Source: Thermoguttaceae bacterium (lineage in GTDB: Bacteria > Planctomycetota > Planctomycetia > Pirellulales > Thermoguttaceae). Taken from it: a DNA stretch of 64,000 nucleotides. A model generated the notes under the pieces. It made no database searches. It saw nothing but the letters and a program-made list of their open reading frames with translations, and had not been told where the DNA came from. The DNA is taken from NCBI GenBank assembly GCA_025060325.1, contig JANXBW010000022.1, forward strand, positions 9,304-73,303. The letters run 5' to 3'. Made by a program: the position numbers and the translations under genes. The number at the start of each line of letters is the position of its first letter. Within the stretch, counting starts at the first letter, position 1. This document shows positions 1 through 64,000 of the stretch, in pieces.

Positions 1-1337
1 AGATCGTTGGGGGCAAATTGCAGCTCCATCAACGGAAGTTTTTCCAAGCCAACGCCATGTTCGGCGGTGATGCTCCCGCCTAAGGCAAGGCACCGCTCGA
101 GGATTTCCCGACCGGCCGCTAGAACTCGCTGCACCTGCTCGCAGTTGCGCTCATCAAAGAGGAAAATCGGGTGGATATTGCCGTCGCCAGCATGGGCGAC
201 GTTGACAATCCGAAGGCCGTACTTGCTGCCGATTTGTTGAACTTCCCGAATAATTGCTGGGAGCCGAGTCCGCGGCACAACGCCATCCTGGATGCAATAG
301 CTAGGGCTTAGCCGCCCCACTGCTGCCACGGCCAACTTGCGGCACTTCCAAAGTTGTTGACGCTCGGACTGCGACTGGGCTTCGAGGATTTCGCGAGCAC
401 CCCACTTTCGACAAATGGCGAAGATGGTCTCCGCCTCGCGGGCCAAAGCCGCCTCAAAACCATCCAGCTCGATTACGACCACGGCACCGGCATCGGGCGG
501 AAAACCAAAGTGGAAGGCCTCCTCTACAGCATCAAGGATGCCCCGGTCCATAAGCTCCAAGGCGGCCGGGATAATGCCAGCTGCGATGATCTCGCTAATT
601 GCTTCGGAAGCTGGCTCGGGGGCATCGAAGATGGCCCGAAATGTCCGGAAGCTCCGCGGGTTAGGTGTCAGGCGGAGCCATAGCTTGGTGATGATACCCA
701 AGGTGCCCTCACTGCCCACCAAAAGCCCCATCAAATCAAGCTCGCCAGGCGCCCGCACTGGCCCCAACTGGAGCACTTGGCCATCGTCGACAACCGCCTC
801 CAAACCAACCACGTGGTTTACCGTGACGCCGTATTTCAGCGTGTGCGGGCCACCGGCGTTAGTGGCAGCATTGCCGCCCAAAGTCGAGGCCGTTTGACTA
901 GAAGGGTCAGGGGCAAAATGGAAACCCGTACCTTCAAGTGCCCGCGCTAGCTGGGTGTTCAGCACGCCCGGCTCGACTACAGCCCACCGATTGGCCAGGT
1001 CGATTTTGTGGATTCGATTCATCCGGGTAAGAGAAACTATTACCTCGCCGTGGGAGGGAGTTGCCCCTCCGGCAAGGCCCGTGCCTGCTCCGCGCGGAAG
1101 GAGCTTTAGTCCTAAGCGATAAGCGGTTCGAACAATCTTGACAACATCTTCGGTTGATCGCGGAAAAACAACCAGCAAAGGAGGATGTTTTTCGATGGTG
1201 TAACCGTCGCATTCGTAAACGACCAGCTCCGCCGGATGCCACCGCACATTTTCCCACCCAAGGAACTCGGCAAACGCTTCCGCCGGCAGTCCGCGATCCC
1301 TCGTTTGTCTTGTGCCCTTGAGTGCCAGAAATTTCAC
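1..1337 (-). CDS. glcD: FAD-linked oxidase, glycolate/D-lactate dehydrogenase type (partial, runs off left edge)
   Basis: The protein belongs to the GlcD/D-lactate dehydrogenase family, which oxidises 2-hydroxy acids with FAD and passes electrons on to a partner protein or quinone. About 445 residues are visible and the C-terminus lies outside the window. The FAD-binding domain (PCMH fold) shows PRGAGTGLAGG near residue 81 and PDPSSQTASTLGGN near residue 143. The C-terminal FAD-oxidase domain shows the HAGDGNIHP motif close to the window edge. I chose the GTG at 1337 because GGGAGG lies five bases upstream and the protein then starts MKFLALKGTRQ. It lies about 600 bp downstream of the orphan hydrogenase on the same strand, but the gap is too long to call an operon. 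Glycolate, D-lactate and 2-hydroxyglutarate cannot be separated as substrates from sequence alone. Confidence 0.9.
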   Translation of the reverse strand, partial: MKFLALKGTRQTRDRGLPAEAFAEFLGWENVRWHPAELVVYECDGYTIEKHPPLLVVFPRSTEDVVKIVRTAYRLGLKLLPRGAGTGLAGGATPSHGEVIVSLTRMNRIHKIDLANRWAVVEPGVLNTQLARALEGTGFHFAPDPSSQTASTLGGNAATNAGGPHTLKYGVTVNHVVGLEAVVDDGQVLQLGPVRAPGELDLMGLLVGSEGTLGIITKLWLRLTPNPRSFRTFRAIFDAPEPASEAISEIIAAGIIPAALELMDRGILDAVEEAFHFGFPPDAGAVVVIELDGFEAALAREAETIFAICRKWGAREILEAQSQSERQQLWKCRKLAVAAVGRLSPSYCIQDGVVPRTRLPAIIREVQQIGSKYGLRIVNVAHAGDGNIHPIFLFDERNCEQVQRVLAAGREILERCLALGGSITAEHGVGLEKLPLMELQFAPND

Positions 1338-1941
1338 CGCTTTCCTCCCTGCCAACAAGAAATAGCAAAATATACTGATCTTTTGTCCATCAAAGTACAG
1401 GTCCTTGCGTTGCCGAACGGCCTGAACTGCGGTGCCGGGCTGATAAGCCTTGCAGCCAAGGGGCTGCTTTCGGCTAAACCAAACTTTTACCCAGGCCGGG
1501 GCTGGCTTTCAACGCACAAGCCTGGGCGCTTACAACCGACCGGGGAGGGCCAAGTTCCCTCTTCCCCGCGAACCACGACGGATCTCTGCCGGCCCATACC
1601 CGAGCGGAGCTGTCGACGAACTGCCTCTCAGCTGGTCGTTAGCACCCTTGCCAAAGAAACTCCCCAGTCGACACCACTCAATTCCCAGCTCCCTGGCGGG
1701 AAGAACAGACCGCCCGTTTAGCCCACTCCACCCAACCACGCTGCGATCCTTGCGCAGATCGAGAAACCGGAGAACTTCCCAACAAACGCCGGCTCATTCC
1801 TAGGAGACTGTGAGCCACAGAAGCTTGTTCGCCAACCCCTTGCACCGGCAGCAGGAATACCCCTGCCGGGAAAGGTGTTTCCACCTCCCAGGGTTAGCCG
1901 GCCTTGTCGACCGTGGCTGCCTTTGCCCGAAAACGGACTTA
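1338..1941. other. Intergenic gap, no gene seen
   Basis: The 604 bp between the FAD oxidase and the orphan hydrogenase gene hold only short overlapping ORFs on both strands with no recognisable domain. The last bases before 1337 carry the GGGAGG ribosome-binding site of the oxidase. I see no RNA gene or clear terminator. Confidence 0.5.
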
Positions 1942-3720
1942 TCACACCGGCTCGCGGGCGACGTAGTGCGTATGGAGAAGCTTGTGGGACATTTCCCCGA
2001 GAGGTTCGCCCAGGAATTCGGCATAAAGCTGCTGGATGAAAGGATTTAGATGTGATTTGCGAATGGGTTTGCCTTCATCCTCCTTTTGCAAGGCGGCAAT
2101 GCGAGCGGCCCGGAGTCGGTTATCAGTAAACCGCGGTTGACCCCCACCACCAATGCAACCACCTGGGCAGGCCATCACCTCCACAAAGTGATACTGCCGT
2201 TGACCACTGAGGATAGCGCGGATCAATCTTTCGGCATTTCCCAAACCGTGGGCGACGGCTACCCGCAAGGTGACGCCTTCGAGGAATCGCCACTCGGGCT
2301 TCAGGCCGCTCAGGGGGATCTCCGCTTCCTTAATGCCGTCCAGCTCGGCCAGCCCGGAGACATGAAGATTTGGGAACGGTAGCTCCCGACCGGTAAGCCA
2401 CTCGTAAGCGGTCCGCAGTGCTGCCTCCATTACGCCGCCGGTGTGTCCGAAGATGACCGCCGCGCCAGTGGCCATCCCCAGGGGGGCATCCATCTCCTCG
2501 TCAGGCAGGCTTGCAAAGTCAATCCCGGCCGCCCGAATCATCCGGGCAAGCTCGCGTGTGGTCAGGACAGCGTCCACATCGCGGACACCGCTTGCGTTCA
2601 TCTCCGGCCGAGTGGCTTCATATTTCTTTGCCGTGCAAGGCATTACCGAGACGACAAATACGTCCTCGGGCCGCTTGCCCAGCTTCCGGGCGTAATACGT
2701 CTTAATGACTGCCCCTAACATTTGCTGAGGTGACTTACAGGTGGACAGCCGGGGCAACAGCTCCGGATGGAAAAACTCCATATAGTTGACCCAAGCCGGC
2801 GAGCAGCTTGTGAACATGGGGAGCACTTCCGAGTGGCCATCAATAAAGGCCTGCCGGAGGCGGGTAAGAAGTTCGCTTGCCTCCTCCACGATGGTAAGGT
2901 CAGCCCCAAAATTGGTGTCAAAAACCGCGTCGAAACCCAGTCGGCGAAGGGCTGCTACCATCTTGCCCGTCACCCGGGTGCCCGGCGGAAGGCCGAAGCA
3001 TTCGCCCAAAGCGGCCCGAATGGCCGGCGCCGTCTGGACCACGACGGTGTTTTCCGGTACTTCCAAAGCGGCCCAGACCTGCTCGACGTGATCGCGCTCA
3101 CTGATGGCCCCCACGGGGCAAATCGCCGTGCACTGCCCACACTGGACACATGTGACCGAAGCCAAGTCCTTGCCGAATGCCGGGCCGATAAGCGTGTCAA
3201 AGCCGCGGTACTGCGGGAAAAGCGCCCCCACATTCTGCATTTCCAAACAGACGGCGACACAACGGCGGCACTTGATGCATTTGCCACTATCCCGGGAGAT
3301 TGCCGGCGTTGACAAATCCACCCGCCTTTTGGCCTGTTGCCCGGGGAAGCGAATCTCCCGAATCCCTAATTCTGCCGCCAGCGACTGCAGTTCGCACTGG
3401 CCGTTGCGGTCGCAAGTTTGGCACTCGCCGTTATGCTCGGACAGTAGAAGTTCGACCACCGCCGTTCGCGCCCGGCGGACCCGACCTGTGTTGGTGCGAA
3501 TTCGCATCCCCGGTGCTACCTGCGTAGAACAGGCGGCCACCAAATTCCGGGAACCTTCCAGTTCCACAATGCACACTCGGCAAGCACCAATCGGCTGGAG
3601 CCCCTCGACGAAACAAAGCGTCGGGATGCGAATCCCCGCCTTCTTAGCTGCACAAAGAATCGTCGTTCCTGCTGGAACCTCAACGGGCTGATTATTTATC
3701 CACACCTGGATAAGGTTCAT
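1942..3720 (-). CDS. hydA: Orphan [FeFe]-hydrogenase catalytic subunit (HydA-like, second copy)
   Basis: This 592-residue protein has the modular layout of the HydA subunit of trimeric [FeFe] hydrogenases. In order: an N-terminal 2Fe-2S plant-ferredoxin domain (Cys near 36, 47, 50 and 64), a His-ligated 4Fe-4S motif HNGECQTC...C near residue 96, two CxxCxxC 4Fe-4S clusters near 148 and 191, then the H-cluster domain. L2 is MPCTAKKYE (about 360) and L3 is MACPGGCIGGGGQP; a small-subunit-like tail ends in LLHTHY. L1 reads TSCSPAW (about 304), with Ser where CpI has the ligand Cys300. I take the ATG at 3720 (MNLIQVWINNQ) over a TTG six codons upstream, although no strong ribosome-binding site is visible. 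No HydB, HydC or maturase gene is adjacent; the complete hydBAC operon lies 52 kb away. It could pair with that HydB/HydC, work alone, or act as a sensor. Confidence 0.9.
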   Translation of the reverse strand: MNLIQVWINNQPVEVPAGTTILCAAKKAGIRIPTLCFVEGLQPIGACRVCIVELEGSRNLVAACSTQVAPGMRIRTNTGRVRRARTAVVELLLSEHNGECQTCDRNGQCELQSLAAELGIREIRFPGQQAKRRVDLSTPAISRDSGKCIKCRRCVAVCLEMQNVGALFPQYRGFDTLIGPAFGKDLASVTCVQCGQCTAICPVGAISERDHVEQVWAALEVPENTVVVQTAPAIRAALGECFGLPPGTRVTGKMVAALRRLGFDAVFDTNFGADLTIVEEASELLTRLRQAFIDGHSEVLPMFTSCSPAWVNYMEFFHPELLPRLSTCKSPQQMLGAVIKTYYARKLGKRPEDVFVVSVMPCTAKKYEATRPEMNASGVRDVDAVLTTRELARMIRAAGIDFASLPDEEMDAPLGMATGAAVIFGHTGGVMEAALRTAYEWLTGRELPFPNLHVSGLAELDGIKEAEIPLSGLKPEWRFLEGVTLRVAVAHGLGNAERLIRAILSGQRQYHFVEVMACPGGCIGGGGQPRFTDNRLRAARIAALQKEDEGKPIRKSHLNPFIQQLYAEFLGEPLGEMSHKLLHTHYVAREPV

Positions 3721-4252
3721 GGAGTTTGTCTCGCGCAAAAACGGCTCTCCCTCGTCACAGCAACTCCGCCATGAAGGGGAAGGGTGATTTAAACAAAATG
3801 GGCGGGAAAAACCGGATCAAGTTTCCTCGCGAGTTGGCCGCCGAGTGCCCACCCCTTTTCGATTCTCCCCTCCCTTCCCGTAGGTGCCCTCTGGCGAGTT
3901 ACCGGAGGAAAACCTTTCGCCTCCTTGAGCGGGAATAGCTACGCCCAGTATGCTCGGCCGCCTCTTCCGCCCACCACTGCGCCAACCAACTGCTGCCGGT
4001 TCACGATCTCTGGGGCGAAAACTTGACAGCACCGCCCTGCCGCTCTGAGAAAATAATAGCAGGATTTCCGACAAAAATCAGTTATCGGTAGGTATTTCTG
4101 GCCAGGGGCCCCCGAAGGAAGGTCACTATCTTGAGCAATTTAGAAGCCGTCCCCTCCGGTAAGGTTGGCCTTCGAGCTACCAGTCACTTACGCGGGTCAG
4201 TCAGCGGGAGTTTCGTTTCCCGCCCCCTCAAATTTGCGGGCAAACTTTCGGT
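3721..4252. other. Intergenic gap between orphan hydA and frr
   Basis: These 532 bp hold no convincing gene. A hairpin at about 4205-4225 (GCGGGA, 7-base loop, TTCCCGC) follows the frr stop on the minus strand, but no T-run follows it, so it is a weak terminator candidate at best. Confidence 0.45.
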
Positions 4253-4855
4253 TTACCCTTCCAAAATGTCCTTTTCCCGAGCTTTCGCCAACTCGTTGGC
4301 TTGGTCCTCGAACTTCTTAGTGAGGTCCTGGATCTCGTCGCGCAAGTGCTTCGCTTCGTCTTCCGAAAGGACCTTAGCCTTTTCGGCCTGGTCCACCATT
4401 TTGTTGCCGTCCCGGCGAATGTTGCGGATAGCAACCTTCGCTTCTTCGCAAAGCTCCTTCACCCGGGCCACTAACTTCTTGCGGACTTCCATCGACAATG
4501 GCGGAATGATCAGGCGAATAATCCGCCCGTCATTCTGCGGGTTAAGCCCGAGGTCACTTGACTGAATTGCCTTTTCGATCGCCTTAAGAGTGTTCGGATC
4601 AAAAGGCCGGATGACGATCTGATTAGGCTCTGGGGTGCTAACGGAGGCCAACTGCTTGAGAGGACATAAGGAACCGTAGGCCTCGACCTTTAGGGTATCC
4701 ACAAGCCCTGCTGACGCCCGGCCTGTGCGAATACCCGCCAAGTTGTCCTTGAGGACCTGAATGGCCTTCTCCATCCGCTCCTCCACATCCAGAAGGATTT
4801 CCTCCGCGGACGGAGCAGACTTGGATTCCTCGCTTTGTCGCCGGTCATTTTTCAT
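4253..4855 (-). CDS. frr: Ribosome recycling factor
   Basis: RRF works with EF-G to split the 70S ribosome after termination. The 200-residue protein shows the family's long helical domain I and the conserved motif GIRTGRASAGLV, followed by DLGLNPQNDGRIIRLIIPPL and VRKKLVARVKEL. It has about 15 extra N-terminal residues compared with the usual 185. I chose the ATG at 4855 because a GAGGG sequence lies eight bases upstream; a TTG two codons earlier is the alternative. It is the last member of the rpsB-tsf-pyrH-frr block, all on the minus strand, about 120 bp after pyrH. Identification is secure. Confidence 0.97.
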   Translation of the reverse strand: MKNDRRQSEESKSAPSAEEILLDVEERMEKAIQVLKDNLAGIRTGRASAGLVDTLKVEAYGSLCPLKQLASVSTPEPNQIVIRPFDPNTLKAIEKAIQSSDLGLNPQNDGRIIRLIIPPLSMEVRKKLVARVKELCEEAKVAIRNIRRDGNKMVDQAEKAKVLSEDEAKHLRDEIQDLTKKFEDQANELAKAREKDILEG

Positions 4856-4978
4856 GGGCAAGCCCTCACCTAGCTGGACAACTTAACCTGCCTCCGGCCG
4901 ATCATTCCCGCGCCGCTCGAGGAGATCTTGGTTTTGCTGCAACCGGCTGATAGTCAGGGCGCTTGCGGCACTTTTCGT

Positions 4979-5743
4979 TTACGAAGAAAGCCGAGCGGCG
5001 TCGGCGATTAAAGTACCCACTTTCTCGCCGGCTAAGGCCCGCTCCAGGTTCCCCTCCCGCCGAAAGTTAAACACCCGAATGGGCAGCCCATATTGCATGC
5101 ACTTAGTGACGGCTTCGCGATCAAGGACACCAAGATTGCGAGACAAATACTCTTCGTAAGTGAGCGATGTAAAAAACACGGCATGCGGGTTGCGCTCTGG
5201 ATCGTCGCTGTAAACGCCGTCGACACGTGTGGCTTTGAGGATAATCTCCGCCTCCAGCTCTAGGGCCCATTGGGCCGCGGCGGTATCCGTGGTCACAAAT
5301 GGTCTGCCTGTGCCGGCCCCTAGAAGGACAATTCGTCCTTTTTCCAAATGGCGCCAGGCCCGCCGTCGGATGTACGGCTCTGCGACCCCCTCCATGCGAA
5401 TTGCCGTCATCAGCCGCGTTTCACACCCGAGGTCCTCAAGAGCATCCTGAAGGGCCAGCCCGTTGATCACAGTTGCCAGCATCCCCATGTAATGGGCCGT
5501 CGCCTCACGAATGCCGCGACTTGCCGCCGTGAACTGGGCACCCCGAAGGATATTGCCCCCTCCCAAGACAATGGCCACCTCCGTCGTTTGGGCGGCCCGG
5601 GCGATTTGCTCGGCCAGCTGAAGGACCGCATCCATGACGATCCCCCGCTCGCCGGGACGCGTAAACCCATCGCCGGAGATCTTTAGCACAACCCGACGCT
5701 TTCCCAATTTGGTGGGGGACGTCTTATTCTCAGCCAAACCCAT
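4979..5743 (-). CDS. pyrH: UMP kinase
   Basis: PyrH phosphorylates UMP to UDP with ATP in the cytoplasm, the committed step towards UTP and CTP. The 254-residue protein has the amino-acid-kinase fold signatures: VVLKISGDGF near the start, VLGGGNILRG (about 60), HYMGMLATVINGLALQDAL, AGTGRPFVTTDTAA and LKATRVDGVYSDDP. The family's usual SGEA loop reads SGDG here. A short N-terminal extension (MGLAENKTSPTKLG) precedes the first strand. The ATG at 5743 has only a weak GGAATG upstream. It sits between tsf (about 250 bp upstream) and frr (about 120 bp downstream) in the classical order. Confidence 0.97.
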   Translation of the reverse strand: MGLAENKTSPTKLGKRRVVLKISGDGFTRPGERGIVMDAVLQLAEQIARAAQTTEVAIVLGGGNILRGAQFTAASRGIREATAHYMGMLATVINGLALQDALEDLGCETRLMTAIRMEGVAEPYIRRRAWRHLEKGRIVLLGAGTGRPFVTTDTAAAQWALELEAEIILKATRVDGVYSDDPERNPHAVFFTSLTYEEYLSRNLGVLDREAVTKCMQYGLPIRVFNFRREGNLERALAGEKVGTLIADAARLSS

Positions 5744-5996
5744 GCGTCATTCCAATCGTGTGTACGAAAAAGAACTTGCTACAAGCGAAGCTTCGCACAC
5801 ATGGCCCAGTAAAATCCCGGCCCCAATCTCAGAATACCGGATCCGCAATCAGTCAAGACCCATGCCGCTCCAGCGGTGACCATCCGATCCGGACGAGACC
5901 GTAGGCCGCAACTAACCCTGGCCCCTCGCGGAGGACGATTCAAAACCAGCCAGGCTAACCGGGCGAGCCCTTCCGCATCCCTTGCACGAAGCGAAA

Positions 5997-6833
5997 CTAT
6001 TCCTTGCCGAGTACCCAGCGAACAAAGCGGTGAATTTTCATCCCTGCTTTCTTCGCCACGTCCCCGACCGTGTCCTTGTCACTACTTCCCTTCACGAAAG
6101 GCTGATCAAGGAGGCAACATTCGGCAAAGAATGTCCGCAAGCGGCCTTCCACAACTTTGGCCAAGACGTTCTCCGGCCGGCCTTCCGCACGAGCTTGTTC
6201 GGTGAGAATCTCCCGCTCCTTTTCGATTTTCTGCGGGTCAAGGTCGTTGCGAGAGACAACCTGCGGCCGCATAGCGGCAATGTGCATGCAAATGTCTTTG
6301 GCCAAGGCGGGATCGCCACCCTCGGCAGCTAAAAGCACACCCACGGTCCCGTCATGATGAGCGTAGCCGGCTGCTACCCCTTCCCACCGGAGCATTCGCC
6401 CGATGCGAAAAACTTCGCGAATCCGAATGTTGACTTCTTCGAACAGGTCCTGAAGCTTCCGGCTGGGATCACTGGGGATCGGCTGACTAAGCAGCGCCTC
6501 CGGCGAATCAGCCCCCGGCCCACATGCCAGCTGTCGAACAAGCTCCGAGGCCAAGTTGATGAATTGCTCGTTGTTGGCCACTGGGGCAGTTTCGCAGAAT
6601 AGCTCCAGCATGGCGCCAACGCGGGTGGCCGGGTCAACGTAAACGACAATTCGCCCGGCGGAAGTCTCCCGGTCCTGCCTGGCTGCCATCGTTTTCCGGC
6701 CGGATTTCCGGAGCCATTCAATCGCTGCCTCCGGATCGCCACCGGTTTCAATGAGCGCCTGTTTACACTCCATCATCGGCAGTCCTGTGCGATCACGGAG
6801 CGCCTTAACCATTGCCGCAGTGATTTCCGGCAT
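5997..6833 (-). CDS. tsf: Translation elongation factor Ts
   Basis: EF-Ts is the nucleotide-exchange factor that releases GDP from EF-Tu. The 278-residue protein starts MPEITAAMVKALRDRTGLPMM, the UBA-like N-terminal domain that contacts EF-Tu, and continues with the first EF-TS signature ECKQALIETGGDPEAAIEWL. Two dimerisation-type subdomains follow, with CMHIAAMRPQVVSRNDL typical of the core. I chose the ATG at 6833 because GGGAGAAGG lies seven bases upstream; the open frame continues 12 codons further but without family similarity. The gene is about 285 bp downstream of rpsB. Confidence 0.97.
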   Translation of the reverse strand: MPEITAAMVKALRDRTGLPMMECKQALIETGGDPEAAIEWLRKSGRKTMAARQDRETSAGRIVVYVDPATRVGAMLELFCETAPVANNEQFINLASELVRQLACGPGADSPEALLSQPIPSDPSRKLQDLFEEVNIRIREVFRIGRMLRWEGVAAGYAHHDGTVGVLLAAEGGDPALAKDICMHIAAMRPQVVSRNDLDPQKIEKEREILTEQARAEGRPENVLAKVVEGRLRTFFAECCLLDQPFVKGSSDKDTVGDVAKKAGMKIHRFVRWVLGKE

Positions 6834-7118
6834 GACGTCCTTCTCCCGTGTCAACGCCTTTTTTGCCAATCCTAAACCGAGGCCTCCGCAAGCCGTTTTA
6901 AGGAAGCTCAGTTCTCCCTTGGCCCTTTGCGCTGCCCTGTCGATGCCACACTTATCAGGCTGGCAAAACCGATGCGACCTTGCATCATCGGATCTCCCGC
7001 CGACGAGAGCTACCCAGCCTCATTTGTTAACTCACCGCAATTCGCCGTCACGTAAACGCCAAATGCCTGGGGGCCGTCAGTCGAAAGTCTGACCACGGAA
7101 AGCAAACTGAGCCAACTA

Positions 7119-7904
7119 TCAGGCTGACTCGGCGGCGAATGCAGTTCCCGCTGGTGAGGTGGCCTGCGGGGTAGGTTCGGCTTCCGGCCGCTCCTTGCCG
7201 GCAATTTGAGCGGCAGCCCCTGCTTGTGCCTTGCCCTCCACGATAGCGTCGGCCAACAACCGGAGGATAAGCTCGATTGAGCGAATGCTGTCGTCGTTGC
7301 CCGGAATGGGGAGATCAATCTCCTCTGGGTCGCAATCGGTATCGATCAACGCCACGGTAGTGATACCCATTTTCCTGGCTTCGCGAACGGCATTGCGCTC
7401 CTTTCGGGGGTCAACAATGATGAGGCACTCCGGAAGGCGGTTCATTGTGCGAATACCGTTGAGGTTGCGGTACATCTTGCGGTATTCGCGATTGATGGCC
7501 GACTGCATTTTCTTCGAGTAAGTCCTCATCGCTTCGCTGTTGCGAAGCTGCTCTAGTTCGTCCAAGCGGCCCAGTCGGCCCACAATGGTGCGAAAGTTTG
7601 TCAGCGTTCCCCCGAGCCACCGCTCGTTGACATAAGGCATCCCGCACCGGGTTGCTTCCCGCTGGATGGCCTCGGCAGCTTGCGGTTTGGTCCCCACGAA
7701 AAGAATTAGGCTGCCCTTGGCCGCCAGCTGCTGAAGATACCGCCGAGCCCGCAGCAACCCCTTCAGCGTTTCCCGAATGTCGATGATGTGGATGTTGTTG
7801 TGCCGGCCGTAAATGTACGGCCGCATCTTCGGGTTCCAACGACTAGCTTGGTGTCCAAAGTGGACGCCCGCTTCGATTAACTCTTTTGCCTGAATAATCG
7901 GCAC
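7119..7904 (-). CDS. rpsB: 30S ribosomal protein S2
   Basis: S2 is a structural protein of the small ribosomal subunit that helps recruit S1. The 261-residue protein has the family motifs [21 protein letters not shown] near the N-terminus, [11 protein letters not shown] (about 95) and [18 protein letters not shown] followed by [19 protein letters not shown]. The last 35 residues are a low-complexity Ala/Glu/Pro tail. The start is GTG at 7904 with a strong AAGGAGG nine bases upstream. It is the promoter-proximal gene of the rpsB-tsf-pyrH-frr block. Confidence 0.98.
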
Positions 7905-8934
7905 CTGCTTAAGCCTCCTTTTCGCTTAAAAGCACCTTGCAAGAAGACCAACCGTCGGCACTACTGCAAAGCCTGCTAAAGCATCTCCAACTAAACCTGT
8001 GAGGCGAAAATTCCCCCGCGCCTAAGCCAAATGACATGCCATCGCCCTGGAGTCATAGCCTGGATAACCTCGCGGTAAGGCGGCAGCCTATTAGCTTGCC
8101 GCCCTCTCCGACGGATCACAGCTTCACCCCACAGGGCAGCCGGGTCACCACGGGTTACATCCTGCCAAGGTAGCCGACCCAGGGCAGGGCGCAATGGCCA
8201 AATTTTTATATTTCTACTCGGTTCGCAGCTTGTGACCAAGACCGCCGAGCGCGCATTAGGCAGCAAATCCTATCCCACGGGCGTCGTATCACTGGACTAA
8301 GCGGGCGATGTTTATCTGTGTTACGAACTAAAACATGTTTCCGCGGCCTAAAGGTGGCTCTTTAATCGGGGATGGAAGGGACTTGGGGTGCTGGGCCTCA
8401 AAACGTGATGCGACTCCCCAATTAGCTCGGATGAGGGCCCATTAACTTGAATGTGGGAAGATAGCGCGTGTTCGGGAAGAGAGTCTTAGGCCTACGGTAC
8501 CGGAAAACTCCCAACTAAGCGGCACAGGGTCTGTAAGCGCGGGCTGTCGGAGCTTGGCACCCGAGCATTCTGCGTAAAACAGTAGCGCAAATTAACCGGC
8601 GGGGGTAGGTTCCGATTGCTAGAACCCCTTCTTCCTGGGGATATAAACCCCTCAGGCGACATCTTTAGGTGGGAGGTCAAGTCCAGCCGGCGAAAAGGGC
8701 TCTTCCGGAGGGGAAAAGGGGCTAACTCGCCGAGAAAAAGAAGGACGAAGAATCGCTGGCCCCTACTCAAACGCTGGCTGGAGAAAGGCCTCCTGAGGAA
8801 ATACTGGCTACCACCGGGCGCTCTATCGCCTTCTCGGATGGCCTCTTCAAGGGGCGCCGAGGGCAGTCGGCCTTGGGCAAGCGGTTGCCGGCCTACTTGC
8901 GCACCAGGACTTATCGCTTCTTAAAAAGCAGCAC
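7905..8934. other. 1-kb gap upstream of rpsB
   Basis: This 1,030-bp stretch presumably contains the rpsB promoter and leader. The open frames inside it (for example 7991-8266 and 8492-8770, minus) are rich in Arg, Pro and Ser and resemble no family, so I leave them out. I could not recognise an S2-binding leader or another RNA by eye. Confidence 0.45.
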
Positions 8935-9660
8935 CTATCGCTTTTTGAAAAGAAGCTGCTCGGCGGCGGAAGCAATCACTTCCGCTGCCCCGTCGATGCC
9001 CGTCCTTTCCACATTAATCACAAGATCGTAAAGATAGGGATTCTGGCTGTCCCGCCCAAAGGTCTGACGGATGAAGCGCGTTCGTTCGTCGTCCAACCGC
9101 CGGATCATCGCCCGAGCTTGCTCGTAACTTAGCCCGTGCCGTTTTCGCATCTGGTCGATTCGGTACGGCTCAGAGGCAATGATCCGAACCGCCAGCCCGC
9201 ACTCCCGCGGAAGTAAAAACTGGGCGCCCCGGCCGACAATGACGAGGTTTTGCTCCCGGAGCATCTCCCGTAGCACGGACTTTAGGTAAACGAGGTATCT
9301 TGCGCGCGTGACCAACCTGCGGTTAAACCAACACCCAAATGCTTCGAAGAACCAGCCTGGATACCCGTCGTCAACAAGCTCGAGCATTTCCCGAGGGGTT
9401 CGGCTCCGCTCCGCCATCGCATCCAAAAGATTGCGGTCGAGAACCCGCCAACCTAAAAGCTCGCCGACACGGTAGGCTACTTGCGTGCCGCCGCTACCAG
9501 CCTCCCGGGAGATAGCGATGTACCTACCGAGGCCAGCGCACTCACCTTTAGCGCGACTGACCACGACCTCGTGGTGGCGGAGTTCCTCGACGGCCGAGTG
9601 AAGCCGCATTTGCCGCTCCGCTGCCTGCGCAACGAGCTGACGTTCAAGACCAGAGCTCAT
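8935..9660 (-). CDS. Cytidylate kinase-like family protein
   Basis: The 241-residue protein matches the cytidylate-kinase-like family (PF13189), P-loop nucleotide kinases of uncertain substrate. After a 45-residue helical N-terminus comes YIAISREAGSGGTQVAYRVGELLGWRVLDRNLL, with the P-loop-like stretch SREAGSGG. Later motifs are NLVIVGRGAQFLL (about 140), VRIIASEPYRIDQMRKRHGLS and the lid-like DDERTRFIRQTFG, followed by YLYDLVINVERTGIDGAAEVI, all typical. The ATG at 9660 has GGAGG seven bases upstream. It is not canonical Cmk, and its physiological substrate is unknown. Its neighbours are gene-free gaps on both sides. Confidence 0.85.
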   Translation of the reverse strand: MSSGLERQLVAQAAERQMRLHSAVEELRHHEVVVSRAKGECAGLGRYIAISREAGSGGTQVAYRVGELLGWRVLDRNLLDAMAERSRTPREMLELVDDGYPGWFFEAFGCWFNRRLVTRARYLVYLKSVLREMLREQNLVIVGRGAQFLLPRECGLAVRIIASEPYRIDQMRKRHGLSYEQARAMIRRLDDERTRFIRQTFGRDSQNPYLYDLVINVERTGIDGAAEVIASAAEQLLFKKR

Positions 9661-10477
9661 CGGGCCGCCTCCAAACCTGCCCGGGTTAATCGGAGAAGCT
9701 CCATGAAAACCTCGAGGAATCAGAGCGGGAAGAAGCCCCCAACGTTGCTCAAGAGATTAAGATTAAAGTCACCCTAATTATAACGCACACTACGCCCCGG
9801 AATTAAGAATTGTGTTCTTGGGCAGTTTAGCAAGGTTGCACGACCGGATGGGAAGTCCGCTAAAGTCCTCGTCCTGCAGAGTTGCAAGAATCGTTCAACC
9901 CTGGGAACACCCTACATAGGTGTCTATTACCGGCAAAGCTGGCTCCACCGGACAACTTTGCGTCCTGAAGAATGTGAGTAGACTGATGAATCTGAGTAGA
10001 CTAGGAGGCTTTGAGAACCTGCTGCTCCCGCACTCTTTGTCGCACCTATCGCTTCGACCCCCGTTATCCAAAGCTTGACTAACAGTTTTGGCTTGGGGGA
10101 GCGGTGTCCGCTGGATGGCCATTCCCGAAGAGCTCGGGGAGGATAAAAGCAGTTCCCAAAGCCAGGGTTATGTTGCCAAAAGCAATAATTGAAGTACAGA
10201 TTGCGGGCGGGCAAGTTGCTTCGGGTTTGCCCCCTTGGTCCCAGGGCGATAGAATCCCGCCTTTTTTCCCTGGATGCCACCGGACAAGGTGCCGCCGGGG
10301 AGACCGCGAGTCGTTGCCGTCGGCCGAGGAACACCGGAACGGGGGATCCGCGGAGTACCGCCGCAACTCAAGCCCCGGTGACGCCGTTGGGATGAGTATT
10401 CGCATGGCGAATGATTTCCCCCGCAGAAGTTTGTGCGGTCAGCGCAAGAAGAATCCTTGCGGAAAAGGAACCCGGGC
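9661..10477. other. Gap between cytidylate kinase-like gene and larC
   Basis: This 817-bp stretch has no convincing gene. A 10-base direct repeat TGAGTAGACT occurs at about 9972 and 9991, nineteen bases apart, and could be an operator or chance. No RNA gene was recognised. Confidence 0.4.
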
Positions 10478-11695
10478 TTGCGGACTGTTTACTTTGATTG
10501 CCATTCTGGTATAAGCGGGGACATGATGTTGGGAGCGATTGTCGACCTGGGTATTCCCTGGGAGGCGATCGAGCAACCCCTTCGTACACTTAACCTGCCA
10601 GATTGGCGGGCAGAGGTGAAAGAAGTCCGCCGCGGTGGCTTCCGGGCAAAGCATGTGACGATTTCCGCCCCGCCGGAAGACCGTCACCGCCACCTCCATG
10701 ACATTGTGAACCTCATCGAGCTTTCCGGGCTAAGCCCTCGGCAAAAGGAATTGGCTGTCTCAATCTTTCGGCGCTTGGCGGAAGCGGAGGCTTATGTTCA
10801 CGGCACAACTCCGGATCATGTGCACTTTCATGAGGTAGGGGCCGTCGACTCGATCGTTGATATCGTGGGGACTGCCGTCGGTTGGGATCTGCTTGGAGCT
10901 GAGCTTGGGATAAGCTCCCCGGTGGCTGTGGGAGCCGGCACGGTCAAAATTGCCCATGGGGAAGTCACAGTGCCTGCTCCGGCAACAGCAGTGTTGCTCC
11001 AAGGTGTGCCGCTTGCTCAAGCGGATGTCAACACGGAGTTAACCACTCCGACCGGAGCGGCGATCCTTAAGACGTTGGTTAGCCGTTTCGGTCCCCTGCC
11101 CCCCATGCGGCTTGAGCGAGTCGGCTGCGGGGCCGGGAGCAAAGACTTTCCTCAGCGACCGAACATTCTCCGCCTGTTTTTGGGCCATTTGCAACCTGAG
11201 CCGCGTTCGAAGGAACAACCGGGTGACTTTCCACCCGTCGATCACCTCTGGGTGATTGAGGCGAACGTGGACGATTGCAGCGGTGAGGTGATCGGGTATT
11301 GCTTTGGGCGACTGTTGTCCGCAGGGGCGCTTGATGTCTTTGCTACCCCGGTCCAAATGAAGAAGAATCGCCCGGGCGTAATGTTGTCGGTTATCTGCGA
11401 GGAAGAAAAGCTGCCAACTCTGGAGGCCATCCTCTTTGCAGAGACGACAACTCTAGGGGCTCGTCGCTATCGGGTGGAAAGGACAGTTCTTCCCCGAAAG
11501 CGCGTTGTCGTACAAACCGAATGGGGGCCAATCGGCGGAAAGCTTGTCACCCGTCCGTCGGGAGAAAAGTATTTCAGCCCGGAATACGAAGAATGTCGGC
11601 TCGTGGCCGAAAAAGAGGGTATTCCGCTGCGGATTGTTCACGATGCTGCTGTCGCGGCCTTTCGTCAACAGTCCTTGGTCGAAAAGCTCGATTGA
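10478..11695 (+). CDS. larC: LarC-type nickel-pincer cofactor biosynthesis protein
   Basis: LarC (DUF111) inserts nickel into the pyridinium bis-thiocarboxylate precursor to make the nickel-pincer cofactor used by lactate racemase and relatives. The protein opens with the hallmark YFDCHSGISGDMMLGA and has VHFHEVGAVDSIVDIVG (about 110) and ELTTPTGAAIL (about 185). The C-terminal part, with EANVDDCSGEVIGY and MKKNRPGVMLSVICEE, is complete in a single frame of about 405 residues. I favour the TTG at 10478 because AAGGAA precedes it and homologues start MRTLYFD; a GTG at 10433 would add 15 residues. larB and larE are not beside it, so the partners must be elsewhere. Confidence 0.92.
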   Translation: MRTVYFDCHSGISGDMMLGAIVDLGIPWEAIEQPLRTLNLPDWRAEVKEVRRGGFRAKHVTISAPPEDRHRHLHDIVNLIELSGLSPRQKELAVSIFRRLAEAEAYVHGTTPDHVHFHEVGAVDSIVDIVGTAVGWDLLGAELGISSPVAVGAGTVKIAHGEVTVPAPATAVLLQGVPLAQADVNTELTTPTGAAILKTLVSRFGPLPPMRLERVGCGAGSKDFPQRPNILRLFLGHLQPEPRSKEQPGDFPPVDHLWVIEANVDDCSGEVIGYCFGRLLSAGALDVFATPVQMKKNRPGVMLSVICEEEKLPTLEAILFAETTTLGARRYRVERTVLPRKRVVVQTEWGPIGGKLVTRPSGEKYFSPEYEECRLVAEKEGIPLRIVHDAAVAAFRQQSLVEKLD

Positions 11696-11869
11696 AGGGT
11701 CGACTCTCCGAAGTAATGCAGTTGGTGGGGACAGGCTGAATACCAGCTCCAAAGAGCGCCCCATGAGAGTACACGAAACACGCTTTTCCAGGCCCGTCTG
11801 CAAAGGGTATGGCTGACCGGGGAGCTCGGACAGGGTCTTTCTGCGTCTTGGCACAGGAGGTGCCTCGCG

Positions 11870-12667
11870 ATGCCTTTTCTTGCAGAGGTTGGGAACGCAG
11901 CTCTTGCGCTAACCACAGCACTTGTCATCACGGTTGGGCTGATCCTGTGGCAGACCCAGCGTCAGTGGCGGCAAGGATTGAGGCGGCCGCGGTGGTTGGA
12001 GGAAAGCGAATCCTGGACCGGTCCGCCGGCCGTCACGGAAGAGGATCTAGCACGCTGGGAAGTCCGGCTGCACGAGCTTGCCCGGGATATCCAGGGTGAG
12101 CTCAATAGCAAGATGGCCATTTTGGCGGAGCTGGTGGCTCGGGCCGAACACCTAGCCCAGCGACTCGAGAGCCTACTTGGGGCAGACACCCTACCTGCCG
12201 ACTCAAAGAGCGGAGCAGCCCGGATAAGCGATGACCCGCCAGAAGGTCCCCCGCCGCAAAGGGGCAGGATTTTGGATGATCCTACCGTCGGCAAAAGCCA
12301 AGGTCCTAATGAAGCGGCTTCATGTTTAAATAAAGGTGCCATTTGCGAACAAAATGCCCGCCACTTCGCGCTCCCCAGCTCTTCAGGTCAGGAAGTACCC
12401 CGGTCGGCATATGGGCTGAAGACTTGGCATGGCATTAACGACCACGACGAGGCCGTAACGCCTGCAAACACTCCGGGGAAAACCACCGGACTGGCTAGTG
12501 GTGAAATAGAGCCATCAGGGCACCGGCCGGAGGGTACCTCGCGCTTTGCGCAGGTGTACGAGCTTTTGGCTGCCGGGCTTTCACCCCAGGAAGTTGCCAA
12601 CCAAACCGGTCTTGCCGTGGGCGAGGTCGAACTTGCCCTGCGGGTATTACGCCTTCGCGGTACTTGA
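11870..12667 (+). CDS. Membrane-anchored hypothetical protein with DUF6115-like helix-turn-helix tail
   Basis: The 265-residue protein begins with one membrane helix (residues about 8-27, ALALTTALVITVGLILW) followed by a helical segment rich in Glu/Arg (about 50-105). A Pro/Gly/Ser-rich linker of about 110 residues comes next. The last 40 residues (FAQVYELLAAGLSPQEVANQ and on) look like the DUF6115 or sigma-70-region-4-like helix-turn-helix seen at the end of many small bacterial membrane proteins. The start at 11870 has AGGAGGT eight bases upstream. It lies 175 bp after larC. The function is unknown; a cytoplasmic DNA- or protein-binding tail tethered to the membrane is inference. Confidence 0.75.
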   Translation: MPFLAEVGNAALALTTALVITVGLILWQTQRQWRQGLRRPRWLEESESWTGPPAVTEEDLARWEVRLHELARDIQGELNSKMAILAELVARAEHLAQRLESLLGADTLPADSKSGAARISDDPPEGPPPQRGRILDDPTVGKSQGPNEAASCLNKGAICEQNARHFALPSSSGQEVPRSAYGLKTWHGINDHDEAVTPANTPGKTTGLASGEIEPSGHRPEGTSRFAQVYELLAAGLSPQEVANQTGLAVGEVELALRVLRLRGT

Positions 12668-13172
12668 CCGACGCACCGAGGCCCCTTCGCTATCTGTATC
12701 TTTCTAGGTCTTTCTCCCTGTGGGGACGCCCCCTGTTTGAAGCCCGACGCCCACTTCCCACTCAGCACATCGGGGAAGGTTCCAAGCGCGCGAGTAAACT
12801 CCCATTGTTCGACCATCAAAACTTTTGGTCTTGCCTAAAAAGTATGTGAACACGCACTCCGATCCCCTCTGCCGGCCTCGATTGCTGTTAAGGTAGGATC
12901 TGTGAGCCGATCAAGGCAAAACTCCCAGCATCGCTTTAAAGCTCTTTGAGTTCTAGAGGCTTCGGGAGCGGGCCTTTCCGCGACAAACAGCCCTCCATCG
13001 GCACTAAAATGAATTGGAGGCTTTGTTTAGTTTGAAAGTCATCGGTATCAATCCGGGGAGGAGTACAGCCTGTGCTTTCCCCGTGTGTGCCGCGCAGGTT
13101 CACTAGCCGCGCTGTTCTCGAATCGGAAAGTTCTTTGGGGTGGTTTTACCGATCCTCGTACAAGGGCTTGTT
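12668..13172. other. Gap upstream of the ParA-like gene
   Basis: These 505 bp show no convincing gene. Presumably the promoter of the ParA-like pair lies here. AAGGG lies seven bases before the chosen start at 13173. Confidence 0.4.
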
Positions 13173-14756
13173 ATGGACCCAATCGATATTGTCGACATCC
13201 TTCAGGTGCTTACCCAGATCCTCCGAGCCGGCGCGGAATATGTAGTTGGGTTTATCGCGGGGTTGGTAGTGGCCGGCTCGGTCACGCTGGGGATCTGGCG
13301 CCTGGTGAGCCGACGTACACACAAGATCCTTCAAGAGCTTCAAACCGAGCTAAACACGGAACGAAGGAATCGGACCTATATTCAGGAGTTGTGCGATAAA
13401 ACAAAAGCCGAGGTGGCGGACCTTCTTCAAAAGCTTGCCCTTCTTAATCGCGAGCTGGAAGAAGCCCGTCAGCAAGAAGTGAAATTGCAAGAACAACTCG
13501 CCCACACGGAGCTCAAGCTGCACACCGAAGCAGAAGCGCATGAACAACTGGAGGCCAAACTCAGGCAGCTTGAACAAAAATATGCGGCTGAACAACAGGC
13601 ATGGCAGGAGGAAGGGGAGCGGCTTAATTCCGAATGCAACCAGCTCAAGAGTATTCTGGAGGAAAAACAGCGCGAAATTGATCAACTGAGATGCGAAAGG
13701 GCAGAACTCCTTAAGTCGGCCGAGAGCCTGCAGGCCCAATTAGACAACGCTTTCAAGAACCTTAGCGAGGCGTGGCATCGGCCGTCAAGTCACCTGATAC
13801 CTGATTTCCTCCTTTTGACCGAGCGTCGCTGTCCGATTATTGCATTTGTCAACTTGAAAGGAGGTGTGGGCAAGACTACAATCAGTGCCTACCTGGGGGC
13901 AGCCTTGGCGGAAAAAGGTAAACGGGTGCTGTTAGTTGACTTGGATTACCAAAGTTCTCTGACGCAGCTTTGCCTTCCGCCGGAACGCCGGCCGTGGAGC
14001 TACCAGGGACCCGCCAGCCATCCTAAATCGTGGAGTTGGGTCGGGCGATTTCTCGAGGATCCCGAGGGCAATTTGGATGTTGCGCTGTGTCAGGCGCATA
14101 GGGTGCCGGCTCGGCACGATTGGAGGCTATACATCTGGCCATCTCACGAGCGGCTCGATGAAGTGGAAACCCAGCTATTTGTCGAGCTGTTTTTTTCTCC
14201 GCCGACGCAAGAAACGATCGATCAGCGCTTTCGGCTACGTCGCGTCCTCCACCAGCGTGAAATCAACCAATGGTTTGACATCGTGCTCCTCGATTGTCCG
14301 CCCCGGCTAACGGCGGGCTGCGTTAACGCCCTAATGGCGGCCGACTGTTACCTGGTTCCTGTCCGCCCGGACGCCACATCTGGGGACGCGGTTCCACGGC
14401 TCATCCGCTGGGTTGACAAATTTCAGGAATTGCGACGCGACCATCCGCTTGAGTTGCTGGGTATTGTGTTCAATGAAGCAAGTAAACGGGCCAATTCCCC
14501 TGGCGGGGTGATACGCGATCATGGCGAAATGATTGAGGAGATCGGGCGCCGGGCCGAGGCCGCCGCCAAAAGGAAGATCTATCGGTTCCAAACCTTTGTG
14601 AAAGCTGACAGCGACTTTGCCCGGGCCTCGAAAGGCGGCGGACTAGCTTGGCCCAACCTTCGCAACTCGCGGATTTGGCCGGTTTTTCACGATTTGGCAT
14701 CGGAGGTGCTGCGGCGGCTCAAAGAGCTAGGAGATGCATTGCATGAAGGTGCGTGA
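13173..14756 (+). CDS. Membrane-anchored coiled-coil ParA/MinD-type ATPase
   Basis: This 527-residue protein has an unusual architecture. A membrane helix (about 24-43, YVVGFIAGLVVAGSVTL) is followed by a long Glu/Gln/Lys-rich coiled coil (about 49-200) and then a ParA-family ATPase domain. The ATPase shows the deviant Walker A KGGVGKTT (about 229-236) with the signature lysine, an A-prime stretch LLVDLDYQSSLTQL and a Walker B-like IVLLDCPPRL. ParA proteins dimerise on ATP and use a protein partner to trigger hydrolysis. The ATG at 13173 fits the AAGGG ribosome-binding site; a GTG 11 codons earlier is possible. The 3' end overlaps the next gene by 14 bp, so the two are surely co-expressed. 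It is not a plasmid ParA: no ParB or parS is adjacent, and the membrane and coiled-coil segment is foreign to that class. BY-kinases share membrane, coil and P-loop, but the Tyr-rich tail is missing. Confidence 0.88.
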   Translation: MDPIDIVDILQVLTQILRAGAEYVVGFIAGLVVAGSVTLGIWRLVSRRTHKILQELQTELNTERRNRTYIQELCDKTKAEVADLLQKLALLNRELEEARQQEVKLQEQLAHTELKLHTEAEAHEQLEAKLRQLEQKYAAEQQAWQEEGERLNSECNQLKSILEEKQREIDQLRCERAELLKSAESLQAQLDNAFKNLSEAWHRPSSHLIPDFLLLTERRCPIIAFVNLKGGVGKTTISAYLGAALAEKGKRVLLVDLDYQSSLTQLCLPPERRPWSYQGPASHPKSWSWVGRFLEDPEGNLDVALCQAHRVPARHDWRLYIWPSHERLDEVETQLFVELFFSPPTQETIDQRFRLRRVLHQREINQWFDIVLLDCPPRLTAGCVNALMAADCYLVPVRPDATSGDAVPRLIRWVDKFQELRRDHPLELLGIVFNEASKRANSPGGVIRDHGEMIEEIGRRAEAAAKRKIYRFQTFVKADSDFARASKGGGLAWPNLRNSRIWPVFHDLASEVLRRLKELGDALHEGA

Positions 14757-15252
14757 TCTTCGTGAGTACCTTGCCCGACTTTGGGAGTTCGGACAGTTCC
14801 TGGTCACCGGAAAGTGCGACGGCGAGCCAAGAAGTCACCCCTTAAAGATGCTCAGTCAATTGGGCCAAGCATTGGCCCCTTTCGATGAGTTTGAAATCAG
14901 CAGTTTCGGCGAGTTCCTCACCCGCTGTAAACAATACGAAGAAACTGGCCTCATTGCGCGCCGCGGCTCCAGCAAGAGTAAAAAGCCCACCGTCCTCCCG
15001 GAGGAGGAAATCACCTCGTGGGTCAACAGGCTGGAAACCCTTCGGGAAAGCATTACTCCGACGGCCGTCACCTATCAAGAGATCGACCAGCAATGCAACC
15101 TTTTAGCATCTTTAAAAAAGGATTACATCTTGGCAATCGGACGACGGTTGGGTATCCCACTGGACGCAAAGAAGAAAAAAGACCTACTTGTTGAAGGAAT
15201 CCGCAACCATTTCCGCGAACTAAAGGCTACTTTGGAGCGGGCAGCTTTCTAG
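14743..15252 (+). CDS. Small helical partner of the ParA-like ATPase, SAP-like C-terminus
   Basis: The 169-residue protein is unrecognised at family level. It starts inside the last codons of the ATPase gene (14-bp overlap). GGAG lies about nine bases before the ATG at 14743; an ATG at 14734 would add three residues. The N-terminal half is charged and helical, with a basic linker RRGSSKSKKP near residue 75. The C-terminal 45 residues, including LKKDYILAIGRRLGIPLDAK followed by KKKDLLVEGIRNHF, resemble the SAP/Rho-N helix-extended-loop-helix that often binds DNA or RNA. That similarity is by eye. By position it is a candidate regulator or cargo adaptor of the ATPase, as ParB-like or small activator proteins are for other ParA ATPases. 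Confidence 0.75.
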   Translation: MKVRDLREYLARLWEFGQFLVTGKCDGEPRSHPLKMLSQLGQALAPFDEFEISSFGEFLTRCKQYEETGLIARRGSSKSKKPTVLPEEEITSWVNRLETLRESITPTAVTYQEIDQQCNLLASLKKDYILAIGRRLGIPLDAKKKKDLLVEGIRNHFRELKATLERAAF

Positions 15253-15414
15253 GTCTTGCCTCTGACGTGTTTGAGGCGCCCTTATGGACGGCCGTAAAAG
15301 CCGGAGCCTAGCGCCGGCCCCCGAACATTGAGAGAAGGCAGCGATCTGAGTATAATCCGCGGCCAATCTTGGCCGAATTAGCAATTTGCCAACACATCAC
15401 GAGGGGATCCGAGA

Positions 15415-16452
15415 ATGAGAGGCTTTCGTTGCTCCACGGTTAGCGTTGGTGTCCACACAGGTGCGATCGATCGCCGAACAGCGTTGGCTGCCACTGTGTG
15501 CGGACTTTCGCTCGGACTTCAAGGAGCCAGTGCCCCGAGTCAGACGCAACAAACCCCAACTGGGGCTTCCGAAGCAGCTGGCGGACAGGTCAGCTCCGAC
15601 CGCGTGCCGTTTATACTGGCGCTAAATACTGGGTCGATCATGGGTTACAAGCTTGACGTGCCAGCTCAGGTGGATTTGGCTGCAGAAGCTGGCTACGGAG
15701 GCATTGAATTCTGGCTTCGCGACATCGAACGATTTGTCCAAAGCGGGGGCCGGTTGGAAGATCTTCGCAAACGGTTGGAAGACGCCAATCTTGTCGTTGT
15801 AGGCGGGATCAATTTCAACGCTTGGGCGGCCGAAGATGATAAACAGCGGCAGTCAGCACTAGAAACTTTTCGCCGAGATATGGAATGGATAGCGGCCTTG
15901 GGCGGCAAAGCGATAGCGGCAGCCCCAGCCGGCATCTTCCAGCCCCCGCCGGTTGACCTAGGCCGCGTTGCCGAACGGTATCGTGTCCTCCTTGAGCTTG
16001 GTCGACAATTCGGGGTGGTACCCCAATTGGAAATTTGGGGAGCCTCCGCCAATCTTCGTCGTGTCAGTGAAGCGTTGTTCGTTGCTGCCGAAGCAGGCCA
16101 TCCCGATGCCCAGATTCTGCTTGATGTCTTCCACATGTACAAAGGTGGCTCGTCGCCGGAAGCCCTCCGGCTTATCCACGGGCCGTGTATGACCAATTTC
16201 CATCTGAACGATTACCCGGCCCAGCCGGAACGGGAGACGATTCGCGACTCGCACCGGGTCTTCCCAGGCGACGGAGTAGCCCCGCTTGCCAAGATCATCA
16301 CCAGTTTGTGGGAAATCGGATTCCGTGGGGCCTTGTCGCTAGAACTCTTCAACCAGGAGTACTGGAAAAAGCCTCCGCTTGAGATGGCTCGGGAAGGCTT
16401 AGAAAAAATGAAAAAAGTGGTCACGGAGGCTCTTGCCACCCGGCAAGCTTAA
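15415..16452 (+). CDS. Exported sugar-phosphate isomerase/epimerase-like TIM-barrel protein
   Basis: The 345-residue protein belongs to the xylose-isomerase-like TIM-barrel superfamily (AP_endonuc_2). The N-terminus carries a Tat-like signal (DRRTALAATVCGLSLGL, about 20-36) followed by a Gln/Thr/Ala-rich linker. The barrel starts at FILALNTGSIMGYKLDVPAQ, with GYGGIEFW carrying the usual metal-ligand Glu region. Further barrel motifs are VPQLEIWG, ILLDVFHMYKGG, MTNFHLNDYP, HRVFPGDGVAPL and GALSLELFNQEYW. These match the metal-site strands of sugar isomerases. GAGGGGATCC precedes the ATG at 15415. Planctomycetes carry many exported members of this family, and the substrate cannot be deduced. 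Confidence 0.88.
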   Translation: MRGFRCSTVSVGVHTGAIDRRTALAATVCGLSLGLQGASAPSQTQQTPTGASEAAGGQVSSDRVPFILALNTGSIMGYKLDVPAQVDLAAEAGYGGIEFWLRDIERFVQSGGRLEDLRKRLEDANLVVVGGINFNAWAAEDDKQRQSALETFRRDMEWIAALGGKAIAAAPAGIFQPPPVDLGRVAERYRVLLELGRQFGVVPQLEIWGASANLRRVSEALFVAAEAGHPDAQILLDVFHMYKGGSSPEALRLIHGPCMTNFHLNDYPAQPERETIRDSHRVFPGDGVAPLAKIITSLWEIGFRGALSLELFNQEYWKKPPLEMAREGLEKMKKVVTEALATRQA

Positions 16453-17058
16453 GCGATGGCCCTGTGCAACAAACCGACCGCCGATAGGGGGTAATGTGCG
16501 GTGAGGACACAGTCGAAAACTACCTGACCCTTTGCCGGGCCGCGATTTGCTCAGGTCGGTCGTGCGCCTTGGCGCAAACGTGCAATAGTTCTCGGGCATA
16601 ATTGGCTAATCCGGGTTTTGTCCAGCTTCGGCCTCAACAACCCTCGTTACATAATTAGCCAAGAAAAAACAAGAGCTGTTCTTCTTCCGCGGAACGTCTG
16701 GCACATGATACCGCCGGGAGGTTCGCTCTTGTCGAGGAATTTTCGGAGCAGCTCTTTTCACCGAAGCGGACAGCCGTGACTTTAGCAGATCCTAACCAAG
16801 AATTAATCCCCTCGTTCTCTGCCCATATCGTCAACGGCAGTACGATGCTAGTGCATGTGAGCCTGATGGGCGCTTCTCTCGTTTTTATGGCGAGCTTTTC
16901 ACAGGCTAGAAGAGGTATGGGCAGGAGTCTACCGTGCTGGGCAGCTTGGCCCTGCGGGGTCTCTGGCAAAATCGGAGCCGGATTACCAGTTTTGCGGCGC
17001 AGAATTCACGCTTTTCGACATCTACCGAGACACCATTCGCCCGGGCTGTCTCCCCCGA
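16453..17058. other. Gap upstream of the zinc-ribbon gene
   Basis: No convincing gene in these 606 bp. The reading frame of the next gene stays open upstream to about 16867, without any usual start codon, and contains DYQFCGAEFTLFDIY, which hints that the 5' part of that gene has decayed or uses another start. Confidence 0.4.
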
Positions 17059-17676
17059 ATGAGCCGCCGGTCGCAGTTCTCCCACAGCTACGCGTTGGCG
17101 ATCGCTCCACAACGCGTTGTCGCAGAAGAACTACCGCTTTGCTGTCTGAAGTCTGCCCCGCCCGTGCATTCACAGCATCGCCAATTGGGTCAAAAGCCTC
17201 TTGTGGAACGTCCTCGCTGCGGAGGGATATGGCTATCCCATGGGGAGCTTGCCCAGTTGATCCGCCGGGCCGACTCCGGTATAGCGTCAAACCTTCAGGA
17301 ACCGGAGAGAAGCCTCTCCCCGCGCAGGACCTACCGCGCTTCGGAAAGGGTGGCTTATTATCCTTGCCCGGTGTGTAAACAACTGATGAATCGCCGCTGC
17401 CAATATGGCACGTCCGTTATTGTCGACATATGTGGCCGCCATGGACTATGGTTTGACGCCGATGAGCTGGCCACCGTGCTTAAAAGCGGGGCCGCAAGGC
17501 AAGTATCCACGACCGATCATCCTGGGGAAACTCCGGCAGCTGAGGAAAGGTCGCGCTCCCCCGCGCGCCGCTTGCCGCGAGCAAAGCCTTTCGCATCGCG
17601 GAGAATCTTTCCTTTTCCGGCAGGCGGATCATTTATTGACCTTTTGGCGATTCTCCTTGCGTGGCTATTTCGTTAG
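17059..17676 (+). CDS. Tandem zf-TFIIB-type zinc-ribbon protein, first ribbon degenerate
   Basis: The 205-residue protein contains two zf-TFIIB-like (PF13453) units. The second is intact: CPVCKQLMNRRCQYG (about 102) followed by VIVDICGRHGLWFDADELATVL, with C-x2-C and C-x2-H zinc positions. The first keeps the C-terminal half RPRCGGIWLSHGELAQLI (about 52), but the expected CxxC is replaced by HSQH and the first Cys of the second pair by Arg. The C-terminus ends in a hydrophobic segment (FIDLLAILLAWLF) that could be a membrane anchor. The ATG at 17059 lacks a ribosome-binding site and the frame is open 190 bp upstream, so the 5' end is uncertain. Either a decaying gene or one whose first ribbon no longer binds zinc. 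Confidence 0.6.
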   Translation: MSRRSQFSHSYALAIAPQRVVAEELPLCCLKSAPPVHSQHRQLGQKPLVERPRCGGIWLSHGELAQLIRRADSGIASNLQEPERSLSPRRTYRASERVAYYPCPVCKQLMNRRCQYGTSVIVDICGRHGLWFDADELATVLKSGAARQVSTTDHPGETPAAEERSRSPARRLPRAKPFASRRIFPFPAGGSFIDLLAILLAWLFR

Positions 17677-17945
17677 AGAAGTAAAGATTCCCGGGGGTGG
17701 CCGGTCCGATTGATTACTTTGTACACACATGAGTCGGACCATACCACAAATTTCGTCCGAAAAGCCATATTCGGAAAGGCCACCTGGCGCACCTTGGCGG
17801 TATGGCGCTCGCATTTGTCTCAACAAGCGGCAGGAAGGAAAGACCTAGAGTCCCGGGAAAAGCCGAAGTCCGTCGGAAGCTCCGCGGAGCAAAGAAACAT
17901 ACCGCACTTTTCGTGGGAATTAGCCAACTCTCGGCTCTTTGAGCG

Positions 17946-18269
17946 TTAGTATGGTTCCGGAGCGTTCTCCTCCGCCCCATTTGCCCCCAAACCGGGCGAG
18001 CTCACTTTCCCGCCCCTAAATCCAAACCACGAGCGGCGGGCAGATTTATTCTTGGCCAATTCTGCCCGGCGTTTGGCATAGGGCGGTAAATCTTCAAGAG
18101 GATTCGTTCTTGCCGTTCGCGGTTTTCGCCAATAACCTCCCCCACCGACCGACGTCCTCGCGACGCTCCGTAAAACGATAAGCAGGATGACGAGGACAAA
18201 AAGTATCACCACGAAAATAATTAGATCCCGCAGTAACTCTGCTATTCGCTGCATCACTTGCTCAGTCAT
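17946..18269 (-). CDS. Small single-pass membrane protein, hypothetical
   Basis: The 107-residue protein has one strong membrane helix (about 15-35, LIIFVVILFVLVILLIVL) followed by a basic cytoplasmic tail with the segment NPLEDLPPYAKRRAELAKNK. AAGGAG lies eight bases before the ATG at 18269, which supports a real gene. No family was recognised. It stands alone between two gaps. Confidence 0.65.
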   Translation of the reverse strand: MTEQVMQRIAELLRDLIIFVVILFVLVILLIVLRSVARTSVGGGGYWRKPRTARTNPLEDLPPYAKRRAELAKNKSARRSWFGFRGGKVSSPGLGANGAEENAPEPY

Positions 18270-19014
18270 TCCGGGACTCCTTCCTCGCCCCGCTATAACC
18301 CCCTAGTAAGAACGTGCCCGAACCCACCCCGCAGACGGACGACTACCGGCTCCGCATGTTGACTGCCCGGGGGTCAGGCGCAATCTTTCGTACACAAATG
18401 CCCACACCCCCGCGAGAAGCTTGCCCGTGACCTTTTTGGAAAAAGGCCCTTTCCTGCCGACTGAGCCTATGCCCCGGACTTTCGCCGAGAGAAAAACTTC
18501 TCACGGGAGGTTTCGCTTCCACTTCGTCATCACTCACGCTGCGATACGGCGGGGAGAGATCCCCAAAAGTTGGGGGTATCGCTTCTACGGGAATTTTACG
18601 TTATTTCGCCGCCCATCATCCCGCCGATCCCTCCTTCACAGGTGGCCGAAGCCTGACCCAAAAACCCCCTAAACTTGCCAAATGTGATGGCGCCGGATTT
18701 CCCCCCGACTTATTTGCTGCCGGATAAATGTCAATTTGCCCAGTTGCACGGGCAGGGCTCAATAGTCCGGTAATGCGAGAGGAAAGAAAAAACCGGGAAG
18801 ATGGGACTTCATGACTCGGCGGAGATCCGCCGTTCCTTAACGCAGACCGGAGGGGCCCCCTCCGACTTAAACAAGAGTGCTCTTCCGCACCAAAGCCAAG
18901 GGCTTCCGCAGCCCCTCGAGCCGAACTGGGTGCGCTTGGGCAAAAGGCAGGGAGACGCGCGGTCCGGCCACCTGTCCGATTTTTGTCGCCTGCCGCCCTC
19001 AGGAACGGCGGACT
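18270..19014. other. Gap, no gene seen
   Basis: This 745-bp stretch lies between a divergent small membrane protein and the end of a Gfo/Idh/MocA gene. Only short shadow ORFs occur, and no terminator or RNA was recognised. Confidence 0.4.
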
Positions 19015-20322
19015 TTAAACCTCGCGGGGCAGCTCATAGCCCTTTCGCTGCGGTCTTTCGACCAATCGGGTGGCCTCTTCGTCGCCCACGAATTGTTCCT
19101 TCTCTGGATCCCAGCGCAAAGGCCGGCCGAGGTATCGAGCGATATTGGCCAAGTGGGCAACCGTAATCGACCGATGCCCGATCTCCACATCGGCCACAGG
19201 GCGGCGTCTTTCCCGAATGGCCCGCAGCCAATCCTCCATGTGATAACGTGCTTGCCAAAGGGCGACTTCATCCCGCCACTTGTCAATTTCCTCCTTCGGG
19301 GGCATTTCCGCGATGAGATCGGGGGGATTACAGGTGAACTTGTTCCGGTTGATTTCAATCCGCCCACGCTCCCCTGTAAAGATGGCACCGCCCATGGGAC
19401 CTTGCTCGAGCTCTAGTCGCAGCACCACACCGTCGGCATAGCGCATGTGGACTGGAGCGTTCATGTCCTTTGGTTTGCCTAGTGGGCGAATTTCTACCGG
19501 CCCTGTGTCATCTTTGCCCAAAGCCCACTGGACCTGATCCAAGCCGTGGGCACCCCAATTGGTCATCTGTCCACCGGAGTAATCCCACCACGCCATCCAC
19601 CCTTGGTGAAGTTGACGATTATACGGCCGCCAAGGGGCCTGACCTAACCACCGGTCCCAGTCCAAACCGGCCGGGACAAGCTCTTCCGGGAGCGAAGGAC
19701 AGAATTGCGGACCGGTGTAGTTGACACCTTGGACCACTCGAATCTTTCCCAGTTTGCCACTACGGATAAATTCGCACGCCAGGCGATTGACAGCCATTGA
19801 ACGTTGCTGAGTGCCGACTTGAAGTACCCGGTCGTATTTCCGCACGGCTTGCACCAATACCCGGCCCTCGCGGATATAAAGCGTCAACGGTTTCTCCGCA
19901 TAGACATGCTTGTTGGCCTGGCATGCGTGGATGCAGATCAAGGCGCGGACATGATCCGGCGTGCCTACAATAACGGCATCGATATCGTCCCGATCAAGCA
20001 GCTTGCGGTAATCTTGGTAAACCGCCCACCGTCCACCCCCTTTTTGCGCGTTGGTCTCCTCAGCCCGTGGGAGAAAACAGTCGGCAAGCGCAATTATTTG
20101 GCCATCCTCCGGAAGTTGCTCAATTAGTTGGCGCGACCGATTCCCGGTTCCGATGACCCCGATGTAAATGCGATCATTAGCACCTGGCCGACGTCCCTGC
20201 GCCAGCGCGGAGCGTGGGACCCAAACGGGGAGAGCCATCGTGCCGGCGCTCATTACTGTGGCCCGACGGAGAAACCAACGCCGGGAAACACCTCGGCCCA
20301 ATCGGCTCGCTTGAATCGACAT
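19015..20322 (-). CDS. Tat-exported Gfo/Idh/MocA family oxidoreductase
   Basis: The 435-residue protein is an NAD(P)-dependent sugar oxidoreductase of the Gfo/Idh/MocA family. The N-terminus has a clear Tat signal (SRRWFLRRATVMSAGTMALP, about 13-32) with an AxA-like cleavage site SALAQG. The Rossmann fold follows: IYIGVIGTGNRSRQL, then DDIDAVIVGTPDHVRA. EKPLTLYIREGRVLV carries the conserved EKP motif. The second half has the Bac-type C-terminal domain (DWDRWLGQAPWRPYN, GGQMTNWGAHGLDQVQWAL). The ATG at 20322 has AAAGGA eight bases upstream. Such exported members are typical of planctomycetes; the cofactor probably folds in before export. The substrate is unknown. Confidence 0.92.
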   Translation of the reverse strand: MSIQASRLGRGVSRRWFLRRATVMSAGTMALPVWVPRSALAQGRRPGANDRIYIGVIGTGNRSRQLIEQLPEDGQIIALADCFLPRAEETNAQKGGGRWAVYQDYRKLLDRDDIDAVIVGTPDHVRALICIHACQANKHVYAEKPLTLYIREGRVLVQAVRKYDRVLQVGTQQRSMAVNRLACEFIRSGKLGKIRVVQGVNYTGPQFCPSLPEELVPAGLDWDRWLGQAPWRPYNRQLHQGWMAWWDYSGGQMTNWGAHGLDQVQWALGKDDTGPVEIRPLGKPKDMNAPVHMRYADGVVLRLELEQGPMGGAIFTGERGRIEINRNKFTCNPPDLIAEMPPKEEIDKWRDEVALWQARYHMEDWLRAIRERRRPVADVEIGHRSITVAHLANIARYLGRPLRWDPEKEQFVGDEEATRLVERPQRKGYELPREV

Positions 20323-20580
20323 GACCACATCCTTTCTTTTTGCGAAGGTCCCGCGACCGTCCTCCCCGAAAATCGGAAACTTCTTTCGCTAGCCAAAAGT
20401 TTGCACCTGCCTACTGGAGCATCCTGTTGACAGGCTATTATCCGGCAAGTCGGCGAGTCGCCAAAATTGTGTCTGCGTTACCCTGGGCAAGCGTTAGTTT
20501 ACGCTTTCCGTGGGATATCATTGTCGCGCTTACTAGGCTCGACTTGCAGCTGAAATCTAAGGGGGCCTTAATGTGGTTTT

Positions 20581-22050
20581 TTAGGCGGCGGGTTCCTGGG
20601 CAAGCTGCCTTTTTTCCAATAGCCGGCTAAACCAGTAAACGATAATGCCCGAGAGTGCAAGGCCAATTGCCACGGCTGATTGGATCGGACGGTAGAGAAA
20701 TGCTCGGTAAATCAGGAAGGCACACACGGCACAAAAGACGATGACTGGCAGTGGATAAAGTGTGGCTTGGTATGGCCGTGGTGTTCTTGGCTCTTTGTAC
20801 CGGAGAACAACAAGCGACAGTCCGGTTCCGAAGTAAAACAGATATACGGCTGCCGCGGCATACAACATCAGCTCAAGAAATGATCCAAAGATCAAAATGA
20901 GCGCACACGCCAGAATCCCCTGGAGGGCAAGTGCCCGGATAGGTGTACCGGAATAAGGGTTCCACTGACCTAAGAAAGCAAACGCGCGGTGCTCGCTTCC
21001 GACGGCGTAAGAGATCCGCGCTCCAGTGAAAATGAGGCCGTTGACGGCACCTAAAGCGGAAATACACACAAGCGCGCTAATCAGCTGTCCGCCAAAATTC
21101 GGGAAGAGCGTCGCCACCGTATCGGCGGCAACTGCTTTCGAGTTGGCAACCCCTGCGAAGCCTAAGGCGTAAAGGAACGCACCATTAAGCAGGAGATAAA
21201 GCCCCGTAACGGCAAGAGTCCCCACAATAAGAGCGCGAAAAATGTTTCGTTCGGGGTTTTTCACCTCAGCGGCCACATAGGCCATCTCATTCCAACCACC
21301 AAAACAGAAAAGCACCATGATAAGGGCGACTACAAAGGGCGGACCACCAGCTGCAAGAGCGTCGGTGGAACGTCGCGGCTCGGCCAAGAAGGCAACGCCC
21401 ACAATTGCCAGGATGCCGGCCACCTTAACCCCAGTAAGGATGTTCTGCGTCCATTTGCCCTCCTTGACACCCAGGATGTTGATCAAAGTGAGTATGATCA
21501 CCGCTCCAAGGGAGTAAACTGTTAACGAGGCGTCGGCGAGGAAGGGAAGCGAATTGCCTACCCCGTTGCCGGCTGGATCGGCTGTTACACTCTGTGGGAA
21601 AATATCCACTAGTTGACGAGCATACATAGCAAACGCAAAGGCCATGACGCCGATGTCGGCCGGACGGACAACGGCCATTTGGAGCCAGCCGAAAAGAAAG
21701 CCTGCCCAGCGCCCAAAAGCTCGACTTAAATAAACATAATCCCCGCCTTCCCGCGGGTACATCGTGGCCAGCTCAGCGTAACAAATGGCGCCACAAAGGG
21801 AGATAAGTCCCCCAATTACCCAAATGAGCATAAACCACAATGGGGAGCCCGTTCCTTGGGCAATGGCCGGCGCCTGTTGATAAACCCCGGCGCCGATGAT
21901 AATTCCCACAATGATGGAGGTGGAATCCAGAAGCGACAGCTCTCGCCGCGGGCCGGCAGTTCCGCTAGCCACCGCTTGCGGCGCCGCCTCCGTACCTATG
22001 GTGACGCTCTTCTCTGTCAAGTTGGTTCGTCTTTTCGGAAAAAACCTCAA
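20581..22050 (-). CDS. APC-family amino-acid permease
   Basis: The 489-residue integral membrane protein has about 12 predicted helices and belongs to the amino acid/polyamine/organocation superfamily. The first helix carries the substrate-binding motif IIVGIIIGAGVYQQAP, the equivalent of the GxGIF loop, followed by ICYAELATMYPREGGDYVYL, the family signature. A 30-residue soluble N-terminus precedes it. The start is TTG at 22050 with GAGGAG seven bases upstream. It is likely a proton- or sodium-coupled amino-acid importer or exchanger; specificity is not readable. The upstream gap probably holds its promoter. Confidence 0.92.
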   Translation of the reverse strand: MRFFPKRRTNLTEKSVTIGTEAAPQAVASGTAGPRRELSLLDSTSIIVGIIIGAGVYQQAPAIAQGTGSPLWFMLIWVIGGLISLCGAICYAELATMYPREGGDYVYLSRAFGRWAGFLFGWLQMAVVRPADIGVMAFAFAMYARQLVDIFPQSVTADPAGNGVGNSLPFLADASLTVYSLGAVIILTLINILGVKEGKWTQNILTGVKVAGILAIVGVAFLAEPRRSTDALAAGGPPFVVALIMVLFCFGGWNEMAYVAAEVKNPERNIFRALIVGTLAVTGLYLLLNGAFLYALGFAGVANSKAVAADTVATLFPNFGGQLISALVCISALGAVNGLIFTGARISYAVGSEHRAFAFLGQWNPYSGTPIRALALQGILACALILIFGSFLELMLYAAAAVYLFYFGTGLSLVVLRYKEPRTPRPYQATLYPLPVIVFCAVCAFLIYRAFLYRPIQSAVAIGLALSGIIVYWFSRLLEKRQLAQEPAA

Positions 22051-22812
22051 GGTTTAGCTCCTCATAAGTTTTTGGGGACCGAGCTCAAGTTCCTGTCAAC
22101 TTGAAACAAGCTTCTTCCATGGATGGCATAGGGTCGGGACAGGATTCTCAACTTTAGGCAGGGTGAATGTTTTGCCCGCTTGGCCCCGGTGAGCGATCCT
22201 GCCGATCAGCTCACGTGCCGGAGTTGCCTAGGCAATTTAATCGCCCAGGGCCGTCGATTCCAGATAACCACAAAGGTCCCTCGGGAGCGCCGTCAGTTTC
22301 CTCCGGCCGACCATTACTGTTGGGCTAAAGCCTCCTTGCGCGAGCCGGATTCCTGCCGCCCTAATACCGCATAGATCCGCCTGCAAAGAGGCCAACTGCG
22401 GCACCAACGAGGGCCCACCGGTGGGACAGTAAATGGAGCTCTAGGTTCCCGGCAAAATGCGGGCGGAAACACCCTGCACCCCTTTTTAACACCCATCTCC
22501 CGAGGGCAGTTCCACGCCAGTGTTCACCGGTCGCAGCCGGGCCCGGGTCCTCAATCTGGACCCATCAAATCAGAAAATCGCAGGAGCACCCCGGTTATTG
22601 ACGGCAACTCGTGTTTGGCGGGGGGCTTAGCTTCCCGCGGAAGGTTTAAGCTAACCACACAGTCAAACTTCGGAGCCGGTCAGATCAGTAGTTTATAATC
22701 AGGGCGGAGACGGCACTTAAACGAGCGGGCGGAAAGCTTTGGTGGAATCAGGAAGCACGATCCTGTCCCGTTTTCTTGCCCATTGAGCTAAGTGAGCGGG
22801 GAGCTGTCATCA
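22051..22812. other. Gap between divergent permease and nfeD genes
   Basis: The stretch between two divergently transcribed genes should hold both promoters. No gene, RNA or strong repeat was seen. Confidence 0.4.
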
Positions 22813-23919
22813 ATGCCGCATGACTCGGACCGCCACGGGGGAATGACCTGGGAGCACAGCGGCCGGTCGAAGGTTTTGCTCATCCCCGCGCTTTACGCTT
22901 TGGTGGCCTTTTCCATTCTCTGGCAGATCTCGACGGCTACTCGGGCACTTGCAGGTTATTTAGATGCGGCGAAAGGCCGGACGAATGTCACGGCTGCGCC
23001 GACTGGCTCGGAGGGAAGCTCACCTGGACCGAAAGGGCACGAACCTGCTACGCCGAATCCGGAAGAGATCCGTCGCGGTCCAATCGACGTCGTATCGGCA
23101 GGATCAACCCAGTCTTCAGAGGGGAATCAAAAGAATTTGGAGAAAGGCCAGAAATTTCCGGACTGGGTCCAGCGGGTTTTCGAGGCGCTCAATCATCCGC
23201 TAATGGCTCTCATCCTCCTCTTGGTGGGCTTTACGGCAGCCTTTGTAGAGGCCAACACCCCCGGACTGGGCGTGCCGGGATTTGTGGCACTCATCTCTTT
23301 TGTTCTCTTCTTTTGGAGCACATTTCTGGGCGGCACCTCAACCTGGTTGGAAGCTGTGCTATTTGTTACGGGAATAATCTGTTTGATTATCGAGGCAGTG
23401 CTCATTCCCGGTTTTGGGATCTTTGGGATCGGTGGTTGGTTGATGATTATCCTGGCGCTAGTGTTGGCCCAAGCACACGAACAGTGGCCGCCTACCCCGG
23501 AAACGTGGGAGAAGATCTTGACGGCTGGGGTACTTGTCGCAGTGGCGATGACCGGGGGGATTCTCTTGGCTGCCGGGCTGGTGGCGGCTATTGGCCGGTG
23601 GGGCGCTGGAGGACTTGTGCTGGTACCTCCAGGCCAGTCTCAGGCGGAGGCGGCTCCGCTACTTCGTCCGGAAGCACCTGTCTCGGTAGGGGACATCGGG
23701 GTGGCTATCACGCCGCTTCGGCTCTCCGGAAAAGCCCGCTTTCCTGCGGGGGTGGTAGACGTTCTTTCCCGAGACCTCCCAGTGGAGCCGGGGCAAAAAG
23801 TCCGAATCACCAAGATCCGCGGAAATCTCGTGGAAGTTCAAATCGCGGAGGACTCCCTCGGGGCGGAATCTCGGCCAAGCGAGATGGATCCCCGCGATGG
23901 GAGATGTGTCAACGCTTGA
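22813..23919 (+). CDS. NfeD-family membrane protein
   Basis: The protein of about 368 residues is an NfeD homologue, a family tied to membrane quality control with SPFH/stomatin proteins. It has one N-terminal membrane helix, a Ser/Gly/Glu-rich loop (about 45-120), then the four-to-five-helix NfeD core (ALILLLVGFTAAFVEANTPG and FGIFGIGGWLMIILALVLA). A C-terminal OB-fold (GVAITPLRLSGKARFPAGVV to VRITKIRGNLVEVQI) follows. The ClpP-like serine-protease domain of long NfeD proteins is absent. GGGGAG lies about ten bases before the ATG at 22813; a GTG seven codons upstream is the alternative. No SPFH gene is adjacent. It converges with the next gene. Confidence 0.85.
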   Translation: MPHDSDRHGGMTWEHSGRSKVLLIPALYALVAFSILWQISTATRALAGYLDAAKGRTNVTAAPTGSEGSSPGPKGHEPATPNPEEIRRGPIDVVSAGSTQSSEGNQKNLEKGQKFPDWVQRVFEALNHPLMALILLLVGFTAAFVEANTPGLGVPGFVALISFVLFFWSTFLGGTSTWLEAVLFVTGIICLIIEAVLIPGFGIFGIGGWLMIILALVLAQAHEQWPPTPETWEKILTAGVLVAVAMTGGILLAAGLVAAIGRWGAGGLVLVPPGQSQAEAAPLLRPEAPVSVGDIGVAITPLRLSGKARFPAGVVDVLSRDLPVEPGQKVRITKIRGNLVEVQIAEDSLGAESRPSEMDPRDGRCVNA

Positions 23920-23930
23920 TACGGCTCACC

Positions 23931-23966
23931 ACTCCGACCGGAGGAGGCTACAAGCTCATCGCTCCG
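23931..23966. repeat. Short motif also found after the beta-helix gene (34833-34865)
   Basis: The bases CTCCGACCGGAGGAGGCT followed by ACAAGCTCATC stand just after the nfeD stop codon. A close relative, CCCGACCGGAGCCTGCAAG followed by CTCATC, stands just after the stop of the beta-helix gene at 34828. Two gene-end copies suggest a small dispersed element, but chance is not excluded. Confidence 0.35.
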
Positions 23967-24014
23967 AGAGATCTGGTCAAGATTGTCAACACGGGCGAAA
24001 AGGGTTAAACCTCA

Positions 24015-25064
24015 CTATTTAACCGACGGGGGCAAAGGACAAGTTTCCTTCTCCAGGACGTCACCCTCTTCGTACAGGTACCAGTTCACCTCTTGCCCGC
24101 GATCAACCTGCTGCTTGGCGAAGTCCCGCAAGATCGGCCAAATATCATCGCGGTCCCACTTGAATATGAAGTCGTATTCCGGCAGCAAAAGGCCGAGTAG
24201 GTCGGTCAGATAAATGGCTATGATCCCCCCTCGCACCTGTTTTGACCGCAGCTGCATAAAGCGAGAGCTTTGATCGAAGATCCCGAAGAAGCTTTCCTCC
24301 ACGTTTTTCGCGGCATAACGAAGCTGCGGGCTCGAGTTCACCTTTTGAACAATCCGGTCCCACGAGGCGGATTTCCCCTCCGGTCCAAGTGTGTCCTCAA
24401 TCGTCTCCAAAAGGTCCCGGGACATCCACGGCTTGCCCGGCAGCCGCGGCGAGCATAGTGCTACCTCAATACGGCGAATGTGATAGATGGCCGGCGCTAC
24501 CAAGGGGTCATCGAGCGCCACCACACGCACCACTTGGTCTCGCCATTTCCCGATCGAGGCCAGCGCTCTAAATAGATAAACAATAAACGTGAATCGCTGA
24601 TTAGCCCCAGGATGATCGGCGTTGGAATCAAGAGCGTCCCCATACATTTCCGCAAGTCGGTCATAATCGCGCAGGGCTTGGACATCGCCCGACGACAGCG
24701 TTTGGCCAGGCTTCGGATTAAAGTCCGCGCAGCGCAATCGCCACAACTTGCAAAGCGGAGAAAGCCGGCTGAGAAGCCTTTCGCAAGGACGAACAATCCG
24801 GCTAGAAAGTCGCTCCACTCTTTCTCGTAAATCCGCCCGCGAGCGCTCCTGACGGGCCCGGTAGCGGCGCTCAACTTCCTCGCAAACTGCTTTGATGGTA
24901 GCCTCGGCTTGCAGCTTCGCCGCTTGATAGCTACGCCTTGCTGCGTACATCGTGCCAAGCAAGCCAGCGACCGCGGACACGCCGGACCCGATGACCGCCG
25001 CGAAGAAGGCGATTAGCTCTGGTCGGTTCAGGAGGTAGCCGATGAATCGGTCGATAGCATCCAT
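24015..25064 (-). CDS. Hypothetical protein with N-terminal membrane helix
   Basis: The 349-residue protein is not recognised. It has one membrane helix near the N-terminus (about 18-38, LIAFFAAVIGSGVSAVAGLLG), then a long basic amphipathic helix (AARRSYQAAKLQAEATIKAV), likely a coiled coil. A largely helical cytoplasmic domain follows, with conserved-looking aromatic stretches such as RFTFIVYLFRALASIGKW (about 157) and LLLPEYDFIFKWDRDDIW (about 300). The ATG at 25064 has AAGGG eight bases upstream. It stands alone; its neighbours give no hint. The layout of membrane helix plus helical domain is seen in several uncharacterised bacterial stress or defence proteins, but I cannot support a specific role. 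Confidence 0.7.
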   Translation of the reverse strand: MDAIDRFIGYLLNRPELIAFFAAVIGSGVSAVAGLLGTMYAARRSYQAAKLQAEATIKAVCEEVERRYRARQERSRADLRERVERLSSRIVRPCERLLSRLSPLCKLWRLRCADFNPKPGQTLSSGDVQALRDYDRLAEMYGDALDSNADHPGANQRFTFIVYLFRALASIGKWRDQVVRVVALDDPLVAPAIYHIRRIEVALCSPRLPGKPWMSRDLLETIEDTLGPEGKSASWDRIVQKVNSSPQLRYAAKNVEESFFGIFDQSSRFMQLRSKQVRGGIIAIYLTDLLGLLLPEYDFIFKWDRDDIWPILRDFAKQQVDRGQEVNWYLYEEGDVLEKETCPLPPSVK

Positions 25065-25596
25065 GGAGCGTGCCCTTGCATACCGTGACAGCCAACCACT
25101 TAATCCCCTTTAAGTTGCCCCGGGAAGGTCAGGCTCGCAAGTTAGATCGGTGGCACCTTGGGCCTCCCAAAAGATCAATACGGATGGCCCAAAGGCTTCT
25201 TAACAAGTAAGCAGGAACTGTCGACGACAGAGTATGGCCGAACGGTTCTTTATGAACCGGATGCGGTCAAGCTGCCCGCAGGCACGCCAGGTTTAGCCCT
25301 CGGCTTGAATACCTTGGAGCGATCCGAACGCGATCGTCTTTTCCCAAGTTTTCCGGTCAACAAAGGTAAGATTTACTTAACTTTTCTCTTGGAAGTTTTG
25401 CCTATCAGCTGCCGGCAATAAAATGATCCCCGTGGCCGGAGCAAAAAGATACAAAGCCGGTCTTTCACACCCGCACAGCCGCGGACGCAACGAGCGCCGC
25501 GACCTGCACACGATGAGTGTTGACTTTCCGAATGGGCACGCAATAAGTTGACGGATATTCGGTCAACCCGACTCTAGGCCGAAAGGAGACCCCGCC
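25065..25596. other. Gap between divergent genes
   Basis: 532 bp between two divergent genes. No gene is supported; the ORF at 25158-25421 has no recognisable features. AAAGGAG at the right end belongs to the isomerase-like gene. Confidence 0.4.
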
Positions 25597-27078
25597 ATGT
25601 GTCGACAGCATCAGTGCGATGTATGTTGGAACCGTCGCGACTGCCTGAAGCTTATGTCTGTTTCCGCGGTCGGCAGTGGTTTATGGTTTACGTCAGTTCA
25701 AGCATCGCAGCAGGAAGGCCCGGCCCCCACAGACTATGTTGACGTCAATGCCCTTCGTCCCAAGCCCGATGTCCGCGTGATGGCGTGCTTCCTCGAGTTT
25801 CCGCGCCCATATTGGCTCGGATGGCCAGGGACTGCCTATGACCTCGACGCCCGGCAGGCGGAATTTCGATCGCAGCTTGAAGCGTCGTGCAGCCGGTTGG
25901 GGATTAACCTGGCAATGGAGCCTGCCCCAATTAATAGTGAGCCAGGAGTAGCGGCGTGGATTAAGAAGATCCAGGCGGAAAAGCCCCACGGAGCTGTGGT
26001 GATCCTCCAGCATTTCGGCACGTGGGGTTGGGCAACCTTGGTAGCAAAAGAGGCAGGTGTGCCCCTTATCATTTGGTCGCCTATAGGGATGGCCTTTACC
26101 GGTCACGTTGCTGGCCCAGCACGCATGCCTGGCGTGCATGTTGTCTCCTCTATGGATGTTGTCGGCGTTGAGGACGGGCTGCGGGCAGTACGGGCCAAGA
26201 GGATGTTCGAGGAAACGCGGGTGCTTTGGATCCGCGGCAATGATCGCAGCGAGACAGTGGTGGAACGGCTCGGGACCAAAGTCAGGGCCATTCCGCGCGA
26301 CACGTTTAACCAAGAGTTTGACAAACAGCCCGTCACCGATGAGGTTCGCGAGTTGGCCGCCCAACTCCGCCGGGGCGCTGCCAAGATCGTTGAACCCAAC
26401 GAGCAGGACACTCTCAACGCGATGCGAACGTATGTAACGGCCAAACGACTCCTGGTCCGAGAGCAAGCGCATGCCCTTTCCATGGATTGTTTGGGGATGG
26501 TCGAAGCCCGGCTTGTGCCCACGCCTCCATGCGCCGGCTGGACATTGCTCCAGGATCAGGGGATCACGGCCGGCTGCGAAGCCGATCTTTTCGGGGCCCT
26601 GTCGTTGATGCTCACCAGTTACCTGCTTGATCGGCCAGGCTTTATCAACGACCCTGTGCCGGAAACGGTCCACAACACGCTCATTGCTGCGCACTGCACG
26701 AGTGGCACGCGAATCAATGGCTTTGCCAACGAGCCAGCACCATATGTCTTGCGCAATCACTCTGAGTCGGCCCTCGGTGTAGCGATGCAGGTCCTGTGGC
26801 CGGAAGGGCAACCGGTCACGCTCGTACGATTCACCGGTCCAAACGAACTGATCGTTGACACTGGTAAAGTGGTTGGCAATGTGCAGACACCGCCGGCCGG
26901 TGGTTGTCGCACCTCGGTAGAGATCCAAATGGACGATGTTGAGGATTGCCGGGATGTCCGCGGATTCCATCAAGTTGTCACTTTGGGTAATCACCGGCCG
27001 ACATTGAGGGCCTTCTGCAGTCTGTATGGGGTCAAGATGACTCGCTCGCCAAGGTTTTCCACTTTCGAAGGAGCCTAG
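25597..27078 (+). CDS. Exported L-fucose/L-arabinose isomerase-like protein
   Basis: The 493-residue protein resembles the L-fucose isomerase fold family, which interconverts aldoses and ketoses with a divalent metal. The N-terminus carries a Tat-like signal (NRRDCLKLMSVSAVGSGLWF, about 12-31), so export is likely, which is unusual for this intracellular family. Family-like segments are IIWSPIGMAF, the central CLGMVEARLVPTPPCAGWTL (a possible metal-site Glu) and the C-terminal barrel with TLIAAHCTSGTR. Start 25597 has AAAGGAG eight bases upstream. The gene is followed after 4 bp by a secreted hypothetical protein, so the two probably form an operon. Substrate unknown; it may not be an active isomerase. 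Confidence 0.82.
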   Translation: MCRQHQCDVCWNRRDCLKLMSVSAVGSGLWFTSVQASQQEGPAPTDYVDVNALRPKPDVRVMACFLEFPRPYWLGWPGTAYDLDARQAEFRSQLEASCSRLGINLAMEPAPINSEPGVAAWIKKIQAEKPHGAVVILQHFGTWGWATLVAKEAGVPLIIWSPIGMAFTGHVAGPARMPGVHVVSSMDVVGVEDGLRAVRAKRMFEETRVLWIRGNDRSETVVERLGTKVRAIPRDTFNQEFDKQPVTDEVRELAAQLRRGAAKIVEPNEQDTLNAMRTYVTAKRLLVREQAHALSMDCLGMVEARLVPTPPCAGWTLLQDQGITAGCEADLFGALSLMLTSYLLDRPGFINDPVPETVHNTLIAAHCTSGTRINGFANEPAPYVLRNHSESALGVAMQVLWPEGQPVTLVRFTGPNELIVDTGKVVGNVQTPPAGGCRTSVEIQMDDVEDCRDVRGFHQVVTLGNHRPTLRAFCSLYGVKMTRSPRFSTFEGA

Positions 27079-27082
27079 TCAC

Positions 27083-28240
27083 ATGGTGGCGAGGGACTTG
27101 CCGGGCCTTGGCCCACGATCCAGCTGGTCTTTGGCGATCCTCGTTTGGCTTGGACTGGTTACCAGTGTCCACAGCGTGGAAATTGCCTCGCCTGGACTTC
27201 CTCCCTCAAGGCTCGATGAGCAAGGCCGGTTAGTGGAGGACTGGGGCACAGTCAGTATCGAGGTCCTGGGGAGCGATGGCCCACCGGGCAGAATTCAAGT
27301 CCAGGAAGTGAAGCTTGAGGGATGCGTCCCTGCAGGAAAAGCTTCCGGCATCTGGGGTGAGCTTGCTGTAAGCTGGACCGTCTACCGGGCCCCGATCTTC
27401 CCAGCAGGTGTGGACGTGCTTACCATCGCCCTCAGTTCTCAAAGCGCTCAGGAGAAGTCTGTCCGAATTCGGGTCAACATGCCGGAGGGCGTCAAGGCCG
27501 GGCTTTTCGGCGCTCAACTCGGCGGCCGACAAGTGGTTTCACTGCTGCCGGAGAGCCTTTCCGCTTTGTCTAAGCGCGATTGGGGTTACGTCAACGAAAC
27601 AACGCCCATGCCCGGCTGGGCAAAACCAGAAAGACCGGCCGACCCAGCGTTTGCCAACATCCGTGCCGGCATGGGAGGGATCCCCATCCTTTACCGCTTT
27701 AAAGTGGAGCCGCGGTCGCAGGCCTTGGTTGTGCTTGGGATTTGCGAAAGTCACTACAGCCAGGCGGGCATCCGACCGGTGCTTTACGAAGTGGAGGGGG
27801 CTCGGCCGGAAGTTGTGGACCCCATAGCACGCTGGGGCCGACATAAACCCGGCGCGCTTGTGTTTCGGGCGCGAGACGTCAACGGCGATGGCGAGCTTGA
27901 ACTGGCTGCCCGACCCCTGCCGGCCGCTCCGGACCGAAACCCCATCCTGAATGTCGTCTGGGTCTTTCCCGCTGATCGGCCGGTCAGCCTGCCCAAGTTA
28001 ATAGCCGGGGAACTTTCCGGCGATGCGACCTACTATGTCGATGTCGGGGGGAAGCAGGACCAATGCTTTTTCGAACTTGGGCCCCTTGAGTTCCCCCTTC
28101 AGCTTCCGCCGGGGGGCACCAAAGAGTTGACCCTCCTTGTGGCCTGCGCGAATGCTTCGGCTCCGTCGCCGGCCGAAACCGTGTGGACGAAAGAGTCACT
28201 CCTGCGAGCTGCGCGGGAGGTCTGGCTAGCCTGGCGATAA
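27083..28240 (+). CDS. Secreted hypothetical protein, co-transcribed with the isomerase-like gene
   Basis: The 385-residue protein has an N-terminal signal peptide (WSLAILVWLGLVTSVHSV, about 14-31) and no membrane helix after it. The mature part looks all-beta, like a carbohydrate-binding or sandwich protein. It includes an EF-hand-like calcium loop DVNGDGELEL near residue 270. AAGGAG precedes the ATG at 27083, and the start lies 4 bp after the isomerase-like gene. No family was recognised. The pairing suggests both act on the same extracytoplasmic sugar substrate, which is inference. Confidence 0.75.
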   Translation: MVARDLPGLGPRSSWSLAILVWLGLVTSVHSVEIASPGLPPSRLDEQGRLVEDWGTVSIEVLGSDGPPGRIQVQEVKLEGCVPAGKASGIWGELAVSWTVYRAPIFPAGVDVLTIALSSQSAQEKSVRIRVNMPEGVKAGLFGAQLGGRQVVSLLPESLSALSKRDWGYVNETTPMPGWAKPERPADPAFANIRAGMGGIPILYRFKVEPRSQALVVLGICESHYSQAGIRPVLYEVEGARPEVVDPIARWGRHKPGALVFRARDVNGDGELELAARPLPAAPDRNPILNVVWVFPADRPVSLPKLIAGELSGDATYYVDVGGKQDQCFFELGPLEFPLQLPPGGTKELTLLVACANASAPSPAETVWTKESLLRAAREVWLAWR

Positions 28241-28254
28241 CCGCATCTGGGTGA

Positions 28255-28677
28255 TCACCGCGAGGTTAGCTCGAGGTTAAGCGTCTGGCCACCCTCGGCA
28301 GAAATCGTTACGCGCTGATTATTTCCTTTTGCATTAGGGGGAATAGTCCAGCCCTGTTTGGGCCGCTCGCCCCGGGCGGCCATTTGCGCCAACTCTTCCG
28401 AGGATTGAGCGTGCTGGATCGGCTCGCCCCCGGTAACAGAAACAATTTTCTCCCCCGGCAAGACGCCGCGAATTGTAAACTGGCCGTCACGGATTTCGCC
28501 TCCAGCAGATGGGCCTTTGCCATCCGCCGGTGCGAGCGTGACATAACCCTGAGGAACCGGCTTCCCGTCAAAAGTTACCTTCCCCGAGACCGTTACCCCA
28601 CCTTCCTTACCGCCGCATCCGGTCAGTTGAGCCAAAATAACAAAACCAATGACAAGGAAGCAGAGGTCGAATCTCAT
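28255..28677 (-). CDS. Planctomycete-type lipoprotein with carboxypeptidase-regulatory-like domain
   Basis: The 140-residue protein is a lipoprotein: signal MRFDLCFLVIGFVILAQLTG ending in the lipobox LTGC. A small Ig-like domain follows, with VSGKVTFDGKPVPQGYVTLAP and a typical GGEIRDGQFTIRGVLPGEK turn. This is the carboxypeptidase-regulatory-like fold that planctomycetes encode in many copies, often next to DUF1559 genes. The ATG at 28677 has GGGAG eight bases upstream. The gene follows the DUF1559 pseudogene on the same strand, which matches the usual DUF1559-lipoprotein pairing. Confidence 0.88.
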   Translation of the reverse strand: MRFDLCFLVIGFVILAQLTGCGGKEGGVTVSGKVTFDGKPVPQGYVTLAPADGKGPSAGGEIRDGQFTIRGVLPGEKIVSVTGGEPIQHAQSSEELAQMAARGERPKQGWTIPPNAKGNNQRVTISAEGGQTLNLELTSR

Positions 28678-28892
28678 CTTGCTGCTCCCTGCGAAACACT
28701 TCACCCCTCTCCCGGAAGGCTCCCGTTTAATGCCCCCCTCCCGGTCGGAACTAAGTTAAAGGGAGGGCACTAAGGGAGCTCCGCGACCAGAATCCACTAC
28801 AGAAATTGGATCCGCTCTCCGACCACCTCGGCCAAGTATGGCTACAAAATCCGAGGCAAGTGGACCACTCGGCGAACCAAAAAACCGCGGTC

Positions 28893-29930
28893 TTAAAACT
28901 CGCTGGCGGTCTCGCCGCCGGATCGGGTGGCTACATACCGCCACACCAATAAGTCGATGGTGTTAGACACAAACCGGACGGATCCATCGGCCAGGCCCAC
29001 GTTGACTCCCCCAGGATGGAGGCTCCGAGCGCCCGCGAAAGCTCGGGCGGCACTCGGCGTCCACCATGCGCTGCCCCCAATACTCGTACACGGACCTCGA
29101 TAGTCGGTATCCCCTCGATCCCGCGGGCAGGGCCCTATGATCCTGTCGGGAGCAGTGGAGTTGGGGGTGATCGCATGACTGTACAGAGCCCCACCCATGT
29201 TTCCGTAAATGATTGAACCGATTGGACCGCCCCAACCGGTAATAGTCGGCACTAATCCTTCAGATACCATCGCTGTGTTTGAGGTGCCATCGGTAATATC
29301 GGCCATTCTTGTCCCACGGGTAGGTATAGCCGCGTTAAGGTCGAAGCTTTGTCCAGAAACTACACTGAACACTCCTCGTCCCCATGGACCGGCGGTCCCG
29401 TCCTGCACATCCTGTCCGTACATATCACCCGAGCCAACACAACCTCGGTAGTTACCCCGCCAGAAGCCATAAGCGCTCGTATTTAGCTCGTTCCCGAATG
29501 GCCCACCTGAGGAAGGACAGTACCACGTCGGAATCTGCGTGTGCCGAGCTTCACGCAACCGCTGATCATCCCCTATAGGGCCATTAGGGCCGGGATACTG
29601 ATTGGGGTCGCCCGGGTTTCGCCGAAGCGGCAGCGTTTAATACCTTTCGTAAAGTGATTGCTGCTCGATAAACGGCAAAATCAGCTCCGTCCAAGTGTAT
29701 GTGTCCCACATGTCGTACTTACGGGCATAAGGAAACTCATTAGGTCGGTCGTGAAAGTTATGACAAGCTAACACCAACTGCTTAATGTTATTAACGCACT
29801 GGGAACGTCAGGCAGCTTATCTGGCCGCTTGCACCGCCGGTAACAAAAGTGCAATCAGGATACCAATAATCGCGATGACAACTAAAAGCTCAACAAGGGT
29901 AAATGCTTTCTTGAACCGATACCTCTTCAT
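28893..29930 (-). pseudogene. DUF1559 prepilin-like protein interrupted by three in-frame stops
   Basis: The frame from the ATG at 29930 (GGGAG eight bases upstream) gives [20 protein letters not shown], a perfect type IV prepilin N-terminus, and continues without frameshift to the DUF1559 C-terminus with HPGGVNVGLADGSVRFVSNT. Three codons are stops: TAA at 29817-29819 and TGA at 29808-29810, inside what should be AAREAARRSQC, and TAA at 29637-29639 after LYERY. Between the stops the family sequence is well kept (CVNNIKQLVLACHNFHD, TYTWTELILPFIEQQSLY). So the gene carries nonsense changes but no indel across about 346 codons. DUF1559 proteins are exported pseudopilin-like proteins of unknown role, present in dozens of copies in planctomycetes. 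Recent inactivation or base-call errors are the likeliest explanations; readthrough is possible but unsupported. Confidence 0.85.
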
Positions 29931-30543
29931 CACCACTACTCCCAAAACAGAGCCACGCTTACCAAGCACTGTTAGAGAAGGCCTCGCACCCAACCCCCTA
30001 AAAGAACGTTTTGAGAATCTCTCGGGGGACTCTTTGTCAACTGCCATTACAACCTAACGCGCCCACGGGTCATCAAGCGATTTGATCTCACCCCTTGGAA
30101 ACGACCCATCTTATGCCACCTTAAACCCCTAGTCGCTGTTGTTGATTGGCTGATTCTCCAAGGAATCACCTAGTAGGAAACCACCAAAGCACAGTAGGCC
30201 AACGCCAATTCCTTACAACTTAAGGGGGATTCATTCGCCCCTTTTTCGGAGGAATCAATGAATGCGTTCCCCCACCATAGCGCTGGGAACTACCTCTTAA
30301 CCACAAGCATAAGGACCCGGCGTATTGCTGCCCCCCGTGCCCCTCGAATTACCGCAACAGAACTAATTAATCCGGGTTTGCGAAACAACCGGCGAGCACC
30401 GAGGGGTCAATACTATCGGCAGCTTGCTCCCAGACATTCGAGGCACGTTACAAGGCACGGAAAAGCCAATCCACCTGCCCAGAACTAAGGCGCCTGCGAT
30501 TTGAACGTCGGCCAGCCGCTATGCAATCCACATGAACTTTGCC
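29931..30543. other. Gap upstream of the DUF1559 pseudogene
   Basis: 613 bp, noticeably more AT-rich than the neighbourhood on reading. It holds the pseudogene's ribosome-binding site and no supported gene. Confidence 0.4.
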
Positions 30544-32178
30544 TCAAGACTGTCCCCGCGCTTCCCATTCTAAAATCGCTGCTACAAGGCCGGGGATCGT
30601 GTACTGACGGGCTTCGGCCGTGGGTTCAAAGCCAAGTTCTCGTAATGTGCCTGAGGTAACCGGACTGATGCTGGCCAGCTTAGCTGTCCTCAACTTCTCC
30701 CCGAACATCCGTACCACGGAGCGGGCGATAGAAGAACTAGTAATCGTCACCCAGTGGATTCTTTGGGCCTCAAAAGCTTGGACAACGTGAGGATCCGGGT
30801 GGGTTACATCTTCGCTTGTATACACAGCGATCTGGTGGACGACCGCTCCTGATGAGGAAAGAATCTCGGCCAAAACGGGGCGCCCCCGGCTGGCCCGCAC
30901 AAGTAGGACCCGTGGCCGATTGGGAAGGCGAGCCAACACCCCAGCCAACTCCTGACCCAACACTTCCGAACGGTACTGGCTAGGCACAAGATCGGCCCTC
31001 AAGAAGTGGCGCTCCAGCTCTCGGGCAGTACCGGGCCCAATGGCCGCGATCCGCACTTTTCCAAAAGATCTCCCATCCCTGCCTTTTTGCCTCAGCCGGC
31101 CAAGGAAATACCGGACACCGTTGACGCTTGTAAACACGATCCAGTCATAACCATCAAGCTCCTCAATTGCCTGGTCAACCGGCGTCCAGTCCGGCGGCTC
31201 GGAGATCTTGATAGCGGGGCAGGATAGCACCTCGGCGCCAAGCTCGGCTAACAGTGCCACCAGCTGATCGCCCTCCTCTTCTGGCCGAGTAACCAAGATC
31301 CGCCTGCCGAAAAGAGGTCGGTTCTCAAACCACGATCTGCTTGGCATCCGGTCCACACACTGACCAATGACCACAACCGCAGGGCCACGAACATGGTGAG
31401 ATCGCACGGTGCTCGCCAAATCACCGAGTCGGCACCGGATAAGTTGCTGATCCGGCCAACCCGCCCGGCAGACGATAGCCACCGGCGTCGAAGGCGCAAG
31501 CCCGCCCCGAAGAAGCTCCCACGCCCACTCAGTGACAATCGCTTCGCCCATGTACACAACTACGGTGCCCGAAAACTGCCCTAGCTGCCGGAAGTCAACG
31601 GGCACCCCCTGCTTTGCCGGGCGGTCATTTGCCACCGCCAAGACCACCGCCGAGCTTGTCTCAACATCGGTGAGGGCGATTTCCGCGTAGGCTGCTGCAG
31701 CAAGCTCCGGTGGGATACCGGGGACAATTTCGTACGGGATATTTCCCTTCCGCAGGGCCTCAAGCTCGTCCGTGTGACCAGCGAAAACTTCCGGACAGCC
31801 GGCCTTAAGCCTTAGCACCACCTTTCCCGCTTGGGCAGCGGTAACCATCTCCTTGACTGCCTCAGCCCGGCCTAACACCTTCACGCTGAGCGAAGCTGCC
31901 AAAGAGGTAGTCATTTCGTCCACAAAGCTAAAGTCGGGATCGTCGCCAAGGCAAACCACTTGGGTACCAGGCCGAAGGTACTCCAAAAGCCGTGGATGAA
32001 CCAACCGGTCGACAATAACCACGTCAGCCTTTTGAAGACAGCTCAAACCGCGAAGGGTCATCAACGCTGGATCACCCGGGCCTGCACCAACAATGTAGAC
32101 CTTTCCGGAGGCAACACCCACCGGCTGAGTGCCGGAGTCACTCGGCCCAGGCTGCCACTCGTGTGTGCCTGTGTTCAT
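30544..32178 (-). CDS. hemD: Uroporphyrinogen-III methyltransferase/synthase fusion (CobA-HemD), divergent CobA half
   Basis: The 544-residue protein fuses a SUMT/CobA-like SAM methyltransferase (about 30-265) to uroporphyrinogen-III synthase (about 285-544). The first half has VYIVGAGPGDPALMTLRGL and IVDRLVHPRLLEYL. However, the usual GKR-GHH-PQ stretch is missing and the GGDPFVFGRG motif reads AGCPEVFAGH. The HemD half is typical: RRILVTRPEEEGDQLVALLA, WIVFTSVNGVRYFLGRL, RIAAIGPGTARELE, VLLVRASRGRPVLAEIL and WVTITSSSIARSVVRMFG. I chose the ATG at 32178; the frame stays open 113 codons further upstream without family similarity. HemD closes the tetrapyrrole ring for heme or siroheme; the methyltransferase half may be weak or inactive. 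No other heme gene is adjacent. Confidence 0.88.
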   Translation of the reverse strand: MNTGTHEWQPGPSDSGTQPVGVASGKVYIVGAGPGDPALMTLRGLSCLQKADVVIVDRLVHPRLLEYLRPGTQVVCLGDDPDFSFVDEMTTSLAASLSVKVLGRAEAVKEMVTAAQAGKVVLRLKAGCPEVFAGHTDELEALRKGNIPYEIVPGIPPELAAAAYAEIALTDVETSSAVVLAVANDRPAKQGVPVDFRQLGQFSGTVVVYMGEAIVTEWAWELLRGGLAPSTPVAIVCRAGWPDQQLIRCRLGDLASTVRSHHVRGPAVVVIGQCVDRMPSRSWFENRPLFGRRILVTRPEEEGDQLVALLAELGAEVLSCPAIKISEPPDWTPVDQAIEELDGYDWIVFTSVNGVRYFLGRLRQKGRDGRSFGKVRIAAIGPGTARELERHFLRADLVPSQYRSEVLGQELAGVLARLPNRPRVLLVRASRGRPVLAEILSSSGAVVHQIAVYTSEDVTHPDPHVVQAFEAQRIHWVTITSSSIARSVVRMFGEKLRTAKLASISPVTSGTLRELGFEPTAEARQYTIPGLVAAILEWEARGQS

Positions 32179-32677
32179 AACCTGGCCTCGGTCAGAAGGT
32201 ATCGGGAAACTTCTCAAGTCCTTTCCGATACCAATGGGGAATCCCCCATTACCCATGTGGGTTGCGTTTTCGCAAATTGCCGGAAGCGCTAGTAGTCGTC
32301 CCAACAACAAGCTGTTGTAGTCCCCTACAGTGAGCGGCGGCGACCATGCATTTGGGATTCTTTGACCCGGTGCCTGGCCTCGGCAATTCTCAATTTCCCT
32401 ATCTTGCTTGCTGGTGGCCGAAAAACCCCTAAAATCTACGGAACAAGCTGGGCGGAGTTTACTTCGAAGGACCGAACCCTCGCGCAATTTTCTCCCCCGC
32501 AAAGCTCCGTGCGACAAATCTTTGAGCCGTCTGTTGCTTCAGGCATATCTTACAGGCTGCTCCGGAGATTTGTAAACTTTTTGCAGGCAACGAGGGGCAT
32601 AGTGCCGCAAACCACCACCCGGATAAATCTTCCTCAATCAATCAGCCGCAAAAGGAGCATTGATCTTGGAGCGACCT
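32179..32677. other. Gap between divergent genes
   Basis: About 500 bp between the divergent CobA-HemD and beta-helix genes. The frame of the former stays open through most of it, but I see no sign that it is translated. AAAGGAG at about 32651 and GGAG at about 32668 belong to the start region of the beta-helix gene. Confidence 0.4.
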
Positions 32678-34828
32678 ATGGGTGACTGGAGCGATTATCG
32701 ACACTGGCACAGCGCCAGCTCCCTATTGGCTGTTTTTGCGATCCTCCTACTAAATCCGTGGGCAAAGGGCGAAGTGCCGAAAGCAGACTTTTATGTCTCG
32801 CTAGAAGGGAATGACGCATGGAGTGGTCGGCTCCCTGCACCAACTGGCGACCGAACCGACGGTCCCTTTGCTACCCTGGAGCGGGCCCAGGAAGCAGTGC
32901 GGACGCTCAGGAGAGAGCTCTCCCAGCCGCGGGAAATTCGCGTGCTTCTTCGCGGCGGTGTGTATCGTATCGCAAAACCCATTACCTTCAGTCCGGAGGA
33001 CTCGGGCAGCGAGCAAGCACCGGTTGTTTACGCCGCTTATCCTGGCGAAAAACCGGTCATCTCTGGGGCAGTAGAAATCAAGCGTTGGGAGCCGATTCAA
33101 GGGACACCGCTGTGGCGAGCTGTCCTGCCCGAACTTCCCCCGAGCGTAAATGAGGTCCGCCAGCTTTTTATCAACGGCCGACGCGCCACCGTAGCGCGAA
33201 CGCCAAACGAGGGTCAGACATTTCGCACCGCGGGCCCTGCCAAGAACTATCCTCGGACCGAAGCAGCCCGACGGGACGTGGAGACAAGAATCGCCTTTTT
33301 CTTTCAGGAGGGTCAGATCAACGACTGGCCAGATCGGCATCAGGCGGTGGCTGTTGTCTACCATAGCTGGACCAGTTCCCGGCATAAGATTGCTCACGTT
33401 GATTTCAAGAACCGGCTCCTTCGCTTCACCGCGACCTCCCGCTGGCCAATGGGCTGGTGGGAAAGAAATCAACGATATTACGTAGAGGGGATACGCGAGG
33501 CTTTAGACGCCCCCGGTGAATGGTACCTGGATCAGGCCGCACACCAGATCCTTTACTGGCCGCGCGATAACGAGAACATGTCAACTGTATGTGCAGAAGC
33601 ACCGGTCGTGCAAGAAATTCTACGGGTGGAAGGTTCCCCGGAAACTGGTCGGCCGGTGGCTTATCTCCGGTTTGAGGGGCTTTCCTTTTCTCACACGGAC
33701 TGGCGGATGCCGGAAGCAGAGCCGGTTGACGGCCAGGCGGCATCCTTTTTGACCACAGCCGCCCTTCATTTTCGGGGTGCACGATATTGTCAACTAATCC
33801 GCTGTGAGATTGCCCATACTGGTTCCTATGCTCTATGGTTTGACCGCGGCACCAAGTACTGCCGTGCCGAGCAGTGCCATTTGTTCGATCTGGGAGCAGG
33901 TGGCGTCCGGATCGGCGAAGACGTCTTGCCGAAGGAGCCGGAGCTTCAGGCCAGCAATAACGAAGTGTACAACTGTTTTATCCACGATGGTGGCAAGGTC
34001 TACCACGGCGCTGTGGGCGTCCTTATCGGGCAAAGTTCGCATAACCGTGTCGCTCATTGCGAAATTTGCGACTTCTTCTACACGGGCGTCTCCGTCGGAT
34101 GGAGCTGGGGTTATGCCCCCAGTAGCGCTAACCATAACATCATAGAATTTAATCACATCCACCACCTGGGCTGGGGCGAGCTGAGCGATATGGGTGGCGT
34201 GTACACGCTTGGGATATCACCGGGCACCATCATCCGGGGCAATATCATTCACGACATCCTTTCCTACGACTACGGCGGTTGGGGACTTTATACCGACGAA
34301 GGTTCAAGCTACATTCTCCTAGAAAAGAATCTGGTCTATCGCGTTAAAGACGGGGCTTTTCATCAACATTATGGGCGAGAGAATCTCGTTCGTAATAACA
34401 TCCTGGCCCTTTCCGCAACGTATGCCCAGGTCCGCCGCACGCGAGAGGAAGGGCACATTTCCTTTACGCTTGAGGGTAATATCTTCTTTAGCCGAGGTGT
34501 CCCCATGCTGGGCGGTGCGTGGTCAAACGGGAACTTCCGGCTCCAAAACAATTTGTATTGGGACGAAAAAGGTGAGCCAAAGTTCCCCGGGGGCTTATCC
34601 TTTGCCGAGTGGCAGGCTCGGGGATTTGATGCCGGATCGATTGTGGCAGACCCCAAATTTGTCAACATATCGGCCTATGATTTTCGGCTAGCGGAAGATT
34701 CTCCCGCATGGAAGCTAGGCTTCGAGCCACTTGAGCTCAATAAGGCGGGCCTTGTCGGCCCCGAAGAGTGGCGCACATTGCCGCTGCAAGTCGGTCGCCC
34801 TCGGCTTCGCTTACCGGGGGAGGAATGA
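32678..34828 (+). CDS. Secreted right-handed parallel beta-helix protein (possible GH141-like)
   Basis: The 716-residue protein starts with a signal peptide (SLLAVFAILLLNPWAKG, about 14-30). The first domain, ADFYVSLEGNDAWSGRLPAP and on through LLRGGVYRIAKPITFSPEDS, is the opening seen in many exported polysaccharide-active beta-helix proteins, including GH141 members. The rest is a parallel beta-helix with repeats such as CHLFDLGAGGVRIGED, NEVYNCFIHDGGKVYHGAVG, NIIEFNHIHHLGWGELSDMG and VRNNILALSATY. It probably binds or cleaves plant or algal polysaccharide outside the cytoplasm. I chose the ATG at 32678 (GGAG six bases upstream); a TTG at 32660 is possible. It lies 200 bp before a URO-D-family gene. 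The GH141 assignment is tentative. Confidence 0.85.
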   Translation: MGDWSDYRHWHSASSLLAVFAILLLNPWAKGEVPKADFYVSLEGNDAWSGRLPAPTGDRTDGPFATLERAQEAVRTLRRELSQPREIRVLLRGGVYRIAKPITFSPEDSGSEQAPVVYAAYPGEKPVISGAVEIKRWEPIQGTPLWRAVLPELPPSVNEVRQLFINGRRATVARTPNEGQTFRTAGPAKNYPRTEAARRDVETRIAFFFQEGQINDWPDRHQAVAVVYHSWTSSRHKIAHVDFKNRLLRFTATSRWPMGWWERNQRYYVEGIREALDAPGEWYLDQAAHQILYWPRDNENMSTVCAEAPVVQEILRVEGSPETGRPVAYLRFEGLSFSHTDWRMPEAEPVDGQAASFLTTAALHFRGARYCQLIRCEIAHTGSYALWFDRGTKYCRAEQCHLFDLGAGGVRIGEDVLPKEPELQASNNEVYNCFIHDGGKVYHGAVGVLIGQSSHNRVAHCEICDFFYTGVSVGWSWGYAPSSANHNIIEFNHIHHLGWGELSDMGGVYTLGISPGTIIRGNIIHDILSYDYGGWGLYTDEGSSYILLEKNLVYRVKDGAFHQHYGRENLVRNNILALSATYAQVRRTREEGHISFTLEGNIFFSRGVPMLGGAWSNGNFRLQNNLYWDEKGEPKFPGGLSFAEWQARGFDAGSIVADPKFVNISAYDFRLAEDSPAWKLGFEPLELNKAGLVGPEEWRTLPLQVGRPRLRLPGEE

Positions 34829-35031
34829 TCATCCCGACCGGAGCCTGCAAGCTCATCCCCCGGACAGCGCAGAGCCTCTGCGACAAGGCCGGCTGGAGAC
34901 GTGTCGGCCCAGGGGTATCACCCGGGTTCTCTCGATTTCCTGTGCCCCTGGCGTACCTGTACATTTCAGCGGGAAAGGCACACCTGCGCGAAAAGTGCGC
35001 CAAAATAAAAACTGGCGGAAGGTGTTGGCTG

Positions 35032-36027
35032 ATGACCTCTCGCGAGATTGTCCGCCGAGCGATTCACTTTCAGGCCCCGCCCAGGCTCCCCTTTTGGCAG
35101 CATGAGGTGGACTTTGCCCCAGATGACGTGTGGGACATCTGGGAGATGGACCGGGCAGAGGCTGGCTGGTTCTTCGGTCAACCAGGCTATGACGACTGGG
35201 GCTGCCGATGGCATCGCACCGAAATCAAAAACATGGGGGCAGTCGTTGAACATCCCCTTGCTGATTGGTCCCGCTGGCCGGAGTACCGCCCACCCAATCC
35301 CCGCAATCCGTTTTACTTCGAGCGGATTGAACCGCTGCTTGATCAGGCTGGTGATCGCTATGTGGTGGTGACTTGCCACTTCAACTTAATCGAGCGGGCA
35401 CACATGCTCCGCGGCATGGCGGCATTCATGGAAGATCTGGCCGTAGCGCCAGAGCGCGCTCAAGCACTCCTGGAGATGATCCTTTCTTTCAAGCTGGAAT
35501 TACTGGACGAACTTTCGCGACGCTTTGGCGGGGCGATCGACGGTATCTTCCTAACCGACGACTGGGGTACTCAACGGGGACCGTTTATCAGTCCGAGGAT
35601 GTTCGCTCAATTTTTCGCTGACCGATATCGCCAGCTTTTTTCGGCGATTCACTCCCATGGGTGGGACGTAATTCTCCACAGCTGCGGGCGAATTAATGTG
35701 CTAGTGCCCCGACTGATCGAACTTGGTGTTGACGTTCTTAACATGCAACAACCACGGGCATATGGTCTAGTGGAGTTTGGCCAGGAATTTCGCGGCAAGG
35801 TGTGTTTCCTCACCACGGTGGACATTCAGGCAACTTTGCCGACAAATGACGAACAAGCAGTTCGAGAGGAGGCCCGACTTCTTGTGGAGAATTGGAGCAC
35901 GCCGGCCGGCGGGTTTATTGTGTTTAACTACGGGGACGCCGCGGCCCTCGGCGCTTCGCCGGAAATGACCCGGGTCATGTTCGACGAGTTTGTCAAACTC
36001 CAAGACTTTTGGCTTCAGCGTCGCTAA
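35032..36027 (+). CDS. Uroporphyrinogen decarboxylase (URO-D) superfamily protein
   Basis: The 331-residue protein belongs to the URO-D superfamily, which includes HemE and corrinoid/CoM methyltransferases such as MtaA. It starts MTSREIVRRAIHFQAPPRLP, with a GGAAGG ribosome-binding site. It shows GIFLTDDWGTQRGPFISPRM (about 175) and WDVILHSCGRINVLVPRLIE (about 215), the HxCG-type zinc or corrinoid-methyltransferase motif, then GVDVLNMQQPRAYGLVEFG. The open frame extends 88 codons upstream but overlaps the previous gene and shows no family similarity. True HemE is unlikely because its substrate-binding N-terminal RQAGR motif is absent. A methyltransferase-like role in sugar or methoxy-compound catabolism is inference. 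Confidence 0.86.
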   Translation: MTSREIVRRAIHFQAPPRLPFWQHEVDFAPDDVWDIWEMDRAEAGWFFGQPGYDDWGCRWHRTEIKNMGAVVEHPLADWSRWPEYRPPNPRNPFYFERIEPLLDQAGDRYVVVTCHFNLIERAHMLRGMAAFMEDLAVAPERAQALLEMILSFKLELLDELSRRFGGAIDGIFLTDDWGTQRGPFISPRMFAQFFADRYRQLFSAIHSHGWDVILHSCGRINVLVPRLIELGVDVLNMQQPRAYGLVEFGQEFRGKVCFLTTVDIQATLPTNDEQAVREEARLLVENWSTPAGGFIVFNYGDAAALGASPEMTRVMFDEFVKLQDFWLQRR

Positions 36028-36070
36028 GGCTGCCTAATAAAAGGATAATTCCGTCAATGGGGTAATTGCC

Positions 36071-37099
36071 CTAGGTTCTCCCCTCAAGTAGCCGCCTCGC
36101 GTTCTCTTCCGCAATGGCCTTCAAGGTTTGGCCTTCAACCGCCGATTCCCGCAGCTTAAGGAGGGCACTTAGGAAATAAAAACGCGGAAAGTAGGAACCA
36201 AACAAAATGCGCTCAACTGGCACGTGCTGAAGGAGGTTCGCCACCCCGCCGACACCTTCCTGCCAGGCAATGTCAACAAACACCACACCCGACGCAACAA
36301 TTTTCGCCAATACCGGCAGCGGTGTGACTCGTTGGGCATTAAGCAGAATAAGCCGCAGGTTTTTAACTCGCGGAATAACGTCAACAAGGGGGCGGGGATC
36401 CACCATGGGGATTTTAAGTGCCGGGTGAACAGTCCGCTCATCTTCCGCCATAAGCACAAGCTGGACCAATAGTCCTGCTGCCGAGGCCTTGTGCAAAAGC
36501 GCAATAAGCTCCGGATCATCTAGCGCGTATCCGTGAAAATCCGGATGCAGGCGAATACCGGGGGCCTTCAGATCTTCTGCCGCTTGACGTAGGTCTTCCT
36601 CCCAATCGGGTAGCTTGGGATTGATAGCTGGGAACGGGATCAGCACTTCACTGGACCGGCGACACCGATCGACCAATCTCTTGTTGACAGCACGCAGATC
36701 CCGGTGAAGAAGTGCCTCGAAGCTACCTGTCCACGCCTGCACCACGCCGTGCGTGCGAAGTTTCCCGACAAGCCGATCTGGCTCCGCAAATGCCAACCTG
36801 CGGAATGGCCAGTCCGAAACGTATACGTTAACGTCAACAATTCTTTCCGGCGGTTGCCAAGAGTCAGGCGCCGCCTCCGCCGCCCCGCACGCCACCGTCT
36901 CCCAACTTCCTGGGGCCAAGCTAAGAGAAAGGGCGGCGCCGCTCCCCGCGGCAAGGTTTTGAAGAAGAGCCCTCCGCCCCATTGTGCCCTTAGATGTCTT
37001 CTCCACTGGAGGAGCACGATCATCGATTCTCGGCCGGGCAAGTACTTTTCGTCGATAAGTTGCAAAGTCCCTACGTGAAGTGATCTCTTTCGCGCTCAT
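36071..37099 (-). CDS. Tat-exported amidohydrolase-2 family protein
   Basis: The 342-residue protein has an N-terminal extension and a Tat-like signal (GRRALLQNLAAGSGAALSLSLA, about 41-62). A TIM-barrel amidohydrolase domain of the PF04909 type follows, with RIVDVNVYVSDWPFRR where active enzymes have HxH, GIRLHPDFHGYAL, LVQLVLMAEDERTVHP and ERILFGSYFPRFYFLSALLK. The usual metal ligand pair HxH reads NVYV, so the metal site is incomplete and activity is doubtful. The ATG at 37099 has GAGGA six bases upstream. The next gene upstream on the same strand is a related amidohydrolase with an intact HVH, so the two probably act in one pathway, or the first is a non-catalytic partner. Confidence 0.85.
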   Translation of the reverse strand: MSAKEITSRRDFATYRRKVLARPRIDDRAPPVEKTSKGTMGRRALLQNLAAGSGAALSLSLAPGSWETVACGAAEAAPDSWQPPERIVDVNVYVSDWPFRRLAFAEPDRLVGKLRTHGVVQAWTGSFEALLHRDLRAVNKRLVDRCRRSSEVLIPFPAINPKLPDWEEDLRQAAEDLKAPGIRLHPDFHGYALDDPELIALLHKASAAGLLVQLVLMAEDERTVHPALKIPMVDPRPLVDVIPRVKNLRLILLNAQRVTPLPVLAKIVASGVVFVDIAWQEGVGGVANLLQHVPVERILFGSYFPRFYFLSALLKLRESAVEGQTLKAIAEENARRLLEGRT

Positions 37100-37230
37100 G
37101 ATCGTCCTCGAAGACACAGAGCCACGGTCATCCTGCCAACGAAAAACTATTTTACCTCTTGCTGGCAGGAACACTTGTCCTACCGTCGGGACTTAACAGC
37201 CAGCAAGCTCAGTCAATTGTCGACATTTTC

Positions 37231-38031
37231 TCATGTGTCTACATGGATACCCTTTCGACGCAGGCAGGGGGCCAGCAGCCGCTTAAGGTTCCCCGCCAAG
37301 ATGAGTTGCTTCGCCTCCTCCGGGATATCGGCATCAAGCACTTTGGCCAGTTGTGAGGCAAAACTTCGCCCGCCGGCATCACTTGCGTAGATGACCCGGG
37401 CAGCCCCTAATTCCCGCACAGCCATCTCGGTGACCCCGCTTGTCGGATCGAAGCCGCAAAGCTCGGCGAAGATATTGGCATAGGGCCGAAAAGTCCGAAT
37501 GCCCAGCTCCCATTGGGCCCCACTATGGGCAGCAATAAAACGGGCTTGTGGATGCCGGGCCGCCAGCTGGGCAAGGTCCTGGGGGGTTGACTCACCTGGC
37601 AGATTGCCCGTCACCTTGAGGTAGGTGTGTTGAAGAATCACCAAATCCAGTTCGATTGCCCGAGTAACAAGGGGATCAAGAAGTGGCGAGTGACACCGCT
37701 CGGCCACCCACAGCTTTATTCCCACCATCGGCCCGCGGACCACACAGCGGTCGATCTCGGCCAAAGATTCCTCGGGATACTTCGGATTGACGTACACGAA
37801 TCCAAACGCCCGATCGGGGAAAGCCTCAATCGCCCGAAGCACATCATCATTTTGGCGGCGAAGTTCCTCTGGCTGGGGATCATAAACCCATCGCATCCCC
37901 ATAAAGACGCACAATCGGCTAATGCCCATGCGGTCCGCGAACTCAATAAGCCGCCTTAGCCGCTCCTGCGGGGTGTCCCCGGGAACACCGGACAAGTGAA
38001 CGTGCGCATCCCAGATTTCAAAGTTCGTCAT
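37231..38031 (-). CDS. Amidohydrolase-2 family metal-dependent hydrolase
   Basis: The 266-residue cytoplasmic protein begins MTNFEIWDAHVHLSGVPGD with the intact HxH metal motif (HVH). It continues with GFVYVNPKYPEESLAEID, MVGIKLWVAERCHSPLLDP (the KLW site of the family), LVILQHTYLKV, ARFIAAHSGAQWELGIRTFR and RVIYASDAGGRSFASQLAKVL, with the final metal ligand Asp in YASD. GAGGA lies five bases before the ATG at 38031. Members cleave or decarboxylate cyclic or aromatic substrates; the substrate is unknown. It is about 130 bp upstream of the exported homologue on the same strand. Confidence 0.9.
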   Translation of the reverse strand: MTNFEIWDAHVHLSGVPGDTPQERLRRLIEFADRMGISRLCVFMGMRWVYDPQPEELRRQNDDVLRAIEAFPDRAFGFVYVNPKYPEESLAEIDRCVVRGPMVGIKLWVAERCHSPLLDPLVTRAIELDLVILQHTYLKVTGNLPGESTPQDLAQLAARHPQARFIAAHSGAQWELGIRTFRPYANIFAELCGFDPTSGVTEMAVRELGAARVIYASDAGGRSFASQLAKVLDADIPEEAKQLILAGNLKRLLAPCLRRKGIHVDT

Positions 38032-38856
38032 CAAGTCCTCACCTTACCGGATGCCAAATCCCTAGATATCTGGAGCACGAAGTTCTTCGGTCATTATCCG
38101 CGAGCCCGAACCAAGCGCATTACTGGCGTTAAGTGTCGCCTCCGCGCCTTGCCTAGGCAGAATCCGGGACAATCCCCCAGCGGATTCCACGGCGTTGGTT
38201 AGTTAGGAGCATTGTTGGCCAGGGAGACGGGCAATGCAATCTTTAACCCTGCCGCCGGCGCACGGACGTTCTCTCCCGGCTACCGTCCAAACGCTCAATT
38301 GAGTTAGCCCCGCACGTTACCTTGCCGGACGCTCAAAGTGATGGCTATCGAGTTCCGCCAGGCCTTCCGCTCAAAGTGAGGTTCCTTCATGCGGAGCGAT
38401 TCGTGTCGAAAAAACCGGGGGATAGGACAATCCTTCCCTGGCCGTCCCGCAAAGTGCTACGCCATTCGACGAGCTCAGGCGATCGACCAAAGGCATGGTT
38501 CCTCCCATTTTTGCGGCTTCCAGGTCCTTCGAGGTATCAAGCGAAGCGAATTCCGGAACCCGAGCGAGTTCACTGGCCGCGGATAATTCCTCGTAGGACC
38601 AATGCAGTCTTAACAGGAGAGAAACTTCTGCACTTTCGCTAAACGAAGCCGTTAAAATCAAAAGACCATTGGCTTTATGTGTCCACTGACGATGCTTGAC
38701 CCAAGGGTTTGGGCTTAAAACGTATTTTGCAAGTAAACAATCGATTTTTGAAATGATGCATGCACAAGTGACGGAATGAGGATCCGGCCTGAGGCCACGG
38801 CACCTCGGGCCGGCCGTTGTTTTCCCTGTCATTCCAACTGCGAGGACACTGATCAT
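38032..38856. other. Gap between divergent amidohydrolase and ABC permease genes
   Basis: About 825 bp with no supported gene. The right half is more AT-rich (38640-38770) and probably carries the permease promoter. I could not identify a clear MntR or Fur box. Confidence 0.4.
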
Positions 38857-40233
38857 ATGGAGTGGTTGTGGCCGGCCTTAACCGAGCGGAATCTATACTC
38901 GGCAGCGATCATTGCTGGAATTGCAGCGGTGACCAACGTGGCCTGCGCCATCGTGGGTTGCTATTTAGTTCTTCGGCGGATGAGTCTTTTGGGAGACGCA
39001 ATTGCCCACGCTGTGCTGCCCGGGCTTGTCTTAGCGTACATTCTTTCCGGTACGCTGTCGCTTCCTGCCCTTTACGTTGGGGCAGTAGTGGTGGGGCTGG
39101 CGACAGCAGCTCTTACTCAGACCCTTCACCGAATTGGAGGTGTCTCAGAAGATACTAGCATGGGTGTGGTGTTTACGTCTTTTTTCGCGATCGGGGTCAT
39201 TCTCATCAAACGGTATGGAGCCAATGTGGATCTTGATCCAGATTGCGTACTAAGCGGTCTCCTCGAACTGGCCGATGACAACGTGGTAAATGTTGCCGGG
39301 CGAGAAATTCCTCGAGCACTCGTGACGATTGTCCCAGTGCTTGTGCTAAACATCGCCTTTGTGAGCATCTTTTGGAAGGAGCTCCTTGTGGCCTCGTTTG
39401 ATCCGGCCTTTGCCACCGCCGCGGGCTTCCGAGCCAGTGTGCTTCATTATTCCCTGATGACACTGGTTGCCCTGACGACCGTGGCCGCCTTCGAGCAGGT
39501 GGGATCGATCCTTGTTGTAGCGATGCTCGTTGCCCCCGGGGCGGCCGCCCATCTCCTTACGGATCGGCTTCGAACCATGCTTCTTATTGCCGCCGGATTT
39601 GGAGTCCTATCTGCCTTCGGCGGATACATCCTGGCCATTTGGTGGGACGTTAACATCGCAGGAGCCATGACCCTGGTGATTGGCGGCATTTACTTGGCGG
39701 CGGCACTTTTCTCGCCCCGCTACGGGATCGTCCCCCGGCTGATTCGCCTGGGAGGCATGCGGATTCGAATCTTGGCCGAGGACATTTTGGCCGTGCTCTT
39801 TCGGCATAAAGAAATTGCAGGCGAGAGCCCCGTTTCCGCTCGAATAGTGTGGGATCAACTTGGGCGCGGACTTATTCCCCGACTAGCCTTGGGATGGCTT
39901 GTCACCCGAGGCTATGTTCGCTACCAGAAGGGGAATTTATTGCTGCTTCCGGCTGGCCAAGCCTATGCAAGCGAAATTATTCGCGCCCACCGATTATGGG
40001 AAGCCTACGAAGTGGCGGCTTTGGGCCGTCAGGCCGAGCGAGTCCACGATTCAGCAATGAGGGTCGAGCATTTCCTTTCCCCTCCGCTTCGGGAAGAATT
40101 AGTTTCGGCACTCGGGGAAGCGTCGCGTGACCCGCATGGGCGAAAGATCCCCGCGGTTGATCCTCCTGGACGCAAGCTGGGCGCCGACGCTCCGAAAACC
40201 GAACGAACGAAAACGGGCTCAAACCCGGACTGA
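38857..40233 (+). CDS. Metal ABC transporter permease fused to a DtxR/MntR-like domain
   Basis: The 458-residue protein has an ABC-3 permease domain (about 1-290, some eight to nine membrane helices) of the manganese/zinc type. Its motifs include CYLVLRRMSLLGDAIAHAVL, where the MSLLGDAIAHAVLPG stretch is the family hallmark, and GSILVVAMLVAPGAAAHLLT. After about residue 310 the chain is soluble and resembles an iron-dependent repressor: WDQLGRGLIPRLALGWLVTR (winged helix), then LWEAYEVAALGRQAERVHDS and AMRVEHFLSPPLREELVSAL with His/Glu ligands of the DtxR dimerisation domain. I chose the ATG at 38857, with GAGGA eleven bases upstream. The ATPase and binding protein are not in the window. The fused domain may sense metal at the membrane rather than bind DNA (inference). 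Confidence 0.9.
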   Translation: MEWLWPALTERNLYSAAIIAGIAAVTNVACAIVGCYLVLRRMSLLGDAIAHAVLPGLVLAYILSGTLSLPALYVGAVVVGLATAALTQTLHRIGGVSEDTSMGVVFTSFFAIGVILIKRYGANVDLDPDCVLSGLLELADDNVVNVAGREIPRALVTIVPVLVLNIAFVSIFWKELLVASFDPAFATAAGFRASVLHYSLMTLVALTTVAAFEQVGSILVVAMLVAPGAAAHLLTDRLRTMLLIAAGFGVLSAFGGYILAIWWDVNIAGAMTLVIGGIYLAAALFSPRYGIVPRLIRLGGMRIRILAEDILAVLFRHKEIAGESPVSARIVWDQLGRGLIPRLALGWLVTRGYVRYQKGNLLLLPAGQAYASEIIRAHRLWEAYEVAALGRQAERVHDSAMRVEHFLSPPLREELVSALGEASRDPHGRKIPAVDPPGRKLGADAPKTERTKTGSNPD

Positions 40234-40268
40234 TAGGGAACGTCCCCAACCGAAACATACATGTGCCG

Positions 40269-41030
40269 ATGAGTCTTGGCGATATCCCTATTTTGTTTGA
40301 AAACGTGGAAATCCTTATCATCAACAAGCCGGCTGGCATTTTGACACAAGCTCCTGCCGGCGTTGACAGCCTAGAGATCCGTATTCGGCAGTATCTTGCC
40401 GCGCAGCAACCGCCGGAGCCCTCTGCCACTGTTCCGAAGCAGCGGCGAGAGGTTTACTTAGGCATGCCGCATCGATTAGACCGACCCGCGACAGGCGTAC
40501 TTATCTTCGGCAAGACCCGGCGGGCAACGCGGCGGCTAGCGCGACAGTTCGAGCGCCGTCTAATCCGCAAGACATACTGGGCGTGCGTTCAGGGATGGGT
40601 ACGACCGGAAGAAGGCACCTGGCATGACTTGGTGAGGAAAATCCCCGACCAGCCCCAAGCCGAAATCGCCACAGCCGAACAGCCCGACGCGCAATTAGCC
40701 GTGTTGCGGTATCGGGTGCTGAGGTATTTCCCTTGGGGCACCTGGATGGAGATTGAGTTAGAGACCGGTCGATATCATCAAATCCGTATTCAAGCGGCCA
40801 GCCGGGGCCACCCGGTACTGGGTGACATCCAGTATGGGTCGCAAATTCCCTTCGGCCCCCAATACGACGACTGGCGTCTGCGGCCGATCGCACTTCACGC
40901 CCGGAGCCTTGAGTTCATCGAGCCGATATCCCAAGCACCAATGCGAATCATTGCACCCTTGTGGCCTCCTTGGGCAGAAATTGGGATCGTCGATGAAAAC
41001 ACTCCGCCACGTTCACTCCCCGAACAGTAA
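40269..41030 (+). CDS. RluA-family pseudouridine synthase
   Basis: The protein of about 253 residues isomerises uridine to pseudouridine in rRNA or tRNA. It has ILFENVEILIINKPAGILTQ at the N-terminus, the catalytic motif GMPHRLDRPATGVLIFGKT with the active-site Asp in HRLDR (about 70), KTYWACVQG and the C-terminal ELETGRYHQIRIQAASRGHP with LGDIQYG. The S4 domain of RluC/RluD is absent, so it is an RluA- or YqcB-like short form. The start is uncertain: ATG at 40269 or GTG two codons earlier, with no clear ribosome-binding site. It follows the ABC permease by 35 bp. Confidence 0.93.
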   Translation: MSLGDIPILFENVEILIINKPAGILTQAPAGVDSLEIRIRQYLAAQQPPEPSATVPKQRREVYLGMPHRLDRPATGVLIFGKTRRATRRLARQFERRLIRKTYWACVQGWVRPEEGTWHDLVRKIPDQPQAEIATAEQPDAQLAVLRYRVLRYFPWGTWMEIELETGRYHQIRIQAASRGHPVLGDIQYGSQIPFGPQYDDWRLRPIALHARSLEFIEPISQAPMRIIAPLWPPWAEIGIVDENTPPRSLPEQ

Positions 41031-41151
41031 CACAGATTGGTACGGGCCCATTTGTCCAGATGACCTGCCCCGGAGCAAATGCCCGGAAAAATCCTGGCAG
41101 TTCCGCCCTATGACTAAACTCACAAGCTCAACCGGCTAAGAGTTCCTTGTA

Positions 41152-41192
41152 AACCAAAAAGCCCCGCGAGCGGGACTTCCGCCCTTGGGGCT
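41152..41192 (-). terminator. Rho-independent terminator of the Gfo/Idh/MocA gene
   Basis: Read on the minus strand, AGCCCC (41192-41187) pairs with GGGGCT (41165-41160), with a second small GC stem inside the loop, followed directly by TTTTT. It lies about 60 bp after the stop of the gene ending at 41254. Confidence 0.8.
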
Positions 41193-41253
41193 GCCTCACC
41201 TGATCAGTTTATCCGCACAAATTTGTGATCGGCTAAGACGTTCGTCCCTCGCG

Positions 41254-42447
41254 CTATTTTACTTCGTCGATACGCACACACCGACGCTCCTGGGCGGAGA
41301 TAAGCGCTGCCTCAAGCACCCGCTGAGTCTGGTAGGCGTCCTCGAAGTCCGGAATCGGAACCGTCGGCTCTTCGCCAGCAATCACCCGAAGGATGTCGAA
41401 AGCTTGGTTCACAAAGCCGTGTTCATAACCGATGATGTGGGCATCGGGCCACCATGCAAAGATGTACGGGTGATCCGGTGCATGGGTGCACATGATAGTG
41501 GTCCAACCCTGTACGGCCCGAGGCCGGGTGGCGTCATAGTACTGGAGTTCGTTCATCCGCTCGAAATCAAATTTCAGCGCGCCCTTCGTGCCGTTGATCT
41601 CGAACGTATTACGGTTCTGATTGCCGGTGGCCTGACGAGCGGCCTCGAAGCTGGCAACAGCTCCGTTGGCAAACCGCGCAAGGAAAAGTACCGTGTCGTC
41701 GACAGTCACATCGCCCCACTCTTCGCCAGCAGTTCCAGCACCCAAGGTTTCTCCAGCAGGGCCCTTCGGCAACCGCCGCTTCTTAATAAACGTCTCGGCA
41801 ATGGCTCCTACGACCTCAACAATTTCCGAGCCGGTGACAAACCGGGTCATGTCGATAATGTGGGCATTTAGGTCCCCGTGAGCACCGGAGCCAGCAAGCT
41901 TCTTATCAAATCGCCAAAGCAGCGGGACATCCTCATTTGCCCAATCCTGGAGGTAAGTGGCCCGAACATGCCGAATTTCCCCAATGGCCCCCTCCTTTAC
42001 CAACCGATGGGCGAGGGCCACGGCAGGGCAGCGGCGGTAATTAAACCAGACAAATGTTTTGACCCCACGGGCTTTGGCAGCGCGAGCCGCCTCGGCCATC
42101 TCCCGCGCATCCTGAAGCGTGCCTGCCAAAGGTTTTTCGCATGCGACGTGTTTGCCGGCCGCTAGCGCCTCCTTGGCCACCGGAGCGTGCATGTAGTTAG
42201 GAGTCACAATGTCCACAAGGCCAATCTCCGGACTTGTCACGGTGGCCTTCCAATCGGTGGAAAGATTCTGCCAGCCCCAATTAGCAGCGAACCCCTGCGG
42301 ATCAGGATCGACACCTTTTTCACCAAAAACAGTGTGCATGACCGGACGAATTGGCGGCTTGAAGAACTTCGCCACCTGGCCCCACGCGTTCGAATGGGCC
42401 CGACCCATGAACCCCTGCCCAATTAGCGCCACGTTGATCGTCTGCAT
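41254..42447 (-). CDS. Cytoplasmic Gfo/Idh/MocA family oxidoreductase
   Basis: The 397-residue protein is an NAD(P)-dependent sugar or inositol dehydrogenase-like enzyme without a signal peptide. It begins MQTINVALIGQGFMGRAHSN with the Rossmann GxGxxG region, then IGLVDIVTPNYMHAPVAKEA and GKHVACEKPLAGTLQDAREM with the EKP catalytic Lys, FVWFNYRRCPAV, and GSGAHGDLNAHIIDM carrying the active-site His. The ATG at 42447 has a strong GGAGGT eight bases upstream. A good terminator follows. The length and the FNYRRCPA and HGDLNAH motifs resemble levoglucosan/1,5-anhydro or inositol dehydrogenase-like members, but the substrate is not certain. Confidence 0.93.
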   Translation of the reverse strand: MQTINVALIGQGFMGRAHSNAWGQVAKFFKPPIRPVMHTVFGEKGVDPDPQGFAANWGWQNLSTDWKATVTSPEIGLVDIVTPNYMHAPVAKEALAAGKHVACEKPLAGTLQDAREMAEAARAAKARGVKTFVWFNYRRCPAVALAHRLVKEGAIGEIRHVRATYLQDWANEDVPLLWRFDKKLAGSGAHGDLNAHIIDMTRFVTGSEIVEVVGAIAETFIKKRRLPKGPAGETLGAGTAGEEWGDVTVDDTVLFLARFANGAVASFEAARQATGNQNRNTFEINGTKGALKFDFERMNELQYYDATRPRAVQGWTTIMCTHAPDHPYIFAWWPDAHIIGYEHGFVNQAFDILRVIAGEEPTVPIPDFEDAYQTQRVLEAALISAQERRCVRIDEVK

Positions 42448-43200
42448 CCTCGTACCTCCTTCGATCAATTGCCTGTTGACAACCGACGCTCACCGCGCGA
42501 CGCGCTCTTGCTAAGTGAGGCACAAACCCGGCCGGCTCAACTCCATTGCGGCCAATGCCCTTGCAAAACCCTACGTGCCCTTCCGACCCACACTTATGAG
42601 GCATATTTTGTTTTGCCGGTTATAGACAGTGCTAGCGCTAGTTGCAAGAGGGGGGCAAGACGACGCCAGCGCCTCGTTGGATCGATTACGCCTCAAAGGC
42701 CGAGCTTCCAGCATCCTCTGCACATCACTCGCCGAATATGCCGCCGACCAAGATCCCACTTGGTTTCCGGAACCTGCTGCAGCCTTTGATGCACTTAAAC
42801 AGGGGCTGGGGTTAACTTTTCCAAGCGGGCACGAAGGGAACTCCCAAGGTGCATGCCACACGATCTTTCACCCGCAGAGTGCTGCCCGCTATGATAGGGT
42901 TTGGGACGAGGGGCTACGGGCGTTCGGAGCGCACGGGGGAACAAGCCTGGAACGGCAGCCTACTTGTGCGTTGCCCGTAAATTCCTGTTTTCGCGCAAGA
43001 TCTCTAGGTTTGGTAACGTGCCCCAGGGCCCGAAGCATTGCTGGACGCGCTCACGGGGTGGCGTTGTGGCGGCACTGACGGGGGGTTTGAGTACAAGATC
43101 GGCCGCTGAAGCCTCTCAAAGCTATAAAGCACAAGATCGGAGGTAAACGCGACGTTCGTCATTCGGTACGGGCACAGGTCGATTTGTTAGGAGAGTAAAA
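42448..43200. other. Gap between divergent genes, no gene seen
   Basis: 753 bp, holding the two promoters. Only shadow ORFs are present. AGGAGAG at the right end is the ribosome-binding site of the next gene. Confidence 0.4.
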
Positions 43201-43815
43201 ATGGGAAGGAAAGGCCGAGCAGGTGGGATCTTGGCATTGGGCGCGGCAACATCAGTGGGCATTCTTTTGGGATTTGTTCTCGGGGGGCTGATGCCTTCTA
43301 TCCCCGTCCAAGCTGTTGCCACCGATAGGGCGGAAAACTACGCGATTGCCACCGGTTGGGTCGACGAAGGGGTGGAGGCTCTTTATTTTCTTGACTTCTT
43401 GACCGGTACGCTAAGGGCGGCTGTCCCTTCCAATCAGACCCGCGATTTCCGTGCCCGGTTCGAGACGAATGTGCTGGGTGATTTGCAGAAAGTTATCGAT
43501 CTGCAAAACGCGAATCTGGCCCAGGTTAATGCCCAACGTGCCCGAGCCGGTCAGCCGCCGCTCCCACCCCTCCAAATGCCGCAGAACCCCCGCTTCCTGA
43601 TGGTTACTGGCAACCTTGATATTCGCCGAGGAGCCGCTGCCCGAACCCGGCCGAGTGCCGCAGCTGTTTATGTAGCCGAACTGAATACGGGGATCGTGCT
43701 GGCTTATGTGGTGCCCTGGAATCAGTCGGCACATGCTGCTAATCAACCCCAGGGCGGCTCATTGGAGCTGTGGGCTAGTGACCGATTTGCCACTGCGATT
43801 ATCCGCACCCAGTAG
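43201..43815 (+). CDS. Exported or membrane-anchored hypothetical protein
   Basis: The 204-residue protein has a basic N-terminus (MGRKGRAGG) and one hydrophobic helix (about 10-33, LALGAATSVGILLGFVLGGL), a signal anchor or uncleaved signal. The rest is soluble: AENYAIATGWVDEGVEALYF, LDFLTGTLRAAV, a Gln/Ala/Pro-rich stretch, and AAVYVAELNTGIVLAYVVPW. This pattern is familiar from conserved planctomycete hypothetical proteins that resemble a single propeller-like blade pair, but no function is known. AGGAGAG lies seven bases before the ATG. Confidence 0.75.
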   Translation: MGRKGRAGGILALGAATSVGILLGFVLGGLMPSIPVQAVATDRAENYAIATGWVDEGVEALYFLDFLTGTLRAAVPSNQTRDFRARFETNVLGDLQKVIDLQNANLAQVNAQRARAGQPPLPPLQMPQNPRFLMVTGNLDIRRGAAARTRPSAAAVYVAELNTGIVLAYVVPWNQSAHAANQPQGGSLELWASDRFATAIIRTQ

Positions 43816-44678
43816 GTCCTTTTTCGGGGGCTCCCCCACATAGGAAAGGATGCCTGGTGCCGGGGAGGCGCCGCCCATCGGTCGACAGGTTTGCTCAAGT
43901 TCTCAGGGTTTTGCCGAAGTTGAGGCACTGATCTCCTGCCGGAAGGATGTCAGCCGCCGAAGTTAGCAAGCCCGCAAGCAGTCTCCGCGAAAACCCGCGG
44001 GAAGATTGCCGCGCGGGACCGATTTCGCCGGCGCAAAGGTGTCGGGCGTAACATCGGGGTCACCCAGTGCCCGGTGGATTCCGCTAGCGGCACTGAGCGT
44101 GGCTGAGCGACTTGCGTCCTTCCAGTCCGGCGGTTTGGCTTTAAGCTTTCGAGGTAAGCTGAGGCCATAGTCAAGAAATTCCCGCAAAGCCAACGGCCCG
44201 GGACGGTGTCACCCGAATGCCGTGGCTCGACCTGTCTCATCACGCAAGGCGATTAGCATACAATTTGGGGAACCGGCGGAAGGTACTAAAAATTGATCGG
44301 TGAGCCGGGGCTAAGGCAAGACCCAACCACAGCTTGGCAGTGCCAGGCACCGACTTCCCAGCCGCGACCAGTGTGAGTGCGCCCCTCGACGGTACGGCTT
44401 TTGTCAGCAAGGTCCGGCTCGGCTGCCCCAAACGGGGCCTTAACTATCAGGGTTTTTTCAGGGGTAATGGCTCGGCTTATACGGCTGCCCAGTCGGCTGG
44501 CTCAGTGGGCGGCATAGTCATTTTCATAGTCTCGAACTTGGCCCCGGTTAAAGTGGAAGGGCGTTACCGTCTGTGGTAAACAAGGCGCCCCATGGCGAAA
44601 ATCGTGTACATAAGCGCATCTGACGGAATTGCCGGTGGGCTTGAGGGAACAAGAGAGGGTTACAAGGTTCGGGTTTAA
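43816..44678. other. Gap upstream of thiS
   Basis: 863 bp without a supported gene. Since thiSG follows, I looked for a TPP riboswitch (CTGAGA plus the downstream ACC-TGA-TC block) and did not find one. Confidence 0.45.
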
Positions 44679-44900
44679 ATGCAGACGGAAACCAAAAAGA
44701 TTTTGGTACATATCAACGGCCAGGCGCAAGAGGTCCCCGCTGGGTTGACCGTGGCTGCTTTGCTTGAGCGGTATGACTTGGCCCGGCGGCCGCTTGCCGT
44801 CGAAATCAATGGCGACGTAGTTCCGCGGGAAAAGCACGCGCAGCGGGAGCTCCAGCCTGGCGATCGAATCGAAATTGTCACCTTAGTCGGGGGAGGTTGA
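44679..44900 (+). CDS. thiS: Sulfur carrier protein ThiS
   Basis: ThiS is the ubiquitin-fold sulfur carrier for thiazole synthesis. Its C-terminal Gly is adenylated by ThiF and loaded as a thiocarboxylate. The 73-residue protein has [40 protein letters not shown] and [14 protein letters not shown]. The essential Gly-Gly end is present, with one additional Gly. It lies immediately before thiG, the usual order. The ribosome-binding site is weak. Confidence 0.93.
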
Positions 44901-44908
44901 AAATACGC

Positions 44909-45745
44909 ATGGCCGTCGCGGTACCCATCGTCGATCCTTTGCGAATAGGCTCGCATGTTTTCTCCAGCCGACTGATCGTCGGTACGGGAAAGTACGCCAC
45001 ATTCGAGCTGATGCAGCAGTGCCTGGAACTCTCCGGGGCTGAATGCATCACGGTGGCAGTGCGACGTGAACGCCTTTACGATCGGCAAGGCCGAAATATC
45101 CTCGACTTCATTGACACCTCCCGTTACACCATCTTGCCCAACACAGCAGGCTGTTACACAGCCGAAGATGCTGTGCGCGTCGCCCGCCTAGGCCGGGAGA
45201 TCTTGCGGGAACTTGGCAACCCTGGTGCGAACTGGGTGAAGCTTGAGGTCCTGGGCGATCCGAAAACCCTTTTGCCCGATCCGATCGCCACACTTGAGGC
45301 CACCGAGCGACTAGTGGCGGACGGATTCGAGGTCCTCGTGTACACGACGGATGACCCGGTGGTGGCGCGACGGCTCAAGCAGGCCGGGGCGACGAGCGTC
45401 ATGCCCGCCGGAAGCCCCATCGGCAGCGGTCAGGGGATTCTTAATCCGAACAATATCCGCATCTGCCTAGAGTACTTAAAAGACGGTGATCCCGACTATC
45501 CCGTGATTGTGGATGCAGGGGTGGGAACGGCAAGCGACGTGACCATCGCCTTCGAGTTAGGTGTGGATGGCGTGTTGCTAAACACGGGGATTGCCCTAGC
45601 GCAGGATCCGCTCAAAATGGCGCGGGCGATGCGCCTTGCCGCCGAAGCAGGCCGGCTTGCTTACTTGGCCGGGCGGATTCCTAAAAAGCTTTACGCCAGC
45701 GCAAGTAGCCCACTTGAAGGGACAATTGCCCCAGCAAGGGGTTAG
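44909..45745 (+). CDS. thiG: Thiazole synthase ThiG
   Basis: ThiG condenses 1-deoxy-D-xylulose-5-phosphate, dehydroglycine and ThiS-thiocarboxylate into the thiazole phosphate of thiamine. The 278-residue TIM-barrel shows [57 protein letters not shown] with the Schiff-base Lys, [14 protein letters not shown] and [20 protein letters not shown] with [14 protein letters not shown] lies twelve bases before the ATG at 44909; a TTG four codons upstream overlaps thiS by four bases. Only thiS and thiG are here; thiF, thiO or thiH and thiE must be elsewhere. Confidence 0.97.
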
Positions 45746-45780
45746 ACAGAAAAACAAGCGTTGACCGGACGAGGAAACAA

Positions 45781-46530
45781 TTATCGCCCCTGCCGAAGCC
45801 TTTCTCCCAGGTAGTCGTCCAAGTCCGGAATTGCCCTAATCTTTCGGATGGTCTCTTCGAAGTCGTATTCCACCCGGCGGAACCTCACGACGCCATCCTC
45901 AAGAATCACGTAGCAGGCCCTGGGATCCCCATCGCGGGGCTGCCCCACCGACCCGACGTTAATCATCGCTTTTTCTTCGCCCAGACGATACTCCCAATTG
46001 ATCTCCTCCGGCGCAAGGAAACGAAAATCTTGCGTAAACACCCCAGGAACGTGGGTATGTCCTTGAAAAGCCACCCAATCAATCATGCCGAAAAGGCGCT
46101 CCATCTTCCGCGTGTTGTGAATATCCTCGGGAAAGACGTATTCGTTAAGGGGATTCCGCGGCGAGCCGTGCACAAAAAGCATCTTTCCCTCTTTGTAAAC
46201 ACGCGGCAATTCCCCAAGAAAATCCCATCGGCGCTGGGCTTGAGCCGGGTCGGGCGTATATTTTTCTAGCTGCTGTCTTGTCCAGAAGATGGCCCTTTCG
46301 GCGCCGGTGTTAAAACCTTCCGGGTCGAAGATAGCCCCTTGGTCGTGATTACCCAGGAGACACACCTTGCACTTCATCACCAAGTCGATGCATTCACGCG
46401 GATTTGGACCATAGCCAACGATATCGCCAAGGCAATAAATCTCGGTGATGCCTTGCTGACGAATGTCGTCGAGCACTGCCGAGAGGGCCTCGAGATTGCT
46501 GTGAATGTCGCTGATTAGAGCCCGTTTCAC
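45781..46530 (-). CDS. YfcE/diadenosine-tetraphosphatase-like metallophosphoesterase
   Basis: The 249-residue protein is a calcineurin-like phosphoesterase with all five metal-site blocks: [48 protein letters not shown] and FQGHTHVPG. The form with DIHSN and GPNPREC is common in bacterial metallophosphatases that act on phosphodiesters or nucleotides. The start is GTG at 46530, with GGGCGGG upstream. It converges with thiG. The substrate cannot be predicted. Confidence 0.93.
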
Positions 46531-47574
46531 GGTCCCGCCCTTAGCCTGGTCCCACCAGAGGGTTAGAAAAGGTTCACTACCTATACGTGAGTTTACTAGC
46601 TATATTTTCGTCTAGTCCAATAGGAGCGGCAACCTGCTCTGCGCCCGGCCTCGTCGGTTCGGAGCAATTGCTGAGGCTGCTGAAGATCGCGGCAACCAGC
46701 CCCCTTTGCCCTGCGTCACACCCAGCCCCTTGCAATGGAAATTCCGCAAAGCGCAACTTATTTCTGCCCCTCGAGCAACTGTTTGAGTCGACCCTAATTG
46801 CCCTAATTGTCTAACCTTCAGGCCGAAGTTGCCAGGGCTTTCTGACCTTCGAACTTCCTTTTAGGTGCATCGGGCGCCCAAGACTGTCTAAGAAAGCAAG
46901 ATCGTCGAATGTCTCATCCAAAGACAATTATATGCTGATAATCTTGATTTAATTAATCGAGTTTCGCTCTCTGGGAGAATTGCCCCCGCAAGGAATGGCC
47001 TAAGAGACAGACTGCTTCCAGAGCCCAGCCGCTTCGGGGATCGACTCAAGTCCGCGAAAGTGTGTTCCTCGCAGGCCAAGTGCCGCCCCAGGGCGCATCA
47101 TGTGACCTCAAGGTGACCTCGGCCCGCCACCCCTGAGCGACTTATCGTACCTTCTACCGGGCGCACCGAGGCAAAGGGTCCCGTTGCTACTCCCTTAAAA
47201 GAGACTCTCCAAATAGGAGGCCGAAAAATGAAATCACAATCACAGAGGAGAAGCGGTTTCCTCCAATGCATCCGAGGGGGTACGAAACCTCTCCGGCCGG
47301 CAGTTTGTCATACCCTCGCGGCCAGATGCCGTAAACTGCCGTAAGACCGCAGCCGGATCAGTTACACTTACCCCTACGCGCGCCCCGTCTCTCGCGCTGA
47401 GCACGCAGCACGCATTCCGGAGCGCGCCTCCCCCTTACGCGCGCACCCTGTTAGAGGCAGGAATTCTCGGGAGAGCCTCCGGAGTTTGAGGCCAATTCTC
47501 CGAAAATCGGCCTCCACCTTCTATGAATCGATGCACCCTTTGCCGCCTAAGGTTTAACCCGGACTTTTGCCCTC
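46531..47574. other. Gene-free stretch at the left side of the decayed mobile region
   Basis: About 1 kb with no supported gene. Several stretches are C-rich on the plus strand. The left border of the mobile region is not visible; I did not find a copy of the tRNA-Ser 3' end here. Confidence 0.4.
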
Positions 47575-47709
47575 TTTAAATCGCTCCACAACGGCCGTGT
47601 AGCGCTTGGCAGCTTGCTAATCGAACTCATAAAGGGTGTCGAATCCTTTTTATGTGTCGAGATCAAGTTCAGCTGCTTGCGCTATCCTTCCTGTGTGGAG
47701 CTATTTAGC
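47575..47709. mobile_element. MITE-like inverted-repeat unit, copy 1
   Basis: The left arm GCTCCACAACGGCCGTGTAG (47583-) and the right arm ending at about 47709 (GCGCTATCCTTCCTGTGTGG then AGCTATTTAG) are imperfect inverted repeats of about 30 bases enclosing about 75 bp. The unit carries no ORF. Copy 2 at 48281-48410 has the same architecture and a similar core (about AAGTTCAG-CTTGCGCTAT). Small size, terminal inverted repeats and nearby IS630 remnants suggest a MITE. Confidence 0.65.
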
Positions 47710-47749
47710 CGGCAAGGCTCGGGCACTGGTGTTCTCCGGCGGCAACCGT

Positions 47750-47812
47750 TGAATAACTCCACAACGGAAGTCTAGCGCTGGGCGGCTCGGTGGTAGAGCT
47801 CATAGAAGAATC
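47750..47812. mobile_element. MITE-like unit, solo left arm
   Basis: ACTCCACAACGGAAGTCTAG followed by CGCTGGGCGGCTCGGTGGTA matches the left arm of copy 2, but no right arm follows within 130 bp. It is a truncated copy. Confidence 0.6.
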
Positions 47813-47954
47813 CGGTTGCTACCGAAAGTCGCGCCGGCGGCGGGACCATCCGTAAACGTGAAGAAACACGTTTACAAACGGTTGGCAACTGTTGCAAAGC
47901 CCTAGGTGCGTTTGTTCAGTGATCTCATAGGCGTTCTGCCACCGGGGGCCTGTG

Positions 47955-48265
47955 GATGCAGGCTACGGCAGCGGTGATTGTAGGTCAGTTCCTCATGCAG
48001 GTGCCACCACACGCGCTACGCAAATGCTACCACACCCGCTCCATGGGATTGGTCTCCGGCGAGTAGCTCGGGAGGTAGTGCAGCCGGATTTGCCCCGCAA
48101 CCGCAGCCAGGTGGGCTTTCACTCGCGGGCGCTTGTGGGACCGAGGCTTGTCGTAGACCACGTGGATTACTCGGTTATGTCCCAACTGCCGGCGGAAGGC
48201 CTCCAAGTGGGCGATAAGCAACTGCGCGTTCCACCGCAGGTCAACGGCCGAAATGAAGAAATCGG
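47955..48265 (-). pseudogene. IS630-family transposase remnant
   Basis: On the minus strand the frame reads FFISAVDLRWNAQLLIAHLE and continues through VIHVVYDKPRSHKR to LHYLPSYSPETNPMERVW. This is the C-terminal DDE block of IS630 transposases, in which PYSPxxNPxExxW carries the third acidic residue. It then meets a stop. A short internal near-duplication follows (GTGTGGTAGC...GCGTGTGGTGGC), and the family sequence resumes as WWHLHEELTYNHRCRSL. The N-terminal two thirds are missing. Copy 2 of the MITE-like unit lies 15 bp away. Confidence 0.8.
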
Positions 48266-48280
48266 AACTTTCCTAGTTGT

Positions 48281-48410
48281 TAAGTAGCTCCACAACGGAA
48301 GTGTAGCGCTGGGCGGCTTGCTGGTATAAGTCCTAGAGAAAGCCGAGCCTTTTTGTTTGGTGAGATGAAGTTCAGGTACTTGCGCTATATCTGCCGTCTG
48401 GAGCAGTTTA
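48281..48410. mobile_element. MITE-like inverted-repeat unit, copy 2
   Basis: The left arm GCTCCACAACGGAAGTGTAG then CGC (48287-) pairs with the right arm GCGCTATATCTGCCGTCTGG then AGC (48382-48404). The two arms enclose about 70 bp that include GATGAAGTTCAGGTACTTGC, matching copy 1. It abuts the IS630 remnant. Confidence 0.65.
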
Positions 48411-48444
48411 GCAGCGACAATCGACCATGTGCTTGGGCTGATGA

Positions 48445-49165
48445 GCGAAAGTCCTTCCCAGAAGGCATAGGGGCGGAGTTATAGCCAGAAGAAAGGTAAG
48501 TGCAAACTCCAACAATTCACGGCCGGAAAAGGCCAGTCGCCGGGCCAAGGCCGCAAAGGCCGGAAGTCGAGAGCAGCTGCGGGCTAATCAGAAGGAAGTC
48601 CATCCCGCAGAAGCCCTGCCCGTAAGCCAGTCCCTTACAGCTGCCGAGGCAACGGAGCAATCGGACGGCAGCCCTGCGGATAGCGAATTTTTGCGGTCTT
48701 TGGAAGAATTTCGCGATTGGTACACCAGCCATGAATTGACCGGAAGAAGAAAAGAAAGAGCGAGAAATCCTTGAGGCCGCGCGCAAGTACCTTGAGCGAA
48801 AGTTGGCTGAGCACGGCCATAAGCCCCCCCGCAACCCTAACTTCTGGGACCCCGAGTGGCGGGAAGAAAGAGAGGATTCCGGCTTTCCTGACCCATTTCC
48901 CTGGTTTTGCAATATCCCCGATGACCTACCGCCCATACAAAAGGCCCAGCGGATGATGCTGAAGGAGTTCTATTGGCTAGAAGCCCTGGCAAGCCCGGAA
49001 GAACTGGCTGAGTACGAAAGACTGGAGGAGGAAGCCGAGAAGATCACGGCTCGGAAGGAAGAAGAGATTAGGCAGTTAGAAGCACAGCTTGGCATCCCGC
49101 TGGAACCGGAGGAAGAAGACGAGGAATTGGAAGAAGGCGGGGTGATTGGCTATCTGTGCGGCTAG
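48445..49165 (+). pseudogene. Frameshifted hypothetical protein in the mobile region
   Basis: One frame (open from about 48445 to the stop near 48774, with no usual start codon) reads SRRAKAAKAGSREQLRANQK and on to SLEEFRDWYTSHELTG. The next frame takes over at about 48738 as PEEEKKEREILEAARKYLER and continues in one open frame to 49165, through NPNFWDPEWREERED and a Glu-rich coiled-coil tail. Joined by one extra base near 48737, the two give a coherent charged protein of about 230 residues. The downstream part alone has a TTG start at 48803 (120 residues). The function is unknown. The split looks like a real frameshift or a sequencing error. Confidence 0.55.
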
Positions 49166-49215
49166 CCGGCAGCGGCTTGGGGTAGTTGGTTTGACCGAAG
49201 GGGCAGAGAAGATCG

Positions 49216-49374
49216 ATGCCGTCTTTGGGTCTTGTGGGCAAAGTGCGGCTATGGCTTCGCCGACGGCGTCTTATCGAAGCCGGGTATCTTTCCCGCTACT
49301 TTGACGGGCTTGCCTACCGGTATGCCGACCCTTTGGCCATCTACCGGGCCTTAGTGGACCACCCGGCGGGCAGA
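49216..49374 (+). pseudogene. Truncated hypothetical ORF joined to an IS630 remnant
   Basis: The frame from the ATG at 49216 gives MPSLGLVGKVRLWLRRRRLI and YFDGLAYRYADPLAIYRALV, a small basic protein, then runs into transposase-derived sequence after about residue 52. It probably belonged to the same element as the integrase. No family was recognised. Confidence 0.45.
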
Positions 49375-49550
49375 TCCGGCTGCACCGACTGCGTGCTTAG
49401 ATCGCCGGACAGCAACCCTATGGAGCGGGTTGGTGACATCCCCACGAGGGACTCACCGGCACTCACTGCTGCCAAACCTTGAAGGAACCCGTCGCCGAGG
49501 GGAATGGGGCCACCATCGCTGCCTCATTCTGGCACAAACGCTGCGGCACG
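49366..49550 (+). pseudogene. Second IS630-family transposase remnant (opposite orientation)
   Basis: Three short frame segments in order match the IS630 C-terminus: QIRLHRL, then SPDSNPMERV in the next frame, then HPHEGLTGTHCCQTLKE after another shift. The order and spacing mirror the remnant at 47955-48265, but it lies on the plus strand and has different frameshifts, so it is an independent decayed copy. Confidence 0.65.
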
Positions 49551-49597
49551 TTTAAGAACGATCCCGCCGCCGGCCGAACTTTGGCCAGCAGACCGCC

Positions 49598-49660
49598 TTC
49601 TTCTACGAGTTCTACCAGCAAGCGGCCCAGCGCTATCCTTCCGTCGTGGAGCTATCTAAT
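49598..49660. mobile_element. MITE-like arm in inverted orientation
   Basis: CTTCTACGAGTTCTACCAGC then AAGCGGCCCAGCGCTATCCT and TCCGTCGTGGAGCTATCTAA is the reverse complement of the left arm at 48281-48330, with a few mismatches. It sits at the broken 5' end of the integrase remnant. Confidence 0.6.
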
Positions 49661-50138
49661 CGCCCTGGCCCGCTTTCGTGGACTGCGGGTCCCTTCTGAG
49701 GCTTTGGTTTTGCGGTGGGCGGACGTCGACTGGGAGCTTGGTCGATTGGTTGTGCCTAGCCCCAAGACGGAAAGAGCGGGAGAACTTTACCGGATTATCC
49801 CCTTATTCAAATCTCTGCGGTCGTACCTTGACGAAGCTTGGGACGCTGCCCCTGAAGGGGCAGAGTTTATCTTCCTGCCGGAATTCCGCCGCGGGATTTA
49901 TGGCCATGAGGGATGGAAGCGGGCTAATCCCCGGACAACATTGAGCAAGATGATCCGCCGGTCCGGAGTCCAACATTGGCCGCGACTGTGGCACAACCTT
50001 CCGGCAAGCTGCGAAATTGATTTAGCTGAAGTCTTCCCCTTGGGCACAGTGGCCAAGGGGCTTGGGACCACTCCGTCGATTACCCTCCGCCACTACGTCG
50101 ACTCCACCGACGCTGCCTATTGCCAGGCCCTAGAGTAG
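49650..50138 (+). pseudogene. Tyrosine-recombinase (integrase) catalytic-domain remnant
   Basis: The frame reads SYLIALARFRGLRVPSEALV with the first catalytic Arg (GLR), then LRWADVDWELGRLVVPSPKT, RIIPLFKSLRSYLDEAW, and the C-terminal RLWHNLPASCEIDLAE and TLRHYVDSTDAAYCQALE with the nucleophilic Tyr. The HxxR motif, usually HDLR, reads HNLP, so the second Arg is lost, and the LGH His is replaced by Thr (LGTTPS). The N-terminal arm-binding and core-binding domains are gone, displaced by the MITE-like arm. It lies 190 bp from the 3' end of tRNA-Ser, the usual place for an island integrase. Confidence 0.8.
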
Positions 50139-50328
50139 GAGACTCCACGTCCCCAAACTAATCCCGCGAACACCGCCTTAACTAGTGGCACGAAAATCGG
50201 GACAGTAGTGGGACAGAATGCTCCCACACGAAATGGCAAGATAGGGAAAAATTAGTCGCAGGTCCTTTGCTCCTCAAAACTTGTGCGCTTCCTTTCTTAA
50301 GCTTGCGCAAGCAAGCAATCCCCGCGGG

Positions 50329-50416
50329 CGGATGGGGAGGGATTCGAACCCCCGGTACCCTTTTGGGGTACTGCGGTTTTCAAGACCGCCGCCTTCGACC
50401 ACTCGGCCACCCATCC
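50329..50416 (-). tRNA. tRNA-Ser (anticodon UGA)
   Basis: On the minus strand the sequence starts GGATGGGTGGCCGAGTGG, has an anticodon stem-loop GGTCTTGAAAACC (anticodon TGA), a long variable arm (GTACCCCAAAAGGGTAC) and a T arm GGGGGTTCGAATCCC, and closes with CCCATCC pairing with the 5' GGATGGG. The long variable arm fits a class II tRNA. The CCA end is not encoded. The 88-base gene faces the integrase remnant with its 3' end, so it is the probable integration site of the decayed island. Confidence 0.97.
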
Positions 50417-52339
50417 GACTGTGTGTCGCGGCGCCAACACGGGCAATTGGCGAAAATCCATAAACGCGCCGCAACCCACATTACTGTAAGAAGTTGCGAT
50501 TTTGCCCGCCTATCCGCGTGGTCTTACTGATATCCTCGCAAAAGGCCACCTTGTGTCAAGATAGCTCGAGGAAATGAAATCCGCGCGCCGAAACCAAGTT
50601 CCCTTTTCAAGAAGGGTTTTGCACCCAGCCGGAGTACGTTGTTTGCCCCTTTTTAGGGGCGGGCGACAAGGCCTAAAGAAGGGTTTGGGGGGCCTCGGCC
50701 GGATTCGGTCACCCCCACGTCGGGGAAGGTTCGGGCTGTCAGCTTTGGATCACTGTCGCGTGTGAGAGTTGGCCCAGTCCGTACAGTTAGCCCGGCCGGG
50801 AGCCACCGCAGTGGCCAAACGGGTCGCCCGGGAGGCGAAGGTCGCCCCGGCCGTACTGGCATGGTGTCACAATTTCTGCCGACCGTCCTGAAAGTTTCTC
50901 GGCAACAATAAGGGCAGGGACAAGGAAGAGCCAAACAACGCTCAACGCCTTTCTTGCTCAACATCGGAGAAGGCCACTGGGTTTAATTGGGGGATCTCGC
51001 GGAGGAATTTCCCCGGGAACTTGCCAGGGGCTTTTCCGGCCGGTCGATGTTCAAGTCGTCGGGTACGACTAGCCCACGAGCAGCAGCATCGCTCAGGGTT
51101 GGTGGTCTTAAGTCGACGTTTAGGGTTGCGATCGCAAAAAACCGCTTGTGCGCTCGAATTCGGGCCACGCCGCCAGTGAATAGGGCTCCGACCGACTGGA
51201 GTTGCACGTCAACTTAGTGGTAAAGAGGTTAGTACGGTAGGGGGCCATTTAGTGCGCTTCCGTGTGCACGATCCGATGACCGCGTTTCCCCAACCCTTTC
51301 AAACGGCCTTGGGATACACTGGTGCGAGAGGCATCTAGATCCTTGGCGGGAGTCCACTCCCATTGCCGAGCTGTTTAGTTTCGCTGGAAGGGTAGGCAAT
51401 CGTTGCCGTTTGACTTGTGTGCCTAGAAAGGGGACGGGCAAAGGCTCGGAGGGATCCCGCTTTGCTTTCAAAGCCTCCTCAACTAGAAGACTCCGGGGGT
51501 TCAGCTGCGCCAGGGGCTCGTAGTCGCGAGCGGGCGTGCGGCTGCGGGAGAAGGGTCTGGCGGGTTTGGCGGGTGCGGGTGATCCCGCAGGCCGAGGGGC
51601 CTGGGGAACGTAGCCTGTCAGGGCAGGACTCGTCGCCGTTGCACTACAAGCTCAGCCGGGGAGCGTGGTCTTCTCGGTTTCGGCTCGGGAAATAGTCTCT
51701 GCCAGAAGGTTCGATTGCCTTATTAGGGAGTTGTTTCGCCAAGGGTACTTCCCGCCACATGGCAGCACCCACGACATGTGTAGGGTTTTTTGGGTGGCGG
51801 AGATTACGCAACAATATGCGGACTGGTGGGTTTGATGCGCCAATTCGCCGGAACGCGGCTTACGCGAAAAAACGGCTTTCAGCCCTGGCGTTCGCCCGCG
51901 CCGGGCTTAGCTTGAAAGGCACGGAAGCCCCGCGGGTCGTCGCGAACGCCTACGGGAGTGAGATCCTTCTTAAGTTAAGTTCCCGGAGTTAACTTATTCG
52001 GGTTTTGGGCTCCTGGCTCCGCCCGTGCTGTCGTCGGGTGGCGAATAAGCCTCGGTTGCTTGCAAGGGTAGTGGGGTGGGATTAGTATGACGGAAACAAA
52101 GTCTAGGAGTTATCCCCTAGGAAGTGGGGAAGGCTGCTAATACTGGCGGGAAGGTGTGTCCGTTTCATTTGCTGCGGGATTGCAACACTTAGGTTTCCAC
52201 GCGTTACTGAGGCGATTCGGTAGGGCTTTTCAGAGCTTTTTCCGGGGTTTTTGATGTAGGGGGGAGGGAATGCCGGGACGTGGGGGAGGATGAAGTCGGT
52301 TGCTGCGAAAGAATCTCGGAGGACACGAGGACACAAGCA
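50417..52339. other. Gene-free 1.9-kb stretch at a strand-composition switch
   Basis: I find no supported gene, known RNA or repeat here; the ORFs are shadow-like, rich in Arg, Pro and Ser. Non-coding sequence left of about 47.5 kb tends to be C-rich on the plus strand (for example 46681-46740 and 47101-47160), while here it is G-rich (for example 51541-51600 and 52021-52080). I looked for DnaA boxes (TTATCCACA-like), RNase P RNA and tmRNA motifs and saw none. Confidence 0.5.
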
Positions 52340-53125
52340 ATGTGGGAAATTCGAAGGCTCACGTGGGCAGCAATTTTGGCGGTGGCTTGGGCCGGGGTTA
52401 GTTTTGCCCAGGACCCGGTGCTCACCCGACTCTACGGTTCTGGCGTACACGCTTTTTTTGCCGGGAAATATGCGAAGGCTCACGAGTACTTGACCAAAGC
52501 GATCGACATGGGGCTTGAAGATCCGCGGGCCTATTATTTCCGCGGGCTTGCGTACCTAAAGTTAGGTCGGCCGGAGGAAGCCGAGGATGACTTCCGTAAA
52601 GGAGCGGAGATTGAAGCCCGCGATATAGGGCTTGTATACGATGTGGGACGGTCGCTTGAGCGGATCCAGGGACGAGCGCGGTTGCTCCTTGAGCGGCATC
52701 GGTTCACGGCGCGGATGGCGGCCGTAGAGCGGGCCGAGAAAATTCGACGGGAGCGATACGGGGAACAGCGGGCTCGTCAACGCGAGTTTATTTTGGAACA
52801 GGCTAAGCCGGCGGAAGCTTCGCCCCTACCGCCTGCCAGTGCACAAACACCGGTTCAGGTGCCAAGTCCGGTGGCAATTCCCCTTCCGCCTCCGGTAACT
52901 CCGACGACCGAGCGTGGTCCTGAGCCTGTCCCGCCTTTGCCGCAGGGCCAGCCGGAGCAAGGAGCGCCCTCACCTGTTACGATGCCGCCCGCGGGCCAGG
53001 CCGAGCCACAACCCGCGGCAGTTCCGGCGGCTCCGGCCCAGCCGCCGAGCACACCTCCTCAATCGCCGCCGCCGGCTCCCCAACTACCGGAGGCCTTACC
53101 GCCGCTTCCGCCTGGCGAGAATTAG
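52340..53125 (+). CDS. Secreted TPR protein with Pro/Gln-rich tail
   Basis: The 261-residue protein has a signal peptide (MWEIRRLTWAAILAVAWAGV, cleavage near SFAQD). Two to three TPR-like repeats follow (VHAFFAGKYAKAHEYLTKAI, RAYYFRGLAYLKLGRPEEAE and DDFRKGAEIEARDIG). After an Arg-rich helix (about 110-160), the last 100 residues are low-complexity Pro/Gln/Ala, like a periplasmic spacer. I chose the ATG at 52340 because the signal peptide starts there; a start 20 codons upstream lacks sense. It probably serves as a protein-protein scaffold at the cell envelope. Confidence 0.85.
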   Translation: MWEIRRLTWAAILAVAWAGVSFAQDPVLTRLYGSGVHAFFAGKYAKAHEYLTKAIDMGLEDPRAYYFRGLAYLKLGRPEEAEDDFRKGAEIEARDIGLVYDVGRSLERIQGRARLLLERHRFTARMAAVERAEKIRRERYGEQRARQREFILEQAKPAEASPLPPASAQTPVQVPSPVAIPLPPPVTPTTERGPEPVPPLPQGQPEQGAPSPVTMPPAGQAEPQPAAVPAAPAQPPSTPPQSPPPAPQLPEALPPLPPGEN

Positions 53126-53330
53126 CCGCTGCCTTCGTTGCGACGCGGCACCGGTAGTTGCCGGCGGGGGTGAGTAGGGGCACGTCAATGTTCACTGGCG
53201 GCAAACTGAGTGGCGCTTTCGAGGGTCCTTCCTTTTTGGCAGGGATAGGAATTTAACACTTGAAGGAATTGTTCTTACTTTGAGACCGGTAGGACTGAAA
53301 TCGCACAAGTTTGAATCTGGGAGGAGGGAA

Positions 53331-54038
53331 ATGAAACTGGCGAGAATTCTCGGTTTGGTTGCGGGATTAGTATTCTCTATTGAGGGCGCGGGTCAACAGC
53401 TTAGTCTTGAGGGGCCTCCGCCGCTTGAGCCAGACACTTCCGGCTGGAAGGATCTCTTTGCACCTGATTTGTCGGATGCTATTTACCCAGCCGGGGTGTG
53501 GCGATGGGAAAACGGAGTGTTGACGGCCGACGAGGATCAGGCTATTTGGACGAAGCGCACGTACAAGAACTTTATTCTGTCGCTTGAATTCAAAAACGCG
53601 GAGGCCAGCAACAGCGGCGTGATCGTTTACTGCAATGACTTGAAAAACTGGATTCCCAATTCGATCGAAATTCAGATCTGTGATGATTTCTCGGAAAAAT
53701 GGTCCAAGATGCCGCCGACGTGGCATTGTGGGGCGATTTTCGGTCGGCTCGCTCCAAAGAAGTCGATGGTCCGAAAGCCCGGCGAATGGAATCGCATGGT
53801 GATTAAGTGCGTAGGGCCAATGATTTACGTCGTGCTTAATGGCGAGCTCGTTACGGAGATGGATATGCGTAAGTGGACCTCGGCGAAAGTGAATCCGGAC
53901 GGCAGTTCCATTCCTCCGTGGCTTAGCCGGCCCGCGGCGGAGTTACCACAAGAGGGGCATATTGGCTTGCAGGGGAAGCACTACACGGCCCCGATTTATT
54001 TCCGTAATTTGAAGATCTTGGAACTCTCCGAAAAGTAA
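53331..54038 (+). CDS. Secreted DUF1080 (3-keto-disaccharide hydrolase-like) protein
   Basis: The 235-residue protein has a signal peptide (MKLARILGLVAGLVFSIEGA) and a single DUF1080 domain, a concanavalin-like beta-sandwich related to 3-keto-disaccharide hydrolases. Its motifs include GWKDLFAPDLSDAIYPAGVW, RWENGVLTADEDQAIWTKRT, YKNFILSLEFKNAEASNSGV, WNRMVIKCVGPMIYVVLNGE and GHIGLQGKHYTAPIYFRNLK. GGGAGGAGGG precedes the ATG. Planctomycetes have many copies. The role in extracellular glycan breakdown is known for some relatives only. Confidence 0.92.
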   Translation: MKLARILGLVAGLVFSIEGAGQQLSLEGPPPLEPDTSGWKDLFAPDLSDAIYPAGVWRWENGVLTADEDQAIWTKRTYKNFILSLEFKNAEASNSGVIVYCNDLKNWIPNSIEIQICDDFSEKWSKMPPTWHCGAIFGRLAPKKSMVRKPGEWNRMVIKCVGPMIYVVLNGELVTEMDMRKWTSAKVNPDGSSIPPWLSRPAAELPQEGHIGLQGKHYTAPIYFRNLKILELSEK

Positions 54039-54318
54039 TCGGTGAAGCCGCGCGGGAATAAACGCGCACAATGCGGTTGAAAGTGGGCGGCCATTGTTTT
54101 CGGGCCGACGCTAGAGGAAATTAGTGGGTCACAGTTCGCGCGATTTGTGGGGTGTTTTGGAGGCCGTCGGGCCCTGGGTGGGGGAATCTGATCATTCGGC
54201 TTGGGGGCGGCCGGTCGCGGTCAAGTCTTCGACAACTTTTCCGATTGAGCGGATTGGTGGTGTACCGGTTCTACGTGTGGACAGTTTGGGGGAAATGTAA
54301 ACGGTGGAGGAGGTCCCA

Positions 54319-55218
54319 GTGCTCACCGAGAATCTGTTCCTGCAGACGGATAGGTCCGGGAAGGTGTTTACCTGTCGGGGGCATCATGGTTTAAGTTTTC
54401 GGGCCGTGCTGTTTTCGATGGTGATCCTGATCGCTCTTCCGTGTGCAGCGAGCTTAGGGGCAGAGCTTATTTACCCCTTATCCGCGGTTCAGGCTCCGGA
54501 CGGAAGCGTTTATGTTGCGGATCTCCATCTGCCGGGCATCAGTATGATTCGCGGCGGAAATGTGAGCGTTTTTTTCCAGGCGTCGAAAAAGTATCGCACA
54601 CCCTTGAATGCGGTTCGTGCGGTAACCTTGGACGCAAAAGGGGCGTTGCTTGCTGCGGATACCGCCACGAGCACCGTTTACCGGTTCGAGGGAACCGAGC
54701 CTCGCGCATTAAGCGAGCGGGGTTTGTGGACGCCCATGGATATTGCAGTGGATCAATCGGGGAATATCTTCGTCAGTGACCTGGGAACGCATCGCATTTG
54801 GGTGTTGCGGAACGGCCAAGGGCCTCCGGAGCTAGTGACGGAAATTCGTGCTCCGCGGGGCTTGGCTATTGACTCGCAGGGAACTTTGTGGACGGTCGCT
54901 CATGGCGAGCACCAATTATGGCGGATCGTCAACGGTAAACCGGTGCCGGTGGTGCAAGGAAGGCCATTCCAGTTCCCCCATGACGTCGCTTTCGATTCGG
55001 CGGGAAATGCCTATGTGACCGACGGATATGCCTCGGCGATATGGAAGGTGACCTCGGCAGGGGCGGTGGAAGCGTGGGTGTCGGGGAAGCCTTTGCATCG
55101 GCCGGTGAGCATCGCGGCAATTGCGGACGGCTTTATCGTCGCAGACCCGTGGGCCAAGAACGTTTTCCGGATATCCTTGTCGAAGGAGGTCGTGCCCCTG
55201 GTGTCGGCGGGCCAGTAA
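54319..55218 (+). CDS. Secreted NHL-repeat/SMP-30-like beta-propeller protein
   Basis: The protein of about 299 residues has an N-terminal hydrophobic signal (LFSMVILIALPCAASLGA) and then six propeller-like repeats of the NHL/YWTD kind: PDGSVYVADLHLPGISMIRG, LDAKGALLAADTATSTVYRF, VDQSGNIFVSDLGTHRIWVL, IDSQGTLWTVAHGEHQLWRI, FDSAGNAYVTDGYASAIWKV and DGFIVADPWAKNVFRISL. It probably binds a protein or sugar ligand in the periplasm. I chose the GTG at 54319, with GGAGGAGG five bases upstream; an upstream GTG at 54304 is also possible. The gene lies 340 bp before hydB. Confidence 0.85.
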   Translation: MLTENLFLQTDRSGKVFTCRGHHGLSFRAVLFSMVILIALPCAASLGAELIYPLSAVQAPDGSVYVADLHLPGISMIRGGNVSVFFQASKKYRTPLNAVRAVTLDAKGALLAADTATSTVYRFEGTEPRALSERGLWTPMDIAVDQSGNIFVSDLGTHRIWVLRNGQGPPELVTEIRAPRGLAIDSQGTLWTVAHGEHQLWRIVNGKPVPVVQGRPFQFPHDVAFDSAGNAYVTDGYASAIWKVTSAGAVEAWVSGKPLHRPVSIAAIADGFIVADPWAKNVFRISLSKEVVPLVSAGQ

Positions 55219-55554
55219 TCGAAGTTGTGGACGAGCTTCGCACCGGTGGTAAGAAGTGACCGCGCGGTCGGGGAAGCTTGCGACAGTTTTTGCGACGGCA
55301 TTGTGGCCGGCATCTGTCAATTAAACGGGGGAATCCCGCCGCCCCGGAAGGGTTAGTCGCTTGCGATTCCCGCGAGTGAACCGGGACCTGTCTTGTCTGC
55401 TTTGCTTGGTTTTTCTGTAGCCGGGTTGGAGCCACGGGGTGACATTTGACGTGAAACCAGATTTCGGGGATATTTTTGTCTTTTCGAGTCAAAAATCGCC
55501 AGGACCACATGGTCTTTAGTTATGGGCCTAGGTGCCAGATGAGGGAGTGTTCGG
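55219..55554. other. Upstream region of the hydBAC operon
   Basis: 336 bp between the NHL gene and hydB. It contains the palindrome at 55473-55495 and, at its right end, GAGGGAG seven bases before the hydB GTG. No gene is supported. Confidence 0.5.
55473..55495. promoter_or_regulatory. Palindromic candidate operator upstream of hydB
   Basis: TTTTTGTCTTTTCGAGTC followed by AAAAA pairs at 8 of 11 symmetric positions around its centre and ends 59 bp before the hydB GTG. Hydrogenase operons are often under redox regulators such as Rex or Fnr-type proteins, but the half-site TTTTTGNC matches neither consensus that I know. Function is inferred from position and symmetry only. Confidence 0.4.
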
Positions 55555-57738
55555 GTGAAGACGCAAGTTCGGGAACGGTTCGAGCTTCTGCGGGCAAACG
55601 CTGAGGAAGCACTGGAGGCAGCTCGGCGGCCGTATCGCATTCGCATTCAAGTCGGGTCGGCTACCTGCGAAAACGCCGCGGGTGCTGGCGAGGTCTACGA
55701 GGAGTTCCGGAAGCACATCGCCGCCTCAGGGCGACAAGATATCGGGCTCCATCGCACGGGATGCACCGGCCGATGTAGCCGGGAACCAATCGTCACTGTA
55801 TTCATGCCGGATAGCCTTCCCGTTAAGTATCAGTTTGTTAATCGGGAATTGGTCCACCGAATTTTCACCTCGCATGTCTTGGGGGGCCAGCCATTACTTG
55901 ATCACGTGCTCGATGGGCCGGTAACGCATTTGCCGAAGTATGAGCTCCTTTGTTGTCGAAGCCCTCGTTGTGCACCATTCCAGGAGCACTTGTGGGGCCC
56001 CAATCCGGAGGAGAAGCTTCGGCAGCTGGGAATTGGGCCAGATCGAGCCCGCATTTACTTTAGCAGTTGCTTGGGAGCCTGCGCGCCCGGGTACCTCGGT
56101 CAGCTTGCGCATGTCCTTGTTCGCCCGGACAAAGTCCTTTACCGCATTCGTTCCGTGCAGGAATTGCAGGAGGTGCTTCAAGAGCATCTGCTTGCTGGGC
56201 GGCCGGTACAACGGTTAGCCGTGCCGGGGAAAACTGTCGGCCGAAAGTTCTTGGAGCTTTACGGCGACGTAGCTTTCTTTAACCGGCAAACGCGGGTGGC
56301 TCTGCGGCATAATGGCGTCCTTGATCCTACGAGCATCGAGGAGTATTTCCACTACCGCGGGTTTGAGGCATTAGCGACGGTCTTGGAGCGAAACGATCCG
56401 GGATGGGTGATCGACCAGGTTACTCGGTCCAAACTTCGTGGCCGCGGTGGGGCAGGCTATCCCACGGGACGCAAGTGGGCACTGGCTGCCGCCTCGAGCG
56501 ATCCTGTGCGCTATATCATTTGCAACGCCGATGAGGGGGACCCCGGGGCGTTTATGGACCGCAGTATGCTGGAGAGCGATCCGTTTAACGTCATCGAGGG
56601 AATGATCATCGGCGCTTTTGCCATTCGTGCCCATCGCGGTTTTGTTTACGTGAGAGCAGAGTATCCGTTAGCTGTGGAGCGGGTGGAGAACGCGATTGCC
56701 GCTTGTCGACAATGGGGACTTTTGGGCCGCGATATTTTGGGATCTGGGTTTGATTTCGATATTGAGGTGCGGCTAGGTGCTGGGGCATTCGTGTGCGGCG
56801 AGGAGACGGCACTGATCCATTCGATTGAGGGAGAGCGAGGTCAACCACGACCTCGACCCCCGTATCCCTCTGAGCGAGGGTTGTGGGGCAAACCGACGGT
56901 GATCAACAATGTCGAGACATTTGCTAACGTCCCGGCAATTATCAACTATGGGCCAGAATGGTTCTCTCGTCTGGGCACAGAGGAAAGTGGCGGGACGAAG
57001 GTCTTTGCGTTGGCCGGCAAGGTGTCTCACACGGGCTTGGTGGAGGTCCCGATGGGTACTCCCCTTCGGGATATTGTGATGGGGATTGGAGGTGGGCCCC
57101 CGGGCGGGAAAAAGGTGAAGGCGGTTCAGACCGGCGGTCCGGCGGGGGGATGCATTCCGGAGCCTATGCTTGATCTGCCAGTAGACTTTGGCACCCTGAC
57201 AAAAGCGGGGTCGATCATGGGCTCCGGGGGCATGATTGTCATGGACGAGACGGACTGCATGGTCGACATTGCCAAATACTTCATGGAGTTTACCTGCGAT
57301 GAGTCTTGCGGAAAGTGCACGCCGTGTCGGGAAGGCACCAAGCGAATGCTAGAAATCCTCGACCGAATCACCACTGGCCGAGGGAGCTCGGAAGATCTGG
57401 AGAAGCTGGAGCGATTAGGCAAGCTGATCAAAAAATCATCACTATGCGGGCTTGGTCGGGCAGCTCCTAATCCGGTGCTGAGCACGCTCACCCATTTTCG
57501 CGACGAATATGTCCAGCACGTTGTGGACAAGCGGTGTCCGGCCAAGAAGTGTAAAGCTCTGGTCACTTACGAGATCGATCCGGAAAAGTGCGTGGGTTGC
57601 ACCGTTTGTGCACGAAATTGTCCGGTCAGTTGCATAAGCGGCGTGAGACGTCAGCCGCACGTGATCGACCAAACCCGGTGCATTAAGTGTGGCCGTTGCT
57701 TTGAGGTTTGCCGATTTGACGCTGTGATTCGAAATTAA
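55555..57738 (+). CDS. hydB: HydB: NADH/FMN and Fe-S subunit of trimeric [FeFe] hydrogenase, with an extra N-terminal Fe-S domain
   Basis: HydB is the NuoF-like flavin subunit that exchanges electrons with NAD(H) and, with HydA and HydC, links NADH and ferredoxin to H2. This one has 727 residues, about 100 more than Thermotoga HydB. Domain order: a first thioredoxin-like 2Fe-2S domain (ATCENAAGAG and TGCTGRCSREP, about 35-85) and a second one (LCCRSPRCAP and SSCLGACAPG, about 133-185). The NuoF core follows, with SKLRGRGGAGYPTGRKWALA, CNADEGDPGAFMDRSMLESD, GEETALIHSIEGERGQPRPR and the 4Fe-4S motif CGKCTPCREGT. Two C-terminal 4Fe-4S clusters (CVGCTVCARNC and CIKCGRCFEVC) end the chain. The GTG at 55555 has GAGGGAG seven bases upstream. 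It is the first gene of the operon; 190 bp separate it from hydA, with a small CCCC/GGGG hairpin in the gap. Confidence 0.96.
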   Translation: MKTQVRERFELLRANAEEALEAARRPYRIRIQVGSATCENAAGAGEVYEEFRKHIAASGRQDIGLHRTGCTGRCSREPIVTVFMPDSLPVKYQFVNRELVHRIFTSHVLGGQPLLDHVLDGPVTHLPKYELLCCRSPRCAPFQEHLWGPNPEEKLRQLGIGPDRARIYFSSCLGACAPGYLGQLAHVLVRPDKVLYRIRSVQELQEVLQEHLLAGRPVQRLAVPGKTVGRKFLELYGDVAFFNRQTRVALRHNGVLDPTSIEEYFHYRGFEALATVLERNDPGWVIDQVTRSKLRGRGGAGYPTGRKWALAAASSDPVRYIICNADEGDPGAFMDRSMLESDPFNVIEGMIIGAFAIRAHRGFVYVRAEYPLAVERVENAIAACRQWGLLGRDILGSGFDFDIEVRLGAGAFVCGEETALIHSIEGERGQPRPRPPYPSERGLWGKPTVINNVETFANVPAIINYGPEWFSRLGTEESGGTKVFALAGKVSHTGLVEVPMGTPLRDIVMGIGGGPPGGKKVKAVQTGGPAGGCIPEPMLDLPVDFGTLTKAGSIMGSGGMIVMDETDCMVDIAKYFMEFTCDESCGKCTPCREGTKRMLEILDRITTGRGSSEDLEKLERLGKLIKKSSLCGLGRAAPNPVLSTLTHFRDEYVQHVVDKRCPAKKCKALVTYEIDPEKCVGCTVCARNCPVSCISGVRRQPHVIDQTRCIKCGRCFEVCRFDAVIRN

Positions 57739-57928
57739 CTCCAAGATCAGGGTGGAATGAAACCCCGTCGGGGGTGCCCCAGTTTTCGCTAAAAAGTGAG
57801 GGTTAGTGGCCTCGGCGTCGAACGGACATTCTAACTTTCATTCATTTAAACTGGGGGTATTTTGGTCAACAACTAATTCCGGTGAAAGTTGCTGAAGCTT
57901 GACCTAAGGTGGGAGTGACTGCGGTTTT

Positions 57929-59704
57929 ATGACAGAGACGACTGCTCCCCGGAAGACTGTTTCCCTTGTGATCGACGGCACACCGGTTCGAGTCCCGGAA
58001 GGTACGACGATCATGGAGGCCGCCGAGCAAATTGGAGTTTCCATACCGCGCCTTTGTTATCATCCGAGCCTGAGCATCGCCGGTGCTTGCCGGGTGTGCA
58101 TCGTGGAAGTTGAGGGCCTGGACTACTACTTAGCCTCGTGCCACATGCCGGTTTGGGAGGGGATGAAGGTGCGCACGAATTCGCCAGAAATCCGGCAGGC
58201 CCGGCGGGATATCGTGGAACTGCTGCTGGATAACCATCCCCAGGATTGCCAAATTTGCGAACGGGACGGGAATTGCGAGCTTCAGAATCTTGCCTATGCG
58301 ATGGGTGTCCGTGAGCGGTTATTTGCTGGGGAGCGGAAGCGGCCGGAGCAGGATTTCTCAAGTCATTCGGTGATTCGGAATCCTGAAAAGTGTGTGTTGT
58401 GTGGCCGCTGTATACGGGTGTGTGCGGAGATTCAAGGCGTTTACAACCTAAGTCAACACGGCCGAGGGTTCACGACGGTGGTTGCCCCGGCGCATTATGC
58501 TCGAATGGATGAGTCGGTCTGTATTCAGTGTGGACAGTGTGTGATGGTTTGTCCCACGGCCGCGTTTCTTGAAAAGCCGGCCACGGAAATCGTCTGGCAG
58601 GCCTTGGCCGATCCAGATAAACATGTTGTGGTTCAGACGGCGCCCTCCATCCGAGCGGCCATCGGGGAAGGCTTCGGCATGCCGCCGGGTACGCCGGCTA
58701 CGGGGAAGATGATCACCGCCCTTCGGCTTTTGGGATTTGACGCTGTCTTTGATACGGACCTGGGTGCCGACCTCACCATCGTGGAGGAGGCTCACGAGTT
58801 TTTGATCCGTTTGGAGCACGGTGGGCCGCTTCCCCTTATTACATCCTGCTCGCCAGGGTGGATTAATTTTCTGGAGAAATTCTATCCGGAATTAATCCCC
58901 CATGCTTCGAGCTGTAAATCGCCTATGAGCATGCTTTCCACCCTGGCAAAGACTTACTATGCCCAGCAAAAGGGGATCGATCCGAAGAAGATCTTCATGG
59001 TTGCTGTTATGCCATGTGTGGCGAAGAAGTTTGAGGCGGCCCGGCCAGAGCACCGCATGCCGGACGGCACTCCCTACACCGATGCCGTGTTGACAACTCG
59101 TGAGCTGATTTGGATGATCAAGTGTTATGGGATCGATTGGGCCCGGCTGCCGGATGGGGAATTTGACCCGCCGCTGGGGCTAGCCTCGGGGGCAGGGGAT
59201 ATTTTCGGAACGACAGGCGGAGTAATGGAGGCAACACTGCGGGCAGCTACCCGGCTGGCCACCGGCAAAGGGGTCGACCGAGTGGAGTTTTTAGAAGTCC
59301 GCGGCGTGGAAGGAGTCCGCGAGGCCTATGTCGCCTTGGGCGAGCGAGCGATCCACGTGGCCGTGGCCAATGGGTTGACAAATGCGAAAATTGTCTTGGA
59401 TAAAATCGCCTCTGGGGAAGAGAGATATCACATCGTGGAAATCATGGCTTGCCCCGGAGGGTGTATTGGCGGAGGCGGCCAGCCATATCCGCCGCCGGGG
59501 GTGCCTGTTTTGGATAAAGAACTTCTTCGTCAACGCGCCAAGGCGCTTTACACCATCGACAGTCAAAAGAAGCTCCGGAAATCGTACGAAAACCCCGCCA
59601 TTGTTGAGCTTTACGAAAATTTTTTAGGAACACCCGGGTCGCCAAAGGCCCACGAGCTTTTGCACACTAGTTACCGTCCGCGATTGCCACGAGGTATCCG
59701 ATGA
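57929..59704 (+). CDS. hydA: HydA: catalytic [FeFe]-hydrogenase subunit
   Basis: HydA carries the H-cluster that makes or splits H2. The 591-residue protein has, in order, a plant-type 2Fe-2S domain (Cys at about 43, 54, 57 and 71), the His-ligated 4Fe-4S motif HPQDCQICERDGNC (about 103-116), two 4Fe-4S clusters (CVLCGRCIRVC, about 155; CIQCGQCVMVC, about 198) and the H-domain. L2 is MPCVAKKFE and L3 is MACPGGCIGGGGQP; the SSU-like tail ends LLHTSY. L1 is TSCSPGW (about 305), with Ser at the place of the CpI ligand Cys300, as in the orphan copy. The ATG at 57929 follows a GGTGGGAG with wide spacing. The stop overlaps the hydC start (ATGA), so translation is coupled. Confidence 0.96.
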   Translation: MTETTAPRKTVSLVIDGTPVRVPEGTTIMEAAEQIGVSIPRLCYHPSLSIAGACRVCIVEVEGLDYYLASCHMPVWEGMKVRTNSPEIRQARRDIVELLLDNHPQDCQICERDGNCELQNLAYAMGVRERLFAGERKRPEQDFSSHSVIRNPEKCVLCGRCIRVCAEIQGVYNLSQHGRGFTTVVAPAHYARMDESVCIQCGQCVMVCPTAAFLEKPATEIVWQALADPDKHVVVQTAPSIRAAIGEGFGMPPGTPATGKMITALRLLGFDAVFDTDLGADLTIVEEAHEFLIRLEHGGPLPLITSCSPGWINFLEKFYPELIPHASSCKSPMSMLSTLAKTYYAQQKGIDPKKIFMVAVMPCVAKKFEAARPEHRMPDGTPYTDAVLTTRELIWMIKCYGIDWARLPDGEFDPPLGLASGAGDIFGTTGGVMEATLRAATRLATGKGVDRVEFLEVRGVEGVREAYVALGERAIHVAVANGLTNAKIVLDKIASGEERYHIVEIMACPGGCIGGGGQPYPPPGVPVLDKELLRQRAKALYTIDSQKKLRKSYENPAIVELYENFLGTPGSPKAHELLHTSYRPRLPRGIR

Positions 59705-60255
59705 GCGGTCGATCGCAGCCTATTTCGTCTACAGACAATTGGCCGGAAGTTGAAGCCAGTTGCCGAAGAGTCCTTGGCGATAAGATCTGCCAGTTTATCG
59801 ACGAGGTGAAAAAAAGGGATCCTCGGCCGGATAGCCACCTGATTGCCGTTTTGCACCGCGTTCAGGCGGAATTCGGCTATCTGGGGGCTTCGCAGTTGGA
59901 TGCGGTGGCCCAGTTGATGCAAATCCCGGCGGCCAAAGTATCGGGGGTTGCCACCTTTTACCACTTTTTCCGGCTCCAGCCACGAGGTCGCTTCACAGTG
60001 AACATTTGCTTCGGGACCGCCTGCTACGTTAAGGGTGCCGACAGGGTGGCCGAAAAGTTCATGAGCGAGCTGGGTGTCCAGCTTGGTGAGACAAGCAAAG
60101 ACGGATTGTTTACAGTGGAGGCTTCTCGCTGCTTGGGAATGTGCGCCCTGGCCCCGGTGATCATAATAGGGAACGATGTGTGGGCACAGGTCAGCCCGGA
60201 CCGTGTGCCGGCGATTTTGGAGGAGTACTTCCGCCGAGCGAAAACGGCCGAATAG
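59701..60255 (+). CDS. hydC: HydC: NuoE-like 2Fe-2S subunit of the trimeric hydrogenase
   Basis: HydC is the small thioredoxin-fold 2Fe-2S subunit. The 184-residue protein matches NuoE: HLIAVLHRVQAEFGYLGASQ, KVSGVATFYHFFRLQPRGRF, ICFGTACYVKGA with the C-x4-C pair, and EASRCLGMCALAPVIIIGND with C-x3-C. It starts at ATG 59701, overlapping the hydA stop by four bases. The order hydB-hydA-hydC differs from the hydC-hydB-hydA order of Thermotoga. A terminator follows 20 bp after the stop, closing the operon. Confidence 0.96.
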   Translation: MSGRSQPISSTDNWPEVEASCRRVLGDKICQFIDEVKKRDPRPDSHLIAVLHRVQAEFGYLGASQLDAVAQLMQIPAAKVSGVATFYHFFRLQPRGRFTVNICFGTACYVKGADRVAEKFMSELGVQLGETSKDGLFTVEASRCLGMCALAPVIIIGNDVWAQVSPDRVPAILEEYFRRAKTAE

Positions 60256-60737
60256 CCCGATCTCGGTGTTGACAAGGTTCCCCTGGCTCGGGGGACCGGG
60301 TTTCTTTTCGCTGTGCCGATCTTTGCCGCCTAGTTGGGCTTTCGGAGTGCCTTTTTCGCCAGGCCTTCTTCGCTGGCTGAGGGCTCTTAGCCCGCATCGT
60401 TAGCGAGCTTCTCTGTGAACGAGAATCTCGAGGGTCAAAAATCTCTTTGCTTATCCGGAACGAAACACCGTCCGTCCAGAAGATCACGAACTGCTTGGAA
60501 AATCTCCGCAGGACATCCGCGTTTAAAATGAGGCGATAGATTCTTGTGGCGTACGAGCGTCAACATAACAAATATCAAGGTGAGCCGGCGGAACAGATAG
60601 TTTGCCCGTAAGATAAATCGGGTTTCGTCGACAAAAAGCTAATGGGGAAGCCTGCCTCGCCAAGAATGGAAGCTTTTTATCAGGCAAAATCCACTTGCAG
60701 ATCCCGAGAAGGCTTTGGGCAGATCAGTTCAACTTGT
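60256..60737. other. Gap after the hydBAC operon
   Basis: 482 bp with the operon's terminator at its left end and the 3' end of the convergent ketosynthase-like gene at its right end. No gene is seen. Confidence 0.5.
60276..60308 (+). terminator. Rho-independent terminator of hydBAC
   Basis: GGTTCCCC (60276-60283) pairs with GGGGGACC (60290-60297) across a six-base loop, with one T-G wobble, and is followed by GGGTTTCTTTTC. It lies 20 bp after the hydC stop. Confidence 0.75.
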
Positions 60738-62009
60738 TTAAAAGTCCGGATGTGCCAGAAGGAGAGCCATTGCCTGACCAAAATGGGTGTGGTTTAGACA
60801 CAAAGCCGTTGGCTTTTGTAGCGGGGCTGGCTTTCCGGCGACAACGTTGATGGGACACTCTGGGTCCGGCTCTTCGTAGTTTAATGTCGGAGGAATAAAG
60901 CCACTTTGGATTGCCAAAACGCTAGCTGCCGCTTCGACGGCACCGGTCCCCGCAGCCAGATTTCCAAAGAAGCTCTTCGGAGCGGTCACCGGTACATCGG
61001 GGAGCACCGCGGCAATAGCTTGGGCTTCGATCCGGTCGTCATGACGGGTACTTAGCCCATGGGCGTTGACATGACCGACCTCCGTGGGCGACATGCCAGC
61101 CTGCCGTAGCGTCTCTACGATGGCGCGACGAATGGCTTGACCAGTGGGGAGCCTCCCTTGCGGGCACGGTTCGAATGTGGAGGCAAAGCCGAGTAGCTTT
61201 GCCAGTGGTCGAGCCCCCCGAGCATGGGCATGGTCGGCCCGTTCGAGCACGAAGGCGGCCGCTCCCTCCCCGAACACCTGACCACAGCGAGCTTTGTCGA
61301 AGGGGCGCGAAGCTTTCTCCGGCGGACCGTCCCACTCCGCTGGGTAATAAGCCGATCGCCGCGACCAAACGATGGGGTGAATTCGGCAGCCAGCACCACC
61401 TGCGATCATAATGTCCGCTGCCCCGCGCTGAAGCACTCGGGCTGCTTCAGCCATGGCCGCCAGGCTCGAAACCTCCCCGAGCACGATCGTGTTATTCGGC
61501 CCGCGAGCGTCCTGAGCTATGCCAATGTGGCAAGCCGGCATATTTGGCAAGTATTTAAGCATCCACAAGGGGAACATTTCCTCGAGGGCATGGGTGCCCC
61601 AGCGGCCAAAATCAAAATGGCCGTTGACCATACATTGACGGTAAGCCGGGGCGAGCTCTTCAAGCTCGCATGGCATCATGTCGGCCCCGAAAACGATCCC
61701 GAACCTGTCAGGGTCAACTTTGCCGGGCCCCACACCAGCCTGCTGGCAAGCGAGCTCGGCGGCCACGAACGCAAGTTGGATGTCCCGACTCATGACCTTA
61801 AGCGCCTTACGGGGCCGGACCCACCGCGCTGGTTCGAATCCGGGCACCTGAGCCCCTAATACCGGGGGCAACCCGGCCCCGTCAACACCCGGAAGCCGTG
61901 TCACGCCGCTTCGCCCCTGCAGGAGAGCGTTCCAGAAAGCCTCGTTGCCGACGCCGATCGGGCAAACCACTCCAATCCCGGTGATGAAGATGTCCGTTGA
62001 AGCCATCAT
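60738..62009 (-). CDS. Beta-ketoacyl-ACP synthase-like protein lacking the catalytic Cys
   Basis: The 423-residue protein has the thiolase fold of FabF-type ketosynthases: DIFITGIGVVCPIGVGNEAF, GIVFGADMM, ACHIGIAQDARGPNNTIVLG (about 159-178), DIMIAGGAGC, GEGAAAFVLERADHAHARGA, GHVNAHGLSTRHDDRIEAQA and PKSFFGNLAAGTGAVEAAAS. At the nucleophile position, where FabF has TACATG, this protein has QDARG, so Cys is replaced by Asp (about 167). The second catalytic His, KSxxGH, is Asn (FFGN); the first (NAHG) is kept. So it cannot do normal condensation; it resembles chain-length-factor or other non-catalytic ketosynthase partners, or a decarboxylase. ATG ATG at 62009 lacks a clear ribosome-binding site. 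No ACP or partner ketosynthase is adjacent. Confidence 0.9.
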   Translation of the reverse strand: MMASTDIFITGIGVVCPIGVGNEAFWNALLQGRSGVTRLPGVDGAGLPPVLGAQVPGFEPARWVRPRKALKVMSRDIQLAFVAAELACQQAGVGPGKVDPDRFGIVFGADMMPCELEELAPAYRQCMVNGHFDFGRWGTHALEEMFPLWMLKYLPNMPACHIGIAQDARGPNNTIVLGEVSSLAAMAEAARVLQRGAADIMIAGGAGCRIHPIVWSRRSAYYPAEWDGPPEKASRPFDKARCGQVFGEGAAAFVLERADHAHARGARPLAKLLGFASTFEPCPQGRLPTGQAIRRAIVETLRQAGMSPTEVGHVNAHGLSTRHDDRIEAQAIAAVLPDVPVTAPKSFFGNLAAGTGAVEAAASVLAIQSGFIPPTLNYEEPDPECPINVVAGKPAPLQKPTALCLNHTHFGQAMALLLAHPDF

Positions 62010-62660
62010 GACGGGAAGAAAATATCACCTGTGTTTCATGCGAAAACTAAACTTTCTCCATCTGCATATCGCCGCGAGACGTTCCGGCGGCTTTTCGGCC
62101 AACGCAGGCCGCTCCTGGGACTCTCAAACCAATGTGCGTGGCCGGACATTTCCTAATTTGCCCCCCGCCGAGAGTCTAATTGTTGCCGGTCTTTTTTCGC
62201 TAGACTACGCCTTTTCCGGGGTGTAAGCGCGGATTGGTCACCTGCTGCGGTTGACTCGTTCGCTGGAGACGGGGACTAGGCTAGAAGAAACGCGCGACCA
62301 AGCCGGCAGTGGGTGGATTCAGGGAGCAAGTGAGATCCGCCGCGCCTAAGCTTAGGTGCTAAAAGGAGAGGCTTGCGCGGCCCAAACGGGTACTCGGTTC
62401 CGAGCGAGATGGGACCCGAGGAGCGAGGATGGCAAAATGAGTCCGCCCCCGGCTACGGTTTCCCGCAATTAACAGCCCCTTGGCGCGTCCGAGGGTTGCC
62501 GGGTTCCGTCCTTAGCGGGGGTAGGGATTGGCTTCGGAGATGCTTCGGAAACGGGGCGAGGCCTTTTAAAAAGACCGATGGCACAAAAATTTGTTCCAGG
62601 GATTCGCGGAAACACTGGTCGCGGAAACACTGGCTTTTCAGAGTACTTCGGCCTGACGGG
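62010..62660. other. Gap between the ketosynthase-like gene and manA
   Basis: 651 bp with no supported gene. A 15-bp perfect tandem repeat lies at 62604-62633. TTTTAAAAAG at about 62566 lies near the manA 3' end but forms no clear terminator. Confidence 0.4.
62604..62633. repeat. Two-copy 15-bp tandem repeat
   Basis: TCGCGGAAACACTGG occurs twice in direct succession, 28 bp past the manA stop on the downstream side of that gene. It has no reading-frame meaning that I can support. Confidence 0.7.
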
Positions 62661-63644
62661 TTATAAGCCAACCTCCAAAACGGAGGTGGGGCTTGAGGAG
62701 ATGGGCGCAAGAACCACTTCGCGGAGGCACCAAGGAAGAAGTATGACGTCTCCCGTGTTCACCTCAACTCTCTCGCTATCGAAAGCGACGCCAAGGAAGC
62801 CGGCGAGTACCACCAGGATCTTGAAACTCGGTCCAATCGGAACGGCACTTGGCGAGGTTACCTCCCTGCGCCTTACGGTAAACTTTGGCCCTTGAAGGAG
62901 TACTTCAGCCCCTTCCGCGTCAAGAATTGGTTGAAGGGGCTTCACTGGGCCCTGGGGCAATCGGAGTGCAAATAACCCCTCCTCAATGTGCAAAGGGCGA
63001 GGATTCCCGTCGGGAGCCAACCGGTCCCAGTCGTAGAGTCGAAACGTAACGTCGCTTGCTTGTTGGATTTCCAAGATAAGCAGTCCACCTCCTGCCGCGT
63101 GAACTGTGCCGGCCGGGAAAAAGTAACAGTCTCCTGGACCGGGTTGGACCTCTGCCAAAACTTCGGCTAGCTGCTTTTCTTGTATCGCCGAAAGAATCTC
63201 CGCCTTTGATACCTCGCGACGAAAGCCAGCCCAAATCCTAGCGCTGGGCTCGGCCGCGACGACTACCCATAACTCGTCCTTACCGGATCCGCTCAAACCG
63301 AGCTGGGCCAGGCTGTCGTCGCTGGGATGAACCTGGACTGAAAGTCTATCTTCAACGTCAAGATACTTCACTAAGAGGGGAAATCTTTCCGGGGACTTGC
63401 CTGGGCCATATACCTCCGGAGCATTTTGGGCCAGGACTTCGCGGAGGGTGCCCATCCCTGCGATGGGTCGGCGCAGCTTGCTACTCCATTTGGGGGGTAG
63501 ATCGACTAGCTCCCACGATTCCGCTATCCGTCGGAAGCCTCGCGGAAGTTGGTGACTCAAAAATTTCGCGAGGCGGCTTTTGGTAACCGAAGGTCCCCAG
63601 ATGTAATCCTGGTAAATCGGCTCAAATTGGAGTGGGGGAAGCAT
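62661..63644 (-). CDS. manA: Mannose-6-phosphate isomerase, type I (zinc)
   Basis: ManA interconverts mannose-6-phosphate and fructose-6-phosphate, feeding GDP-mannose synthesis or mannose use. The 327-residue short form shows LQFEPIYQDYIWGPS at the N-terminus, RIAESWELVDLP, FPLLVKYLDVEDRLSVQVHP with the zinc-site QVHP, ELWVVVAAEPSARIWAGF, and CYFFPAGTVHAAGGGLLILE with the zinc His (GTVHA), followed by EIQQASDVTFRLYDWDR. The cupin C-terminal part is complete. The start ATG at 63644 has no strong ribosome-binding site. It lies alone, 650 bp upstream of the ketosynthase-like gene on the same strand. Confidence 0.95.
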   Translation of the reverse strand: MLPPLQFEPIYQDYIWGPSVTKSRLAKFLSHQLPRGFRRIAESWELVDLPPKWSSKLRRPIAGMGTLREVLAQNAPEVYGPGKSPERFPLLVKYLDVEDRLSVQVHPSDDSLAQLGLSGSGKDELWVVVAAEPSARIWAGFRREVSKAEILSAIQEKQLAEVLAEVQPGPGDCYFFPAGTVHAAGGGLLILEIQQASDVTFRLYDWDRLAPDGNPRPLHIEEGLFALRLPQGPVKPLQPILDAEGAEVLLQGPKFTVRRREVTSPSAVPIGPSFKILVVLAGFLGVAFDSERVEVNTGDVILLPWCLREVVLAPISSSPTSVLEVGL

Positions 63645-64000
63645 ACTTGGTTGTCCCGGAAAGGTCGTTTTCCAGCCTAAATTTTGCCTCCCTTGCTTGG
63701 ACCCTTTTAAGCTTGGGATTTGTTGACGGGCCGGGAGGAGGCCGGCACCATTGTACAGCGTCCACAGAGTCGCGCCAGACCGCAGGAATCTCTGGTATCG
63801 ATCGGCTCGGGAACGCCCTCCCGGAAAGCGTTAAAGCGCGGGAGATGTGAATCTCGCATGCCTCCACCGGGCCGATATGTCCGGAAAGTTTTCCCGCCTT
63901 CGGCATTCTTCGAAGGGCTTGGGATTATTCGCCGCTATTAGCTTGCGACCTGCCCGGGAGGAGGCCGGCATTCGGCCAATATGACCTCCTGCGCGAGATA
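63645..64000. other. Right-edge gap with a repeated 17-mer
   Basis: No gene is supported in the last 356 bp. The 17-mer CCGGGAGGAGGCCGGCA occurs at 63731-63747 and again at 63954-63970, and GCTTGGGATT also occurs twice, 12 and 30 bp before them. They may be repeated regulatory or dispersed elements. Confidence 0.45.

Follow-up and report, generated by a model that had tools for sequence, protein, structure and literature searches.

ParA/MinD ATPases are described as general positioning machines in which a partner protein joins the ATPase to its cargo, and many of them are called orphans there, with their partners unknown (PMC10241942). The ParABS systems (Soj/Spo0J and the plasmid ParA-ParB pairs) have the ParA fold, the KGGVGKTT motif and a partner gene directly downstream of the ATPase gene in common with the locus analysed here. 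Unlike in ParABS, the ATPase at this locus carries a membrane anchor and a stalk and falls on its own tree branch, while its partner matches no ParB model and no parS-like site was found in the window, i.e., the whole 64-kb stretch of Thermoguttaceae DNA that was analysed. In the MinD/FlhG-type systems (MinCDE), too, a ParA/MinD ATPase acts at the membrane and has a small partner. According to PMC9178275, it is a C-terminal amphipathic helix by which MinD docks, and stimulation by MinE releases it. The anchor predicted here is, in contrast, an N-terminal membrane helix.

Carboxysome positioning by McdA/McdB likewise relies on a ParA ATPase and one cognate cargo-linking partner. In published abstracts on that system McdA operates on the nucleoid. 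McdA is not known to have a membrane helix. An HeH-type module linked to a membrane is described for the LEM/HeH proteins of the inner nuclear membrane, MAN1 and Src1; the comparison is an analogy and no homology is claimed. As far as we know, these proteins are eukaryotic and lack this ATPase. Among the titles and abstracts retrieved from the open-licence PMC literature, none was found to describe a membrane-anchored ParA with a SAP-type partner.

The gene pair and its recurrence

All features given below lie on the forward strand. The ParA-type ATPase gene (13173..14756; ATG at 13173, stop at 14756) encodes 527 residues comprising a membrane helix, a long stalk helix and an ATPase domain. 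The partner gene (14743..15252; ATG at 14743, stop at 15252) starts inside the end of the ATPase gene and encodes 169 residues; its product is basic (pI 9.0), as the initial annotation had claimed. The genes share 14 bp (14743-14756), exactly as first annotated, and both starts are backed by homologues: one in genome G002 for the ATPase (MDPLDAV..), and most aligned rows, which begin M[KN][VI].., for the partner.

The overlapping pair is more than a chance arrangement, as its recurrence in distant genomes shows. A scan of species genomes gave 72 family ATPase loci, which belong to Planctomycetota and Alphaproteobacteria apart from a few in other MAGs; eight of the 80 loci scanned, scoring under 190 bits, are not counted as family (L136, L138-L143 and L145), and one of these, L138 from Thermoguttaceae, has a broken ATPase frame with the partner present. 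A homologous partner starts within 300 bp downstream of the ATPase end at 67 of the 72 loci. Four of the remainder are cut off by the end of the contig; at L132, the partner lies ~355 bp past the ATPase frame. The partner models had been trained on the scan loci. Outside the training set, the partner was downstream in all 20 loci with room for it (17 plus three Hyphomonas loci). From the 27 loci of the new-locus test, ten were set aside: L205 and L207, whose contigs end at the ATPase, and eight whose partner shares 99% identity or more with a row used in training (L179, L180, L189-L193 and L195). For L198 and L202, in which a pattern search found no KGG motif in an open frame, strand and position served as the basis for counting. 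In L201 and L208, more than 200 bp separate the start of the partner frame from the ATPase frame. A partner-like neighbour was found at one of 22 other ParA loci and at none of 80 viral-contig ParA loci at 25 bits. By this test, set in advance, most homologues of the ATPase do have the partner beside them. One locus labelled Puniceicoccaceae, L121, is an exact repeat of L120 and is probably bin contamination.

The anchored and stalked ATPase

The N-terminal membrane helix (13233..13322, residues 21-50 in the structure model) coincides with a 19-residue hydropathy peak that begins at residue 24 and reaches 2.11, so that both hydropathy and the model bear out the membrane helix first read from the sequence. 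The hydropathy threshold is passed by 45 of the 57 aligned family ATPases. The other 12 are nine rows from gut Thermoguttaceae together with L084, L130 and L144, and the ATPase of L084 gains a membrane helix if an earlier start is taken. The spacing between the membrane helix and Walker A ranges from 56 to 238 residues across the family. Since the gut Thermoguttaceae keep the pair without the helix, the anchor is not indispensable.

The helix that follows, a predicted coiled-coil stalk (13383..13772, residues 71-200), is modelled as a single helix of 130 residues, with a block pLDDT of 50 at its start and of 67-93 from residue 81. Segment 47-196 contains no proline and 37% charged residues, and its heptad-like hydrophobic periodicity was equalled by 12 of 2000 shuffles. 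A long heptad-like helix is thus upheld, but the length of about 150 residues given for the coiled coil in the initial annotation is slightly generous.

Trp201 (13773..13775), directly before the ATPase domain, is invariant in all 57 aligned family ATPases. The domain carries the deviant Walker A motif KGGVGKTT (13857..13880, residues 229-236) and a Walker B region, DCPPR (14292..14306, residues 374-378), in which Asp374, Pro377 and Arg378 are invariant (57/57); KGGxGK (K229-K234) is invariant in the same 57 proteins, which together with Asp374 is the motif signature of ParA/MinD ATPases. The window ATPase matches Pfam AAA_31 with an E value of 1.9e-31, and a Foldseek search with its model retrieved Soj (E 2.0e-16, TMt 0.85), with McdA also among the structural matches. 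A C-terminal helix (502-526) is present in the model. The protein was therefore rightly described as having a complete ParA/MinD ATPase domain with KGGVGKTT.

In a phylogenetic tree, one branch with a support of 100/99 splits the 57 family ATPases from 27 canonical ParA rows. Among the best 25 of the 55 NCBIfam models matched, which include ParA, MinD, BcsQ and BY-kinase models, all fall below their own cut-offs. The MinD model TIGR01968 gives 53.5 bits on the window ATPase against a cut-off of 212.9, and the BY-kinase model TIGR01007 gives 23.6 bits against 108.05, which agrees with the earlier statement that the protein is not a BY-kinase. By the branch and the listed models, a comparison fixed in advance, the ATPase does not group within a known family.

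The PADLOC model PDC-M28B was considered as a defence assignment because of its E value on the window ATPase (1.5e-13, 48.6 bits), although the match is weak, covers the ATPase and only part of the stalk, and comes from output that carries no score cut-off. The assignment was dropped: only three of the 57 family ATPases match at 1e-10 (best 3.4e-15) and the tested partners, including that of the window, are unmatched. The name PDC-M28 was not found in the open-licence PMC literature.

The partner and its possible ligand

The partner model comprises an N-terminal helical lobe (14749..14946, residues 3-68), which is a candidate ATPase-binding part, a basic linker (14947..15000, residues 69-86) with low model confidence at residues 75-82, and a C-terminal HeH/SAP-like module (15064..15228, residues 108-162), which is a candidate DNA-binding part. 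The pI exceeds 8.5 in 79% of 68 partners. Profiles of the Planctomycetota and Alphaproteobacteria partners align with an hhalign probability of 98.5% and, judged by such profile comparison (98.5% and 94.5%), the partner family is coherent across phyla.

Up to an E value of 1, the window partner is matched by no model of Pfam, NCBIfam or PADLOC, the Pfam SAP model included. When 66 partners were compared with Pfam at E 0.01, 13 families were matched, with SAP in two partners and Rho_N in one; SAP lies above its cut-off of 23.9 bits in the homologous partners L087 (36.2) and L130 (27.3). The only NCBIfam match of the 66 is ku70, at 0.00035 in one row. No ParB model is among the 13 Pfam families, and no 16-mer in the 64-kb window comes within fewer than four mismatches of the canonical parS consensus; a site of another type may be present. 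Both observations fit the annotated lack of ParB and parS.

Structural comparison with VIA-align placed the C-lobe of the partner closest to the C-domain of T4 endonuclease VII (103-157; Z 7.9, rmsd 1.3 over 55 residues), with further rows for 3'hExo (Z 6.1) and DEK (Z 5.8), proteins which we take to be HeH/SAP nucleic-acid binders. A Z below 13, including the 7.9 obtained here, may reflect a common arrangement of helical fragments, and a phage portal and RFC, which are helical but unrelated, also appear in the rows. A Foldseek search with the partner model found nothing under E 0.001 (best E 0.86). Sequence searches of the PDB (mitochondrial L12 at 0.036, BcsR at 1.4) and profile searches (best E 0.012 and 0.026) gave no match that was accepted as real. 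The SAP/Rho-N-like end claimed for this protein is supported by the modelled fold and by the SAP and Rho_N matches of its relatives, but not by any model match of the window protein itself. The modelled C-lobe resembles the HeH/SAP type and is the likely DNA side of the partner.

We give something close to an even chance to the reading in which the pair is a two-component, ATP-switched tether of the ParA/MinD type that joins DNA to the inner membrane. The N-terminal helix would fix the ATPase in the membrane and the helix of ~130 residues would hold the head out, with a reach of roughly 19 nm at 1.5 Å per residue; the stalk helices probably pair as a coiled coil. ATP binding may close a sandwich dimer and thereby create a docking site for the N-terminal lobe of the partner, whose C-terminal HeH/SAP-like module would hold DNA via the basic linker. 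Hydrolysis, for which the partner is probably the stimulus, would then bring about release. The membrane helix, the stalk helix, the ParA fold, the partner model and the conserved gene pairing are computed, while dimerisation, docking, DNA binding, release and the choice of DNA over a protein assembly as cargo are inferred. The tether reading draws on the ParA fold and motifs, the membrane helix in 45 of 57 ATPases, the stalk and the pairing, and on the coherence of the partner family, the structural likeness of the C-lobe, the SAP matches of L087 and L130 and the basic pI. It is weakened by the ligand ambiguity of HeH/SAP folds, the lack of a Pfam match for the window partner, the modest Z, the Foldseek E value, the anchorless lineage and the patchy distribution described below.

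RNA and protein are also among the ligands that HeH/SAP folds can have. It is unlikely, though worth weighing, that the ligand of the SAP-like module is an assembly of protein or RNA which the anchored ATPase places at the envelope in a McdA/McdB- or ParC-like manner. Passages of PMC10241942 describe the partners of ParA/MinD ATPases as very diverse and several of the ATPases as having non-DNA cargos. A membrane anchor would moreover make nucleoid binding unnecessary, and one of the structural matches is 3'hExo, whose matched entries also contain a histone mRNA stem-loop. On the other hand, the partner has a basic pI and a C-lobe similar to those of nucleic-acid binders, and clustering by blastp found no third gene recurring across lineages within 6 kb of the pair that could encode such a cargo.

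Genomic setting, distribution and significance

The defence role offered among the functions in the initial annotation was assessed on 132 neighbour proteins. This set is hand-chosen: 128 come from 235 picked proteins, and the other four belong to L240 and L241. It dropped the partners and many short or distant proteins, as well as the Thermoguttaceae loci and 12 loci with an uncalled ATPase, of which L240 and L241 were restored. Among the best 25 of the 140 Pfam families matched, most are housekeeping families, and among the best 25 of 58 PADLOC models none occurs on more than four proteins. Some of the PADLOC matches look specific, namely mad3-type (1.3e-96), BrxHI-type helicases (3e-74), DpdJ-type (4.3e-71) and PbeA-type, the last on four proteins. 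As the screen had no matched control, it supports only the statement that there is no clear defence signal. Of the annotated functions, DNA positioning or tethering at the membrane fits the anatomy of the pair.

A defence role, in which the partner would seize foreign DNA and the membrane ATPase would immobilise it at the envelope or trigger a response, is a weaker reading than the tether and we regard it as distinctly improbable. The patchy, accessory distribution would suit it. In four of the five Hyphomonas carriers, the pair also adjoins a uvrB-like gene (one copy was searched and the others were called by sequence likeness) amid other variable genes, one of them alarmone-synthetase-like. 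Furthermore, genome G022 encodes a 1931-residue protein that is in part similar to hypothetical phage proteins; its last 84 residues are 39% identical to the partner C-terminal domain, possibly as a decoy of it. Against such a role stand the mostly housekeeping neighbours and sparse PADLOC models listed above, pair neighbourhoods that are conserved within lineages, the rarity of PDC-M28B, and the lack of any nuclease or toxin domain in the window pair by Pfam, NCBIfam and PADLOC.

ParA ancestry, the two-gene layout and the convergent second copies of the pair in some genomes might instead suggest a plasmid partition cassette captured on the chromosome, either stabilising a genomic region or left over. 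Among 72,556 plasmid records, none matched the alphaproteobacterial ATPase (1e-20), its partner (1e-3) or the window partner (1e-2), and none of the 1818 records matched by the window ATPase was covered to 80%. Of four matched plasmid records, three hold shorter ParAs (~320-340 residues), two of them beside a ParB-family gene, and the fourth has no annotation. At 1e-15, the alphaproteobacterial ATPase was unmatched in phage records. Two of three ATPase-query scans of viral contigs gave no relative and, in the third, none of the best 80 of 276 ParAs scored above 163.6 bits with the family profile, which is below the family score. The membrane anchor and the invariant residues also argue for a conserved function, and we consider capture very unlikely. 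A plasmid or viral origin was accordingly set aside for the queries used.

The pair occurs in 20 of 119 genomes of the host's family and is missing at the syntenic site of the congener G001. A count across the phylum gave one of 392 genomes, with four candidates scored per genome so that members may be missed, and one across the order gave 24 of 397, of which five or more had been identified as carriers before, with the same four candidates per genome. Carriers include isolates named, by their records, Singulisphaera sp. GP187, Zavarzinella formosa and Hyphomicrobium sp. LHD-15. The ATPase is found in five of 42 Hyphomonas genomes, at 275-343 bits against at most 143 in the others. This patchiness, together with the absence in G001, marks the pair as accessory and argues against a core chromosome role. 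Genera that bud or have stalks are among the carriers (Hyphomicrobium, Rhodomicrobium, Hyphomonas and some Planctomycetota). In H. neptunium, the origin passes through the stalk by a mechanism described as unknown in PMC6650430. A role as the general budding machine of Hyphomonas was rejected, since five of 42 genomes carry the ATPase.

The pair adds to the ParA/MinD ATPases a coherent subfamily with an identified partner and an unusual N-terminal membrane anchor. It is a long shot, in our estimate, that it represents a widespread undescribed membrane-outward ParA class, in which an anchored, stalked ATPase uses an HeH/SAP partner to capture DNA and is employed either against incoming DNA elements or by them. 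If so, the pair would act as a trap, switched by ATP, that holds invading or replicating DNA at the envelope, and the phage-like giant protein of G022 would be a decoy. The idea that attachment to the membrane serves to hold or segregate DNA is an old one, as PMC9178275 recounts, and the anchored ATPase with its partner revives it in a specific and testable form.

Anatomy of the ATPase and its partner

The ATPase gene (13173–14756, + strand, 527 aa) and the partner gene (14743–15252, + strand, 169 aa) overlap by 14 bp, as the initial annotation had placed them, and sequence comparison with orthologues backs both start codons. The membrane helix of the ATPase is predicted from hydropathy that peaks at 2.11 in a segment beginning at residue 24 and from a modelled helix at residues 21–50 in an AlphaFold model (24 alignment rows, mean pLDDT 81.1). 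The model also has a long helix, unbroken over residues 71–200, which agrees with the coiled coil claimed earlier but not with its length, 130 residues instead of ~150. The ParA/MinD domain is complete, with a Pfam AAA_31 match (1.9e-31), and its model is closest to solved Soj/ParA (E 2.0e-16, TMt 0.85), with McdA as a lower structural match (E 2.1e-13). All of the 25 NCBIfam models listed, out of 55 matched, score under their cut-offs; they include ParA, MinD, BcsQ, and the BY-kinase family, the last in keeping with the earlier view that the protein is not a BY-kinase. Alignment of the 57 family ATPases shows that Trp201, Lys229 to Lys234 in the Walker A motif, Leu253, Asp256, Asp258, Gln260, Leu263, Asp374, Pro377, Arg378, and Pro396 are invariant.

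The partner had been described as having a SAP/Rho-N-like end. At thresholds up to E 1, the window partner itself matches no Pfam, NCBIfam, or PADLOC model, and Foldseek returns no significant match to its model (15 rows, mean pLDDT 86.9, pTM 0.49), which consists of an N-terminal lobe, a low-confidence basic linker, and a C-terminal lobe. The modelled C-terminal lobe gives the description tentative support: VIA-align places residues 108–162 onto residues 103–157 of T4 endonuclease VII (Z 7.9, rmsd 1.3, 55 residues), with 3'hExo (Z 6.1) and DEK (Z 5.8) lower, although the tool cautions that such Z values arise by chance in helical parts, and unrelated helical proteins (phage portal, 6.5; RFC, 6.2) are also matched. 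Endonuclease VII, 3'hExo, and DEK contain HeH/SAP folds. Two homologous partners (L087 and L130) score above Pfam's cut-off for SAP, and a Rho_N match at 8.7e-05 occurs in one of 66, which lends the SAP-like reading independent support. Partner profiles from different lineages align with each other in hhalign, the planctomycete profile with the alphaproteobacterial (98.5%, E 3e-15, 150 columns) and gut-lineage (94.5%) profiles, and the latter two at 88.2%. The pI exceeds 8.5 in 79% of 68 partners.

A distinct ATPase family with a consistent partner

In a maximum-likelihood tree, all 57 family rows lie on one side of a single branch, separated from 27 canonical rows with 100/99 support, so the tree gives no support for placing the ATPase within a known family. 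The window row belongs to the family set, its exact placement there being weakly supported. N-terminal hydropathy reaches the membrane-helix threshold of 1.6 in 45 of the 57 ATPases, and the helix lies 56 to 238 residues from the Walker A motif. The 12 below the threshold are nine gut Thermoguttaceae rows, L130, L144 (1.53), and L084, which has a trimmed start and reaches 2.41 in a longer frame. Since the gut rows nest among anchored ones, the gut lineage has probably lost its predicted anchor secondarily.

Scanning 84,980 species genomes with the C-terminal half of the ATPase turned up 124 relatives. Among the 80 best loci, which were retained, 72 score at least 190 bits with the 57-row family profile and 8 fall below. 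In calibration, family rows, themselves in the profile, score at least 249.7 bits vs at most 153.9 for 23 other ParAs. At 67 of the 72 family loci, the partner profiles give a match that scores 20 bits or more and begins no farther than 300 bp from the ATPase end; contig edges cut off four (L122, L126, L128, and L137), and at L132 the match begins ~355 bp past the ATPase frame. Because the partner profiles had been trained on these loci, later-found loci were tested separately. Of 27 such loci, 17 lie outside the training set and have room, and all 17 show a same-strand downstream match that scores 40 bits or more and shares no more than 68% identity with any row used in training. Three more untrained Hyphomonas loci are positive with partner profile A9 (L239, 43.9; L241, 57.5; L240, 26.7 bits). 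The partner is thus present beside most homologues, including 20 untrained loci.

Among 22 loci of non-family ParA-like genes that served as controls, only one exceeds 20 bits. At this locus (L042 1233–2959, genome G026), a non-family ParA-like ATPase is followed by an overlapping gene scoring 28.5 bits, and the SAP-like partner may work with ParAs outside the family as well. None of 80 ParA loci of viral contigs reaches 25 bits; the best, L253, has a comparable overlapping gene at 16.7 bits.

At each of the 14 Thermoguttaceae loci read, which include the window and all have downstream room, the partner gene begins before the ATPase gene ends; given the chosen starts, the overlap measures 1 to 53 bp. 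The gut-lineage partner profile, which does not detect the shorter partners encoded in the window, G002, and G447, finds matches in 13 of 119 Thermoguttaceae genomes. All 12 full-length matches adjoin profile-found family ATPases; the other matches are a contig-end fragment (G491) and an extra match in G022, a giant protein.

Distribution and gene neighbourhood

With a profile of three ATPases, 20 of the 119 Thermoguttaceae genomes have a match at E < 1e-30; the next matches, canonical ParAs among them, start at 1.7e-25. By record label, carriers include Planctomycetota, many Alphaproteobacteria (Hyphomicrobium, Rhodomicrobium, Hyphomonas, Henriciella, and Limibaculum), a few Verrucomicrobia MAGs, and one Myxococcales MAG. 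Two bins labelled Henriciella and Puniceicoccaceae have identical ATPases and partners (L120 and L121), which is probably bin contamination. Low-depth scoring found one carrier, the window's own genome, among 392 of the phylum sample, and 24 among 397 of the order of a Hyphomicrobium genome, already-known carriers included; five of 42 Hyphomonas genomes carry the ATPase. No family member was found in plasmid, phage, or viral-contig collections with the queries used. Convergent double modules within one genome were seen on G716:C24, G537:C500, and G544:C35 (L189, L209, L183, and L184).

At least one ParA-like match at canonical score (< 160 bits) is also present in 19 of the 20 carrier genomes examined; at that threshold G537 has only two family copies. 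The accessory, patchy distribution of the pair speaks against its being part of the core segregation machinery.

Clustering predicted genes within 6 kb by blastp found no third gene family that accompanies the pair from one lineage to another. Common neighbours do exist inside single lineages, such as sugar-kinase, hydrolase, and glycosyltransferase-like genes (assigned by eye) in the gut lineage and recR in some Alphaproteobacteria. Within the window's genus, the pair of G002 adjoins the same TIM-barrel gene as in the window, whereas in G001 the nickel-insertion gene is followed in turn by the next gene and the TIM-barrel gene, and neither the pair nor a detectable remnant of it is present at the syntenic site. 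A gene beside this site in G001 resembles window 11870–12667, whose 265-aa product weakly matches DUF2802 (0.0013, under the cut-off). In four of the five Hyphomonas carriers (L239–L241 and L243), the pair adjoins a uvrB-like gene, one copy of which was confirmed as UvrB, with variable genes around, one of them alarmone-synthetase-like. This locus looks like an insertion hotspot for the pair and other variable genes.

The giant protein of G022, a pair carrier, has 1931 residues and is encoded on another contig (L324 4161–9953, G022:C110). Over its last 84 residues it shares 39% identity with the C-terminal domain of G022's own partner (E 2e-17). Residues 1202–1391 have similarity to hypothetical phage proteins, with matches in 22 phage records, of which 17 are from Prochlorococcus phages (best match 35.6% identity, E 2e-16). 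Its gene's two neighbours match no phage record or Pfam family. In this single case, a phage-like element may carry a copy of the partner C-terminal module, possibly as a phage-borne decoy or a co-opted DNA-binding module.

Possible roles of the pair

The initial annotation had proposed positioning, tethering, or defence at the membrane. A defence function is possible but weakly indicated. In its anatomy the pair corresponds to a ParA/MinD positioning system with a cognate partner, but with one feature inverted. In such systems the ATPase associates reversibly with the nucleoid or membrane, whereas here it would be held by the predicted transmembrane helix and stalk. Since no description of a membrane-anchored ParA with a SAP-type partner was found in the titles and abstract openings searched, all of open-licence PMC papers, the pair is counted as a new form within the ParA/MinD kind. 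DNA is its putative cargo, judged from the partner's fold and charge, and the simplest function would be an ATP-switched tether linking DNA and membrane.
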